Below are positions 1-44,313 of a DNA stretch of 44,313 bases, in pieces. Source of the stretch: Syntrophus aciditrophicus. GTDB taxonomy: Bacteria; Desulfobacterota; Syntrophia; Syntrophales; UBA5619. Both the position numbers and the translations under genes were made by a program. Location: contig DYLD01000005.1 of the NCBI GenBank assembly GCA_020722315.1, forward strand, positions 1-44,313, read 5' to 3'. The notes under the pieces were generated by a model. It saw nothing but the letters and a program-made list of their open reading frames with translations. It did not search any database and was not told the origin of the DNA. Numbering within the stretch: the first letter of the stretch is position 1; each line of letters opens with the position of its first letter.

Positions 1-380
1 GAATATCTCTTTGCCGGGTCAACAAGCTGTTTTAACGCAATTTACGGATTTGAATGGGCATTCCCTGCCAGATCTTCGTCTGGAGGCTGCAGAATCCTGT
101 CACGTCCGTGTTATGCCGACCATTACAGAAGTGGCTGTCGGGAAAAATCCGGTAAAGCTTGCCGAACAACCCCCGGTTGACGAATTCGGACAGGCCGCCG
201 TGAATATCTCTTTGCCGGGTCAACAAGCTGTTTTAACGCAATTTACGGATTTGAATGGGCATTCCCTGCCAGATCTTCGTCTGGAGGCTGCAGAATCCTG
301 TCACGTCCGTGTTATGCCGACCATTACAGAAGTGGCTGTCGGGAAAAATCCGGTAAAGCTTGCCGAACAACCCCCGGTTG
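1..380. repeat. Perfect 201-bp in-frame tandem repeat in fliK
   Basis: Bases 1-179 are identical to 202-380; the period is 201 bp, exactly 67 codons. The two units diverge only at the junction after base 179 or 380. The left edge of the window cuts the first copy, so more copies may exist upstream. No wobble-position differences are seen, so the duplication is recent or is maintained by recombination, or is an assembly artefact. Confidence 0.93.
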
Positions 381-1540
381 CCGACCCCGGACAGGCCGCG
401 GAATCTGCTGATAGCGGTTTCGTTTCTTCTCGCAGGGCCCCGTCTTTTGGGACACACCCGGTAAATGTGCGGAAAGAAAACCAGGCTGGTAAGCCTGAGC
501 CGTGGATATTAAAAGATGTGCCGACCGCGGTTTTTTCGAGTTTCAGAGACAGGTTTGTTGAGGCCGGTGCACCCGAGGGATTCGTGACATATGGCCAAGA
601 GAACGTCGTCGTTGCCGCGGCGATTGATGATGCGGGAAACGTTCTTCCGTACAGCACAACGGCACCTGAATTTATTCCTGATGATCCTGTCATGACAAAA
701 AAGCCAGAAACAACTCCTGTTGCCGAATCCCCTGGCCTGATGGACGGTATATTTTCCGGACTTTCTCGAAGAGATGCTAATCAGGTTAATGATCCTTATT
801 TGAACCAAGCAGAAAGCAACGTTTTGAATTTCTCGGTCTTTTCCGAAGGTCTTAACGCGCCGGCTGATGATGACCGACCGAAAGGTGGATTTTTTGAATC
901 GAAAACGACCGCAAATTTTCAGGCGATGTTTGCTACGGGCGGGCTGTTGAAAAGCGAACAATCAGAAGAAATCCCTTTGAATCCAACGTATTTCCGTTCC
1001 GAAGCAGAGGGAAGAATACATCTTTCCGGAACGGGAGACGCCGAGTCCTTTGTTCCGTTATCTTTTGTTTCGTCCGATCCTATGTCTCCGGACGATATCA
1101 TTCGCGTCCATCAGTTTATAGCCCATTTGTCCAGCGACGGTTTTAAAGTTCCGGGCAGGGTCCGCATAAGCCTGCAGCCTGAAAGCCTGGGAAGTGTCGA
1201 TGTGGACATTAGGGTTAGGGGGAATGAAATACACATGCTTCTCACCGCCGACAGAGCTGATGTTGCCCAGGCATTGCAGGGGCAGCAGGAGCAATTGAGG
1301 AGTGCTTTTGACTCACATCATTTGCAGTTGAGCGGTCTTGATTTTCAAACCCGGGAAAATCCTGCCGCAATGAATAACGGTCCAGGCGGGGGGCCCTTTT
1401 GGCAAGAGGCAACCCGCGAAGGGGCACGTGGCCGGGACAGACACAGTGAACAGATTGTCGTGAACGAGGAATTGACGCCGATCAAAGAAAGCCGTTCGCA
1501 AGCGCAAACGGGCGATCGCGTTATCAGCCTTTTTGTCTGA
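2..1540 (+). CDS. fliK: Flagellar hook-length control protein FliK, 5' partial
   Basis: The reading frame is open at the left edge, so the true start lies upstream. The C-terminal part has the pattern of the FliK C-terminal domain (Flg_hook): an L-x-P-E-x-L-G-x-V-x-V motif (LQPESLGSVDV), then alternating strands and a helix rich in Q, near bases 1145-1345. In the family this domain contacts FlhB to switch export from hook to filament subunits, while the disordered N-terminal part acts as a length ruler. Here that part carries two copies of a 67-residue unit that are identical in DNA over 179 bp. flgD and flgE follow, the usual hook-gene order. The tail after the Flg_hook domain is G/R rich, as is common. 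Secreted through the flagellar export apparatus. Confidence 0.9.
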   Translation, partial: NISLPGQQAVLTQFTDLNGHSLPDLRLEAAESCHVRVMPTITEVAVGKNPVKLAEQPPVDEFGQAAVNISLPGQQAVLTQFTDLNGHSLPDLRLEAAESCHVRVMPTITEVAVGKNPVKLAEQPPVADPGQAAESADSGFVSSRRAPSFGTHPVNVRKENQAGKPEPWILKDVPTAVFSSFRDRFVEAGAPEGFVTYGQENVVVAAAIDDAGNVLPYSTTAPEFIPDDPVMTKKPETTPVAESPGLMDGIFSGLSRRDANQVNDPYLNQAESNVLNFSVFSEGLNAPADDDRPKGGFFESKTTANFQAMFATGGLLKSEQSEEIPLNPTYFRSEAEGRIHLSGTGDAESFVPLSFVSSDPMSPDDIIRVHQFIAHLSSDGFKVPGRVRISLQPESLGSVDVDIRVRGNEIHMLLTADRADVAQALQGQQEQLRSAFDSHHLQLSGLDFQTRENPAAMNNGPGGGPFWQEATREGARGRDRHSEQIVVNEELTPIKESRSQAQTGDRVISLFV

Positions 1541-1566
1541 TCATTTAAGAAATGGGAGGAATCGAA

Positions 1567-2007
1567 ATGATAGATGCAGCGAGTATCATGAACAGCGAAT
1601 CGAGCGCTGGTTCGACTTCGACAACAGGTTCATCAACAACGAACAGTGTAGTCACGAAGGATGATTTCTTTAAGTTGCTGATAGCCCAGCTAAAGTATCA
1701 GGACCCTTTAAATCCGCAGCAAGGAACTGAATTTACCGCGCAGCTTGCCCAGTTTGCGAGCCTGGAGAAATTAAGCAATCTCCACGATCTGCTGAAAGCC
1801 CAGAGCACAAGCTACAATCACCTTCTGGGTTTGCAGTCGGTTGCGCTGATAGGCAAGGAAGTCGAGGCCAGTATTGTGGATAAGGAAACATCCGCCAGCA
1901 CGACCGTCACCGGACAGGTTTCTTCCGTCCAGTTTAAGGACAACAGGCTTTATCTGACGGTCAATGACCAGCAGATACCTTTTGAAGACGTGATATCGAT
2001 CAAATAA
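1567..2007 (+). CDS. flgD: Flagellar hook assembly scaffold FlgD (short form)
   Basis: FlgD is the temporary cap that allows hook subunits to assemble. The N-terminal signature is clear: a Thr/Ser-rich segment followed by DDFFKLLIAQLKYQDPLNP and then a Q-F-A-x-L-E-K motif. The ATG at 1567 is chosen because GGGAGGA lies at 1554-1560; the in-frame ATG at 1552 would place that ribosome binding site inside the gene. The product is 146 residues, compared with about 220-230 in enteric FlgD. A short C-terminal beta-rich segment remains (SVALIGKEVEA and following, ending EDVISIK), but the FlgD Ig-like insert seems absent. It lies 26 bp after fliK and before flgE. Confidence 0.93.
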   Translation: MIDAASIMNSESSAGSTSTTGSSTTNSVVTKDDFFKLLIAQLKYQDPLNPQQGTEFTAQLAQFASLEKLSNLHDLLKAQSTSYNHLLGLQSVALIGKEVEASIVDKETSASTTVTGQVSSVQFKDNRLYLTVNDQQIPFEDVISIK

Positions 2008-2099
2008 AAGAAGATCCGTAAAAAAATTAAACAGGTTTGTCAGAAAGATTAGAGATGATTTTTTAAATACATGCTGTTTGAAGAAGGAGGTTAACGGAT

Positions 2100-3659
2100 A
2101 TGGCTAGTTCATTATGGATTGGAACAACAGGGCTATGGGCGAGCGAGAAACAGCTCGACGTAATCGCTAACAATCTGTCAAACGCCAACACGCCCGGTTT
2201 TAAGGCATCGGATACGTACTTTCAGAGTATGCTGAGTCAGAACCTTGCCGGCGGCTCCCAGCGCGTGGGTCAGGGGGCAAGCGTCGCGTCAATACCGACA
2301 ATTTTTGACCAGGGATCGTTTGAATCCACCGGGAATGCGACGGATGTGGCCATTGACGGAAACGGCTTTTTTATCCTGAAAGATGCTGAGGGTAATACCT
2401 TTTACACGCGGGCCGGTGGGTTCTACGTCAATAAAGACGGTTATCTTGTTGATGTCAAGGGCTACAGGGTGCAGGGGCATACAGTTACAGCCGGAGTCGA
2501 AGGCAATCTCCTGGAGGAGCTGAATTTGAGCCAGGTCCAATCCGAACCCCAGGCGACGACATGGTTCAGTCTCGGCGTGACGCTGAATTCGGAAAGCACC
2601 GATGGGACGAGCTTTACGTCGCCTCTTGTCGTCTATGATGTGCTTGGCGCCGAACATACGTTGAGCACAACCTTTACGAAAACCGGCAGCGCCGATCCTG
2701 ATATTTATAATTACTGGGGTGTGAAAACGATACTGAAAGACGCCGACGGTACGACATCGGATCCGACTTCACAAACGTATACGGGTGTTGAGTTCAATCA
2801 GATGACGGGCGAGGTGGAGTGGGTCTACAAGTCAACCGCTGACAACTTTGCTGCTGTAGGAGGAGGGACTATTGGTACCCCCGTCATTCATGACGCCGGC
2901 CAGCTCTATCCTACTCAGGATTTGGCCTCGTCGACAACAACCATTACACTGACCAAGGTTGATTATGATCACTGGACACTCGCGACCAATCCTCCCGGCC
3001 AGTATCCGGATGCGGCGTTAAGTTATGGCGTGGTTGGTAATGACGATATGATCGGCATAGACTTTGACGGGGTCGGTAATGATGATGTGACGATACCATT
3101 AACCGGTTTTACTGGTACCGGCATCACATTTGACATTCACGTTACCAGGACTGCTCTCGAAGACAAAACCATTACTTTTGCGAACACGCAAATTGGCAAC
3201 AATGGGACGCTTACCTGGAATCTGGAGGGGGAAGACGCCGAGACGATACGAAGCTTTGCAAAAACGTCGACGAATAATCAGCTCAGCTCAAACGGCCACG
3301 CCGCAGGCGATCTGACCAGTCTTGCCGTTGATCGAAACGGGATTATCGAGGGGGTGTTCGACAACGGGCAGAGACAGGACCTGGCAAGACTGATGCTTGC
3401 CAATTTTGACGATCCACAGGGACTGAGCAAATCCGGAAGCTATTTTATCGAAACGAATGAATCGGGCATAGCCAGTGTCAACCAGCCTGCGACCCGCGGC
3501 CTGGGAGAGATTCAATCCAATTCGATCGAGATATCCAATACCGACACCGGCAGGGAATTCATCAAGATGATCATGGCGCAGAGGGCCTACCAGGCAAGCG
3601 CGAAGGTCATAACGACCGCGGATGAACTGTCGCAGATGCTGATGAACGTAAAGCAATAA
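2100..3659 (+). CDS. flgE: Flagellar hook protein FlgE
   Basis: Builds the hook, the flexible joint between rod and filament. The N-terminus has the rod/hook family motif (LDVIANNLSNANTPGFK) and the C-terminus has the matching helical motif (SNSIEISNTDTGREFIKMIM, then AQRAYQASAKVI). These two ends enclose a flagellar basal-body YRAQGH-type strand (GYRVQGH near residue 124) and a variable beta-rich middle. At 519 residues it is longer than the roughly 400-residue enteric protein, because of extra middle domains that would lie on the hook surface. A strong GAAGGAGG site precedes the ATG. A terminator hairpin follows at 3684-3727. Confidence 0.95.
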   Translation: MASSLWIGTTGLWASEKQLDVIANNLSNANTPGFKASDTYFQSMLSQNLAGGSQRVGQGASVASIPTIFDQGSFESTGNATDVAIDGNGFFILKDAEGNTFYTRAGGFYVNKDGYLVDVKGYRVQGHTVTAGVEGNLLEELNLSQVQSEPQATTWFSLGVTLNSESTDGTSFTSPLVVYDVLGAEHTLSTTFTKTGSADPDIYNYWGVKTILKDADGTTSDPTSQTYTGVEFNQMTGEVEWVYKSTADNFAAVGGGTIGTPVIHDAGQLYPTQDLASSTTTITLTKVDYDHWTLATNPPGQYPDAALSYGVVGNDDMIGIDFDGVGNDDVTIPLTGFTGTGITFDIHVTRTALEDKTITFANTQIGNNGTLTWNLEGEDAETIRSFAKTSTNNQLSSNGHAAGDLTSLAVDRNGIIEGVFDNGQRQDLARLMLANFDDPQGLSKSGSYFIETNESGIASVNQPATRGLGEIQSNSIEISNTDTGREFIKMIMAQRAYQASAKVITTADELSQMLMNVKQ

Positions 3660-3683
3660 GAGCAAAAACATATCTCTTAAGCA

Positions 3684-3730
3684 AAACCGGCAAAGGGGAT
3701 GAGGATAGCGAATGCCTTTGCCGGTTTATT
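3684..3730 (+). terminator. Terminator-like hairpin after flgE
   Basis: AAACCGGCAAAGG at 3684-3696 is the exact reverse complement of CCTTTGCCGGTTT at 3715-3727, an 18-base loop lies between, and a short T-rich run follows. It sits 25 bp past the flgE stop and likely ends the fliK-flgD-flgE transcript. Confidence 0.75.
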
Positions 3731-3992
3731 TATGTCAAATATTTGACCCTCAAAAATAACCCATCCCTCCTTGCTCGTTTCTTTCACGATGATATCACCG
3801 TTGAACCCTTTTTGTCACCGGAGAAAAAGGGGTTCCCTCGAACGCAGAGGAGGCTGTTTTTCCGAATATCTTTCAAGTAAATAAAGTAGATAGTCCTTGC
3901 ATAAAATCCTTTTTTAGATGATAATAATTCTAGTAGGCTTCTCGTTGATTTTCCGGATTTTTTTAGAAGTCAAAATTCTTCGGTTTTGTCTG
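3731..3992. other. Gene-free stretch with palindrome and hairpin upstream of motA promoter
   Basis: No coding frame is credible here. Two structured sites are visible. The first is a perfect 14-bp palindrome, GTCAAATATTTGAC, at 3734-3747. The second is an inverted repeat at 3803-3835 (GAACCCTTTTT against AAAAAGGGGTTC, one unpaired G). Either could be an activator site for the sigma-54 promoter downstream or a second transcription stop; the sequence does not decide. Confidence 0.45.
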
Positions 3993-4008
3993 TGGTATGC
4001 AAATTGCT
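3993..4008 (+). promoter_or_regulatory. Sigma-54 promoter of motA operon
   Basis: TGGTATGCAAATTGCT has the invariant GG and GC with 10 bases between them and a good TTGCT -12 box. The start point would be near 4019, giving a leader of about 30 bases before the motA GTG. Confidence 0.72.
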
Positions 4009-4048
4009 TTGCAGACATTGCCTTAAATTAAAGGCAGTAGAGGTTTAG

Positions 4049-4816
4049 GTGGATATAGCTACCCTGTTGGGCATCATCAGTGCCTTTGGTCTTCTGGTTC
4101 TCGCGATCGCTTCGGGCGGAGGCCTCTCATGGTTTTTGGATCTCCCCTCTGCCCTTATCGTTTTTGGCGGTGTTTTCGGCGCCGTCTTTATTTATTACCC
4201 GATCAGGGATGTCTTCGGCGCCTTTAAGGCGATAAGGCATGTTTTCCTAAAAAAACAGAACAGTACGAGTGATGTTATCGCGAACCTTGTGAACATGTCC
4301 CGTGTATCGAGAAAAGAGGGCCTGCTTGCCCTCGAAAAAATGGCCGAAAAGATAAACGATCCGTTTTTTGTCAAGGCGGCGCATCTTCTGGTTGACCGCA
4401 TCGACCCGGAGGATATTGCCAACATCCTCGATACGGAACTTGAGTATATCGAGGAACGGCACCGGTTGAGCGCGGAAATCTTTACGACAATGGGCAATGT
4501 CGCCCCGGCGATGGGAATGACCGGAACCCTGATAGGGCTTGTACAGATGCTGATGAAAATGGATGATCCAAGCACGATTGGTCCCGCGATGTCCGTTGCG
4601 CTGGTGACGACGTTTTACGGGGTCATTCTTGCGAATTTGGTTTTTCTTCCGATTGCCGGTAAACTTAAACGGTTGAGCACGCAGGAATTGCTCGATAAGC
4701 AGTTGATAATCAACGGGATATTATCGATAAATTCGGGCGATAATCCGCGGATACTCGAGCAAAAGTTGCACTCGTTTATTTCTCCCAGGGAGAGAAAGTC
4801 GTTATTCAGGCAGTGA
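4049..4816 (+). CDS. motA: Flagellar motor stator protein MotA
   Basis: Inner-membrane stator subunit that, with MotB, conducts ions and pushes on FliG. The start MDIATLLGI is typical of the MotA/PomA family; GTG at 4049 is the family-consistent start. Four hydrophobic segments are visible: residues ~5-22, ~30-52, and a pair after ~150. The conserved cytoplasmic loop contains a charged stretch (SRVSRKEGLLALE) and the third segment has the family pattern GNVAPAMGMTGTLIGL. At 255 residues it is normal length. Its stop overlaps the start of the first motB by 4 bases (GTGA), so the two are translationally coupled. Confidence 0.95.
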   Translation: MDIATLLGIISAFGLLVLAIASGGGLSWFLDLPSALIVFGGVFGAVFIYYPIRDVFGAFKAIRHVFLKKQNSTSDVIANLVNMSRVSRKEGLLALEKMAEKINDPFFVKAAHLLVDRIDPEDIANILDTELEYIEERHRLSAEIFTTMGNVAPAMGMTGTLIGLVQMLMKMDDPSTIGPAMSVALVTTFYGVILANLVFLPIAGKLKRLSTQELLDKQLIINGILSINSGDNPRILEQKLHSFISPRERKSLFRQ

Positions 4817-5556
4817 GAGCGGCATACAGAAATCATCATGAACGAGCGGATCAGCCCGCAAACGACTGGCAGATTACGTACACGTCTCTGGCCATGATTC
4901 TTGTCGTCGTCTTTGTCATGCTGGTTTCCTATTCCGTTTTGGATAAAGGGAAGATGGGGAAGTTGAAGGAGGTTGTCAGACAGAAGGCGTCTGTCGGACT
5001 AATTAAGGATCATAGTCAGAAAAATGACGAACTCAAAGGGATGGAAGGCGGGGAATGGGTTACGCAAACCCTTGGTTCGTTGAGAAATATCAGGGATTCT
5101 TTCGGGATGCAGAAGGATTTTACGGTGCAAAGATATAAGAAAGGCCTAAGACTGAAATTTAACAGCGATATCCTTTATCCGTCGGGCAGCGCTGAAATCA
5201 AAGCGGCCATCTACCCGGTTTTAGACGAAATTTCTAACGTTGTAGCCACCCAAAACCTGAATTTAAGGGTGGCCGGACACACGGATGATGTTCCGATAAG
5301 CACGGAAGAATTTCCCTCCAACTGGGAGTTGTCGACAAAGCGCGCGACGAACATTGTTCGTTATTTCATTGAAAAAAAGGGGCTGCCTCCCGGCCGGCTT
5401 TTTGCGGAAGGGTTCGCCCAGTATCAGCCGCTTGTCCCGGGTAGCGATGCTGAATCGAGGAAACAAAACCGACGAATCGAAATCTATATTGATTCATCCC
5501 AAAGCGGAGATTCAACAGGAGCCGCGCTTCATCATGGAAAGAAAGATAAAGGATGA
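4813..5556 (+). CDS. MotB-like stator protein 1, lacking the ion-binding Asp
   Basis: OmpA/MotB-type protein of 247 residues. One membrane segment lies at ~26-44 and a C-terminal peptidoglycan-binding OmpA domain has the motifs VAGHTDDVPIS and FPSNWELSTKRATNIVRYF. Aligned without gaps to the next gene, its WQITYTSLAMILVVVF corresponds to WLITFNDMITLLLTFF: the Asp essential for ion passage in MotB is replaced by Ser25. It is therefore unlikely to conduct ions alone. It may pair with the second MotB in the stator dimer or serve as an anchor (inference). Start GTG 4813 overlaps motA; the end overlaps the second motB by 23 bases. Confidence 0.88.
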   Translation: MRAAYRNHHERADQPANDWQITYTSLAMILVVVFVMLVSYSVLDKGKMGKLKEVVRQKASVGLIKDHSQKNDELKGMEGGEWVTQTLGSLRNIRDSFGMQKDFTVQRYKKGLRLKFNSDILYPSGSAEIKAAIYPVLDEISNVVATQNLNLRVAGHTDDVPISTEEFPSNWELSTKRATNIVRYFIEKKGLPPGRLFAEGFAQYQPLVPGSDAESRKQNRRIEIYIDSSQSGDSTGAALHHGKKDKG

Positions 5557-6265
5557 TTCCGCTGAATTGAAGGGTAAGTGGCTTATTACCTTCAACGACA
5601 TGATCACGCTGTTGCTGACATTTTTTGTGCTTGTCGTTTCAATGTCCGCGATTGCGACCGGAAAGGTGGCGGGGGTTGCCGATTCGGCAAGAAGGGTCGT
5701 CGGCCAGGAAGCCGGGCCTGCGCAACAAAAGCAAGGTATTCTCGAGTCGGGTATTCCTTCTATTAAAGAAGAGGACCTCAAACGCGCCGAAGAAAGAAAC
5801 CGTGCCAAAGATTCCATCGATCCATTTGCCTATCAAAAAGATCTTCTTTTCGGTTTCTTGAAAAATGTCAGAGATGTAGAAATAGTGGTTGCCGAAGATA
5901 GCTTCTTGGTTTCGATGAAGGACAAATCGCTTTTTGCCCCCGGATCGGCCGAGCTTACGAGGGATGGAGCGGAGATATTAAAAAAGTTGGGCAGCCTTTT
6001 GCAGCAATTAGATGCGTTTGTGCGGGTTGAGGGCCATACCGATTCCGTTCCGACACGCGGCAGCAAATATCCCACTAACTGGGAACTCTCGATGGCGCGC
6101 GCGACGAATATCGTCAGATGGTTTACGGCCGAGGCGCACATTGCCCCGGAGAGATTTTCCGCTGCCGGTTACGCCGATACAAGGCCTCGGGTTCCTAACG
6201 ATAGCCCCGCCAACAGAGAGATCAACAGACGAATCGACATCGTATTGACGTTTGCAAAATATTGA
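5534..6265 (+). CDS. motB: Flagellar motor stator protein MotB (canonical)
   Basis: Stator subunit carrying the ion-binding Asp: the motif WLITFNDMITLLLTFFVLVVS places D23 at the start of the single membrane helix, as in functional MotB. The C-terminal OmpA domain has VEGHTDSVPTRG and YPTNWELSMARATNIVRWF, which bind peptidoglycan. The ATG at 5534 is preferred: AGGAG lies 12 bases upstream, and the product (243 residues) then begins with a short charged cytoplasmic tail as usual. An in-frame ATG at 5354 would bury the first 60 residues inside motB-like 1. It overlaps its paralogue by 23 bases. fliL begins 10 bases after the stop. Confidence 0.94.
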   Translation: MERKIKDDSAELKGKWLITFNDMITLLLTFFVLVVSMSAIATGKVAGVADSARRVVGQEAGPAQQKQGILESGIPSIKEEDLKRAEERNRAKDSIDPFAYQKDLLFGFLKNVRDVEIVVAEDSFLVSMKDKSLFAPGSAELTRDGAEILKKLGSLLQQLDAFVRVEGHTDSVPTRGSKYPTNWELSMARATNIVRWFTAEAHIAPERFSAAGYADTRPRVPNDSPANREINRRIDIVLTFAKY

Positions 6266-6275
6266 GGGGGAAGCC

Positions 6276-6776
6276 ATGGAAAACGACGAAGAAAAAGTTC
6301 AGGAATCGGCGCCGGCAAAGAAGAAATCGCCGTTCAAGCTGATCGTGATCATCCTGGTCGCCTTGGTTGTCATCGGGGCGGGTGTAGCCGCGGGTCTATA
6401 TTTCTTCGGTTTTAAAAAGGATGCGGCAACGAAGAAAGCGGGCACAGAAGAGAAAAAAGGTTCCGCTCCTCTCGTCGGCGCGCTCTGGTCTCTGGAGCCG
6501 TTTATCGTAAACCTCGCGGACAATAAGGGGGAAAGGTATCTGAAAGTGGTGATGCAGTTCGAGCTTTCCGAGCCTGCCGTTTCTGCCGCTCTGGATATGC
6601 TCAAGCCGAAAATACGTGACAACATCATTGATTTGCTTACGATAAAGACCTACGCGGAGCTGATGGAACCCGATGGCAAGCAGGCGCTTCGCAATGAGAT
6701 AATATTGAGGATTAACGCGTTATTGGAAAAGGGGCGGGTTGTCAATGTTTATTTTACCGAATTTGTTGTTCAATGA
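6276..6776 (+). CDS. fliL: Flagellar basal body-associated protein FliL
   Basis: Single-pass inner-membrane protein that surrounds the stator at the basal body. After a charged N-tail (KKKSPFK) there is one hydrophobic helix (residues ~21-42) followed by the periplasmic FliL domain, with the typical SLEPFIVNLAD, RYLKVVMQFEL and the C-terminal VVNVYFTEFVVQ. The ATG at 6276 is chosen because GAGGGGGA lies just ahead; an in-frame ATG at 6252 is inside motB. The product has 166 residues, normal for the family. It sits between the stator genes and fliM, as in many bacteria. A second FliL-domain gene is present at 17077. Confidence 0.94.
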   Translation: MENDEEKVQESAPAKKKSPFKLIVIILVALVVIGAGVAAGLYFFGFKKDAATKKAGTEEKKGSAPLVGALWSLEPFIVNLADNKGERYLKVVMQFELSEPAVSAALDMLKPKIRDNIIDLLTIKTYAELMEPDGKQALRNEIILRINALLEKGRVVNVYFTEFVVQ

Positions 6777-6813
6777 ACCAACGAATATACGAAGCCGGGA
6801 AAGGAACTTTTTC

Positions 6814-7809
6814 ATGCCGAATATCTTGACTCAGGAAGAGGTTGATGCGCTGCTCAGGGGTATCTCGGGCGGAGAAATAGAGACGGAGGTTGTCAAGCCC
6901 GGTCCGGGAGAGGTTGTTCCTTACGATCTGACGAATCAGGACAGGATCATCCGCGGGCGTATGCCCACCCTGGAAATGATCAATGAAAGGTTCGCGAGGA
7001 TTTTCCGCGGAACGCTGTCTTCTGTAGTGAGGAAGGTTGCCAGTGTAACCACGATGTCAACGGATATGTTAAAATTTGGGGAATTCATGAATACGCTCCC
7101 CGTTCCGACCAGCCTGCATATTTTCCAGATGACCCCGCTCAGGGGAAACGCCATTTTTATCCTCGAAGCCAAGATCATTTTTGCGCTGGTGGACTTGATT
7201 TTCGGCGGCTCGGGGAATTCCCCGTATAAGATAGAAGGCCGTGAATTCACGGCGATTGAGCATAACTTGATTAAAAAAACCGTGTTGAGTGCGTTGGCCG
7301 ATCTGGAAACTGCATGGAAGCCGATATTTGACGTGAGGATTTCATACCAGCGGTCGGAAATTAATCCCCAGTTCGCCCAGGTAGTCCCACCCACGGAAGT
7401 CGTCGTTGTGATCAACTTTGAGCTGGAGATAGAGTACACAACCGGCGTGATTTCGCTCTGCATTCCTTATGCCTTGCTCGAACCGGTGAGGGAGAAACTC
7501 CAGGCCGGGTATCAAAGCGAAAGCATGGAGGTGGATAAAGTTTGGGCGACGAAATTTAAAAATTATCTGCTCACAGCGGGTCTCGATATTGTCGTCGAGC
7601 TGGGTAAGACCAGTATAACCGGCAAGGATCTACTGAACCTGCAAAAAGGCGACGTCATACGCCTGGAGCAATTTGCGGATGACCCGCTCGTCGCCTTTGT
7701 CGAGGGCGTTGCGAAATACAAGGTTTTGCCGGGTCATTACAAGGGCAATATGGCCGGGAAGATAAAGGAACTTATTACAAAAGAGGGTGTGGCTTATGGA
7801 ACAGAGTGA
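6814..7809 (+). CDS. fliM: Flagellar motor switch protein FliM
   Basis: C-ring protein that receives CheY-phosphate and sets rotation direction. The N-terminal CheY-binding motif is present (ILTQEEVDALLRG, residues 4-16), followed by a linker, the FliM middle domain with the GGSG turn (IFGGSGNSPYKIEGREFTAIE) and a C-terminal SpoA domain shared with FliN. The ATG at 6814 is preferred to an in-frame ATG at 6739 inside fliL, because it gives the standard N-terminus and has GGAAAGGA upstream. At 331 residues it is normal. The end overlaps fliN by 14 bases. Confidence 0.96.
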   Translation: MPNILTQEEVDALLRGISGGEIETEVVKPGPGEVVPYDLTNQDRIIRGRMPTLEMINERFARIFRGTLSSVVRKVASVTTMSTDMLKFGEFMNTLPVPTSLHIFQMTPLRGNAIFILEAKIIFALVDLIFGGSGNSPYKIEGREFTAIEHNLIKKTVLSALADLETAWKPIFDVRISYQRSEINPQFAQVVPPTEVVVVINFELEIEYTTGVISLCIPYALLEPVREKLQAGYQSESMEVDKVWATKFKNYLLTAGLDIVVELGKTSITGKDLLNLQKGDVIRLEQFADDPLVAFVEGVAKYKVLPGHYKGNMAGKIKELITKEGVAYGTE

Positions 7810-8284
7810 GCTTGATGATTTGATAAATCAGATGAAGTCGGAGGCAAAAGCGGAAAAGAATGAAAAGACAGAGATCAGAAAAGATGATGACAACTTGACC
7901 TGGGATGATGTCAATTTAGACATGCAAAAACCCCTGAAAGAGGAGCCAAAAGCAGTTGTTGGTGAAGTGCATTTTGGCGACATTGCCCCCGACGCCCAGG
8001 ACAAAAGTAAAAAGGATAAAGAATCTCTAAATCTGGACTTCATCCTGGATATACCTTTGACGTTGACCGCCGAGCTGGGAAGAAGCCGTTTATTGATAAG
8101 CGAGTTGCTGCAGCTTGGGCAGGGGTCGGTGATTGAACTTACCAAACTCGCCGGAGAACCGATGGATATTTACGTCAATCAGCGTTTGATAGCGCGGGGG
8201 GAGGTTGTTGTGGTTAACGATAAATTTGGCGTGCGTCTGACCGATATCGTTTCCCCGGCGGAGAGGGTAACCCGGTTGAAGTAA
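7796..8284 (+). CDS. fliN: Flagellar motor switch protein FliN
   Basis: C-ring protein that forms the base of the switch with FliM and docks the export ATPase complex. The last ~80 residues are a SpoA domain (LDIPLTLTAELGRSRLLISE, LLQLGQGSVIEL, PMDIYVNQRLIARGEVVVV, FGVRLTDIV). The first ~80 residues are acidic and Lys-rich, low in complexity, and longer than in the enteric protein. The ATG at 7796, inside the end of fliM, is preferred to the upstream GTG at 7787. The product has 162 residues. Confidence 0.95.
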   Translation: MEQSELDDLINQMKSEAKAEKNEKTEIRKDDDNLTWDDVNLDMQKPLKEEPKAVVGEVHFGDIAPDAQDKSKKDKESLNLDFILDIPLTLTAELGRSRLLISELLQLGQGSVIELTKLAGEPMDIYVNQRLIARGEVVVVNDKFGVRLTDIVSPAERVTRLK

Positions 8285-8340
8285 ACGATCGGGCAGGGCA
8301 TGCTTGATGCGGACCTGCGACAGGAATCGGATGCCTTTTT

Positions 8341-8736
8341 ATGGAAAGCTTTTCGGTTGTTTCGTCATTTTTGAGCATGCTTTTTACGCTGGCGCTTATT
8401 TTGGGACTGTTGTTTGCCGCAGTCTATTTTTTAAAAAGATTTTTCCCGGATTCAACGTTGCGTTTTTCCGACAATAAAATCATAAACATTGTTTCAACAA
8501 GATACATCAACCGTAAAAACTCGATCCTGATCGTAGAGATTTTAGGGAAGGTTGTCGTCATCGGCGCTTCCGAAAACCAGTTATCCTATCTCACCGAGAT
8601 ATCGGAGGAAAATGCGCTAAAGCGGATTGCCGCGCTCAAAGCCGGCGGCGCGCCACCGTTTGTGTCTATCAAGAAAAATAAATTATTTAATAAGATCAAG
8701 TTGTTGCTTGGGGGTTCCTTCAGAAAAGAAAAATGA
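8341..8736 (+). CDS. fliO: Flagellar biosynthesis protein FliO
   Basis: Small membrane protein that helps FliP fold in the export gate. One strong hydrophobic helix lies at residues ~8-28 ([22 protein letters not shown]), followed by a FliO-type soluble domain ([30 protein letters not shown]). This is a divergent family, and the position between fliN and fliP supports the call. At 131 residues it is typical. Its stop overlaps the fliP start (ATGA). The 56 bp upstream carries a weak AGGA site. Confidence 0.88.
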
Positions 8737-9512
8737 ACTGGCAGATCCAAAAAGTCACGCGTTTTGTTGTTCAACTTTTGACAATCGCGTTGATTATCGT
8801 CATCACATGTTGCTGTGCCGATGCCCAGGCTTTGACTTTGCCGAATATTAACCTGAGCATTGGAGGCGCCTCGGAAGATCCGAAACAGCTTGCGACGGTT
8901 ATCAACCTCCTTTTTATTCTTACCGTTCTGGCTATCGCGCCGGCAATTCTTCTGATGCTTACCTCATTTACAAGGATTCTGGTTGTTTTTTCGCTGTTGC
9001 GCCACGCATTGGGGACGCAACAATCCCCACCCAACCAGATACTGATCGGATTAGCGCTTTTTTTAACGGTATTTATTATGGCGCCAGTATGGCAGCAGAT
9101 CAACGCTGACGCGTTAACACCCTATTATGATGAGCAGATTTCCTGGGAGGAATGCCTCCCCCGGGCGGTGAAGCCGCTCAGGGATTTTATGTTGAAACAG
9201 ACCAGGGAAAAGGACATCGCACTGTTTGTTAAAATTGCAAAGGAGAAAAGGCCCCAAAACACGTCCGATGTGTCTCTCAGGGTTCTTATTCCTGCGTTTA
9301 TTATCAGCGAGCTTAAAACGGCCTTCCAGATAGGCTTTTTGATCTACCTTCCTTTTTTGATTATCGATATGGTCGTCGCCAGTATTTTGCTGTCGATGGG
9401 TATGATGATGCTCCCCCCGATCATGGTCAGCATGCCGTTCAAGCTGCTTCTTTTTGTGCTGGTTGATGGATGGAACTTGCTTGTCGGCTCTATCGTGACA
9501 AGTTTTAGATGA
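8733..9512 (+). CDS. fliP: Flagellar export gate protein FliP
   Basis: Core subunit of the FliPQR export gate in the inner membrane. It begins with a cleavable signal peptide (hydrophobic ~12-28, then AQA), as is usual for FliP. The family motifs follow: [20 protein letters not shown], then [18 protein letters not shown] and the C-terminal [26 protein letters not shown]. At 259 residues it is normal. Translational overlap with fliO and position before fliQ and fliR fit the standard cluster. Confidence 0.97.
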
Positions 9513-9530
9513 TCTTCGGCCGATTTCTTT

Positions 9531-9550
9531 ACGATGGGCCGACCCATCGT
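9531..9550 (+). other. Perfect hairpin between fliP and fliQ
   Basis: ACGATGGG at 9531-9538 is exactly complementary to CCCATCGT at 9543-9550 with a 4-base loop (CCGA). No T-tract follows, so it is not a classical terminator; a role in mRNA stability or processing is possible. Confidence 0.5.
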
Positions 9551-9584
9551 GCGTACTTGATGAATTGTGTAAAAGGGTGAAGGG

Positions 9585-9854
9585 ATGAATTCCGATGCAG
9601 TTGTTGGTTTAATGGCTGAGGCTATCAGGGTGACGATGCTGATTTCGGCGCCTGTTCTTCTTGTGGGTTTGATCGTGGGCGTTATCATCAGCATTCTGCA
9701 GGCCGTTACGCAGATACAGGAAATTACGCTGGTTTTTGTTCCCAAAATTATTGCAGTTATGGTCGTATTGATCGTCGCACTCCCGTGGATGTTGAGATTG
9801 ATGGTGTCTTACACACAGCAGTTGATCATGACGATACCGATGCTGGTAAGGTAG
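9585..9854 (+). CDS. fliQ: Flagellar export gate protein FliQ
   Basis: Small gate subunit with two membrane helices (residues ~15-38 and ~52-75). The family pattern is clear: a first helix ending PVLLVGLIVGVIISILQAVTQIQE and then LTFVPKI-like LVFVPKIIAVM. At 89 residues it is the normal length. The ATG at 9585 is preceded by a purine-rich GGGTGAAGGG. It lies between fliP and fliR, with which it forms the helical gate through which subunits pass. Confidence 0.96.
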   Translation: MNSDAVVGLMAEAIRVTMLISAPVLLVGLIVGVIISILQAVTQIQEITLVFVPKIIAVMVVLIVALPWMLRLMVSYTQQLIMTIPMLVR

Positions 9855-9907
9855 AAGGGCAAAGGGAGCTTTTTCAGGGGGAAGAAGGGTATAAAACGGT
9901 CTGAAAC

Positions 9908-10696
9908 ATGCAGATGCCGTTATTATCATTGGAACTGGTGGAGGGATTTATCCTTGTTTTTATAAGGGTCAGCTTAATTATTGCAATTGTTCCGGTATTT
10001 GGGGACGCGAGGGTTCCGGCAATGATTAAAGCGGGCCTGTCCTTTCTGCTGGCGGTAATCTTCTTCCCGCTGGTCAAATCGATACTGCCGATTTCCAGGC
10101 CTCTTAATCTGATACAGCTTTTGATGTTGATCGTCGGCGAGATATTCGTCGGCGCCGTGATTGGTTTTGCCGCGAGGCTTGTTTTTGCGGGTATTCAAAT
10201 GGCGGGGGAGGCGCTGGGATTTGAAACGGGTTTTATGTTTGCGGGTGTCGTTGACCCGTTGACGAACATTCAGGTAACCGTCATCTCCGAGTTTTTGTAT
10301 CTGTCGGGGATCTTGTTATTCATGGCCGTCGATGGCCATCATATTTTTATTTCCGCTATCACGGATAGCTATGCTGTCTTGCCTCCTGAGCGCATCTGCG
10401 TTTCGGCTCCCTTTGTGCAGAGACTTTTGCAGCTTTCCGGCGCAATATTCATGATAGCCGTGAAGATCAGCGCGCCCGTACTCGCCGTGCTGGTCTTTTT
10501 GAACATCGGTATGGGAATGATCGCCAGAGCCGTTCCGCAGATGAACATCTTCGCGATCAACTTTCCGCTTCAAATCGGCATAGGCCTTGTGTTTATCGGG
10601 CTTGCCGCCCCGGTTTTTGTAAAGATTGCAAAGCATCTCTTTTTGAATTTGGAAGGGGAAGTAACTGTTTTGCTGAAATTGATGGGCATGCAATAG
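9908..10696 (+). CDS. fliR: Flagellar export gate protein FliR
   Basis: Gate subunit that completes the FliPQR complex and contacts FlhB. It has about six hydrophobic segments and the family motifs RVSLIIAIVPVFGDARVPAM near the start, GEIFVGAVIGFAARLVF in the middle and RAVPQMNIFAINFPLQIG towards the end. It has 262 residues, as expected. A second ATG two codons downstream (9914) is an equally possible start. Confidence 0.96.
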   Translation: MQMPLLSLELVEGFILVFIRVSLIIAIVPVFGDARVPAMIKAGLSFLLAVIFFPLVKSILPISRPLNLIQLLMLIVGEIFVGAVIGFAARLVFAGIQMAGEALGFETGFMFAGVVDPLTNIQVTVISEFLYLSGILLFMAVDGHHIFISAITDSYAVLPPERICVSAPFVQRLLQLSGAIFMIAVKISAPVLAVLVFLNIGMGMIARAVPQMNIFAINFPLQIGIGLVFIGLAAPVFVKIAKHLFLNLEGEVTVLLKLMGMQ

Positions 10697-10720
10697 GGCT
10701 CATAGAAAAGCGGACCGGCG

Positions 10721-10746
10721 GGTATCGTCTTTGGGTTGACGGTACC
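10721..10746 (+). other. Hairpin in the fliR-flhB gap
   Basis: GGTATCGTC at 10721-10729 pairs with GACGGTACC at 10738-10746 (one G-U pair, 8-base loop), in the 111-bp gap between fliR and flhB. A second small stem (CAGGCG with CGCCTG) lies just downstream. No long T-run is present. Function unknown; an attenuator or mRNA processing site is possible. Confidence 0.35.
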
Positions 10747-10807
10747 GGTTATATTTTGACGCAGGCGTGAATCTTTCGCCTGTAACGGTAAAATCTGGCT
10801 GCAGGCA

Positions 10808-11887
10808 ATGGCGGAAGAAAAGGACGAAGGACAGGAACGAACCGAACAGGCTACCCCGAAGCGTAGGGAAGAGGCCCGCGAAAAGGGGCGCAGTGCGAAA
10901 AGCCGGGAAATTACGTCCGTCGCGATTCTGTTCGCGGCTCTTATCTATTTCTATTTTGGTACACAGGGCCTTCTGGAAAAACTGATGGCGATTCTCGGTT
11001 CGCTTTTTCATTCTTCCGGCCGCACCCTGATCAGTATGGACACGATTTATCCTTTCTCGATCGCGTTGATGTTAAAAACCTTTTTGATTTTAGCCCCGGT
11101 TTTGGCGATCCTTTTTTTAGTATCCATTTCCGCAAATCTTGTTCAGGTCGGATTCCTTTATTCTCCGACAGCGTTGGGGCCTGACCTCTCCAAGATCGAC
11201 CCGATAAAGGGATTCAAGCGCCTTTTTTCGTTGACTTCGCTGGTTGAACTCGTCAAAAGCATCTTCAAGATGCTGATTATAGGTCTTGTTCCGTATTTGA
11301 TTATAAAAGGCGAGGTAGCCAACTTTTTTTTGCTGTCCGAGCAGACGGTTTCTCAAATAATGATTTATCTCGGCAAAATCACGTTTAAGATACTGTTTTC
11401 AACCGGACTGGTGCTTTTGGTGCTGGCGATACTTGATTATGCCTACCAGAGATGGGAATACGAAAAGGGTCTCCGCATGACCAAACAGGAGATCAAGGAC
11501 GAGTTGAAAAACACCGAGGGCGACCCGACGACAAAGGCCCGGATCAGGCGATTGCAGAGGGAGATTGCCAGAAAGCGTATGATGGCGGCCGTTCCGAAAG
11601 CGGATGTTGTTGTCACAAACCCGACGCATCTGGCGGTGGCTTTAAAATACGACCGCGACGTGGATATCGCGCCGCGTGTGGTCGCGAAGGGCGCCGGTTA
11701 TATCGCGGAAAAGATAAAGAGTATCGCACAGGAAAACGGCCTGCCGCTCGTCGAGAACAAATCTCTGGCACAGCTATTGTATAAGATTGTCAACATAGGG
11801 GATCTGATACCGGAAAATCTGTATCGGGCGGTCGCCGAAATACTGGCTTATGTCTATAGCCTGAAGGGAAGATACGCGGGTGGATAA
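10808..11887 (+). CDS. flhB: Flagellar export switch protein FlhB
   Basis: Inner-membrane export protein whose C-terminal domain self-cleaves and sets substrate specificity. The N-terminal EGQERTEQATPKRREEAREKG motif is typical. Four membrane helices follow (about residues 35-210), and the cytoplasmic domain has the autocleavage site N271-P-T-H (VVVTNPTHLAVALKYDRD). At 359 residues it is normal. The end overlaps flhA by 8 bases. A free-standing copy of the region after the cleavage site is encoded at 20548. Confidence 0.97.
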   Translation: MAEEKDEGQERTEQATPKRREEAREKGRSAKSREITSVAILFAALIYFYFGTQGLLEKLMAILGSLFHSSGRTLISMDTIYPFSIALMLKTFLILAPVLAILFLVSISANLVQVGFLYSPTALGPDLSKIDPIKGFKRLFSLTSLVELVKSIFKMLIIGLVPYLIIKGEVANFFLLSEQTVSQIMIYLGKITFKILFSTGLVLLVLAILDYAYQRWEYEKGLRMTKQEIKDELKNTEGDPTTKARIRRLQREIARKRMMAAVPKADVVVTNPTHLAVALKYDRDVDIAPRVVAKGAGYIAEKIKSIAQENGLPLVENKSLAQLLYKIVNIGDLIPENLYRAVAEILAYVYSLKGRYAGG

Positions 11888-13952
11888 ACAGATGGAAGCG
11901 TCTTACGATACAAGAAAGAACGCGATAAGCAGCGGGGTTGTTTCCGTCGGCGTGGTTGCAATTCTGATCGTCATGATTCTGCCTATCCCCCCGTTTGCGC
12001 TGGATGTACTTTTGTCTGTCAGCCTGACCTTTTCGATCATTATCCTGATGATGTCGATGTACGTAATGAAGCCGCTTCAATTCTCGGTTTTTCCTTCTAT
12101 ATTGCTTGTTGTTACGCTGTTGCGGCTTGCGTTGAATCTCGCCTCGACGCGGCTGGTGCTGCTGCATGGAAGCGAGGGGACCGATGTGGCGGGGAAGGTC
12201 ATACAGGCGTTTGGAACCTTTGTCGTAGGCGGGAATTATGTGGTCGGCTTTGTCGTGTTCATCGTTATTGTGATCATCAATTTTGTCGTGATCACAAAGG
12301 GTTCCACTAGAATCGCCGAAGTGGCCGCAAGATTCACCCTCGACGCAATGCCGGGCAAACAGATGAGCATCGATGCGGATCTGAATGTCGGTCTTATTAC
12401 CGATGCCCAGGCGCGGCTCAGAAGAACGGAGATAGAAAAAGAGGCCAGTTTCTACGGGGCGATGGACGGGGCAAGCAAATTCGTCCGCGGTGATGCGATT
12501 GCCGGGATTATTATTACGCTGGTGAATATCATCGGAGGGTTGATCATCGGTGTTTTACAGCAGGGGATGACGGTGGTCGATGCGGCGAGAAATTATACGT
12601 TGCTGACCGTCGGCGACGGCCTGGTTTCGCAGGTTCCTGCAGTCATCGTGTCAACTGCCGCGGGTATGCTTGTTACGCGGTCGGCCGAGGAAACGGAACT
12701 CGGAATAGAAGTCAAGAAACAGCTTTTTAATCAGCCCAAGGCTGTCGCGACCGCTGCGCTGCTTTTGTTTATCTTTGCGTTGATCCCTGGCATGCCCAAA
12801 CTCGCATTCATCCTTGTTTCCGGAATTGCGGCGGCATTTGCGTTTGCTATGTATCGGTCCGTCGAGGTCCAGCGAAAGGCAAAAGAGGAGCTGCCCGTCC
12901 CGGCGCCGGTGGAGGAAGCCGTGGAGCGCATCGCGCCGTATGATCTTTTAGGTTTGGATGTCGGCTATGGTTTAATACAGCTTGTCGATGCCTCTCAGAA
13001 TGGGGAATTGCTTCCGAAGATTAAAACGCTCAGAAAACAGATCGCGCTTGAGATGGGCTTTATTGTCCCTTCGATACATATAAAGGATAACCTCCAGTTA
13101 AAGCCGAACGAGTATTCCGTGCTGATGAAGGGAGTTGAAATCGCCAGATCCGAACTGATGCCGGGGTATTACCTTGCGCTATCCCCTGACGAGAAGGGGG
13201 AGAAGATCAAGGGTATCGAAACGAAAGAACCGGCCTTTTCTCTTCCGGCCTACTGGGTCACGGAGGCTGAAAGAGACCGGCTTCAGGCTAAAGGTGTCGT
13301 TGTTGTCGACCCGGCAACGGTCATCATCACGCACCTAACCGAGATTTTCAAGTCGCATGCCGATGAGCTGTTAGGCAGGCAGGAGGTGCAGCAGCTCCTT
13401 GACAATCTCAAAGACGCCTACCCCAAGCTTGTTGAGGAAATCGTGCCGAAGATCGTTCCGCTGGGGACCGTGCAGAAGGTTTTGCAGAAACTTCTCCGGG
13501 AAAGGGTTCCGATAAGGGATCTCGCCACGATCCTCGAAACGCTGGGCGATTATATTTCCATGACCAAAAATACCGATGTACTGACGGGATACGTCAGGCA
13601 ATCGCTGGCGCGGGCGATTACAAAACAGTACCAAGACCGGGACGGCAATATAACTGTGATGATGCTGTCGCCGGCGATCGAGGACAAGATTACCGCAAGC
13701 GTCCAGCATACCGAGTATGAGTCTTTTGTCTATCCGGATCCGAATCTGGTCAAGGGACTGGTCGGAAACCTGCAAAAATTGATTGCCTCGTTTACCGAAA
13801 AGGGGTTGCAGCCGATCATTTTATGTTCGCCCAATACGCGGATTTACCTCAGGAAGATCATTGAGAAATTTTTCCCGAACCTGGTGGTTCTTTCTCATAA
13901 TGAGATTGTCCGTGACGTGACGATACGCTCACTGGGAATGGTGGAGTTGTAA
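11880..13952 (+). CDS. flhA: Flagellar export protein FlhA
   Basis: Largest export gate protein, forming a nonameric ring that docks chaperone-substrate complexes. The N-terminal half has about eight membrane helices and the family signature VVTLLRLALNLASTRLVL, followed by the FHIPEP loop region (RIAEVAARFTLDAMPGKQMSIDADLNVG). The C-terminal half is the cytoplasmic docking domain. At 690 residues it is normal. GTG at 11880 overlaps flhB; the ATG at 11892 is an alternative start. flhF follows after 1 base. Confidence 0.97.
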   Translation: MDKQMEASYDTRKNAISSGVVSVGVVAILIVMILPIPPFALDVLLSVSLTFSIIILMMSMYVMKPLQFSVFPSILLVVTLLRLALNLASTRLVLLHGSEGTDVAGKVIQAFGTFVVGGNYVVGFVVFIVIVIINFVVITKGSTRIAEVAARFTLDAMPGKQMSIDADLNVGLITDAQARLRRTEIEKEASFYGAMDGASKFVRGDAIAGIIITLVNIIGGLIIGVLQQGMTVVDAARNYTLLTVGDGLVSQVPAVIVSTAAGMLVTRSAEETELGIEVKKQLFNQPKAVATAALLLFIFALIPGMPKLAFILVSGIAAAFAFAMYRSVEVQRKAKEELPVPAPVEEAVERIAPYDLLGLDVGYGLIQLVDASQNGELLPKIKTLRKQIALEMGFIVPSIHIKDNLQLKPNEYSVLMKGVEIARSELMPGYYLALSPDEKGEKIKGIETKEPAFSLPAYWVTEAERDRLQAKGVVVVDPATVIITHLTEIFKSHADELLGRQEVQQLLDNLKDAYPKLVEEIVPKIVPLGTVQKVLQKLLRERVPIRDLATILETLGDYISMTKNTDVLTGYVRQSLARAITKQYQDRDGNITVMMLSPAIEDKITASVQHTEYESFVYPDPNLVKGLVGNLQKLIASFTEKGLQPIILCSPNTRIYLRKIIEKFFPNLVVLSHNEIVRDVTIRSLGMVEL

Positions 13953-13953
13953 C

Positions 13954-15084
13954 ATGCAGATCCGGCGCTTCGAGGCGGCAAATGTAAAGGATGCCCTGAT
14001 GCAGATCAAGCGTGAGATGGGTCCCGACGCGATTGTGATCAGCACAAAGCGCCTCAGCAAAGGGGCCGGGCATATCGAGGTTCTTGCCGCGAAGGATAAC
14101 CCCCTGAGCCCCGAGGAAATGACCCCATCAAGCGGCGCGTTTTCTGCAGAAGCCGTTGGCATAAAGGCGCTGGTTCATCGCCTTGTTGGAGGAGAGATCG
14201 CCAATGCCTTGCAGGAAATAAACGACGGGATCGGTACGATACTGGATTCGCTGGCGCCCGGAAATTCTGCAAAAGGCTCCAATGATCTTTCCCGCCGCAT
14301 CTATTATTACCTGCTCGGTCGCGGGATATCGAAAAGAGGGGCGCTCGGGGTTTTGTCTGAGTTTGGCAGGATCGCCACGGATACGATGGATTTCGAGCAG
14401 GCACTGGGGATTGCCGAGGGAATACTGCGGGATAGGTTTTTAAAAGACCCTGGTGACAATGCCCGCCTGAAGGTTTTGATCGGCCCCACCGGATCGGGCA
14501 AGACCACGACGGTTGCGAAGCTCGCCGCCCGGTATGCGCTCGAGCAAAACAGGAGCGTAGGCCTCATCACGACAGACACCTACAGGATAGGAGGCGCCAC
14601 ACAGCTCAAGACATACGCGGAAATCATGGGCTTACCGTTTGAAATCGCCGATGAAAAGAAGGCATTTCGCCGGGCTATGGAGCGCCTTCAGGACAGGGAA
14701 TATATTTTTATCGATACGCCGGGAAGGGGGCCGAAGGGAATGGATGAGCTGTTTAAACTCAAGGAAATGCTGTCAGGAAAAGAAGAGGTCGAGACCAGCC
14801 TTCTTTTAAATCTTACGGCAAGCAGGGATAACATGCTTGCCGTGCTCGACAGGTTTGGCGAGTTTGGTTATGATAAACTGATTGTGACGAAAATGGATGA
14901 ATGTTCCAGATCCGGCGTTCTTTGCGATTTGGCCGAAAGGTTCAAGAAGCCGGTGTCTTATGTCACAACCGGCCAGGAGGTGCCCGATGATATTCTCCGG
15001 GCGAGTCCCGAAAGGCTGGCAAGCCTGATTTTGAGGTCTTCCCCGGAAAGCCCGGCCGCCTTTTTTGGTCATCGTGTGAGGTAA
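13954..15084 (+). CDS. flhF: Flagellar placement GTPase FlhF
   Basis: SRP-type GTPase that sets the place (often the pole) where a flagellum is built. The N-terminal basic B-domain (MQIRRFEAANVKDALMQIK) is followed by an NG domain with G1 GPTGSGKTTTVAKLAARYA (near residue 176), a TTDTYRIGGATQLKTYAEIM motif, the DTPGR G3 box and TKMDE G4 box. At 376 residues it is normal. It lies between flhA and flhG, and this pair suggests numbered or polar flagella. Confidence 0.96.
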   Translation: MQIRRFEAANVKDALMQIKREMGPDAIVISTKRLSKGAGHIEVLAAKDNPLSPEEMTPSSGAFSAEAVGIKALVHRLVGGEIANALQEINDGIGTILDSLAPGNSAKGSNDLSRRIYYYLLGRGISKRGALGVLSEFGRIATDTMDFEQALGIAEGILRDRFLKDPGDNARLKVLIGPTGSGKTTTVAKLAARYALEQNRSVGLITTDTYRIGGATQLKTYAEIMGLPFEIADEKKAFRRAMERLQDREYIFIDTPGRGPKGMDELFKLKEMLSGKEEVETSLLLNLTASRDNMLAVLDRFGEFGYDKLIVTKMDECSRSGVLCDLAERFKKPVSYVTTGQEVPDDILRASPERLASLILRSSPESPAAFFGHRVR

Positions 15085-15086
15085 AT

Positions 15087-15953
15087 ATGGATCAAGCGTT
15101 GATATTAAAAAAAATGGCAGCCGAGCGGGAATCCGACATGACGCGGACAAGACATGCATGGAATCGCAACGAAAGAAGGGTTAGAGTCATTGCGGTAACC
15201 AGCGGCAAAGGGGGTGTCGGGAAGACGAACATCGCTGCCAACCTTGCCTTTTCGCTTGTCCAGATGAAGAAAAAGGCCCTGCTCCTTGATGCCGACCTGG
15301 GGCTGGCCAATGTTGACGTAATTTTGGGGTTGGCGCCCGAGTTCAATCTTTATCATGTGCTTAAAGGAGAAAAAACCATCTCCGAAACCGTCATTAACGG
15401 TCCCGGGGGCATCATGATCCTTCCTGCAGCGTCAGGCATAGCGGAAATGGCGGAACTTTCAGCGGGGCATAAAATGACGCTTCTGGACGTGTTGAATGAT
15501 TTTCGGCAGAAGATCGATTACATGTTCATTGACACCGCGGCGGGTATCGCGGGCAATGTCATGTATTTTAACGCCGCCGCGAAGGAAATCATCGTCGTCG
15601 TATCACCGGAACCGACGTCCTTGACCGATGCGTATGCGCTAATAAAGGTTCTCTATCAGAGATATGCGAAGAGGGTTTTTCGTTTAATCGTGAATATGGC
15701 AAAGGATCAGGCCGAGGCAAAACAGGTTTATCAAAGGCTCAACAAGGCAACAGATCACTTTCTTGACCTCAATATAGGTTATCTCGGTCATGTCCTGAAC
15801 GACGACAACGTGACACAGTCCGTGCGCAGGCAGAAGGTTGTCTCGGAGTTGTATCCAGACTCTCCGGCAAGCAGGTGCCTGCGGGAGATTGCCCGTAAGC
15901 TTGCCGGGGAGAATCCCGATTACGAGGATGACGGCAATATATCGTTTTGTTGA
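15087..15953 (+). CDS. flhG: Flagellar number regulator FlhG (FleN/YlxH), MinD-like ATPase
   Basis: ParA/MinD-family ATPase that limits flagellar number, acting with FlhF and, in some species, on the sigma-54 activator. It has the deviant Walker A motif SGKGGVGKTNIAANLA near residue 38, then LLDADLGLANVDVILGL and the Walker B FIDTAAGI. The 20-residue N-terminal tail (MDQALILKKMAAERES) resembles the FlhF-activating motif found in FlhG proteins. It has 288 residues, lies 2 bases after flhF and 24 before fliA. Confidence 0.95.
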   Translation: MDQALILKKMAAERESDMTRTRHAWNRNERRVRVIAVTSGKGGVGKTNIAANLAFSLVQMKKKALLLDADLGLANVDVILGLAPEFNLYHVLKGEKTISETVINGPGGIMILPAASGIAEMAELSAGHKMTLLDVLNDFRQKIDYMFIDTAAGIAGNVMYFNAAAKEIIVVVSPEPTSLTDAYALIKVLYQRYAKRVFRLIVNMAKDQAEAKQVYQRLNKATDHFLDLNIGYLGHVLNDDNVTQSVRRQKVVSELYPDSPASRCLREIARKLAGENPDYEDDGNISFC

Positions 15954-15977
15954 TTTTTAGAGGTCTTGTTTAGCGCA

Positions 15978-16697
15978 ATGGCTGTGAAAGATAAAAAAAC
16001 CAGAGACGAACTCATACTAAAATATTATCCGTTCGTTAAGAATGTCGTTTTAAGAATGGCCGCTAAATTTCCGCTTGATCATTCGGAGATAGAAGACCTG
16101 GTAAATGTCGGCATCATCGGTTTAATGAAGGCCATCGAGAAGTTCGATGAAAAACGCAATGTCCGTTTTGAAACATTTGCCTATATGAGGATCAAAGGCG
16201 CTGTATGGGACGAGTTAAGGCAAAGAGACTATTTTTCCAGAACGACCCGCGGCAAGGACAGTCGGATTCAAAAGGCCCTTTTTGAACTGCAAAAGGAACT
16301 GGGAAGACAGCCCGAGGAAGAAGAGGTCGCAGCCCATCTGGGTGTATCGCTGGAGGATTATTACGATCTTTTGGATGATGCAAGGGGAGTTTCGCTGTTG
16401 AGTCTTGAGGACCTCCCAGCCGATTTTTTTGATAAGGAAGACGGTAAGGGGATCCGTGATGTGCTCGAAACCGAAGGTCCTCTGGCCAGTCTCCTCGGAA
16501 ACGAATTGATGATTGGCTTGAAAAAGGCGATCGACGGGCTACCGCAGAAGGAAAAACTGGTTGTTTCGCTTTATTATTACGAGGAACTGACAATGAAAGA
16601 AATCGGAAGGGTTCTCGATTTAACCGAATCACGGGTATGCCAGCTTCATTCACAGGCCGTTTTGAGATTGAGAAGTTCTATAGCCGCCTACAGGTGA
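15978..16697 (+). CDS. fliA: Flagellar sigma factor FliA (sigma-28)
   Basis: Alternative sigma factor for late flagellar genes. Region 2 has the pattern DLVNVGIIGLMKAIEKFDEKR and FETFAYMRIKGAVWDELRQ; region 4 has LPQKEKLVVSLYYYEELTMKEIG and the helix-turn-helix VLDLTESRVCQLHSQAVLRLR. The ATG at 15978 gives 239 residues, a normal length; a TTG at 15966 is also in frame and nearer an AGAGG, so the start is uncertain. The antagonist flgM is present at 25724 with a matching promoter. A MITE-like element lies downstream. Confidence 0.95.
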   Translation: MAVKDKKTRDELILKYYPFVKNVVLRMAAKFPLDHSEIEDLVNVGIIGLMKAIEKFDEKRNVRFETFAYMRIKGAVWDELRQRDYFSRTTRGKDSRIQKALFELQKELGRQPEEEEVAAHLGVSLEDYYDLLDDARGVSLLSLEDLPADFFDKEDGKGIRDVLETEGPLASLLGNELMIGLKKAIDGLPQKEKLVVSLYYYEELTMKEIGRVLDLTESRVCQLHSQAVLRLRSSIAAYR

Positions 16698-16735
16698 TCA
16701 TGAAACCCTTTCGTTTTTGCTTGTTATTACAACGT

Positions 16736-16926
16736 GAGACCTTTGAAAAATGGCGCCTGAAGCGCGCATTTATTGATTTTTCGGGGTACCCCGCCGTCGC
16801 AGCAAGGCTTTTAAAGGCGTTAAGAACGCGAACTATCCCAGAGCGTTTAGCCTTTGCAGCCGCCGCGAGACGTTGCGGGGTCGAAAAAGATTTATGAGCG
16901 CAAAGGCGGCGTTTTGCAAAGGTCTC
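16736..16926. mobile_element. MITE-like palindromic element with 5-bp target duplication
   Basis: A 191-bp element ends in the perfect inverted repeat GAGACCTTTG (16736-16745) and CAAAGGTCTC (16917-16926). The complementarity continues inwards imperfectly through about 60 bases (for example TGGCGCC against GGCGGCG, and TTTATTGATTTTTCG against CGAAAAAGATTTATGAG), so the single strand would fold as one long hairpin. Direct repeats AACGT flank it at 16731-16735 and 16927-16931. No transposase frame is present. It fills most of the 379-bp gap between fliA and the second fliL. Confidence 0.8.
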
Positions 16927-17076
16927 AACGTGATAGTTTTTCAGAGACAATGTAAAACAGTTTCATCCGCACTTAAGGAAGTTTTTTTGATCCGAAAAAC
17001 CTACAAATTGCGTTTCATGCAACTGTACATGTCGGTTTTCTTTCGTTTTCTATGGAGACAGGAGGCGACCGAATAA

Positions 17077-17655
17077 ATGCCTAAGAAGGTTAGTCTCGAC
17101 GAGCTCGATATTGAAGAACCTTCCCTCAGCGAAGAAGAGAAGTTGTCTGATGATACCGCTAAACAGCGAGGATTCTTCAAAAAAATCAGCCGGTTGCGTT
17201 TTTTTGTAATCGTTTCGGCGGCAACGTTGCTTTTTTTGTCCGCAGCCGTTGGGTGGTGGTTTTTTGTTAAGGGTACGCCGAAACAGGTTAAAACTGAAGC
17301 GGCGTCGCAAAAGACCGCCGAAACGCCCGCACCCGGCGCGCTTCAAAAGGTCTATGACAACTACGCGAACCTCACTGATCTTTTTGTTCCTCTCGATCAA
17401 GTTAACGGCGAACGAAAGGTACTGCTTTTTGACATCGCATGTGAAATTGACCCTCACAGCAGCGAGAATTTCCGAAAGAATGCCCGGTTTATCAGGATCG
17501 CTGTTTATAAAACGGTAAAAATGACCGGTAAAGATTTTTTCGTGAAGAAAGATGCCGGAAATATCTTACGGCAAAGGATAAAAACGGATATCAACGCGTT
17601 GCTCGGAGAAGAAATCGTAAAAGATATTTTCTTTACCAGATTTATTGTGTTATAA
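17077..17655 (+). CDS. Second FliL-family basal-body protein
   Basis: 192 residues. An acidic cytoplasmic N-tail is followed by one hydrophobic helix (about residues 45-66, RFFVIVSAATLLFLSAAVGWWFF) and a periplasmic FliL-like domain: a short strand TDLFVPLDQ, the KVLLFDIACEID strand, an RQRIKTDINALLGEE helix and the C-terminal VKDIFFTRFIVL, which matches the family's end pattern. It is a divergent paralogue of the FliL at 6276. GGAGACAGGAGG lies upstream of the ATG. It starts a separate group after the mobile element, next to a degenerate histidine kinase. It may modify the stator or basal body together with FliL (inference). Confidence 0.8.
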   Translation: MPKKVSLDELDIEEPSLSEEEKLSDDTAKQRGFFKKISRLRFFVIVSAATLLFLSAAVGWWFFVKGTPKQVKTEAASQKTAETPAPGALQKVYDNYANLTDLFVPLDQVNGERKVLLFDIACEIDPHSSENFRKNARFIRIAVYKTVKMTGKDFFVKKDAGNILRQRIKTDINALLGEEIVKDIFFTRFIVL

Positions 17656-17740
17656 GAAAACATATTGAGCGCGGATGTAAGCTGGTTTCCAAGGTTCTTC
17701 TTTGGTAATACCGGCTATTCATAGAACTATTTTATAGGTT

Positions 17741-18517
17741 ATGGCCGAGCCGATGAATGAAGTTGAGCTTCTTGAGCGATTAAAGGCGAATTTCGTTGCC
17801 GATCTTCTGGGTGCAATCCTGCCTGGAGCTATTCATAACTTTGCAAACCCGCTTAATGGTTTGACAGGGCGGATTAAGCTTTTGGAAATGCATCTTTCCC
17901 GGGTTATGCCGCAAATCAAAGGCATCGACGCGCAATCCATCAGAGATGAATCGCTGGATAAAGTAAGCAGAGACATCGGCATTCTTACCGAAGAATCGGA
18001 AAGGTTACTTGATCTGTTCAGGAATTTTGAAACCAAGATCATTGCGCTGTCTTCTTCCGAACAACAAACCATTAACCTGGCCGACCTGGTTGCATCCGAG
18101 GTTCAATTCATGGATTGTTACCTTGATTTCAAACATGGCGTTACCAAAGAAATGCAGGTTGATCGTAATATACCGACGATTTCAGGCAGCCGGGCAGGTT
18201 ATTCCCTCAGTATTTTGTCGCTGATCAATTTTGCCCGCCTGCGCATGCAGGATGTTTCGGAAAAGAAGCTGGCTGTTTGGGTAGGCTGCGATGATGCTGA
18301 TATTAAAATAGTTTTTCGGGACACAGGCGAGCCGATTCCGCCACCCTGCCGAATGCTTGCCTCGGGGGAATCGTCCAACTGCGATGCCGTCGCCCCCACA
18401 GATGCCGTTTGTTGCTGGTCGTTACTGCTGCTCAAGCTCTACGGTTTGCGAATCCACATCGATTTCATCGACGGATGGAACGTTGTTTCGCTTGCCCGCT
18501 CCTACAGGGCCGCATAA
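17741..18517 (+). CDS. Degenerate sensor histidine kinase-like protein
   Basis: 258 residues, soluble, with no sensor or membrane segment. An H-box-like helix is present near residue 31 (AIHNFANPLNGLTGRIKLLE, with His32 and the following NPL). The ATP-binding part keeps FRDTGEPIPP (like the D-x-G-x-G box) but lacks a clear N box, and the second glycine box is replaced by a stretch reading CCWSLLLLKLYG. It may be a phosphotransfer or binding protein rather than an active kinase (inference). Similar genes occur in other deltaproteobacterial flagellar clusters near fliA. It is 85 bp after the second fliL. A second ATG at 17753 is possible. Confidence 0.6.
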   Translation: MAEPMNEVELLERLKANFVADLLGAILPGAIHNFANPLNGLTGRIKLLEMHLSRVMPQIKGIDAQSIRDESLDKVSRDIGILTEESERLLDLFRNFETKIIALSSSEQQTINLADLVASEVQFMDCYLDFKHGVTKEMQVDRNIPTISGSRAGYSLSILSLINFARLRMQDVSEKKLAVWVGCDDADIKIVFRDTGEPIPPPCRMLASGESSNCDAVAPTDAVCCWSLLLLKLYGLRIHIDFIDGWNVVSLARSYRAA

Positions 18518-18605
18518 CTCAATGATTGCCGTCGCTAAAGATTTGAGTTTGTAGAGACGATCAATATTGCATAGGCGGAGGTTTTTTCTTTCAGGAGGTG
18601 CTGCG

Positions 18606-18917
18606 ATGATTAAGGCTATTGACGCGCAGCAGGTCGTTATACAGTCGGAACAGGCGAACCGGGTCCAGCAGATTGACAGACAGCATCCCGGGATGGAGCA
18701 TGGATATCAGGCAGTCCAGGTCGAGGCGGAGAAAAAAGTTCTGCAGAAGGCCATCTCCAACCCCAGGGAAGCCGCGAAAACCATTATCCGTGATGACGAA
18801 CAAGGGCGCCGGAATCCGCGACAGGGCGAATCCAGCAATAAAGAAGCGAAGCAGACGGATGAAAACACAGACGATGCATTTCCCGAAGGCGGCGAACACA
18901 TCAATATCAGAGTCTGA
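18606..18917 (+). CDS. Small charged hypothetical protein in flagellar cluster
   Basis: 103 residues, hydrophilic, Gln, Glu and Lys rich, with no membrane segment and a C-terminal half that looks disordered and ends GGEHINIRV. The ATG at 18606 follows an excellent ribosome binding site (AGGAGG), so expression is likely, whereas an upstream in-frame ATG at 18567 precedes that site. I do not recognise the family. Position 6 bp before the next gene in the same short operon suggests a flagellar role. Confidence 0.65.
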   Translation: MIKAIDAQQVVIQSEQANRVQQIDRQHPGMEHGYQAVQVEAEKKVLQKAISNPREAAKTIIRDDEQGRRNPRQGESSNKEAKQTDENTDDAFPEGGEHINIRV

Positions 18918-18923
18918 ACCTCT

Positions 18924-19403
18924 ATGAACGCCCAAGTCATGTTTGTCATTCAGATCATCGCGGATTTGCTCTTTTGTCTGGTTGTCGTCCTCTTGCTGGC
19001 GCGTCTGAAAAGATCCTTGAACAGAAACAAAACTACGATCGTTGATAAGGAACGTCTCGCAAATCTTGAGGAGCTGATATCCCGATCTCAGAGGGATTCG
19101 GAAGACTTTTTGCACAAACTGGATGAGAGCCTCCAAAAATTCCAGCAGACTGCGACAAAAATCGAGGCCGGGGAAGGAAGGCTGAAAACGCTGCTTAAAG
19201 AGATTGATGAAAAAGCAAGGCTGCTGGAAGAAGACAACCCCGCCGGTGCCTCTTACTCCGGCCGCAGTGGGGACCATTATCAAAGGGTTGTTGACTTTCT
19301 GCAAAGCGGTTTGTCCATCGACGAAATCGCCCGACAAACCGATATCCCGGCCGCGGAAATCGCCCTTATCAGCAATTTAGAGAAAAGAAAAAAACAGGGA
19401 TAA
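18924..19403 (+). CDS. Membrane-anchored coiled-coil protein (DUF2802-like)
   Basis: 159 residues: an N-terminal membrane anchor (about residues 8-27), a long coiled coil rich in L, E, K and Q (about 40-105), and a C-terminal segment that looks like a small helix-turn-helix (YQRVVDFLQSGLSIDEIARQTDIPAAEIALI). This layout is that of the DUF2802 family that accompanies flagellar genes in deltaproteobacteria and Vibrio-type gammaproteobacteria. No function is established. It is 7 bp before the FliK-like gene. Confidence 0.7.
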   Translation: MNAQVMFVIQIIADLLFCLVVVLLLARLKRSLNRNKTTIVDKERLANLEELISRSQRDSEDFLHKLDESLQKFQQTATKIEAGEGRLKTLLKEIDEKARLLEEDNPAGASYSGRSGDHYQRVVDFLQSGLSIDEIARQTDIPAAEIALISNLEKRKKQG

Positions 19404-19410
19404 TTCGTAA

Positions 19411-20541
19411 ATGGCACCTATTTACACGCCGTCGGTTTCGCTGCCTGTGGGGCTGACATTATACGAAAGCCCTCGGACCGCAAAAGAGATCTGGCCGCTG
19501 TCATTAGGCGAAATTCTTGAAGCCAGAGTTGAGGCCCAGGCCGGGCCTTCCCGGTTTTTGCTGACGATAAAGGGCAAAAGCATGCCGGTTTCCTGCGAAT
19601 TGCCACTGCAGCAGGGTCAGAGACTTACCCTCAGGGTCGATCAGCTCGAGCCTCAGGTTCTGCTGCGCATTGTCAAACCCTTTGCTTCCGCCTCCGAAAT
19701 ACTCAACGAATACGCAAAATTTATCCGTTCCAACCCCGAAGCCCTGAGGGATTTGTTTGTCTCGGGCAGGGAACTGTTTTTAAACGATTTCTTTCTGGAG
19801 ACGCTTCCCGAAGGCGCAAAGGCCATCGCTAAAAATGTCGCCAATCTCCTCAATACGCTGATCCTCTCAGAGTCGAACACGCAGAAACTCCCGTTGAATG
19901 AATTTGTTGCCTCTCTGGGGATGATGCTGGAGCCGGATCTATTGGAAGTGTTGCAAAACAAAAGGGATCTGAAAAGCGTCCGGTCAGAGGGGATGAAGGC
20001 CTATCTGTTAAGGCTTTTGGATGAACTCAAGCTTCTTCGTCAAGACGCAGGCGAGGCTCCCGAATACCTGGCAAAACTTATCGAATTCGCCGAAAAAGGG
20101 ATTAAGACGATTGAGGCGAATCAGATCCTCAATCTTCATTCGGAAATAAAGGGTGCGGGGTACTTCTTCCAGGTGCCGGTTCTGTTGCATGAAGATGTTC
20201 GAGTGGCAGATTTGTTTATCAGCACCGAAAATGACAAAGGCGCTTCGGAAACCAAAAAGCGGACGCGCGTGCTTGTCTTTCTCAATCTGGACGCGCTGGG
20301 CAGCATGATGGTTGACGCCTCTGTGTCAGGCCATTCCATCGGTTGCGTCTTTCGCTTTGCCGATTCGTCTGCAAAGGACTTTTTCCTTCAATTTCTCCCC
20401 GAGTTGGAAGATAATATGAAAAAGATCGGTTTTGAAGGAGTTTTCTTGAATTGCCTTTACGATAATTCGTTGGAGGCGAGAAAGAGAAACTGCTTTCGTG
20501 AGTTTTTCCCCGAACGTGATGCAATCAATTTGTTTGCGTAA
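19411..20541 (+). CDS. FliK-like hook-length control protein, second copy
   Basis: 376 residues. The C-terminal part resembles the FliK C-terminal domain: VLVFLNLDALGSMMVDASVS, then a strand with F and a helix LQFLPELEDNMKKIGFEGV, equivalent to the L-x-L-x-P-x-x-L-G pattern at the fliK end, though the Pro-Glu is not kept. The N-terminal ~100 residues form a separate beta-rich region (LPLQQGQRLTLRVDQLEPQVLLRIV). It sits 6 bp ahead of an FlhB C-terminal-like protein. Since FliK acts on FlhB, the two neighbours may work together (inference). Alternatively a distant homologue with another role. Confidence 0.62.
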   Translation: MAPIYTPSVSLPVGLTLYESPRTAKEIWPLSLGEILEARVEAQAGPSRFLLTIKGKSMPVSCELPLQQGQRLTLRVDQLEPQVLLRIVKPFASASEILNEYAKFIRSNPEALRDLFVSGRELFLNDFFLETLPEGAKAIAKNVANLLNTLILSESNTQKLPLNEFVASLGMMLEPDLLEVLQNKRDLKSVRSEGMKAYLLRLLDELKLLRQDAGEAPEYLAKLIEFAEKGIKTIEANQILNLHSEIKGAGYFFQVPVLLHEDVRVADLFISTENDKGASETKKRTRVLVFLNLDALGSMMVDASVSGHSIGCVFRFADSSAKDFFLQFLPELEDNMKKIGFEGVFLNCLYDNSLEARKRNCFREFFPERDAINLFA

Positions 20542-20547
20542 ATTGTG

Positions 20548-20820
20548 ATGCCGAACAAAAAGATACAGGCTGCCGCTCTGCAGTATGACCAAAGCAAGGA
20601 TGCCGCTCCGCGTGTGACGGCCAGCGGCAAAGGGGAAGTCGCTCGGAAGATTATCGAACTCGCGCGGAAAAATGATATCCCGATCAAGAGCGATCCCGTT
20701 CTTGTGGAGTTGCTCTGCAAACTCGATATCGGTCAGCAAATCCCGGTCGAGCTCTATCAGGCCGTCGCGGAGATTCTTGCGTTTGTCTATTCGATGAACG
20801 AAAAGCGGCGACCGCAATAA
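20548..20820 (+). CDS. flhX: Stand-alone FlhB C-terminal domain protein (FlhX type)
   Basis: 90 residues that match the part of FlhB following its NPTH cleavage site: ALQYDQSKDAAPRVTASGKG aligns with ALKYDRDVDIAPRVVAKGAG, and YQAVAEILAFVYSM aligns with YRAVAEILAYVYSL. The NPTH itself is absent, so it cannot self-cleave. Such proteins (FlhX) are known in several bacteria and can stand in for the FlhB C-terminal part. It lies directly after the FliK-like gene and ends at a terminator-like stem. ATG at 20548; a GTG one codon earlier is possible. Confidence 0.82.
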   Translation: MPNKKIQAAALQYDQSKDAAPRVTASGKGEVARKIIELARKNDIPIKSDPVLVELLCKLDIGQQIPVELYQAVAEILAFVYSMNEKRRPQ

Positions 20821-20832
20821 TTTTGTTTTTTT
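20805..20832 (+). terminator. Weak terminator overlapping the end of flhX
   Basis: A small GC-rich stem (GCGG at 20805-20808, CCGC at 20812-20815, loop CGA) overlaps the end of the gene and is followed by a T-rich run at 20821-20832 (TTTTGTTTTTTT). Confidence 0.4.
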
Positions 20833-20958
20833 GAGGAAAATATTTCCGTCGCCTTTTTTTCCCAACACCTCCGCCGAGTGTATCAAGCAGGGTCGAATGT
20901 CTGTAAATCTCAAGTAAATTCAAAATATTAAAATTTATCCCGGGCGAATGCTCATCGT

Positions 20959-20974
20959 TGGCTTGCAGTTTGCA
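20959..20974 (+). promoter_or_regulatory. Sigma-54 promoter of flgF operon
   Basis: TGGCTTGCAGTTTGCA has TGGC, the GG-N10-GC spacing and a TTTGCA box. Start point near 20985, 34 bases before the flgF ATG. Confidence 0.8.
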
Positions 20975-21018
20975 TAATCCCCAATAGACTTTTAACACCG
21001 CAATGAGGAGGTTTTTCT

Positions 21019-21729
21019 ATGCACTACGGGGTTATCGAGGTTGCAAAGGCGGCTTCGGAGAGGATAACGCAACTCGATACGGTTGCAAACAATCTTGCCA
21101 ATGCATCCACGCCCGGCTTTAAAATGGAGAACTTCTATCCTGCGTCTCCCGACGGCAAGGCCGCAAAAGAAGGGCCCATTTATTCCGAATCGAGAGTCGT
21201 GACTGATTACAGCCAGGGGGCGTTCCAACAAACCAAAAATGCGCTTGATCTGGCGATTGAAGGCGACGGCTTTTTTGCGGTGCAGACAAAGGACGGCACT
21301 GCCTATACAAGAAAAGGAACATTCGTTCTGAACAGGCAACGACAGATCGTTACGCTTTCCGGCGATTATGTTCTCGGCGAGAAGGGGCCTGTAACGCTGC
21401 CGTCGGAAAATTTCTCGATCAACGCATCGGGAGGCATAATCGTCGATGGCTCCGAAGTTGCGCGGTTGAGGGTCGTTGGTTTCGCGAACCCGCAGTCATT
21501 GTTCAGGACGAGAAACGGCATGTTCAGGGATCCTGGTCAGGCCGGCGCAAAGAAGATCGGCAACCCGTCGCTTAAATCAGGCTATATCGAAATTTCCAAT
21601 GTGAATGTCGTAACCCAGATGGTCAAGATGATTGATGTTCAGCGTTCCTTTGAATCCTATCAAAAGATTATCCAGACCCTTGCCGATCTTGACGACCTTG
21701 CCGTAAACAGGGTGGGAAGGGTTGCATGA
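21019..21729 (+). CDS. flgF: Flagellar proximal rod protein FlgF
   Basis: Rod subunit. The start (MHYGVIEVAKAASERITQLD) and TVANNLANASTPGFK are the rod-family N-terminus; the end has SGYIEISNVNVVTQMVKMIDVQR with a final helix. At 236 residues it is the usual FlgF size, shorter than FlgG, and it lacks the YRAQGH-like extra domain of FlgE. The ATG at 21019 follows GAGGAGG. First gene behind the sigma-54 promoter; 30 bp before flgG. Confidence 0.93.
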   Translation: MHYGVIEVAKAASERITQLDTVANNLANASTPGFKMENFYPASPDGKAAKEGPIYSESRVVTDYSQGAFQQTKNALDLAIEGDGFFAVQTKDGTAYTRKGTFVLNRQRQIVTLSGDYVLGEKGPVTLPSENFSINASGGIIVDGSEVARLRVVGFANPQSLFRTRNGMFRDPGQAGAKKIGNPSLKSGYIEISNVNVVTQMVKMIDVQRSFESYQKIIQTLADLDDLAVNRVGRVA

Positions 21730-21759
21730 TTTGTTAATGAATAGAGGAGGAATCACGAG

Positions 21760-22542
21760 ATGATAAGGTCTTTATGGACAGCAGCGACGGGAATGGGGGC
21801 GATGCAACTCGAGCAGGACGTGATTGCCAACAACCTCGCCAACGTCAACACGGTCGGGTTCAAGAAATCGAGGGCCGATTTTCAGGACCTGATGTACCAG
21901 GTGCTGGCAAAGGCAGGTTCGGAAACCTCCGCGGGGAACAAACTCCCGGCAGGCATTGAGATAGGTCTGGGGGTCAAACCGGTCTCGACGCAGAAGATTT
22001 TTACGCAGGGCGACTACATGCAAACCGGCAACAGCTTTGATTTTGCCATCGAGGGAAACGGCTTCTTCCAGATAGTAAACGGCGACCGGATATCCTATAC
22101 ACGCTCGGGGAGCTTCAAGGTGAACAACGAAGGGATTCTCACGACGCCGGAGGGCCTCAAGGTGGTGGGGGACATATCCGTGCCCGAGGGAACCGTCGCG
22201 TTTACCGTTGACAGCGGCGGCACATGGACCGCAAGCGATAGTGTCGGTACAGTACTTGCGTCGGGTCGGATCGAGCTTGCCAATTTTTTGAATCCCGCGG
22301 GGTTGAGCAGCATCGGCAGAAATCTCTATGATAAAACAGAGGCCTCGGGCGAGGCGTTTACCGGAAACCCTGGTGAGGGAGGGTTCGGTACGATCACGCA
22401 GCATTATCTCGAGCAGTCCAATGTCAGCGTCATAGAAGAAATGGTTAAGATGATCGTCGGACAGCGTGCGTATGAGATCAATTCCAAGGCAGTCCAGACG
22501 GCTGATGACATGCTCCAGGTCATCAACACTCTGAAGAGATAG
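21760..22542 (+). CDS. flgG: Flagellar distal rod protein FlgG
   Basis: Forms the distal rod across the periplasm. The N-terminus MIRSLWTAATGMGAMQLEQD with VIANNLANVNTVGFKKSRADF is diagnostic for FlgG. The C-terminus LEQSNVSVIEEMVKMIVGQRAYEINSKAVQ is also typical. At 260 residues it has the expected length, which in this family is constant because it spans the periplasm. GAGGAGG precedes the ATG. Confidence 0.97.
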   Translation: MIRSLWTAATGMGAMQLEQDVIANNLANVNTVGFKKSRADFQDLMYQVLAKAGSETSAGNKLPAGIEIGLGVKPVSTQKIFTQGDYMQTGNSFDFAIEGNGFFQIVNGDRISYTRSGSFKVNNEGILTTPEGLKVVGDISVPEGTVAFTVDSGGTWTASDSVGTVLASGRIELANFLNPAGLSSIGRNLYDKTEASGEAFTGNPGEGGFGTITQHYLEQSNVSVIEEMVKMIVGQRAYEINSKAVQTADDMLQVINTLKR

Positions 22543-22559
22543 GCGCAAAGTGCAGAGAG

Positions 22560-23279
22560 ATGAACGATTATAAAAGCCCCGGAGTCGTTATCTTCATTGC
22601 TGTTGTGCTGTTTTTGCTGTTGTCGGCCATACCGGCGCAGGCTGTAACGATTCCGGCTTCCGATATCAAGTCGGCTGTTCAGAAATACGTAACCCAAAAA
22701 AGCCCGTGGCCGCCGGATCGCCTCCGCGTCCTTTTTTTGACGACGGTGTCCGATGAGAGATTTTCTGAAAAATCGGTTTCATTGACCGTATCCGGCAGGG
22801 CCGGTGATGATTTTATAGACTATACCCCTTTTACGGTAGGCTTTTATGCAAACGGTCTGCTGTTAAAGGAGATATCGGTACGCGTTACGATCGAGGTCTT
22901 GGCCGATGTCGTGATGAGCAAAAGGGTGCTTTCGCGCGGCAGCCCGATTCAAGCCGGTGATCTGTACGTACAGAAGAAATGGTTGAAACGTCCACCCGCC
23001 CACCTGGCCGGGTTCGCGGAAATTGTCGGCAAATCCGTTAAGACGACAATCGGGGCGAACAGGGAGATCAAAAGGAATATGCTTGATTTTCCGACTCTGG
23101 TGAAAAAGGGGGCGGTTGTAAAAATTCTGCTTGATAACAAAGCGATCAGCATCGCCGCGATCGGCATGTCAGAAGAAGAGGGAACATACAACGAGATTAT
23201 CAGGGTGAAGAATCTCTCGTCGAACAGGATTATCTACGCCAGGGTGGCGGCAGAAAACACCGTGCTGATCGATTTTTGA
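22560..23279 (+). CDS. flgA: P-ring assembly chaperone FlgA
   Basis: Periplasmic protein that assists the P-ring. The N-terminus is a signal peptide (hydrophobic residues ~9-26, then PAQA). The C-terminal SAF-like domain has VVMSKRVLSRGSPIQAGDLYVQKKWL and LDFPTLVKKGAVVKILLDNKAISI, matching FlgA. At 239 residues it is normal. It follows flgG by 17 bp and precedes flgH, so rod and ring genes are expressed together. Confidence 0.92.
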   Translation: MNDYKSPGVVIFIAVVLFLLLSAIPAQAVTIPASDIKSAVQKYVTQKSPWPPDRLRVLFLTTVSDERFSEKSVSLTVSGRAGDDFIDYTPFTVGFYANGLLLKEISVRVTIEVLADVVMSKRVLSRGSPIQAGDLYVQKKWLKRPPAHLAGFAEIVGKSVKTTIGANREIKRNMLDFPTLVKKGAVVKILLDNKAISIAAIGMSEEEGTYNEIIRVKNLSSNRIIYARVAAENTVLIDF

Positions 23280-23342
23280 CCAGTCAAATCTTGTTTATGT
23301 TTTTTTCTAAAACCGTTTTTGGGGGAGAAAGAAGGTAAGCTC

Positions 23343-24044
23343 ATGAAAAGAGGAATTTCGAGGCTTTTATTGATCTGTGCCGCAGGCCTTTCATTTCTGG
23401 CCGGGGGGTGCGCGACGGACAAAGACAGGATTCGGAGCGCGCCGGAGATGCCCCCTGTGGTGCCGCAGGCTCAACCCGTTCAGCCGGGATCAATATGGCC
23501 CGGGGAGCAGACGACCAGCAATATCTTTGCCGATAAAAAGGCAAGGTATGTCAATGATATTGTCACAGTCGTCGTCAGTGAAACAACGCAGGGGATTACA
23601 AAGGCGAGCACGAATACCGGGCGGGAGTCCAGCACGACGGCCGGGATCACCGGCCTTCTCGGAATTGATAAATCCCTGCAGGCTTCAAACGCAAAGCTGA
23701 ACCCGAAGATTGAAGTCGGCGGCTCCGCCTCGAACTCGCTGAAGGGAGAGGGGGACACGTCCCGGAAAACCACGTTTACGACAAGGATTACGGCCCGCGT
23801 GACAAAAGTTTTTGACAACGGCAATCTGTTTATTGAGGGCTGGCGAAAATTAAAGATGAACGGCGAGACCCAGTATGTGGTTTTAAGCGGAATCATCCGT
23901 CCGGATGATATTACGTCCGACAATCTGATTTCCTCGCAGTATATCGCGGATGCAAGGATTGATTATGTCGGCGACGGCATCATCAACGAGAAGATGAGGC
24001 CCGGCTGGCTTACCCGAATCGTAGACATGGTATGGCCGTTTTAA
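23343..24044 (+). CDS. flgH: Flagellar L-ring lipoprotein FlgH
   Basis: Outer-membrane L-ring protein. A lipoprotein signal (positive start, hydrophobic core, then a LAGGC lipobox-like site with Cys at ~26) is followed by FlgH motifs: SIWPGEQTTSNIFADKKARYVNDIVTVVV and the end QYIADARIDYVGDGIINEK. ATG at 23343 is chosen because it gives the signal start and has GAAGG upstream; an in-frame ATG lies at 23319. It has 233 residues. Its presence shows a Gram-negative envelope. Confidence 0.95.
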   Translation: MKRGISRLLLICAAGLSFLAGGCATDKDRIRSAPEMPPVVPQAQPVQPGSIWPGEQTTSNIFADKKARYVNDIVTVVVSETTQGITKASTNTGRESSTTAGITGLLGIDKSLQASNAKLNPKIEVGGSASNSLKGEGDTSRKTTFTTRITARVTKVFDNGNLFIEGWRKLKMNGETQYVVLSGIIRPDDITSDNLISSQYIADARIDYVGDGIINEKMRPGWLTRIVDMVWPF

Positions 24045-24144
24045 ATCTTGATTTCAAGGAGTCAGTATTTCAAGGGCTTATCGTATGGAGCGATTGTCAT
24101 TTCGGACGATGCAAGAAATCTTAAGGATAGAGAGGGATTGAAAA

Positions 24145-25311
24145 ATGAATGCACGGGGCTTTTTTTGCGTGATCATGGTTGCGGTTGTTGTTTCGGCTTC
24201 GGCCTCTGTTTTAGATGCGGCCAGGATCAAGGACATCGCCGGGATCAGCGGAGTCAGGGACAACCCGTTGCTCGGCTACGGACTGGTTGTCGGTCTTGCC
24301 GGCACAGGGGACGATGTCAAGAACGGCTTCACCGCTGAGGCGGTAAAAAATATGCTCAGCCGCCAGGGGATTTCAATGAGGGATAAAACCATAAAGGCGG
24401 ACAATATTGCGGCCGTTATCGTCACGGCGACGCTGCCCCCGTTTGCAAAGGTGGGAAGCCAGATCGACGTGATTGTCTCTTCGATCGGTGACGCCAAGAG
24501 CCTTTACGGCGGCACGTTGCTGATGACCCCGCTGAGAGGCGCCGACGGCGCGGTCTATGCGGTGGCGCAGGGCCCCGTCGTGCTCGGGGGGTTTTCGGCG
24601 GGCGGAGCCGGCGCCTCCAGCGTCAAGAATCATCCCAGCGCCGGTTATATACCCGGGGGGGCGCTGGTGGAAAAACAGCTCCGTTATGATTTTGAAAACA
24701 GCCGGGTTTTGACGATAAACCTTTTTCATCCGGATTTCACGACATCGTCGCATGTGGCCTCCGCAATCAACGACGCGATCAGAGGGGTCTTTGCCAAAGA
24801 GGTGGATGCGTCCTCCGTTTCCGTCAAGCTTCCCCAGGACGGTTTTCTTAATGTAGCAGAACTCGCGTCGAGGATCGAAAATCTCGAGGTGCCGGTTGAT
24901 TCCCGGGCGATTGTCGTGATGAATGAAAAAACCGGAACCGTCGTGATGGGCGATAATGTAAGAATCTCGACCGTGGCTGTCGCGCACGGAAATTTAAGCA
25001 TCCAGATAAAGGACACGCGGGAGGTTTCGCAGCCGCTTGGGTTTGCTCCCTCCGCCAGGCCCGGTGGACCTGCCGCAACGAAGGAAGGGGAGGTTATTGT
25101 TGCTCCGGGCGGGCAGACGGTTGTAACGACGGATAGGACGCTGACGGTCGGCGAGGAGAAAAACCGGCTCATGCTCGTTCCCCAGGGAGCGACAATCCGG
25201 GATGTCGTCAAGGCGCTGAACGCCGTCGGCGTCACGCCGCGGGACTTGATCACAATTCTACAGGCCATCAAGGCCGCCGGGGCTCTCCAGGCGGAGTTGA
25301 AGATCATATAA
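24145..25311 (+). CDS. flgI: Flagellar P-ring protein FlgI
   Basis: Builds the P-ring around the rod in the peptidoglycan layer. A signal peptide (hydrophobic residues ~6-22, then ALD-like end) is followed by the highly conserved RIKDIAGISGVRDNPLLGYG and LVVGLAGTGDD. The C-terminus has VNAVGVTPRDLITILQAIKAAGALQAELKI, typical. At 388 residues it is normal. A 100-bp gap separates it from flgH. Confidence 0.97.
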   Translation: MNARGFFCVIMVAVVVSASASVLDAARIKDIAGISGVRDNPLLGYGLVVGLAGTGDDVKNGFTAEAVKNMLSRQGISMRDKTIKADNIAAVIVTATLPPFAKVGSQIDVIVSSIGDAKSLYGGTLLMTPLRGADGAVYAVAQGPVVLGGFSAGGAGASSVKNHPSAGYIPGGALVEKQLRYDFENSRVLTINLFHPDFTTSSHVASAINDAIRGVFAKEVDASSVSVKLPQDGFLNVAELASRIENLEVPVDSRAIVVMNEKTGTVVMGDNVRISTVAVAHGNLSIQIKDTREVSQPLGFAPSARPGGPAATKEGEVIVAPGGQTVVTTDRTLTVGEEKNRLMLVPQGATIRDVVKALNAVGVTPRDLITILQAIKAAGALQAELKII

Positions 25312-25336
25312 AAAGGCTCAAGGAGGGAATCCCGAC

Positions 25337-25657
25337 ATGGATTTGAAGACAAATAATTCTCTGGCGAAAGACAGCGTCTATACCCGTGCCTTCAGCACGA
25401 ATGAAAAGGCGACGACGGAACAGGAATTGAAAAAGGCCTGCGCCGATTTTGAATCGATTTTTATCTACACGATGCTGCAAAAGATGCGCCGGACGGTTCC
25501 GAAAAGCGGTCTTTTTCATCCGATGACCGGCAAGGACGTTTATACTACAATCATGGATCAGAAAGTAGCCGAGGATCTTGCCGGAAGGGGCGGTCTGGGC
25601 TTGCAAAAGGTTCTTTTTGAGAATATAAGACGAAAAAGTAACAACGTTGCCCGATAA
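25337..25657 (+). CDS. flgJ: Rod-binding protein FlgJ (N-terminal domain only)
   Basis: 106 residues comprising the rod-binding domain (LKKACADFESIFIYTMLQKMRRTVPKSG and the C-terminal DVYTTIMDQKVAEDLAGRGGLGLQKVL). This is the short form found in deltaproteobacteria: the C-terminal muramidase domain of the enteric protein is absent, so another enzyme must open the peptidoglycan. GGAGGG lies before the ATG. Follows flgI by 25 bp. Confidence 0.9.
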   Translation: MDLKTNNSLAKDSVYTRAFSTNEKATTEQELKKACADFESIFIYTMLQKMRRTVPKSGLFHPMTGKDVYTTIMDQKVAEDLAGRGGLGLQKVLFENIRRKSNNVAR

Positions 25658-25660
25658 AAT

Positions 25661-25688
25661 TAAAGTTTTGCGGTAATCCGGCCGATAA
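25661..25688 (+). promoter_or_regulatory. Sigma-28 promoter of flgM
   Basis: TAAAGTTT at 25661-25668 and GCCGATAA at 25681-25688 are both perfect matches to the enteric FliA consensus, 12 bases apart (the usual gap is 11). Start point near 25697, 27 bases ahead of flgM. It predicts that flgM is fed back by FliA. Confidence 0.78.
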
Positions 25689-25723
25689 TGGGTTAAAAGG
25701 ATTCTTCTTTAGAGGTGGGACTT

Positions 25724-26059
25724 ATGAAGATCGGCGACATAAGGGGTTTGACTTCGCAGGCGCTTGGTCAGTACGAAAAAAACAGCGGGATGAATAAAAC
25801 CGATTCATTACGGGCTGATGCGAATCAGGCGGCGAGTAAGTCCGCCGGTTCTTTGGCTTCTCCGGAGCTCGAGGTAGCTTTTTCGGCCCAGTCTAAGGAT
25901 TTTGTTCAGATCAAGAATGCCGTCGCAAAGCTTCCCGACGTAAGAGAAGAAAAGGTTCAGGGGTTGAAGAGCCAAATCGAAAACGGCAGCTACCAGGTTG
26001 ACAGCGCCAAAGTTGCCGAAGCGATGGTCAAAGAATCGCTGCTGGATATTTTTGCCTGA
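25724..26059 (+). CDS. flgM: Anti-sigma-28 factor FlgM
   Basis: Inhibits FliA until hook-basal bodies are complete, then is exported. The C-terminal domain has the FlgM pattern: V-x-x-L-P-D-V-R-E-E-K-V, then LKSQIENGSYQVDSAKVAEAMVKESL. At 111 residues it is typical, and the N-terminal half is disordered. The ATG at 25724 has AGAGGTGG just upstream. A sigma-28 promoter lies in the 66-bp gap before it; a stem-containing gap follows. Confidence 0.93.
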   Translation: MKIGDIRGLTSQALGQYEKNSGMNKTDSLRADANQAASKSAGSLASPELEVAFSAQSKDFVQIKNAVAKLPDVREEKVQGLKSQIENGSYQVDSAKVAEAMVKESLLDIFA

Positions 26060-26124
26060 TCCTCATGCCGTAAGGAAAAAACTTCCCTTTTAAAGACAAA
26101 ATTTTCTCTATTTCCTGCCGGCCG

Positions 26125-26156
26125 CCGCCGCGGAAGATACGTTTTCGATGCGGCGG
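26125..26156 (+). other. GC-rich inverted repeat after flgM
   Basis: CCGCCGC at 26125-26131 pairs with GCGGCGG at 26150-26156 in the 239-bp gap between flgM and flgN. No T-run follows, so at most it is a weak or factor-dependent terminator. Confidence 0.3.
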
Positions 26157-26247
26157 GACGGCCCCGCAAGTATATCTTATCGCAATTATTTTAAATATAA
26201 CGAAAAAAGGGCAAGATCCCGTTTTGGGCTGCGATGATCTATTTTTC

Positions 26248-26263
26248 TGGCATAAGGCTTGCT
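26248..26263 (+). promoter_or_regulatory. Sigma-54 promoter of flgN-flgK-flgL operon
   Basis: TGGCATAAGGCTTGCT matches the sigma-54 consensus with correct GG-N10-GC spacing, TGGCA and TTGCT. Start point near 26275, 24 bases before the flgN start. Confidence 0.85.
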
Positions 26264-26298
26264 GTCTGAAAGTTAACGAAGCAACCCGGGGAGGCGTT

Positions 26299-26838
26299 AT
26301 GTTGGATGAACACCAAATTGCGGCGGACAAAGCCTACTTGTACAACCTTGTAGATTCCTTGCTTTCGGCTGTTGAGAACGAAATAAAGGTATACAGGGAG
26401 TTGCAGTTGGTGATTGCCCAGGAGTCTCAGGTTCTTATGAAACCCACGCTTGAATTGATCCGCTACACAAGCGAAAAAAAGGGCGCATGCATTTCGGAGA
26501 TCAGAAAACTGGAACAAACGAGGCTGGATATCGTCCAAAGGATTGCCGATTTTCTTGGCCGAAAGGAGGACGATATCAACTTTACCGTCCTTTCCTCCTA
26601 TGCCGATGAACACCGGCGCATGCAAATCGAATCGCTCCGAAGGATCCTTGTCCCGCTGATTAAACAAATCAATGAAGGAAACGAGAAGAACAGGGGGTTG
26701 CTTGATTTTTCACTTTCCTATGTGAGGGGTTCGATCCATTTTCTCACCGGACTGATGTCCGCCGGCGGCGGTTACGAAGACACGGGCCGGATGAGGCCGG
26801 CCAGCCTGGACGGAAGGGTCCTTAACAGTCAGGGGTGA
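26299..26838 (+). CDS. flgN: Flagellar export chaperone FlgN
   Basis: Helical cytoplasmic chaperone for the hook-filament junction proteins FlgK and FlgL, encoded immediately downstream. The sequence is almost entirely helical with E/K/Q heptads, weakly conserved as usual for the family (LYNLVDSLLSAVENEIKVYRELQLVIAQE). ATG at 26299 is chosen because GGGGAGG lies ahead; an earlier in-frame start at 26224 is upstream of the promoter. It has 179 residues. 4 bp before flgK. Confidence 0.85.
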   Translation: MLDEHQIAADKAYLYNLVDSLLSAVENEIKVYRELQLVIAQESQVLMKPTLELIRYTSEKKGACISEIRKLEQTRLDIVQRIADFLGRKEDDINFTVLSSYADEHRRMQIESLRRILVPLIKQINEGNEKNRGLLDFSLSYVRGSIHFLTGLMSAGGGYEDTGRMRPASLDGRVLNSQG

Positions 26839-26842
26839 TGAG

Positions 26843-28252
26843 ATGTCTCTAAACGGTGTTCTGAATACGTCAAAGGACAGCCTGCTTACCTATCAATTCG
26901 CGATAGGCCTGACGGGTTCAAACATTGCGAATGTCAATACGCCCGGTTATTCCCGGCAGAAGCCTGTTTTTCAGACCGTCGGCTCCGTTGATGTGGCCGC
27001 TCTGCGGGCCCAGCTCAGCGTCAACGTGTCTGATATTGAACGCGTCTATGATAAGTATCTTGAGAATCAGATCGTTGAGCAAACCAAGATGCTGGGATAC
27101 ACCGAGGCTAAAGACGATATTCTGGGGAGGATCGAGGGCATTTTTGCGGAGGGAACCGGGGGGGCGAGCAGTTTGCTGGATAAGTTTTGGAATGCCTGGG
27201 AGGAACTTTCGGCCAATCCCGCGCAACAGTCTGCAAGAAATGCCCTCGTCGCCGCTGCGGAGAATTTCACATCCGTGATTCGCAGAATCGACGGCGACCT
27301 TAAGCAGGTTGTGACCGACACAACCGCTCGCGTGGTGGACACGGTTAAAGAGATCAATGTCGCCCTCGGGCAGATAGCAGATTTGAATCGCAAAATCGCG
27401 AGCTTCGGCGAGGACGACGGCGACGCGAATACTCTAAAGGATAACCGGTCGGAGTTGTTGCACAAGCTGGGAGACATGATCGCGGTAAGCTATATAGAAA
27501 ACGAAAATGGAGCCACAGATGTTTTTCTCCCTGACGGCCACGCATTGGTTTTGGGTTCGCAAAGCCGTCAACTCAGCGTGGAAACTTCAAGCGGAAGCGG
27601 ATCTATTAGAGTCGGTGACATCAGATACAAAGACGATCCCGCTGTGAGTCTTAAGGCTGCGATTGCCTCGGAAAAAAGCGGCCGGCTTACGGCGTATCTG
27701 GATATCACCGACGAGGTTATCCCCGGATACCAAGACAAGCTGAATACCTTTGTTTCGTCTCTTGTTTCCGAGGTCAACACGCAGCATCACCGCGGATATG
27801 ATGCAAATGGCGATTCGGGAGGCGTTTTTTTTGAGGAACTGTCAGAAGCTGATGATGATGCTGGGGATTTTAAGGTGAGCAGTGATATCTCCTCCAACCT
27901 GAATAAGATCGCCGCGTCGGCGACGGTGAACAGCGATGGGGACAATGCCGTTGCGATCGGGCGGCTCAGGGAAAAACTTGTGATGAGCGGCGGCACCGCA
28001 ACGCTGAACGATTATTACGCGGCGCTTGTTGGTGAGATCGGGCGCGATGCGGCCGATGCCCAGAACGCCGTTGATTACCGCACATCCCTGATGACGCAAA
28101 TAAAAAACGATAGAGAATCCGTATCGGGTGTTTCCCTCGACGAGGAAATGATGAGCCTGATGAAATATCAGATGAACTACAATACGGCGGGAAAACTCGT
28201 CAGCACCGTTGCCGCAATGATGGATACGTTGCTGCAGCTTGTCGGTTATTAG
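26843..28252 (+). CDS. flgK: Hook-filament junction protein FlgK (HAP1)
   Basis: Joins hook and filament. The N-terminus has the family motif LTGSNIANVNTPGYSRQKPVF; the C-terminus YQMNYNTAGKLVSTVAAMMDTLLQLV is the characteristic terminal helix. At 469 residues it is a compact form (enteric 547), so some surface domain is missing. It overlaps flgL's leader and precedes it with 10 bp between stop and ATG. Confidence 0.95.
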   Translation: MSLNGVLNTSKDSLLTYQFAIGLTGSNIANVNTPGYSRQKPVFQTVGSVDVAALRAQLSVNVSDIERVYDKYLENQIVEQTKMLGYTEAKDDILGRIEGIFAEGTGGASSLLDKFWNAWEELSANPAQQSARNALVAAAENFTSVIRRIDGDLKQVVTDTTARVVDTVKEINVALGQIADLNRKIASFGEDDGDANTLKDNRSELLHKLGDMIAVSYIENENGATDVFLPDGHALVLGSQSRQLSVETSSGSGSIRVGDIRYKDDPAVSLKAAIASEKSGRLTAYLDITDEVIPGYQDKLNTFVSSLVSEVNTQHHRGYDANGDSGGVFFEELSEADDDAGDFKVSSDISSNLNKIAASATVNSDGDNAVAIGRLREKLVMSGGTATLNDYYAALVGEIGRDAADAQNAVDYRTSLMTQIKNDRESVSGVSLDEEMMSLMKYQMNYNTAGKLVSTVAAMMDTLLQLVGY

Positions 28253-28262
28253 GAGGTCTGCT

Positions 28263-29456
28263 ATGGTCATGCGCGTAACCGAAAATATGAAACTTAACAC
28301 GTCGATGGCGTCGCTCAACAACGTGCAGGGCCAGTACAACAGCATTCTCGAAAAGATGTCGAGCCAAAAACGGATCAACAAGCTATCGGACGATCCAATA
28401 GGGATGACCGTGTTGTTGGGGCATCGGCAGGTTGAGGCATCCCTTGAGCAGTACCAAAAAAATGTGGATGCCGGCAACGGTTGGCTTGCCCTGACGGAAA
28501 CAAAACTTAAGAGCGTCGGCGACCTGCTGACAAATGCGTCGGAGATCGCAATCCAGCAAGGCACGGCCACCGCCTCGGCGGAATCACGGTCGATCATGGC
28601 GGAAAATGTCCGGCAGCTCAAGGAAGAGATGCTTTCGCTGGCCAACTCCAAATATGGAAATCGATACCTTTTTTCCGGATCCAGAATGGATACGGATCCG
28701 TTTTCGTCTTCGTTTGCCGCGGCGAGGGTTGATGATCCTGTAGCCGCACCGGGAAATGCCTTCAACGGAAGTGTCGCTTCAGGAGGGACGTATTCCGGGA
28801 CAACGAACAAGACATACGCTGTCAGGATCGTAACCGGTGGGGCGCTGACGGCTGCCACTTATCAGGTCTCCTCCGACGGCGGAAAGACGTGGGGTGCGGA
28901 AAAAGACGATCTTGATTCGGGAACAATCACACTCCCAGACGGCATTACGTTGACTTTCATCCCCGGCACCGTCCCTATGGCCGCCGGCGACCTTTTTTAT
29001 GTTCATGCCTATGCGGATGGTTATTATAACGGCAATGACGATGATTTGACCGTTGATATCGGCGCAAACGCATCCATTTCTTACAACATCAACGGAGCCG
29101 ACGCGTTTACCGCGAGCGGTGGGGTGGATATCTTCAAAATATTCGACGACCTGACGACGGCATTGGAAAGTAATGATCAGCAAGGCATTCTGGCGCAGCT
29201 CGATAAACTTGAGGCCGCCCGGCAGCAGGTGAGTCTTGCCGTATCGAAGGTCGGCGCCAGGATGAACAGGCTGGAGATTGCCGCCAATAATATAAAAGAC
29301 CTCGGTCTGCAAGTAGCTGCGTTGAAGTCGGAAACCGAAGATGCGGATATTACCGAGCTCGCGACCGACCTGGCAACGAAAGAACTTGCATTGCAGGCCT
29401 CCTATGCCATCGCGGCGAAGATAGGCGCGAATACGATACTGGATTTCATAAGATAA
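28263..29456 (+). CDS. flgL: Hook-filament junction protein FlgL (HAP3)
   Basis: Second junction protein. The N-terminus [20 protein letters not shown] and [13 protein letters not shown] are flagellin-family motifs; the C-terminus [28 protein letters not shown] matches FlgL. ATG at 28263 has AGGAGG at 28251-28256; an in-frame ATG at 28239 inside flgK is less likely. 397 residues, longer than enteric FlgL (317), owing to a beta-rich insertion around residues 170-270. Confidence 0.94.
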
Positions 29457-29470
29457 AAGAGGATAGGATA

Positions 29471-29701
29471 ATGCTGATCCTGACAAGGAAGTTGGGAGAA
29501 CAGATTGCAATCGGCGATAATATTAAGATAACCCTTCTGGAGATTAAAGGTAGACAGGTGAAAATAGGGGTGGAGGCCCCGGCAGAGATTCCCGTTCACC
29601 GCGGCGAGGTTTATCGGATGATCCAGGAGGAAAACCTCCAGGCTGCTGCCTTTGCTAACGAGCTGTCGGATGTCTGGGGACGTCTGAAAAAAAAACGATG
29701 A
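29471..29701 (+). CDS. csrA: Carbon storage regulator CsrA
   Basis: Small RNA-binding dimer that recognises GGA in hairpin loops and blocks translation. The sequence [20 protein letters not shown], then [20 protein letters not shown], is diagnostic. At 76 residues it has a normal length with a slightly long helical tail. It stands between flgL and fliW, the arrangement in which FliW sequesters CsrA. A likely target is the fliC leader (36115-36130). Confidence 0.97.
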
Positions 29702-29792
29702 GGGGCAAGGCTGCTGTATTTGATAGCGCCGACTTGAATTCCCTGCATGGATACGCAGAGCTGTTGAAGGTGTTTGGAAGTGAGAGGCTTTT

Positions 29793-30275
29793 ATGAAAAT
29801 CAAGACCACGCGTTTTGGAGAGATTGACGTCAAAGAGGAAGAGTTCATTGTCATGAAGGGAGCCATCCTCGGATTTGAACATCTCAAGCGGTATGTATTG
29901 CTGCAGCATAATACGAAAACGCCCCTTTGGTGGTTCCAGTCTGTTGATGACCCCGCCGTTGCATTTGTCGTCATCAATCCGCTTCTTGTCAAACCTGATT
30001 ATTCCCCGGTCTTTGCCGCAGGCGATTTGGAACTGCTTGACATTAAGGAAGAGGCGGATATGGCCGCGCTGTGCATCGTAACAATCCGTTCTGCGCCGTT
30101 TAAGGTGACGGCCAACCTGCGCGCGCCGATTCTGATTAACAGCCGAAAAAGGATCGCCGGTCAGTTTGTTCTTGAGGATCCGATTTATCCGATCCAGTAT
30201 GAAGTTGTTGAACAACCCCACGAGAATGGCGACGTTCCGCCTGGTAAGCTTGAACCCACTATCGCGCCGCTTTAG
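29793..30275 (+). CDS. fliW: Flagellar assembly factor FliW
   Basis: Binds CsrA and flagellin alternately: when flagellin is free it holds FliW, releasing CsrA to block flagellin translation. Typical motifs are TRFGEIDVKEEEFIVMKGAILGFEHLKRYVL, PLWWFQSVDDPAVAFVVINPL and LRAPILINSRKRIAGQFVLED. At 160 residues it is normal. 91 bp after csrA. Its stop is 18 bp from the stop of the opposite-strand flaG. Confidence 0.96.
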   Translation: MKIKTTRFGEIDVKEEEFIVMKGAILGFEHLKRYVLLQHNTKTPLWWFQSVDDPAVAFVVINPLLVKPDYSPVFAAGDLELLDIKEEADMAALCIVTIRSAPFKVTANLRAPILINSRKRIAGQFVLEDPIYPIQYEVVEQPHENGDVPPGKLEPTIAPL

Positions 30276-30293
30276 CCCGGCAGGTTTTGCGAA

Positions 30294-30644
30294 CTAGACC
30301 TTGCGATTGAATATATAAGCGGCCACCTCGCACATCTTGGTGTAGAGATATTGAATCTCTTTGGGAGGAATCTCGCGAATGACCTCGCCCGTTTCTTTAT
30401 CAGAGACAACAACCGCCATCCTTTCCTTATTCTTTCCATAGGGGGAAAAACTCAGGCTGACGTTCATGCTGTCGATCTGGCGCTGCATCTCGGCGACCAT
30501 TTCCCGGATTTGCGCGTTGCTTTGCACGACCGGCTCGGTCTCGGCGTTGCTTTTCCTTCCTGAATCAGCTGTAGCGGGCCGCTCCACCGTTACTGGAAAA
30601 CTCGAAACGGCAGCCCCTGCCATATTGACGTCGCCGACTTTCAT
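30294..30644 (-). CDS. flaG: Flagellar protein FlaG
   Basis: 116 residues. The family's C-terminal pattern is visible: LSFSPYGKNKERMAVVVSDKETGEVIREIPPKEIQYLY, followed by a short helix. FlaG proteins are often encoded beside fliD and influence filament length. Start at 30644 is chosen because GGGAGGTG lies just upstream; a longer frame starting at 30719 overlaps the previous gene. It is the last gene of the fliD-fliS-fliT-flaG transcript. Confidence 0.88.
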   Translation of the reverse strand: MKVGDVNMAGAAVSSFPVTVERPATADSGRKSNAETEPVVQSNAQIREMVAEMQRQIDSMNVSLSFSPYGKNKERMAVVVSDKETGEVIREIPPKEIQYLYTKMCEVAAYIFNRKV

Positions 30645-30715
30645 TTTTTCACCTCCCTTCTTGTTTTTTAGGAGTTTTTTGCTGCCTCTGGTACCGTGAG
30701 GTGCAGCATTTTGCG

Positions 30716-31189
30716 TCATGTTTTGATGCTCAGAAACCTCTGGTTTTGTTTTGCGCGCTTGCTATAGCCCCTAAGGCCCATCCTTTCCTTGTGGATTGCC
30801 GAAAGCCCGTTTGTTAGTTCGTCGAGCTTACCCGCTGCGATGGCTTCGCATTCCTGGTTTATTGCAAAAGCCTGTTTCAGTTGTTCGTTTATCTGATCCG
30901 TAATTTCTTTCATCGTCTGGATTTCAGCCGACTTCTTTTCTGCGTTGAGCGGCTTTGGATAACGGGCCAGCCGCCTGTCCAACGCATCCATCGTTGCGAT
31001 GAGCCCCGTACGGCGCGTTATGAATCCGACAGCCGTTTTCATTTCTCCTTTGTTGAGCGCATCCTTGAGCTTAACCGTACAGTCGTAAAAATCCTTGCCA
31101 GCCTTCAGTTTTGTCTGGAGGATGTCCATTTCAGTACGGCTGTTTGCCGAGGTTTCTTTTAGTTCCCATGTTTCCCTTTTTTTATCCAT
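30716..31189 (-). CDS. FliT-like helical protein
   Basis: 157 residues, almost entirely helical with charged heptads and no membrane segment (LKDALNKGEMKTAVGFITRRTGLIATMDALDRRLARY). FliT chaperones of FliD are of this size and are encoded after fliS, and the FliT-type 'cluster' of acidic and basic residues in a four-helix frame fits. Sequence similarity to a named family is weak, so the call rests on position and composition. It lies between fliS and flaG. Confidence 0.6.
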   Translation of the reverse strand: MDKKRETWELKETSANSRTEMDILQTKLKAGKDFYDCTVKLKDALNKGEMKTAVGFITRRTGLIATMDALDRRLARYPKPLNAEKKSAEIQTMKEITDQINEQLKQAFAINQECEAIAAGKLDELTNGLSAIHKERMGLRGYSKRAKQNQRFLSIKT

Positions 31190-31204
31190 TTTTGTTTTTG
31201 CCCC

Positions 31205-31678
31205 TTACGCTATAGCCGCGGCCGTATTTCTGAAGGCCTTACCCGCAGGGACGGATGTGACGTGGTTTTTTTCCGCCGGCTGCGGATAAACAAGGTTCTC
31301 ACCGGCCGGCTTTGCTATTTCCCTCCACGAGGACGCCAGGTCTTCCAGCATTGCGATGGCGCGGTCAAACGCTGTCAGATCCCTCTTCAGGTCTCCTTCC
31401 GTCAATGACCGTATCAGATAGATATAAAGGGCGCGCAGGTGTGTTGCGATGACCCCGCCTCTTTGCAAATCAAGCGACGCGTTCAGTTCGTATAGGATAT
31501 CGAAAGCCTTTTGGAGCGCCTTCGCCTTGGATTGGTAATCTTTCTCAGCGTAGGCATTCTTGGCTACTTTTAAATTGCTGATCGCCCCTTCATAGCAGAT
31601 CAAAACCAGCTTGGCCGGGCTTGCCGTAAAAAACTGTGATTCCTGATACGTCTCCTTTGCGCTGCGATACATATCCAC
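31205..31678 (-). CDS. fliS: Flagellin export chaperone FliS
   Basis: Chaperone that keeps flagellin unpolymerised until export. The N-terminus MYRSAKETYQESQFFTASPAKLVLICYEGAI and the helix DLQRGGVIATHLRALYIYLIRSLTEGDLKRD match the FliS family. It has 157 residues, with a Pro- and Ala-rich tail beyond the usual four-helix core. Situated 8 bp after fliD. Confidence 0.95.
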   Translation of the reverse strand: MDMYRSAKETYQESQFFTASPAKLVLICYEGAISNLKVAKNAYAEKDYQSKAKALQKAFDILYELNASLDLQRGGVIATHLRALYIYLIRSLTEGDLKRDLTAFDRAIAMLEDLASSWREIAKPAGENLVYPQPAEKNHVTSVPAGKAFRNTAAAIA

Positions 31679-31686
31679 CCCACTTC

Positions 31687-34600
31687 TTATTTACTCCACC
31701 AACCGCGTGAGGCGGCGGTGATCTGACCGGTCAGCCAACTGCTCTGGCTCTGAATCTGCTGGAGGGCGAGTTCCATCTGCACGAAACGGTTGAGAAGCTG
31801 TTCCCTTTTCAGCTCCAGGCGTGCCTCCATCTCGCCAATCTGTGTTTCATAGCTTTTAATCGAGTCCTGGAGGGATGTCTGTTTGAACGAAAGATAACCG
31901 TTTACCGGATCGGTGATGTTGAAGAGGGCCCGGTCGTAGAGCTCGGCCACACCCAGAGTCAGTTTCACCGTTCCGACATCGGCGCCGCTGGTTGTCCCCG
32001 TATATTTTATAACAAGACCGTCAATATTCGCTGCCCCGGAGTTCCCTGTAAGGACCTGTCCGGAACCTGCAGCCGCCTCACCGTTGATCGTCCCGGCAAC
32101 GTCGAGGCCGTTATTGGCGATCTGATCACCGCCTGTCCAGAGCAGGTTGTTTGCCTGGTGGATGGTAAAGCTGTGCCCCGACCCGTAGCTGTGGTGGTTG
32201 ACAAGAAGGTGATTGCCTGCATCCGCCGAGGCTGACAGGGGCATCGCGTAGCGGCCCTCCTTTCCGCCGGGATTTCCCGTCGAGACCGTTCCGAAGTCGA
32301 GGTTGTGCGCCAGCGTTGTATTTAGACTCAAGGCGACGCTGCTTTTTCCCGGTGTCTTGTCCGTGATGATAATCTGTCCGGAGCCGTTGATGGCGGCGGT
32401 AACACCGTTGGCGAAGGCCGTCTCTATCGTGGAGAGAAGCCCCTGAACGGTGTCGGTGGCGGTGTTGGAGATGGTGTAGGATCCGCTGATAGCCGAGCCA
32501 CTGCGGGAGGTCCCGGAAAAGGAGATGACGTCGTTATTCTCAATATTCGCCGGATTTCCCAGGCTGTCGTAGATGCTGTTCCATGTTGTCGCCGAGGTGA
32601 TTGGCGTCGTGTGTGCGGCGTCGGAGTAGAGCTGTTTGCTGCCGACGAGTGTCTGCGTGTAAACCGTATCCAATTCGCTGTTGATCGCGCTGACAATCTG
32701 GGCCATTGTCATGCCGGCGGTAAGATTCACGACGGCCGTATTTGTCCCTTCGGTAATCGTCAGCGTTTCATTGCCGCTCAGGCTGGTGTTGTTGGAGGGA
32801 GCGGTGGTGCTCTGCGTGGCTGCTGTGGTTATATGGACCGTGTACTCGCCCGGCTTGGTTTTGAGGCTATGGTTGATATATTCAAGCGACCCGGCACTGG
32901 TCGTCCCGCTTGCGGCGAAGAGCTTCTGCACGTCATTGAAATTCGTGGTCAGGTAGCCGCGCAGCTTTCCGCTATCAACGGAAAGCTGTCCTTGTGTATC
33001 CACACTGACGCCAACAAGGCCCAAAGTCGAATACTCGGCCGAAACGCCCCAGACACTCCCTGTCAGGATCGACACCAGATCCGTTTTTACCGATGAAAGC
33101 GTGCCGTCCCCGAAGAGGATTCCCCCGGGGGTCTGCTTTGTCGCATCATAGGAGTTCTGGCTGTTAATATAGGAGGAGACGCTGTTGTAGTTGGAGACAA
33201 AGGTGTTGATATTCGCCATGATTGCGTCTATGTCCCGACCGATATTGAGAGTTACCGTTGTTGCGGCATCCGCCTTGAGCAGATCAAGCGTGACGCCGGT
33301 TATAATATCATCGATCGTATTTGTCGCCCGCGTGACGGTTATTCCGTCCAAAGTGACGGATGCATCCGCGCCGGCTGCGATTTCGCGTTTCCGGAGAGAG
33401 ACGGCGCTGCCCAGATTGCCGTCCGCATCGAACCGAAGGGTGGGATCGCTTACCCCGCCGGAGTTTCTCACATCGATTATCACCGCAAGGGGACTTGCCC
33501 CGGGGGTGTTATCGACAACCCTCAGCTTCCCGGCGCCGGTAATGGATGCAGTTACATCGCCGAAGACGGAATTTATCTTTGTCAGGAGGTCTCCCACCGT
33601 TGTGGTATCGGAGAGCACGAACGTGTCGTCGTTGACTGCGCCCCCGTTTGTATTCGTCCCTTCGAGGTGAATATAGTCGGTATTCTGGTATCCGGTGTAG
33701 CCGTCGATGTCTTTTATCAGCGTGTCAGCCGTAATCACGGTGCCTCCGGAGGTATTGGCGACATCCCCGATGACGCCGTATACATCAGAGACGCCGCCCT
33801 TGATGAGGCCCAGCGTCTCGAGGATGTTGCTATGGTCGGTGTAGGTGTTCGCGGAGCCCTCAACCATCAGACGGTAATACGTCGCTCCGTCCTCGGTTTC
33901 GGTTGTGATCGACGCGGTGAGGCCTGCGGCGGCAAACTTGGTCTGCAGCGAACTCAGCGTGTCGGTGCCAAGATTGATCGCACCGACCGCATGTCCGTTG
34001 ATGACAATTCCCCCGGCGGGGGATGTCTGTGCAGTTGTCAGCCCGAGCAGGGACTGGATGGAGACGTTCGTGCTGGTAAAGCGGTCCGTCCGGTCTCCCC
34101 CCGCCAGATGATTTTTGGCTGTCCGGCTGGTGTCTGTGAACCCGAACTGATTGAGGATGTCCGTCGCCCCGCCGTTTAAGAGGCTGATGCCGGAGGCGCC
34201 GGTGCTGTCGCTGGTCAGAATCAGGCGGTAATCGCCCGTTCCATAGCTGACGATGCTCGCTGTCACCCCTGTTGGATTGGCGCCGGAATTGGCGTTGTTG
34301 ATCTTGTCCCTGATATTGATGAGATTATCGGCAGCCGCGATGCTGATCACGGATCCGTTGATCAGGATATCGCCCGCGTATCCGCTCCCGGGCACACTGG
34401 ACGAGCTGGCGAAAGAGCCGGAAGAGAGTTTCTGGGCGGCGGCGATGTTGTTGATTTTAAGGGAATACGAACCCGGCGAGGCGGATTCCGAGGTTGTTGC
34501 GACAAGCAGGTCGGAGGCCTTGACTGTGGCGCTGTCGCTTGTCATGGCCGCCTTGTACAGGTTGAAATCTTCGGGGCTTTTCAGATTTCCGGCGGCGGTC

Positions 34601-34776
34601 TTCAAGGCCAGCAATTTCGTGTTGAAGGACTGCCACTCGGCGAGCCTGCTCTGGGTATCGGTCTTTTTCGCCGATACAAGATCAACGCGCCGATGATCGA
34701 TCGCGATGAGCTGCGTGACCATTGTCTGCCAATCGATCCCGCTGGAAAGCCCGCTTATCAGATTCGTGCTCGACAT
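31687..34776 (-). CDS. fliD: Flagellar cap protein FliD (HAP2), unusually large
   Basis: Caps the filament tip and assists flagellin folding. The N-terminus (LISGLSSGIDWQTMVTQLIA) and the C-terminal helix pair (LSFKQTSLQDSIKSYETQIG with QMELALQQIQSQSSWL) are diagnostic. At 1029 residues it is far longer than the ~450-700 usual. The middle holds two similar modules at about residues 358-437 and 742-818; each ends in a shared pattern (TASITGAGKLRVVDNTPGAS and TAAINGSGQIIITDKTPGKS). Ser/Thr/Gly-rich throughout. Own sigma-54 promoter at 34889. Confidence 0.95.
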   Translation of the reverse strand: MSSTNLISGLSSGIDWQTMVTQLIAIDHRRVDLVSAKKTDTQSRLAEWQSFNTKLLALKTAAGNLKSPEDFNLYKAAMTSDSATVKASDLLVATTSESASPGSYSLKINNIAAAQKLSSGSFASSSSVPGSGYAGDILINGSVISIAAADNLINIRDKINNANSGANPTGVTASIVSYGTGDYRLILTSDSTGASGISLLNGGATDILNQFGFTDTSRTAKNHLAGGDRTDRFTSTNVSIQSLLGLTTAQTSPAGGIVINGHAVGAINLGTDTLSSLQTKFAAAGLTASITTETEDGATYYRLMVEGSANTYTDHSNILETLGLIKGGVSDVYGVIGDVANTSGGTVITADTLIKDIDGYTGYQNTDYIHLEGTNTNGGAVNDDTFVLSDTTTVGDLLTKINSVFGDVTASITGAGKLRVVDNTPGASPLAVIIDVRNSGGVSDPTLRFDADGNLGSAVSLRKREIAAGADASVTLDGITVTRATNTIDDIITGVTLDLLKADAATTVTLNIGRDIDAIMANINTFVSNYNSVSSYINSQNSYDATKQTPGGILFGDGTLSSVKTDLVSILTGSVWGVSAEYSTLGLVGVSVDTQGQLSVDSGKLRGYLTTNFNDVQKLFAASGTTSAGSLEYINHSLKTKPGEYTVHITTAATQSTTAPSNNTSLSGNETLTITEGTNTAVVNLTAGMTMAQIVSAINSELDTVYTQTLVGSKQLYSDAAHTTPITSATTWNSIYDSLGNPANIENNDVISFSGTSRSGSAISGSYTISNTATDTVQGLLSTIETAFANGVTAAINGSGQIIITDKTPGKSSVALSLNTTLAHNLDFGTVSTGNPGGKEGRYAMPLSASADAGNHLLVNHHSYGSGHSFTIHQANNLLWTGGDQIANNGLDVAGTINGEAAAGSGQVLTGNSGAANIDGLVIKYTGTTSGADVGTVKLTLGVAELYDRALFNITDPVNGYLSFKQTSLQDSIKSYETQIGEMEARLELKREQLLNRFVQMELALQQIQSQSSWLTGQITAASRGWWSK

Positions 34777-34873
34777 CTGCGATCCTCCTCCTTACTGCTT
34801 TGTGAATCAAATCCGTTTGTTATGGTTATCCCTGGCAAATTTTTCCCTAAAACATTATGTTTTTATGCATAAC

Positions 34874-34889
34874 AGCAATCTTTATGCCG
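34874..34889 (-). promoter_or_regulatory. Sigma-54 promoter of fliD operon
   Basis: Read on the minus strand, CGGCATAAAGATTGCT has GG-N10-GC with GGCA and TTGCT. Start point near 34863, giving an ~87-base leader to the fliD ATG at 34776. Confidence 0.75.
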
Positions 34890-34930
34890 GAATACCCCCG
34901 CATCCGGTGGACGGAGGGTATCCCGGGAAA
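34890..34930 (-). terminator. Possible fliC terminator stem
   Basis: Downstream of the fliC stop the minus strand has GGATACCC and then GGGTATTCC (one extra T), an imperfect stem around positions 34890-34925. No T-run is clear, so the call is weak; it lies immediately upstream of the fliD promoter. Confidence 0.3.
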
Positions 34931-34946
34931 AGGTTTAAAATGAAGT

Positions 34947-36056
34947 TTACCGGAACAGCGTAAGAACCTGCTGCGGCGCCACGTTCGCCTGTGCCAGCAT
35001 CGCCGTGCCCGCCTGGACCAGAATCTGGTTCTTCGTAAACGTGGCCATTTCGGCTGCCATATCCACGTCGCGGATCACCGATTCCGCCGCCTGGACGTTC
35101 TCGATGATGGAGGCAAGATTCGCCGCCGAGTAGCCAAGGCGGTTCTGCGCGGCGCCGATGTTGCCCCGGACGCCGTTCAGCGTGCCTATGGCGTTATCCA
35201 CCACGGCAAGGAACTCCTGCGCCTCCGCCTGGGTATCCAGCCTGTCTTTAACTAAGCCCGGGTCAAGAGCTCCAGTCTGGACGTTACCTAGCAGAATGCC
35301 GATCCGGTCGTTCACCGTGTTTTTCGCGCCGACCTGGAAGTCGGAGGCCGTGGCCGTATGCGCAATAATAGTTCCATCAGATGCTGCACCAAAGTGTTCA
35401 TTCAGCGTCAGCGTAAGCCCCAGGGCATCAAACCTTACTTCCTTGGTTTGTCCTGTGGGGGGCGCTGTAACGCCATAGACGGTTTGTGAAACTCGCCCGC
35501 TGGCTAATGTAGCGCTGACGGTGATGTTTCCACCGGTGACGGTTGCCACGTTGTATGTTTGGGCGGACTGCAACCCGGTCGCGCCCTGTAAGCCATGTGC
35601 CGCGGTCAGGGTGCCTCCGGAGATGGTAACCCCAAAGGTACCATTCAGGAGTTTTGTGCCCGCATATTCCGTTACGTTGGCAATTCGATTAATTTCATCG
35701 ATGAGCTTGTTCCCCTCCGCGTTGATCTTGTCCAGGTTCGATCCCGCGTTGGACGATGCGGCCTGCGTTGCAAGCTCTTTGAGTCTGGTCAACATGTCGC
35801 CGATCTGATCCGTCGCCCCTTCGGCTACCTGCAAAAGTGAGTTGGCCTCCGCCGTGTTCCGGCTGGCGACCTTGTAGCTGGCGATATCGGCCCGGAAGGC
35901 CTGAGAAATAGAAAGCCCTGCCGCGTCGTCGGCGGCCCTGTTGATGCGGTAGCCGGAAGAAAGTCTCTCGAGAGACTTTGCCAGCGCGCTGTCGGAAATG
36001 GTCAAATGCCTGTGCGCATTCATTGCCGCGATGTTATTCTGAATTCTGAGTCCCAT
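34947..36056 (-). CDS. fliC: Flagellin FliC
   Basis: Filament subunit. The N-terminal domain has the conserved MGLRIQNNIAAMNAHRHL and LSSGYRINRAADDAAGLSIS; the C-terminal domain has NRLGYSAANLASIIENVQAA and ends VAPQQVLTLFR. At 369 residues it has a short variable middle (about 140-250), rich in Thr, Ser and Gly. This is the exposed part and a possible site for O-linked sugar. AAGGAGGA lies 8 bases ahead of ATG. Its leader carries a CsrA-type site and its promoter looks sigma-54 dependent. Confidence 0.97.
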   Translation of the reverse strand: MGLRIQNNIAAMNAHRHLTISDSALAKSLERLSSGYRINRAADDAAGLSISQAFRADIASYKVASRNTAEANSLLQVAEGATDQIGDMLTRLKELATQAASSNAGSNLDKINAEGNKLIDEINRIANVTEYAGTKLLNGTFGVTISGGTLTAAHGLQGATGLQSAQTYNVATVTGGNITVSATLASGRVSQTVYGVTAPPTGQTKEVRFDALGLTLTLNEHFGAASDGTIIAHTATASDFQVGAKNTVNDRIGILLGNVQTGALDPGLVKDRLDTQAEAQEFLAVVDNAIGTLNGVRGNIGAAQNRLGYSAANLASIIENVQAAESVIRDVDMAAEMATFTKNQILVQAGTAMLAQANVAPQQVLTLFR

Positions 36057-36064
36057 AATTATTA

Positions 36065-36130
36065 TCCTCCTTGATTTTTTATTGAAGCCCGAACCTTCGG
36101 GTTCGAGAGCTTCTCCGGCATCCTTGCCGG
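36065..36130 (-). promoter_or_regulatory. fliC leader with two hairpins and CsrA-type sites
   Basis: In the minus-strand RNA, CCGGC-AAGGAU-GCCGG (plus coordinates 36130-36115) puts AAGGA in a 6-base loop of a 5-bp stem, and CAAGGAUG is the core of the CsrA consensus. A second hairpin follows (36113-36084; outer GAAGC with GCUUC, inner CGAACC with GGUUCG). The Shine-Dalgarno AAGGAGGA (36072-36065) is itself a second CsrA-like GGA site. Confidence 0.7.
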
Positions 36131-36174
36131 TGTGATTGGTTTTTTTTACGTTAAATCCGGTTCAATAAAATAAA

Positions 36175-36190
36175 TGCTGCGACGTTGCCT
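36175..36190 (-). promoter_or_regulatory. Sigma-54 promoter of fliC
   Basis: On the minus strand AGGCAACGTCGCAGCA has GG and GC 10 bases apart with GGCA and GCA matches; the -12 box is CAGCA instead of TTGCA. Start point near 36164, leader ~108 bases. Confidence 0.62.
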
Positions 36191-36289
36191 GAAGCTTCAC
36201 CTCCTTCCCGTTTTTTATTTCTTTCGTTTGCTTTATTTATCGGAAGGATGAAGGGGAAACTTTAGCGTCTTTTTTGTGAAGGGGAAAAT

Positions 36290-36308
36290 GGCCCGTCTCG
36301 GGTGTTCT
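36290..36308 (-). terminator. Weak stem after the large glycosyltransferase gene
   Basis: Downstream of the stop at 36325 the minus strand reads CCCGAGACGGG, a 4-bp stem with 3-base loop, then a short T-containing run (CCATTTTCC). Weak terminator candidate. Confidence 0.3.
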
Positions 36309-36324
36309 AACAAGCCGTGAATGA

Positions 36325-39300
36325 CTAGAGGCGGGATTCCAGCAGCGCGACCAGGCTGTTTGCCTGAACCTCTAAATAAGGACGATCCTTCAGGGCCGCA
36401 TGGATGTCTTGCAGAACGCCGAGCATGTCCGTCAGATTGTTGATAACGCGCCGGCGGTTCAGATGGAGCTCTTCAAGGATCCTGTCGCAACTCTCAACAA
36501 ATTCAACAAGTCTCGATTGTTTCAGTTCTATTTCGGCCAGATGCATCAGCGCCGCGATGTCATGGGGATTGCACTCCAGAACACGTTCGATAAAAATTCT
36601 CGCCTCTTCGAATTGACCAAGCTTGAGGCTTATTTTGCCGAGATGAAGCCACGCGTCCGATTGGTCCGGGAAAAGCCCGATCGCCTGTTTGAAATACTCG
36701 ATGGCCTTTCCATTGTGGTTTGTTTCTTCATAAAAGCTTCCGATGGCGCACAATGTTCCGTAATGGGCAGGTTCTTTCCGGATGCTTTTTTGCAGCGCCT
36801 CAAAAGCGAGCTCCTGTCGGCCTTTTTTCATACGGAACGCCGCAAGGCGGTTTAAGACCACAACGTCATCGTTACCCAGATCCCATAATTTTTCAAGGCA
36901 TCGTTCTTCGTTTTCCGCGTTACCCCTTTTGCTATGCAGCTTGGCGAGCATGTACCAGATTTCCTGCTGTTGGGGCGCTCTTTCCAGCGCGGCCTGAAGA
37001 TAAGTCTCGGCCAGTTCAAGATCGCCCGATCGGTCAAGATGGAAACAGCCTGCATTCCACCAGACCTCCCACGGGTTTTCCGAGCCGGCGGATGCCGACT
37101 GATACTCCTTTTCCATCTTTGCGGTCTCGCCGAGGCCGTGCCATGCATGGCCGATCAAAAGATGGATGGAAGTCCCTTCGTTTAAGGTTGAATTAATGAC
37201 CAGTCCCGCCTTCTCCGGATTTTTCTCAAAGATGTCGCGAAGTTCAAGAAATCGCTTGCCGTAGCTCAGGACGTCCTTCCACTCGGATCTTTCGGCGGCG
37301 ATCATTGCCAGCATATAGTGCGAGTCGAGATGATCGGGATAGATATTAAGGGCATCGAGGGAATACTCCCGGGCCTTATCCAGATTGCCCATCCGGAAAA
37401 AGGCCATCGCCGCGTTATGGCGGGCCCAGATGTAAAGGGGATGGGTATCGTTTTTTCGGCTTGCCAGTTCGATCGCCTTTACCGACTCGTCTGCGGCCTC
37501 CCTGTTCATCCCCCGGGAAAGATAGGATACGCCCAGATAGTGATGGGGCATGGGGTTGTCAGGCTCTTCCTCTATCTGTTTTTTCAGAAGTCCTGCCGTT
37601 CGCAGGAATTTCTCGTGGGCCTTTTTTTCATCGACGTTGTAGCCGTAATGCATCAATTCGATTTGTGAGGCCTTTGCCGAACGTCCGCCCACGACGCGGT
37701 TGTGTACGATTCCCTCGTAATGGATGACGCCGTTGTTGCGGAAAAGCCTTTCGGAATTATGTCTGGCCGTCTTATGACCTCCGCTGTAAATGCTTATGAC
37801 ATTGGCGTAGATGATATCCGCATCGCCTGCCTCGCGGACGACTTGCCGTATTTTCTGCCCACTGCTTTGAAGCATCTCCTCATCGGCGTCTATCACAAAT
37901 ATCCAGTCCTTCGTCGCATAAGACATCGCCTGATTCCGTGCCTTGCTGAAGCTCCCCTCCCACGGATGGAAATAGATTTTGTCGGTGTATTTTCTTGCAA
38001 TGTCCACCGTTTGATCCGTGGAGCCCGTGTCAACAATGACGATTTCATCCACGTAGTCCTTGACGCTTTTGAGGCACTGGTCCAGGAAAGCCTCCTCGTT
38101 TTTCACGATCATGCAGCAACTGATCGTCGGCTCTTTTCCCGGAGGACCGATTTTTTTATTGATCTCATCCAGCAGTTGGTGAACGGTTTGATCCCCCTGA
38201 CTCAACGTGTCCGCCTTGAGCAGATACGACCGCGCCTCATTGAGAAGGCCCTTCTTGTGAAAGAATATGCCCGCCGCCCGCGCGACCGTAAACGGTTCCG
38301 GCGCCCAATCCATTGCCTTTTGAATCAGCTTTTCCGCCTTTTTCCGATCGCCCATCTCGGCATAGGCGATGCCGACGAGGGTGCCGATATTCCATTCCTC
38401 CTTTAAGGATGACGTGACGAGATTGCCGAATGCCTGCGGCGATTTCTGCTGGAGCTCAGAAAGTCTTATGTACTCGCCCCCGTGAAAAATGACCTTTCCC
38501 CACTGTTTCCAGTCGAAATAGACAAGGCTCAACATAAAATGGGAATCCACATGATTCGGATATTGCTTCAATGCTGAAACGCTGATAGCCTCCGCTTCCG
38601 CCAGGTTTTTTAATTTATAGCAGGATGCTGCGGCATTGTAATGGCTCCAGAGGTAGATGAGATTGGGATCCTTTCGTGCGCTGGAGAGTTCGATGGCCTT
38701 TTTGCTTGCCTCGTAGCTCTGCTCGAACATCCCCTGAGAGAGATACGAACATCCGAGGTAATGGTAGGTCCTCGGGTTGCCGGGGTCATCTTCCAGGTCC
38801 TTCTTGAGGAGGGAAACGGTCCTGTCAAACTTCTTTTGGGATGACTCCGGGTCAAGGTCGTAGCCGTAATGGATGAGCCTGATGGGGAATATCTTCGCGT
38901 TTGTGATCCCCACCAGACGGTTGTGCACCCTTCCTTCATAATGAATCTTACCGTTGTTTCTGAAAATCCTTTCCACGCAATGGAGGGCCTCGCCTCGCCC
39001 GTTTCTCAGCCTGCTGGATATTTCCACCATCACGGCGTCGATAGTTTTGTCCTGGATGGCCTTTCGTATAACCGGAATGCCCTCCTTTACCAGCTCCTCA
39101 TCGGCGTCAATCTGAAATATCCAGTCTCCGGTTGCATACTCCAGATAATGATTCCGCGCCTCGCTGAAGCTATCGTTCCAGGGATGAAAATAGATTTTGT
39201 CGGTATATTTCTTTGCAATATTAACCGTTTGATCCGTCGAGCCGGTATCCACCAGGATGATCTCGTCCGCAATCTCTTTAATGCTGTTCAGGCACCGATC

Positions 39301-39405
39301 AATGTTTTTTCCCTCGTTTTTAGCTATCAGACAGACCGAGATCTTGGGTGCTGTTGTTTGTATAACGGCCTTAGCGTTTTGTTTATTTCGTTTTTTCTTC
39401 TTCAC
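36325..39405 (-). CDS. Tandem GT2 glycosyltransferase with TPR repeats
   Basis: 1026 residues made of two similar units. Each has a GT2 (GT-A) domain followed by TPR helices. Unit 1: KISVCLIAKNEGKNIDRCLN (~21-40), VDTGSTDQT (~52-60), the DxD-type IDADEE (99-104). Unit 2: TISCCMIVKNEEAFLDQCLK (~427), VDTGSTDQT (~458-466), IDADEE (505-510). The units correspond over ~400 residues; a longer TPR array fills ~780-1026. Both retain the metal-binding motif, so both may be active. The family includes protein O- or S-glycosyltransferases with TPR targeting. Position beside fliC suggests flagellin glycosylation (inference); the donor is unknown. Confidence 0.85.
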   Translation of the reverse strand: MKKKKRNKQNAKAVIQTTAPKISVCLIAKNEGKNIDRCLNSIKEIADEIILVDTGSTDQTVNIAKKYTDKIYFHPWNDSFSEARNHYLEYATGDWIFQIDADEELVKEGIPVIRKAIQDKTIDAVMVEISSRLRNGRGEALHCVERIFRNNGKIHYEGRVHNRLVGITNAKIFPIRLIHYGYDLDPESSQKKFDRTVSLLKKDLEDDPGNPRTYHYLGCSYLSQGMFEQSYEASKKAIELSSARKDPNLIYLWSHYNAAASCYKLKNLAEAEAISVSALKQYPNHVDSHFMLSLVYFDWKQWGKVIFHGGEYIRLSELQQKSPQAFGNLVTSSLKEEWNIGTLVGIAYAEMGDRKKAEKLIQKAMDWAPEPFTVARAAGIFFHKKGLLNEARSYLLKADTLSQGDQTVHQLLDEINKKIGPPGKEPTISCCMIVKNEEAFLDQCLKSVKDYVDEIVIVDTGSTDQTVDIARKYTDKIYFHPWEGSFSKARNQAMSYATKDWIFVIDADEEMLQSSGQKIRQVVREAGDADIIYANVISIYSGGHKTARHNSERLFRNNGVIHYEGIVHNRVVGGRSAKASQIELMHYGYNVDEKKAHEKFLRTAGLLKKQIEEEPDNPMPHHYLGVSYLSRGMNREAADESVKAIELASRKNDTHPLYIWARHNAAMAFFRMGNLDKAREYSLDALNIYPDHLDSHYMLAMIAAERSEWKDVLSYGKRFLELRDIFEKNPEKAGLVINSTLNEGTSIHLLIGHAWHGLGETAKMEKEYQSASAGSENPWEVWWNAGCFHLDRSGDLELAETYLQAALERAPQQQEIWYMLAKLHSKRGNAENEERCLEKLWDLGNDDVVVLNRLAAFRMKKGRQELAFEALQKSIRKEPAHYGTLCAIGSFYEETNHNGKAIEYFKQAIGLFPDQSDAWLHLGKISLKLGQFEEARIFIERVLECNPHDIAALMHLAEIELKQSRLVEFVESCDRILEELHLNRRRVINNLTDMLGVLQDIHAALKDRPYLEVQANSLVALLESRL

Positions 39406-39641
39406 GGATTACTCCCTTCGATTTTATCCTTTATTTCTTCGATCAGTTTCCGTCCCCCGGGATGGGATAAATCAGCCGACAGGATCCTTTCGCTATATTC
39501 GGCAGCCTGTTCGATTTTATTAACGTAAAAACACCAGCGGGCCATCATAGCAACGGCATTAACAATCGTCGGATGACGAACAGCGACGGTCTCTTTTGTT
39601 GATGAGTATCTTCCATCATTTATATAATTCAGAATTTTCAA
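39402..39641 (-). CDS. Small TPR-like protein ahead of the glycosyltransferase
   Basis: 79 residues, starting at TTG (39641) with AGAGGA a few bases upstream. The sequence (IEQAAEYSERILSADLSHPGGRKLIEEIKDKI) resembles one TPR pair at the end of such glycosyltransferase proteins. It overlaps the next start by 4 bases, so it may be translationally coupled to it, or it may be the tail of a broken larger gene. Confidence 0.55.
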   Translation of the reverse strand: MKILNYINDGRYSSTKETVAVRHPTIVNAVAMMARWCFYVNKIEQAAEYSERILSADLSHPGGRKLIEEIKDKIEGSNP

Positions 39642-39762
39642 GTTTGGTCCTCTTCAGACACCTGTCCGGGACGACTGTGATTTGAAGTTTTTTGAGCATC
39701 TTGTCTATTTCAAAACAAAGAGGTTTGTCATCGGCGGCCTTGATCATAGCTTTTACTAACAT
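39616..39762 (-). CDS. Tiny ORF, 48 codons, function unknown
   Basis: Minus-strand ATG at 39762 reads through MLVKAMIKAADDKPLCFEID to a TGA at 39616-39618; its last 9 codons overlap the next TTG-started ORF. It has no clear ribosome binding site and I do not recognise it. Together with the frames on either side it forms a chain of overlapping short frames, which may be a decayed gene. Confidence 0.25.
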   Translation of the reverse strand: MLVKAMIKAADDKPLCFEIDKMLKKLQITVVPDRCLKRTKLENSELYK

Positions 39763-39793
39763 TGTATGCGGTGTCTTTGTGGTTGAGTTTCAT
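39728..39793 (-). CDS. Candidate 21-residue leader peptide
   Basis: ATG at 39793 (minus strand) follows AAAGGAGC, a good ribosome binding site, and encodes 21 residues (MKLNHKDTAYNVSKSYDQGR and a final R) before a TGA. It overlaps the 48-codon frame. It could be a translated leader or the remains of a frameshifted gene. The rest of the ~300-bp gap has no other feature. Confidence 0.3.
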   Translation of the reverse strand: MKLNHKDTAYNVSKSYDQGRR

Positions 39794-39945
39794 TTCTTAC
39801 TGCTCCTTTCCCGCGATGATAGATATTGATTAATTATCCCTTGAATCACAGCTTGATAAATATGAAATCGAAAAAGTCCCTTAAGCTTTATATATAAAAT
39901 GGCTCTCTAAGGTGTACTTCCCTTCCTCAATGTGCGACAGAGAAA

Positions 39946-39961
39946 TGCTTAGAATTTGCCG
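39946..39961 (-). promoter_or_regulatory. Possible sigma-54 promoter upstream of glycosyltransferase
   Basis: On the minus strand CGGCAAATTCTAAGCA has correct GG-N10-GC spacing and GGCA, but the -12 box is AAGCA, weaker than the others. It spans the methyltransferase stop codon. Start point near 39935. Confidence 0.4.
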
Positions 39962-40686
39962 GAGATAACGATGTCGTCTCTAAGTATCGGGTTCTTTGAA
40001 GTTATTTCATAATTTTCTGAATTATGATATGTTTCTACCATAAAAACGTTCTCAATTTGTATTTTTGCCATGGTTAAGACCTTCATGATTGTGTACGGAG
40101 TAAACCAATATCTGTGATCTGAGTTAATCACTTCTTTCCCCTTTAATGCGAAGTCAAGATTTGCATACCTAAATGCATTGGGAACTGTCAAAATTATTCT
40201 TTCTACAGAACTCGATACTTTATCTTTCAAATTTTTCAGGAATAAAACTGGATTATCGATATGTTCAAGCACCTCGCCCAGTATTATGCAATCCCATTTC
40301 GTGTTTTTTAAATCACTGGGAAGTCCATCGCTTGTAATGTCTGAACAATATATATCCCCGATGCCGAGTTCGCTACGGACAAACTCGACCGTCTCACAAT
40401 TGATATCGATCCCGATACATCTCTCTGATACATTCATTAGGCGTTTATGCAACCATACGTTTGCTTTAATCTTCGCTCGTATAATATCCTTATGATCCGT
40501 AAAGCCAACATGGATAATCTTTTTCGAAGAAGATAGTTTCTCCAAGAGTTCTATCCTCGTTGCATATGGCTGGTCAGGAAACTTGACCTGCAACCCGGTT
40601 GAAATTTTTGTTCCTTCTAAGTATTCTTTTATCGTTTCAGGGCGTTGAAGCTGTGAATTATTCACATTCCACCTCTTTAACTTCAT
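39949..40686 (-). CDS. SAM-dependent methyltransferase
   Basis: 245 residues. A Rossmann-type methyltransferase is suggested by IIHVGFTD near residue 58 (motif I), an acidic-loop region CIGIDIN (~89) and the motif WDCIILGEVLEHIDNPVLFLKNL (~130), as in Methyltransf_11/23 proteins. The start overlaps the stop of the preceding glycosyltransferase by 4 bases (ATGA), so the two are translationally coupled. Base composition is AT-rich. It may methylate a sugar made by the neighbouring enzymes (inference); no substrate can be assigned. Confidence 0.8.
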   Translation of the reverse strand: MKLKRWNVNNSQLQRPETIKEYLEGTKISTGLQVKFPDQPYATRIELLEKLSSSKKIIHVGFTDHKDIIRAKIKANVWLHKRLMNVSERCIGIDINCETVEFVRSELGIGDIYCSDITSDGLPSDLKNTKWDCIILGEVLEHIDNPVLFLKNLKDKVSSSVERIILTVPNAFRYANLDFALKGKEVINSDHRYWFTPYTIMKVLTMAKIQIENVFMVETYHNSENYEITSKNPILRDDIVISGKF

Positions 40687-42053
40687 AGATGCTCTAATAG
40701 TTCGGCTATCATCCGAAGTTGTTTTTCAATACTGAAATTTTCCTCTACAAAACCTCTATAAAGTTGGCTATCGTAACTGCCTTCTAAAATATTTGGAACT
40801 TCATCAATGAAATTGTAAATACATTGTTCTGGCCATTGGTTTTTTGACCCTGCATAGTTATGAATTACAGGTTTTATTCCCCGTGCCATCGCTTCGGCAA
40901 TGTTATAGGGATGGCCCTCGTGTATGCTCGTTGACAATAAATAATTTTTATTTTCAAGAAACCCATTTACATCGTTTATAAAACCGAGAAGTTTAATATT
41001 CTTTTCTAAATGGGTCTCTTTAATGAAGTGGCGGAAGTAATTAGCATATCGAATGTCTTGAAAGTCACCCGCTATCTGAAGATTGTATCTTTTGTCTATC
41101 TTTATCAGCTTGGCAACAACCTGTAACCAGGAGGCGGGGTCTTTTTTGTGATTTATGTGTGCCACCACAGCAAAATCGTAACCAGGCTGACGGGTTTTAA
41201 AAACAAATTTGGTCAGATCCAGACCGTTGGGGATGATTGAGATTTTGTCCTTGACTTGTTTGTAGGCCTTCGAGTGGTAAATTTGGAGAATATCGCTAAT
41301 ATGTTCGGCTACAAGTATCAATCGGTCCACGGTTCCCCAGTTTATCCTTTCAGGATAGTTGCTCAGGGACTCATAGCTGTGGAGCCTACAGATGATTTTC
41401 TTTCCATTTTTGGGCAGTTTGTTGGTTATTTCGATGGCAAGTTCGTTTGCCCATTCGATCCAGATAATGTCGGCCCAGTAGTAGACGTCCCTAATTTGTT
41501 GACCGTCTGCGGTTACCAGCAATTTTACATCGTATAAATTAGATAAAATATTCGCAATGTCTGTTATGAAGCTATCCAACCCCGGCAGGCAAAAAACGGC
41601 AAGTTTTCTAGATTTCTTGTACTTGTTTTTTATATGATCGTATTTGTTTTTTATTTCATCAAGATCAGAAAGTGCAGAAGCTTTCTTGTAATAGTGTAAA
41701 GCCATGATCGGATTATCTTGCTGAAGCTGCGTATCGCCCAGCATGTTGTAAACATCCCACGTCTTGTTTCTAATTCTTGTCAGGTATCTCCATGATTGGA
41801 AGAAATCCCCTTTTTCGAACAGAAGTACCGCATAATTGTAAAGTGCATCATGGTGACTGGGTTCAATAAGGAGAGCCTGTTGCAATAATTCTAACGCCTT
41901 CTCGTCTTTTTTTTCCTGGTGAAAAATCACGCTGAGCGTATTGAGCTTATCGGCTTCAGAAGTAATATTTTCAGCTAATGCTTTTGCTCCAGGGAAGTCC
42001 CCATTCTCAATAAGTGCATTTATCGCTTTCAGAATGTTCTCTAGGTCATTCAT
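40683..42053 (-). CDS. TPR plus GT-B glycosyltransferase (GT4-like)
   Basis: 456 residues. The first ~140 are TPR-type helices (ALELLQQALLIEPSHHDALYNYAVLLFEKGDF). The rest is a GT-B glycosyltransferase: the ISIIPNGLDLTKF segment, a C-terminal domain with LLSTSIHEGHPYNIAEAMAR then GIKPVIHNYAG, which is the GT4 E-x-x-x-x-x-x-E pattern. It is AT-rich, unlike the WbpB/WbpD-like genes before it, suggesting separate origin. Stop overlaps the methyltransferase start by 4 bases. TPR plus glycosyltransferase again fits protein modification (inference). Confidence 0.82.
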   Translation of the reverse strand: MNDLENILKAINALIENGDFPGAKALAENITSEADKLNTLSVIFHQEKKDEKALELLQQALLIEPSHHDALYNYAVLLFEKGDFFQSWRYLTRIRNKTWDVYNMLGDTQLQQDNPIMALHYYKKASALSDLDEIKNKYDHIKNKYKKSRKLAVFCLPGLDSFITDIANILSNLYDVKLLVTADGQQIRDVYYWADIIWIEWANELAIEITNKLPKNGKKIICRLHSYESLSNYPERINWGTVDRLILVAEHISDILQIYHSKAYKQVKDKISIIPNGLDLTKFVFKTRQPGYDFAVVAHINHKKDPASWLQVVAKLIKIDKRYNLQIAGDFQDIRYANYFRHFIKETHLEKNIKLLGFINDVNGFLENKNYLLSTSIHEGHPYNIAEAMARGIKPVIHNYAGSKNQWPEQCIYNFIDEVPNILEGSYDSQLYRGFVEENFSIEKQLRMIAELLEHL

Positions 42054-42288
42054 TTATTCCCCAATTCTCAATGTAAACATGCTGGTGGATCCCTGGTTAT
42101 TGAACATGAAAAGGTGGTGCTTCGAAACCCCCGTACGTCCGGAACAGATACAAGACTCTTTTCAGCCGACTTTTATTACTTCATTTTCAGAACAGTTTTT
42201 CCTCTCGGCAGGTTTTTAGTGTTGGTCTTATGTGAAAAATTTTATAGTTTTTCCGATTATATGGATGGAAAGGTAAGAGGTACTTTCA
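42054..42288. other. Gap between acetyltransferase and glycosyltransferase: nothing clear
   Basis: A 235-bp AT-rich stretch. I saw no frame with a plausible start, no terminator stem with T-run and no good promoter. Confidence 0.6.
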
Positions 42289-42894
42289 TTATGTATCCTC
42301 GCGTTCAAGAACATCTTTCGATTTTCTGAATCTTTTTCCACAGTATGGACAAATTAAGTTATCCGATAATTTCTCTCCGCATTCGCAGACCCAGCCGATC
42401 TGTCTGGCCGGGTTGCCGACCATCAGCGCATGATCGGGAACGTCGGTGATGATTGTAGCCCCGGCTCCGATGAAGGCGTAACGGCCGATGGTGACCCCGC
42501 AGACGATGGTGCAGTTTGCCCCGAGGGTAACACCTTTTTTGACAAGGGTGGGGCGAGCCTGGTCCATCTTCGAAATTTCCGCGCGGGGATTGCTTACGTT
42601 GGTAAAGACCATCGAAGGGCCGCAAAACACGCCGTCTTCGAGCGTGACGCCTTTATACACTGAGACATTGTTCTGTATCTTGCAACCCTTTCCTATCGTA
42701 ACATCGGGGCCTATGACGACATTCTGACCGATATTGCAGTTCTCGCCAATCTTGGAGCCGGGGAGGATGTGGGAGAAATGCCAAATCTTCGTTCCTTTGC
42801 CCACCGATGCGCCGGCATCCACGTATGATGATTCGTGCCGGTAGAACGTTCCGCCGCTTTCTGCCGCCATTTCTATAAGTCCGTTGGTAGCCAT
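42289..42894 (-). CDS. wbpD: WbpD-like sugar N-acetyltransferase with zinc-ribbon tail
   Basis: 201 residues. A left-handed beta-helix is visible through hexapeptide repeats ([23 protein letters not shown] and [28 protein letters not shown]). WbpD-type proteins acetylate UDP-2-acetamido-3-amino-2,3-dideoxyglucuronate at the 3-amino group, and the WbpB-like gene before it supports this. A C-terminal tail has C170-x-C172 and C182-x-x-C185, a likely zinc-binding knuckle. The FdtC/QdtC acetyltransferases of amino-deoxysugars are an alternative. 43 bp after the WbpB-like gene. A later in-frame ATG is at 42870. Confidence 0.8.
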
Positions 42895-42937
42895 TGTTTC
42901 GCCCGCGTTGGTATTGACAAGTCCATCAGTAAAATTA

Positions 42938-43903
42938 TTAATAATGTGTAACCCTCTTGCAAAATGGATGGTAATCCCCCCTAAGGCCGATGGGAATCAT
43001 TTTTCTGATGTCGGAGACGATTACGATGGAGTTGCGGACATCATCCATACCAAAGCCTCTCCCTTCGAGGATATCCCGGTAGCTTGCCGTATGCAGGTCG
43101 GTAAAGCCTTCACTGAATTCAATTTCCTCGCCATCCACCAAAATACTACGAAAGGTCCGCTTTCCTTCTGCTTTTGTTTCCTCGGGAAGATAATTGTAAT
43201 TGACGGAAAGAAGCCACCGTACGCAGGCGTTTTTGAGTTTCATGAACCCGGCATTGGTGTCGGGTTGTTTGATATGGACGACGTTTTCTTCTACAGGACC
43301 GAATATCCAGGAAAGCATGTCGAAAAAGTGGATGCCGATATTGGTCGCAATGCCGCCCGATTTGGCCTCATCGCCCTTCCAACTGACAAAATACCATCGT
43401 CCGCGGCTCGTCAGGTAAGTCAGGCTGATATCATAGACTTTATCAGGGTTCTGCGAAAGCTCTCCGATGATTTTCTTTTTAAGCGCTATGATCGACTCGT
43501 GAAGACGAAGCTGCAGGATGGTATACACCTTTTTACCAGTCTCTTTTTCCAGTATCTTGAGCTGATCCAGATTATGGGGGTTCAAAACAAGCGGTTTTTC
43601 ACAGATTGCGTCGGCGCCGTTGCGGAGGGCAAAACGGATGTGACTGTCATGCAGGTAATTGGGCGAACAGATCGAAACATAATCGATCTTTTTATTCTGC
43701 TCGCGGCGGTATTTATCGACGAAACGATCGAACCTTTCATACTCGGTAAAGAATGATGCTTCGGGGAAATAGCTGTCCAGGATGCCGACACTGTCGCTTT
43801 TGTCCAGGGCGGCGACGAGGACGTTGCCCGTGTCTTGGATAGCCCTCAGATGTCTAGGGGCTATATAGCCAGCTACGCCGATCAGCGCGAAATTCTTTGT
43901 CAT
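42938..43903 (-). CDS. wbpB: WbpB-like sugar-nucleotide dehydrogenase (Gfo/Idh/MocA family)
   Basis: 321 residues. The N-terminal Rossmann fold binds NAD(H) ([19 protein letters not shown]), and the Gfo/Idh/MocA motif EKPL is present ([13 protein letters not shown]). WbpB oxidises the 3-hydroxyl of UDP-GlcNAc uronate before transamination by WbpE and acetylation by WbpD. WbpA and WbpE are not in the window, so the path here is incomplete. It is first behind a sigma-54 promoter. ATG at 43903. Confidence 0.8.
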
Positions 43904-43990
43904 GATATTATCTCACATGCATTTACAAGCCGTCGTTTGTCGTGGTTTCAACGGAGGCTTCCTGTTCCCGCCGTAGCCAATGCAAGCATA

Positions 43991-44006
43991 AGCAATTAAT
44001 GTGCCG
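43991..44006 (-). promoter_or_regulatory. Sigma-54 promoter of the sugar-nucleotide cluster
   Basis: On the minus strand CGGCACATTAATTGCT has GGCAC and TTGCT with correct spacing; only the leading T of the consensus is missing. Start point near 43980, 77 bases ahead of the WbpB-like ATG. It is the best sigma-54 match in the right half. Confidence 0.8.
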
Positions 44007-44092
44007 CATACATTGGTCGTTAGACCGTTTCAGAAAATGCTCCCTATCTCTTCAAATAACTTGGAGATTCCTATGCTATGTCCGGTAGGATG

Positions 44093-44112
44093 ATCAGCCG
44101 CGGCCGGCTGAT
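44093..44112. other. Perfect 20-bp palindrome upstream of the sigma-54 promoter
   Basis: ATCAGCCG (44093-44100) and CGGCTGAT (44105-44112) enclose CGGC. It is ~90 bp upstream of the sigma-54 promoter, where activator (enhancer) sites are usually found; a stem or terminator role for either strand is also possible. Confidence 0.4.
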
Positions 44113-44139
44113 TTTAAACACAAAGAGATTCCTTTGACA

Positions 44140-44166
44140 AAAAGCAGGAAATAATTTCCTGCTTTT
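44140..44166 (-). terminator. Bidirectional terminator after partial TPR gene
   Basis: AAAAGCAGGAAAT (44140-44152) is the exact complement of ATTTCCTGCTTTT (44154-44166), with one central base, so the real loop comes from the top of the stem. On the minus strand a T-run follows the stem (CTTTTTG). It ends the gene whose stop is at 44201. Confidence 0.8.
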
Positions 44167-44200
44167 GAAACTGTATCGATCATAATGGCGGTATTTCTGC

Positions 44201-44313
44201 TTAAATGTCCACCTTCCCCGTCTCCCGGATGTATTTCAAAAGTTTGATCCCTTCCGGGAAATCGTGGTTGATTTTTAGCCCTTCATTGATTGTTTCCGCC
44301 GCCGTTTGAAAGT
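44201..44313 (-). CDS. 3' end of a TPR protein (5' part outside window)
   Basis: Minus-strand frame from the right edge to a TAA at 44201-44203; 36 residues are visible (FQTAAETINEGLKINHDFPE, then GIKLLKYIRETGKVDI). The pattern of helix, hydrophobic residues and a final E-G-I-K-L-L-K-Y-I resembles a last TPR repeat, as in the neighbouring glycosyltransferases. A clear terminator follows. Confidence 0.7.
   Translation of the reverse strand, partial: FQTAAETINEGLKINHDFPEGIKLLKYIRETGKVDI

Follow-up and report, generated by a model that had tools for sequence, protein, structure and literature searches.

Does the leader of the flagellin gene fliC carry a site of translational control by CsrA and FliW, and, if so, how is that site built? 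An earlier note on this DNA had proposed such control from a hairpin loop and a ribosome-binding site in the leader. We examined the proposal in the whole stretch of DNA, 44,313 nucleotides from Syntrophus aciditrophicus (hereafter the window), in its host genome (3.02 Mb, 98% complete), and in the flagellin leaders of related genomes. The following features of the window carry the argument:

34947..36056, minus strand: fliC, flagellin of 369 aa (PF00669, E 1.7e-34; PF00700, E 3.4e-24)
36064..36075, minus strand: SL2, a weak 3-bp hexaloop AUC-AAGGAG-GAU around the Shine-Dalgarno sequence (SD), the putative second CsrA-type site
36084..36113, minus strand: hairpin between the two CsrA-type sites, read as a spacer (fold z −4.3 against shuffles)
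36115..36130, minus strand: SL1, CsrA-type hairpin CCGGC-AAGGAU-GCCGG, conserved and covarying in relatives
36197..36206, minus strand: upstream element AAGGAGGUGA, a perfect anti-SD complement that no start codon follows, from pattern counts in leaders
36236..36264, minus strand: sigma-28-type promoter by sequence reading, with −35 TAAAGTTT at 36257-36264 and −10 CCGATAAA at 36236-36243
29471..29701, plus strand: csrA, 76 aa, the sole copy in the genome (Pfam E 1.6e-24)
29793..30275, plus strand: fliW, 160 aa, the sole copy in the genome (PF02623, E 5.7e-37)

The fliC leader and the csrA-fliW pair

The minus-strand leader reads ...CACCGGCAAGGATGCCGGAGAAGCTCTCGAACCCGAAGGTTCGGGCTTCAATAAAAAATCAAGGAGGATAATAATT-ATG, with the start codon at 36056. 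SL1 consists of a 5-bp stem and the loop AAGGAU (36120-36125), whose GGA occupies 36121-36123, and the SD, AAGGAGG at 36066-36072, ends 9 nt before the ATG. Because the sigma-28-type promoter sits at 36236-36264, the transcript begins outside the interval that the earlier note had considered; it probably starts near 36229, which would make the leader about 170 nt long. The promoter, the weak hexaloop around the SD and the upstream anti-SD complement had all been missed in that note. The promoter motif recurs at the equivalent position in most leaders of the order. Four leaders (L112, L117, L118 and L036) apparently carry a sigma-54-like TGGCAT...GCA motif in its place and retain the upstream element, SL1 and the SD hexaloop despite the apparent replacement. 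The fold energy of the entire fliC leader is ordinary (z −1.3), and the local hairpins alone stand out. A search of the leader and the window against Rfam returned no family at gathering score.

The genome-wide search found one CsrA and one FliW, both encoded inside the window, and the Pfam matches listed above bear out the description of the two genes as intact members of the fliC locus. The CsrA of the window retains L4, R6, V42, H43 and R44, which we take to be its RNA-binding residues, together with the C-terminal extension. Its residues 1-67 can be aligned with chain 1t3o from B. subtilis, and for FliW the match is to the corresponding chain of 5dmb. The genome encodes FliW as well as a CsrA that is intact, its RNA-binding residues and the extension for FliW included. 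The two genes occur jointly in exactly 16 of 61 relatives, all 16 of which have flagellin, and the remainder have neither. Of 395 phylum genomes, 187 carry the pair, 6 have CsrA alone and 3 have FliW alone, so that 386 have both or neither. FliW has been reported to be anticorrelated with the BarA-UvrY sRNA route (PMC4682653), and this fits the picture in this order, where CsrA appears to belong to a flagellar module.

Several observations on the surroundings of these genes were made in passing. One genome, G053, has a leader with an SL1-like site (L017), yet csrA and fliW were not found in it; since its assembly is only 80% complete, their absence may be a gap. Another leader of the same order, L126 (G062), also has an SL1-like site. 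Adjoining the flagellin leader of the window, positions 36325-39405 (minus strand) encode a protein of 1026 aa that combines TPR repeats with two glycosyltransferase-2 domains, and a similar glycosyltransferase lies downstream of fliW in a distant genome (L271); these enzymes perhaps glycosylate flagellin. A 157-aa open reading frame between flaG and fliS (30716-31189, minus strand) has no Pfam match and, judged from its position, is perhaps a flagellar chaperone.

Two GGA hexaloops in the flagellin leader

The loop of SL1 matches the CsrA core CARGGAUG at 8 of 8 positions when the closing C-G pair is counted, in accordance with the original reading. The strict motif GGCANGGAHGCC has 11 copies in the genome and its reversed control pattern 5. 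The fliC copy is the only one in a leader before an SD and a start codon; the match exceeds chance. None of the 10 further sites qualified as another CsrA-controlled leader by this motif, and most of them fall within open frames. Weaker CsrA targets may nevertheless exist elsewhere in the genome.

We compared 137 flagellin leaders from relatives and the phylum, nearly all of them from phylum members. At positions 3-5 of hexaloops closed by a stem of at least 5 bp, GGA was present in 53 of the 137 leaders, and the next commonest triplet in 7. When sites were chosen by the loop string CANGGAHG alone (n=94), the outer pairs 1 to 3 of the stem formed in 92, 87 and 76 cases, against shuffled expectations of 70, 70 and 35. 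The third pair was G-C in 28, T-A in 23, C-G in 16 and A-T in 6. The comparison with relatives that the earlier note had called for thus came out in its favor: the loop GGA is kept while the stem varies and compensates, both in the order and in numerous leaders from the phylum. Moreover, SL1 was found in 50 of 83 leaders from genomes with FliW and in 2 of 14 from genomes without it (p 0.0015, a guide only, as the leader sequences are related). The other 33 of the 83 FliW-positive leaders in the phylum sample, for example those of family f58, have no recognizable SL1.

GGA hexaloops were also seen outside the phylum, in flagellin leaders of Actinobacteria, Gemmatimonadota, Chloroflexi and Clostridia, about 38-50 nt 5′ of the flagellin start (L041, L042, L046, L048, L053, L054, L065, L079, L100, L104, L108 and L110). 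The sampled beta- and gammaproteobacterial flagellin leaders had none. The occurrences outside the phylum suggest that the operator may be very old or widely shared.

The ribosome-binding site had been proposed as the second GGA site, and the comparison upholds this, since in the relatives the SD lies in a covarying hexaloop. AAGGAGG is preceded by C in every one of the 75 leaders with SL1 and a recognizable SD, as in the CsrA consensus. The two outer pairs around the loop covary (T-A 67 and A-T 4 in one, A-T 45 and T-A 18 in the other), and the observed pair counts were reached by 0 of 1000 shuffles. At least 3 bp can form around the AAGGAG loop in 65 of the 75 leaders; of 21 other genes that have an SD of this kind, only 1 can do so. 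These results identify AUC-AAGGAG-GAU in the window as a weak, putative CsrA-type hairpin around the SD, which gives the flagellin leader no fewer than two GGA sites, the second overlying the SD.

The converse pattern, a conserved stem whose loop has lost the GGA, had been named beforehand as evidence against CsrA control. Some divergent lineages do keep a GC stem without the loop GGA, and in these CsrA is altered as well. The loop reads AUGAU or AUGAG in five leaders of families f72 and f43, and AUUGAU, ACUGAG or AGUGAG in a few others. We noted such loops in L153, L154, L155, L157 and L239, with csrA sequences L269-L273, and in L181, L223 and L237, with csrA sequences L263, L262 and L266; L174 was scored "alt" by the script, yet has a GGA hairpin. 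The CsrA proteins of the genomes with GGA-less loops have no His43, and those of f72 and f43 are the most divergent of 19 compared and carry a 3-residue insert. Within the 66 genomes whose CsrA was read, the stem without GGA was seen only with a non-His43 CsrA. Residue 43 alone was rejected as a predictor of loop type, because many Tyr, Phe and Leu variants also have GGA loops. It is possible that in these lineages the specificity of CsrA has naturally changed together with its site.

The hairpin between the sites and the element upstream

Among 86 distinct leaders, the linker from SL1 to the SD is between 7 and 91 nt long. Linkers below 25 nt are unstructured in 48 of 51 cases, whereas 28 of the 35 longer ones fold with z below −2 (mean z −3.2), nearly always into one hairpin. 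Control segments of equal length, taken from immediately 5′ of SL1 in these leaders, had a mean z of −0.34, with 5 of 35 below −2. The hairpin sequences are unconserved and unrelated across many families, so linker hairpins arose repeatedly. In the window, formation of the hairpin (z −4.3) reduces the 42-nt linker to 12 unpaired nt, while the linear gap from GGA to GGA is 53 nt. Two leaders, L009 and L191, have 27-nt linkers without a hairpin, and no hairpin-free linker longer than 27 nt was seen in the 86 leaders. The earlier note had located the hairpin correctly and regarded it as a separator of the two sites. We find that this role is better replaced by another: the pattern suggests an adjustable spacer that would hold both CsrA sites within reach of one dimer. 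The simplest reading is that inserts in the linker survive only when they fold away. Since unpaired linker length did not differ between real and shuffled linkers, the argument for a spacer draws on how stably the linkers fold and on the restriction of such folds to long linkers.

The same hairpin could belong to a CsrA operator without serving as a spacer, either as a neutral insertion or as an RNA-stability hairpin, with no bridging between the sites or with a longer gap tolerated. We regard this as a real but lesser possibility. CsrA dimers bridge sites 10-63 nt apart, best above 18 nt (PMC7652899), so the 53-nt gap is already inside the published range even unfolded; the failure of unpaired length to discriminate points the same way, as does the resemblance of some inserts to dispersed repeat palindromes, which would form hairpins in any case. 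Against it stand the confinement of stable hairpins to long linkers, as opposed to short linkers and equal-length controls, the lack of any longer linker without a hairpin, and the repeated origin of the hairpins. The inserts with this resemblance are the long ones of L143, L160, L206, L180, L158 and L162; their palindromes are of an AACTCG type and a GAAAGCTGAAAGC type, which gives the impression that the operator has taken up repetitive or mobile hairpins.

Farther 5′, the window contains AAGGAGGUGA with 10 of 10 positions matched. At least 9 of 10 positions are matched in 45 of 86 leaders, compared with about 1% in shuffles. Together with its preferred flank the element becomes GAAAGGAGGUGA, which we take to be the complement of the 16S 3′ end, on the textbook 16S end, from which that of the host may differ. 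The element lies a median of 30 nt past the −10 element, near the mRNA 5′ end, and is more fixed relative to the promoter (sd 7 nt) than to SL1 (sd 17 nt). A function as the SD of a small open reading frame was rejected: a start codon at the right distance followed by at least 5 codons was present in only 4 of 61 leaders. An SD-like sequence near the 5′ end with no following start codon is the hallmark of a STAB-SD, and in this the element resembles that of cry3A in Bacillus thuringiensis, which likewise initiates no translation (PMC4113751). The cry3A STAB-SD acts by blocking RNase J1 (PMC4113751), however, and the best match to the RNase J model TIGR00649 in the host genome (98% complete) scored 21 bits against a cut-off of 400. 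STAB-SD action via RNase J was rejected on this ground. The base preceding the upstream element is mostly A, while that preceding true SDs is the CsrA-like C, and this difference suggests that the two are tuned to different partners. Our guess is that the upstream element acts as a ribosome standby site or as a competitor.

If instead the element were a third CsrA site, and not a ribosome-binding one, the AAGGA core within AAGGAGGUGA would be accounted for, as would its greater frequency alongside SL1 (45 of 84 FliW-positive leaders with SL1 vs 14 of 51 without). We consider this less likely. The preferred flanks, GA before and UGA after, lengthen the complement to 16S rRNA and not the CsrA consensus; the preceding base is A, not C; and AAGGAGGUGA also occurs in 3 of 12 leaders from FliW-negative genomes lacking SL1.

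A candidate translational operator and its relatives

We propose with high confidence that the leader of fliC serves CsrA as a translational operator, with repression relieved by FliW and the gap between the sites shortened by a hairpin. Sequence and comparison show the pair of covarying hexaloops, the pattern of spacers and the joint occurrence of csrA, fliW and flagellin; from these we infer that in this organism CsrA binds the leader, bridges both sites as a dimer and represses translation, and that FliW acts as the switch. A single CsrA dimer would place one face on SL1 (strong, AAGGAU) and the other on SL2 (weak, AAGGAG, the SD itself). The inter-site hairpin would fold 30 nt away and leave about 12 unpaired, so that the 53-nt gap would act like the short gaps of the hairpin-less relatives. 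With SL2 occupied, the SD would be hidden and ribosomes blocked. Export of flagellin would leave free FliW to bind CsrA, which would then depart and allow flagellin to be translated; flagellin building up in the cell would bind FliW and restore repression. Very probably, then, flagellin is made only once FliW removes CsrA.

That the hairpins work without CsrA, by protecting the mRNA 5′ end or tuning SD accessibility around an incidental loop GGA, is highly improbable: a long leader with several hairpins and the 5′ SD-like stabilizer known from cry3A mRNA (PMC4113751) would be compatible with it, but the loop GGA stays through stem changes, SL1 presence follows FliW, the C before the SD is invariant in the SL1 leaders, and the lack of an RNase J over the curated cut-off weakens the known 5′-stabilizer route.

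Assignment of the fliC leader to the CsrA-FliW-flagellin switch, as first suggested, is thus supported by conservation of the sites, the co-occurrence of csrA and fliW and the CsrA residues, albeit with a variant architecture. The two-site layout had been likened to that of Bacillus hag. The likeness holds, although the closest precedent is Campylobacter jejuni flaA, B. subtilis hag being the founding case. CsrA binds each of the two GGA hexaloops of flaA, of which the second extends over the ribosome-binding site (PMC4894983). The two systems share a pair of GGA hexaloops, compensatory changes, csrA and fliW, and a flagellin target (PMC4894983). The flaA leader is 45 nt long with 21 nt between the GGAs, in contrast to about 170 nt and 53 nt here, and CsrA binding is proven for flaA (PMC4894983) and predicted here. 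The inter-site hairpin and the 5′ anti-SD complement are present here and not in flaA. B. subtilis hag has two CsrA sites, one over the SD, and SELEX shows that CsrA prefers ARGGAU in a six-base hairpin loop (PMC7652899). The two CsrA sites, the FliW antagonist and the C-terminal extension of CsrA are common to hag and the present system (PMC7652899, PMC6529632). Unlike in B. subtilis, csrA and fliW here face the flagellin cluster, with csrA first, and the spacer hairpin and the upstream element are additions relative to hag. Geobacter sulfurreducens, another former deltaproteobacterium, also has the CsrA and FliW pair; CsrA-FliW interaction and biofilm roles were shown there, with direct mRNA binding and the part of FliC left open (PMC13407953). 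Our results point to flagellin mRNA as a conserved CsrA target in orders related to G. sulfurreducens. We found no description of the spacer hairpin or the upstream rRNA-complementary element in the literature searched, which scarcely covered subscription journals.

We tentatively extend the proposal, as a reading somewhat less likely than not, to a three-part operator shared across the phylum. Its parts would be GAAAGGAGGUGA, recruiting the 30S subunit without a start codon, a strong CsrA hexaloop, and a second hexaloop bearing the SD. Interchangeable hairpins, some of them captured repeat palindromes, would hold the distance between the sites, inserts would be tolerated only if they fold away, and CsrA and the loop would have changed together in side lineages.

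The spacer pattern yields a simple, testable rule for the permitted distance between two CsrA sites, with dozens of natural variants. Studies of ribosome loading gain a concrete target in the 5′ rRNA-complementary element, and studies of CsrA specificity in the lineages with changes to both loop and CsrA. Overall, the CsrA-FliW-flagellin switch, studied chiefly in Bacillus and Campylobacter, would be extended to a large phylum of anaerobes, most of them uncultured.
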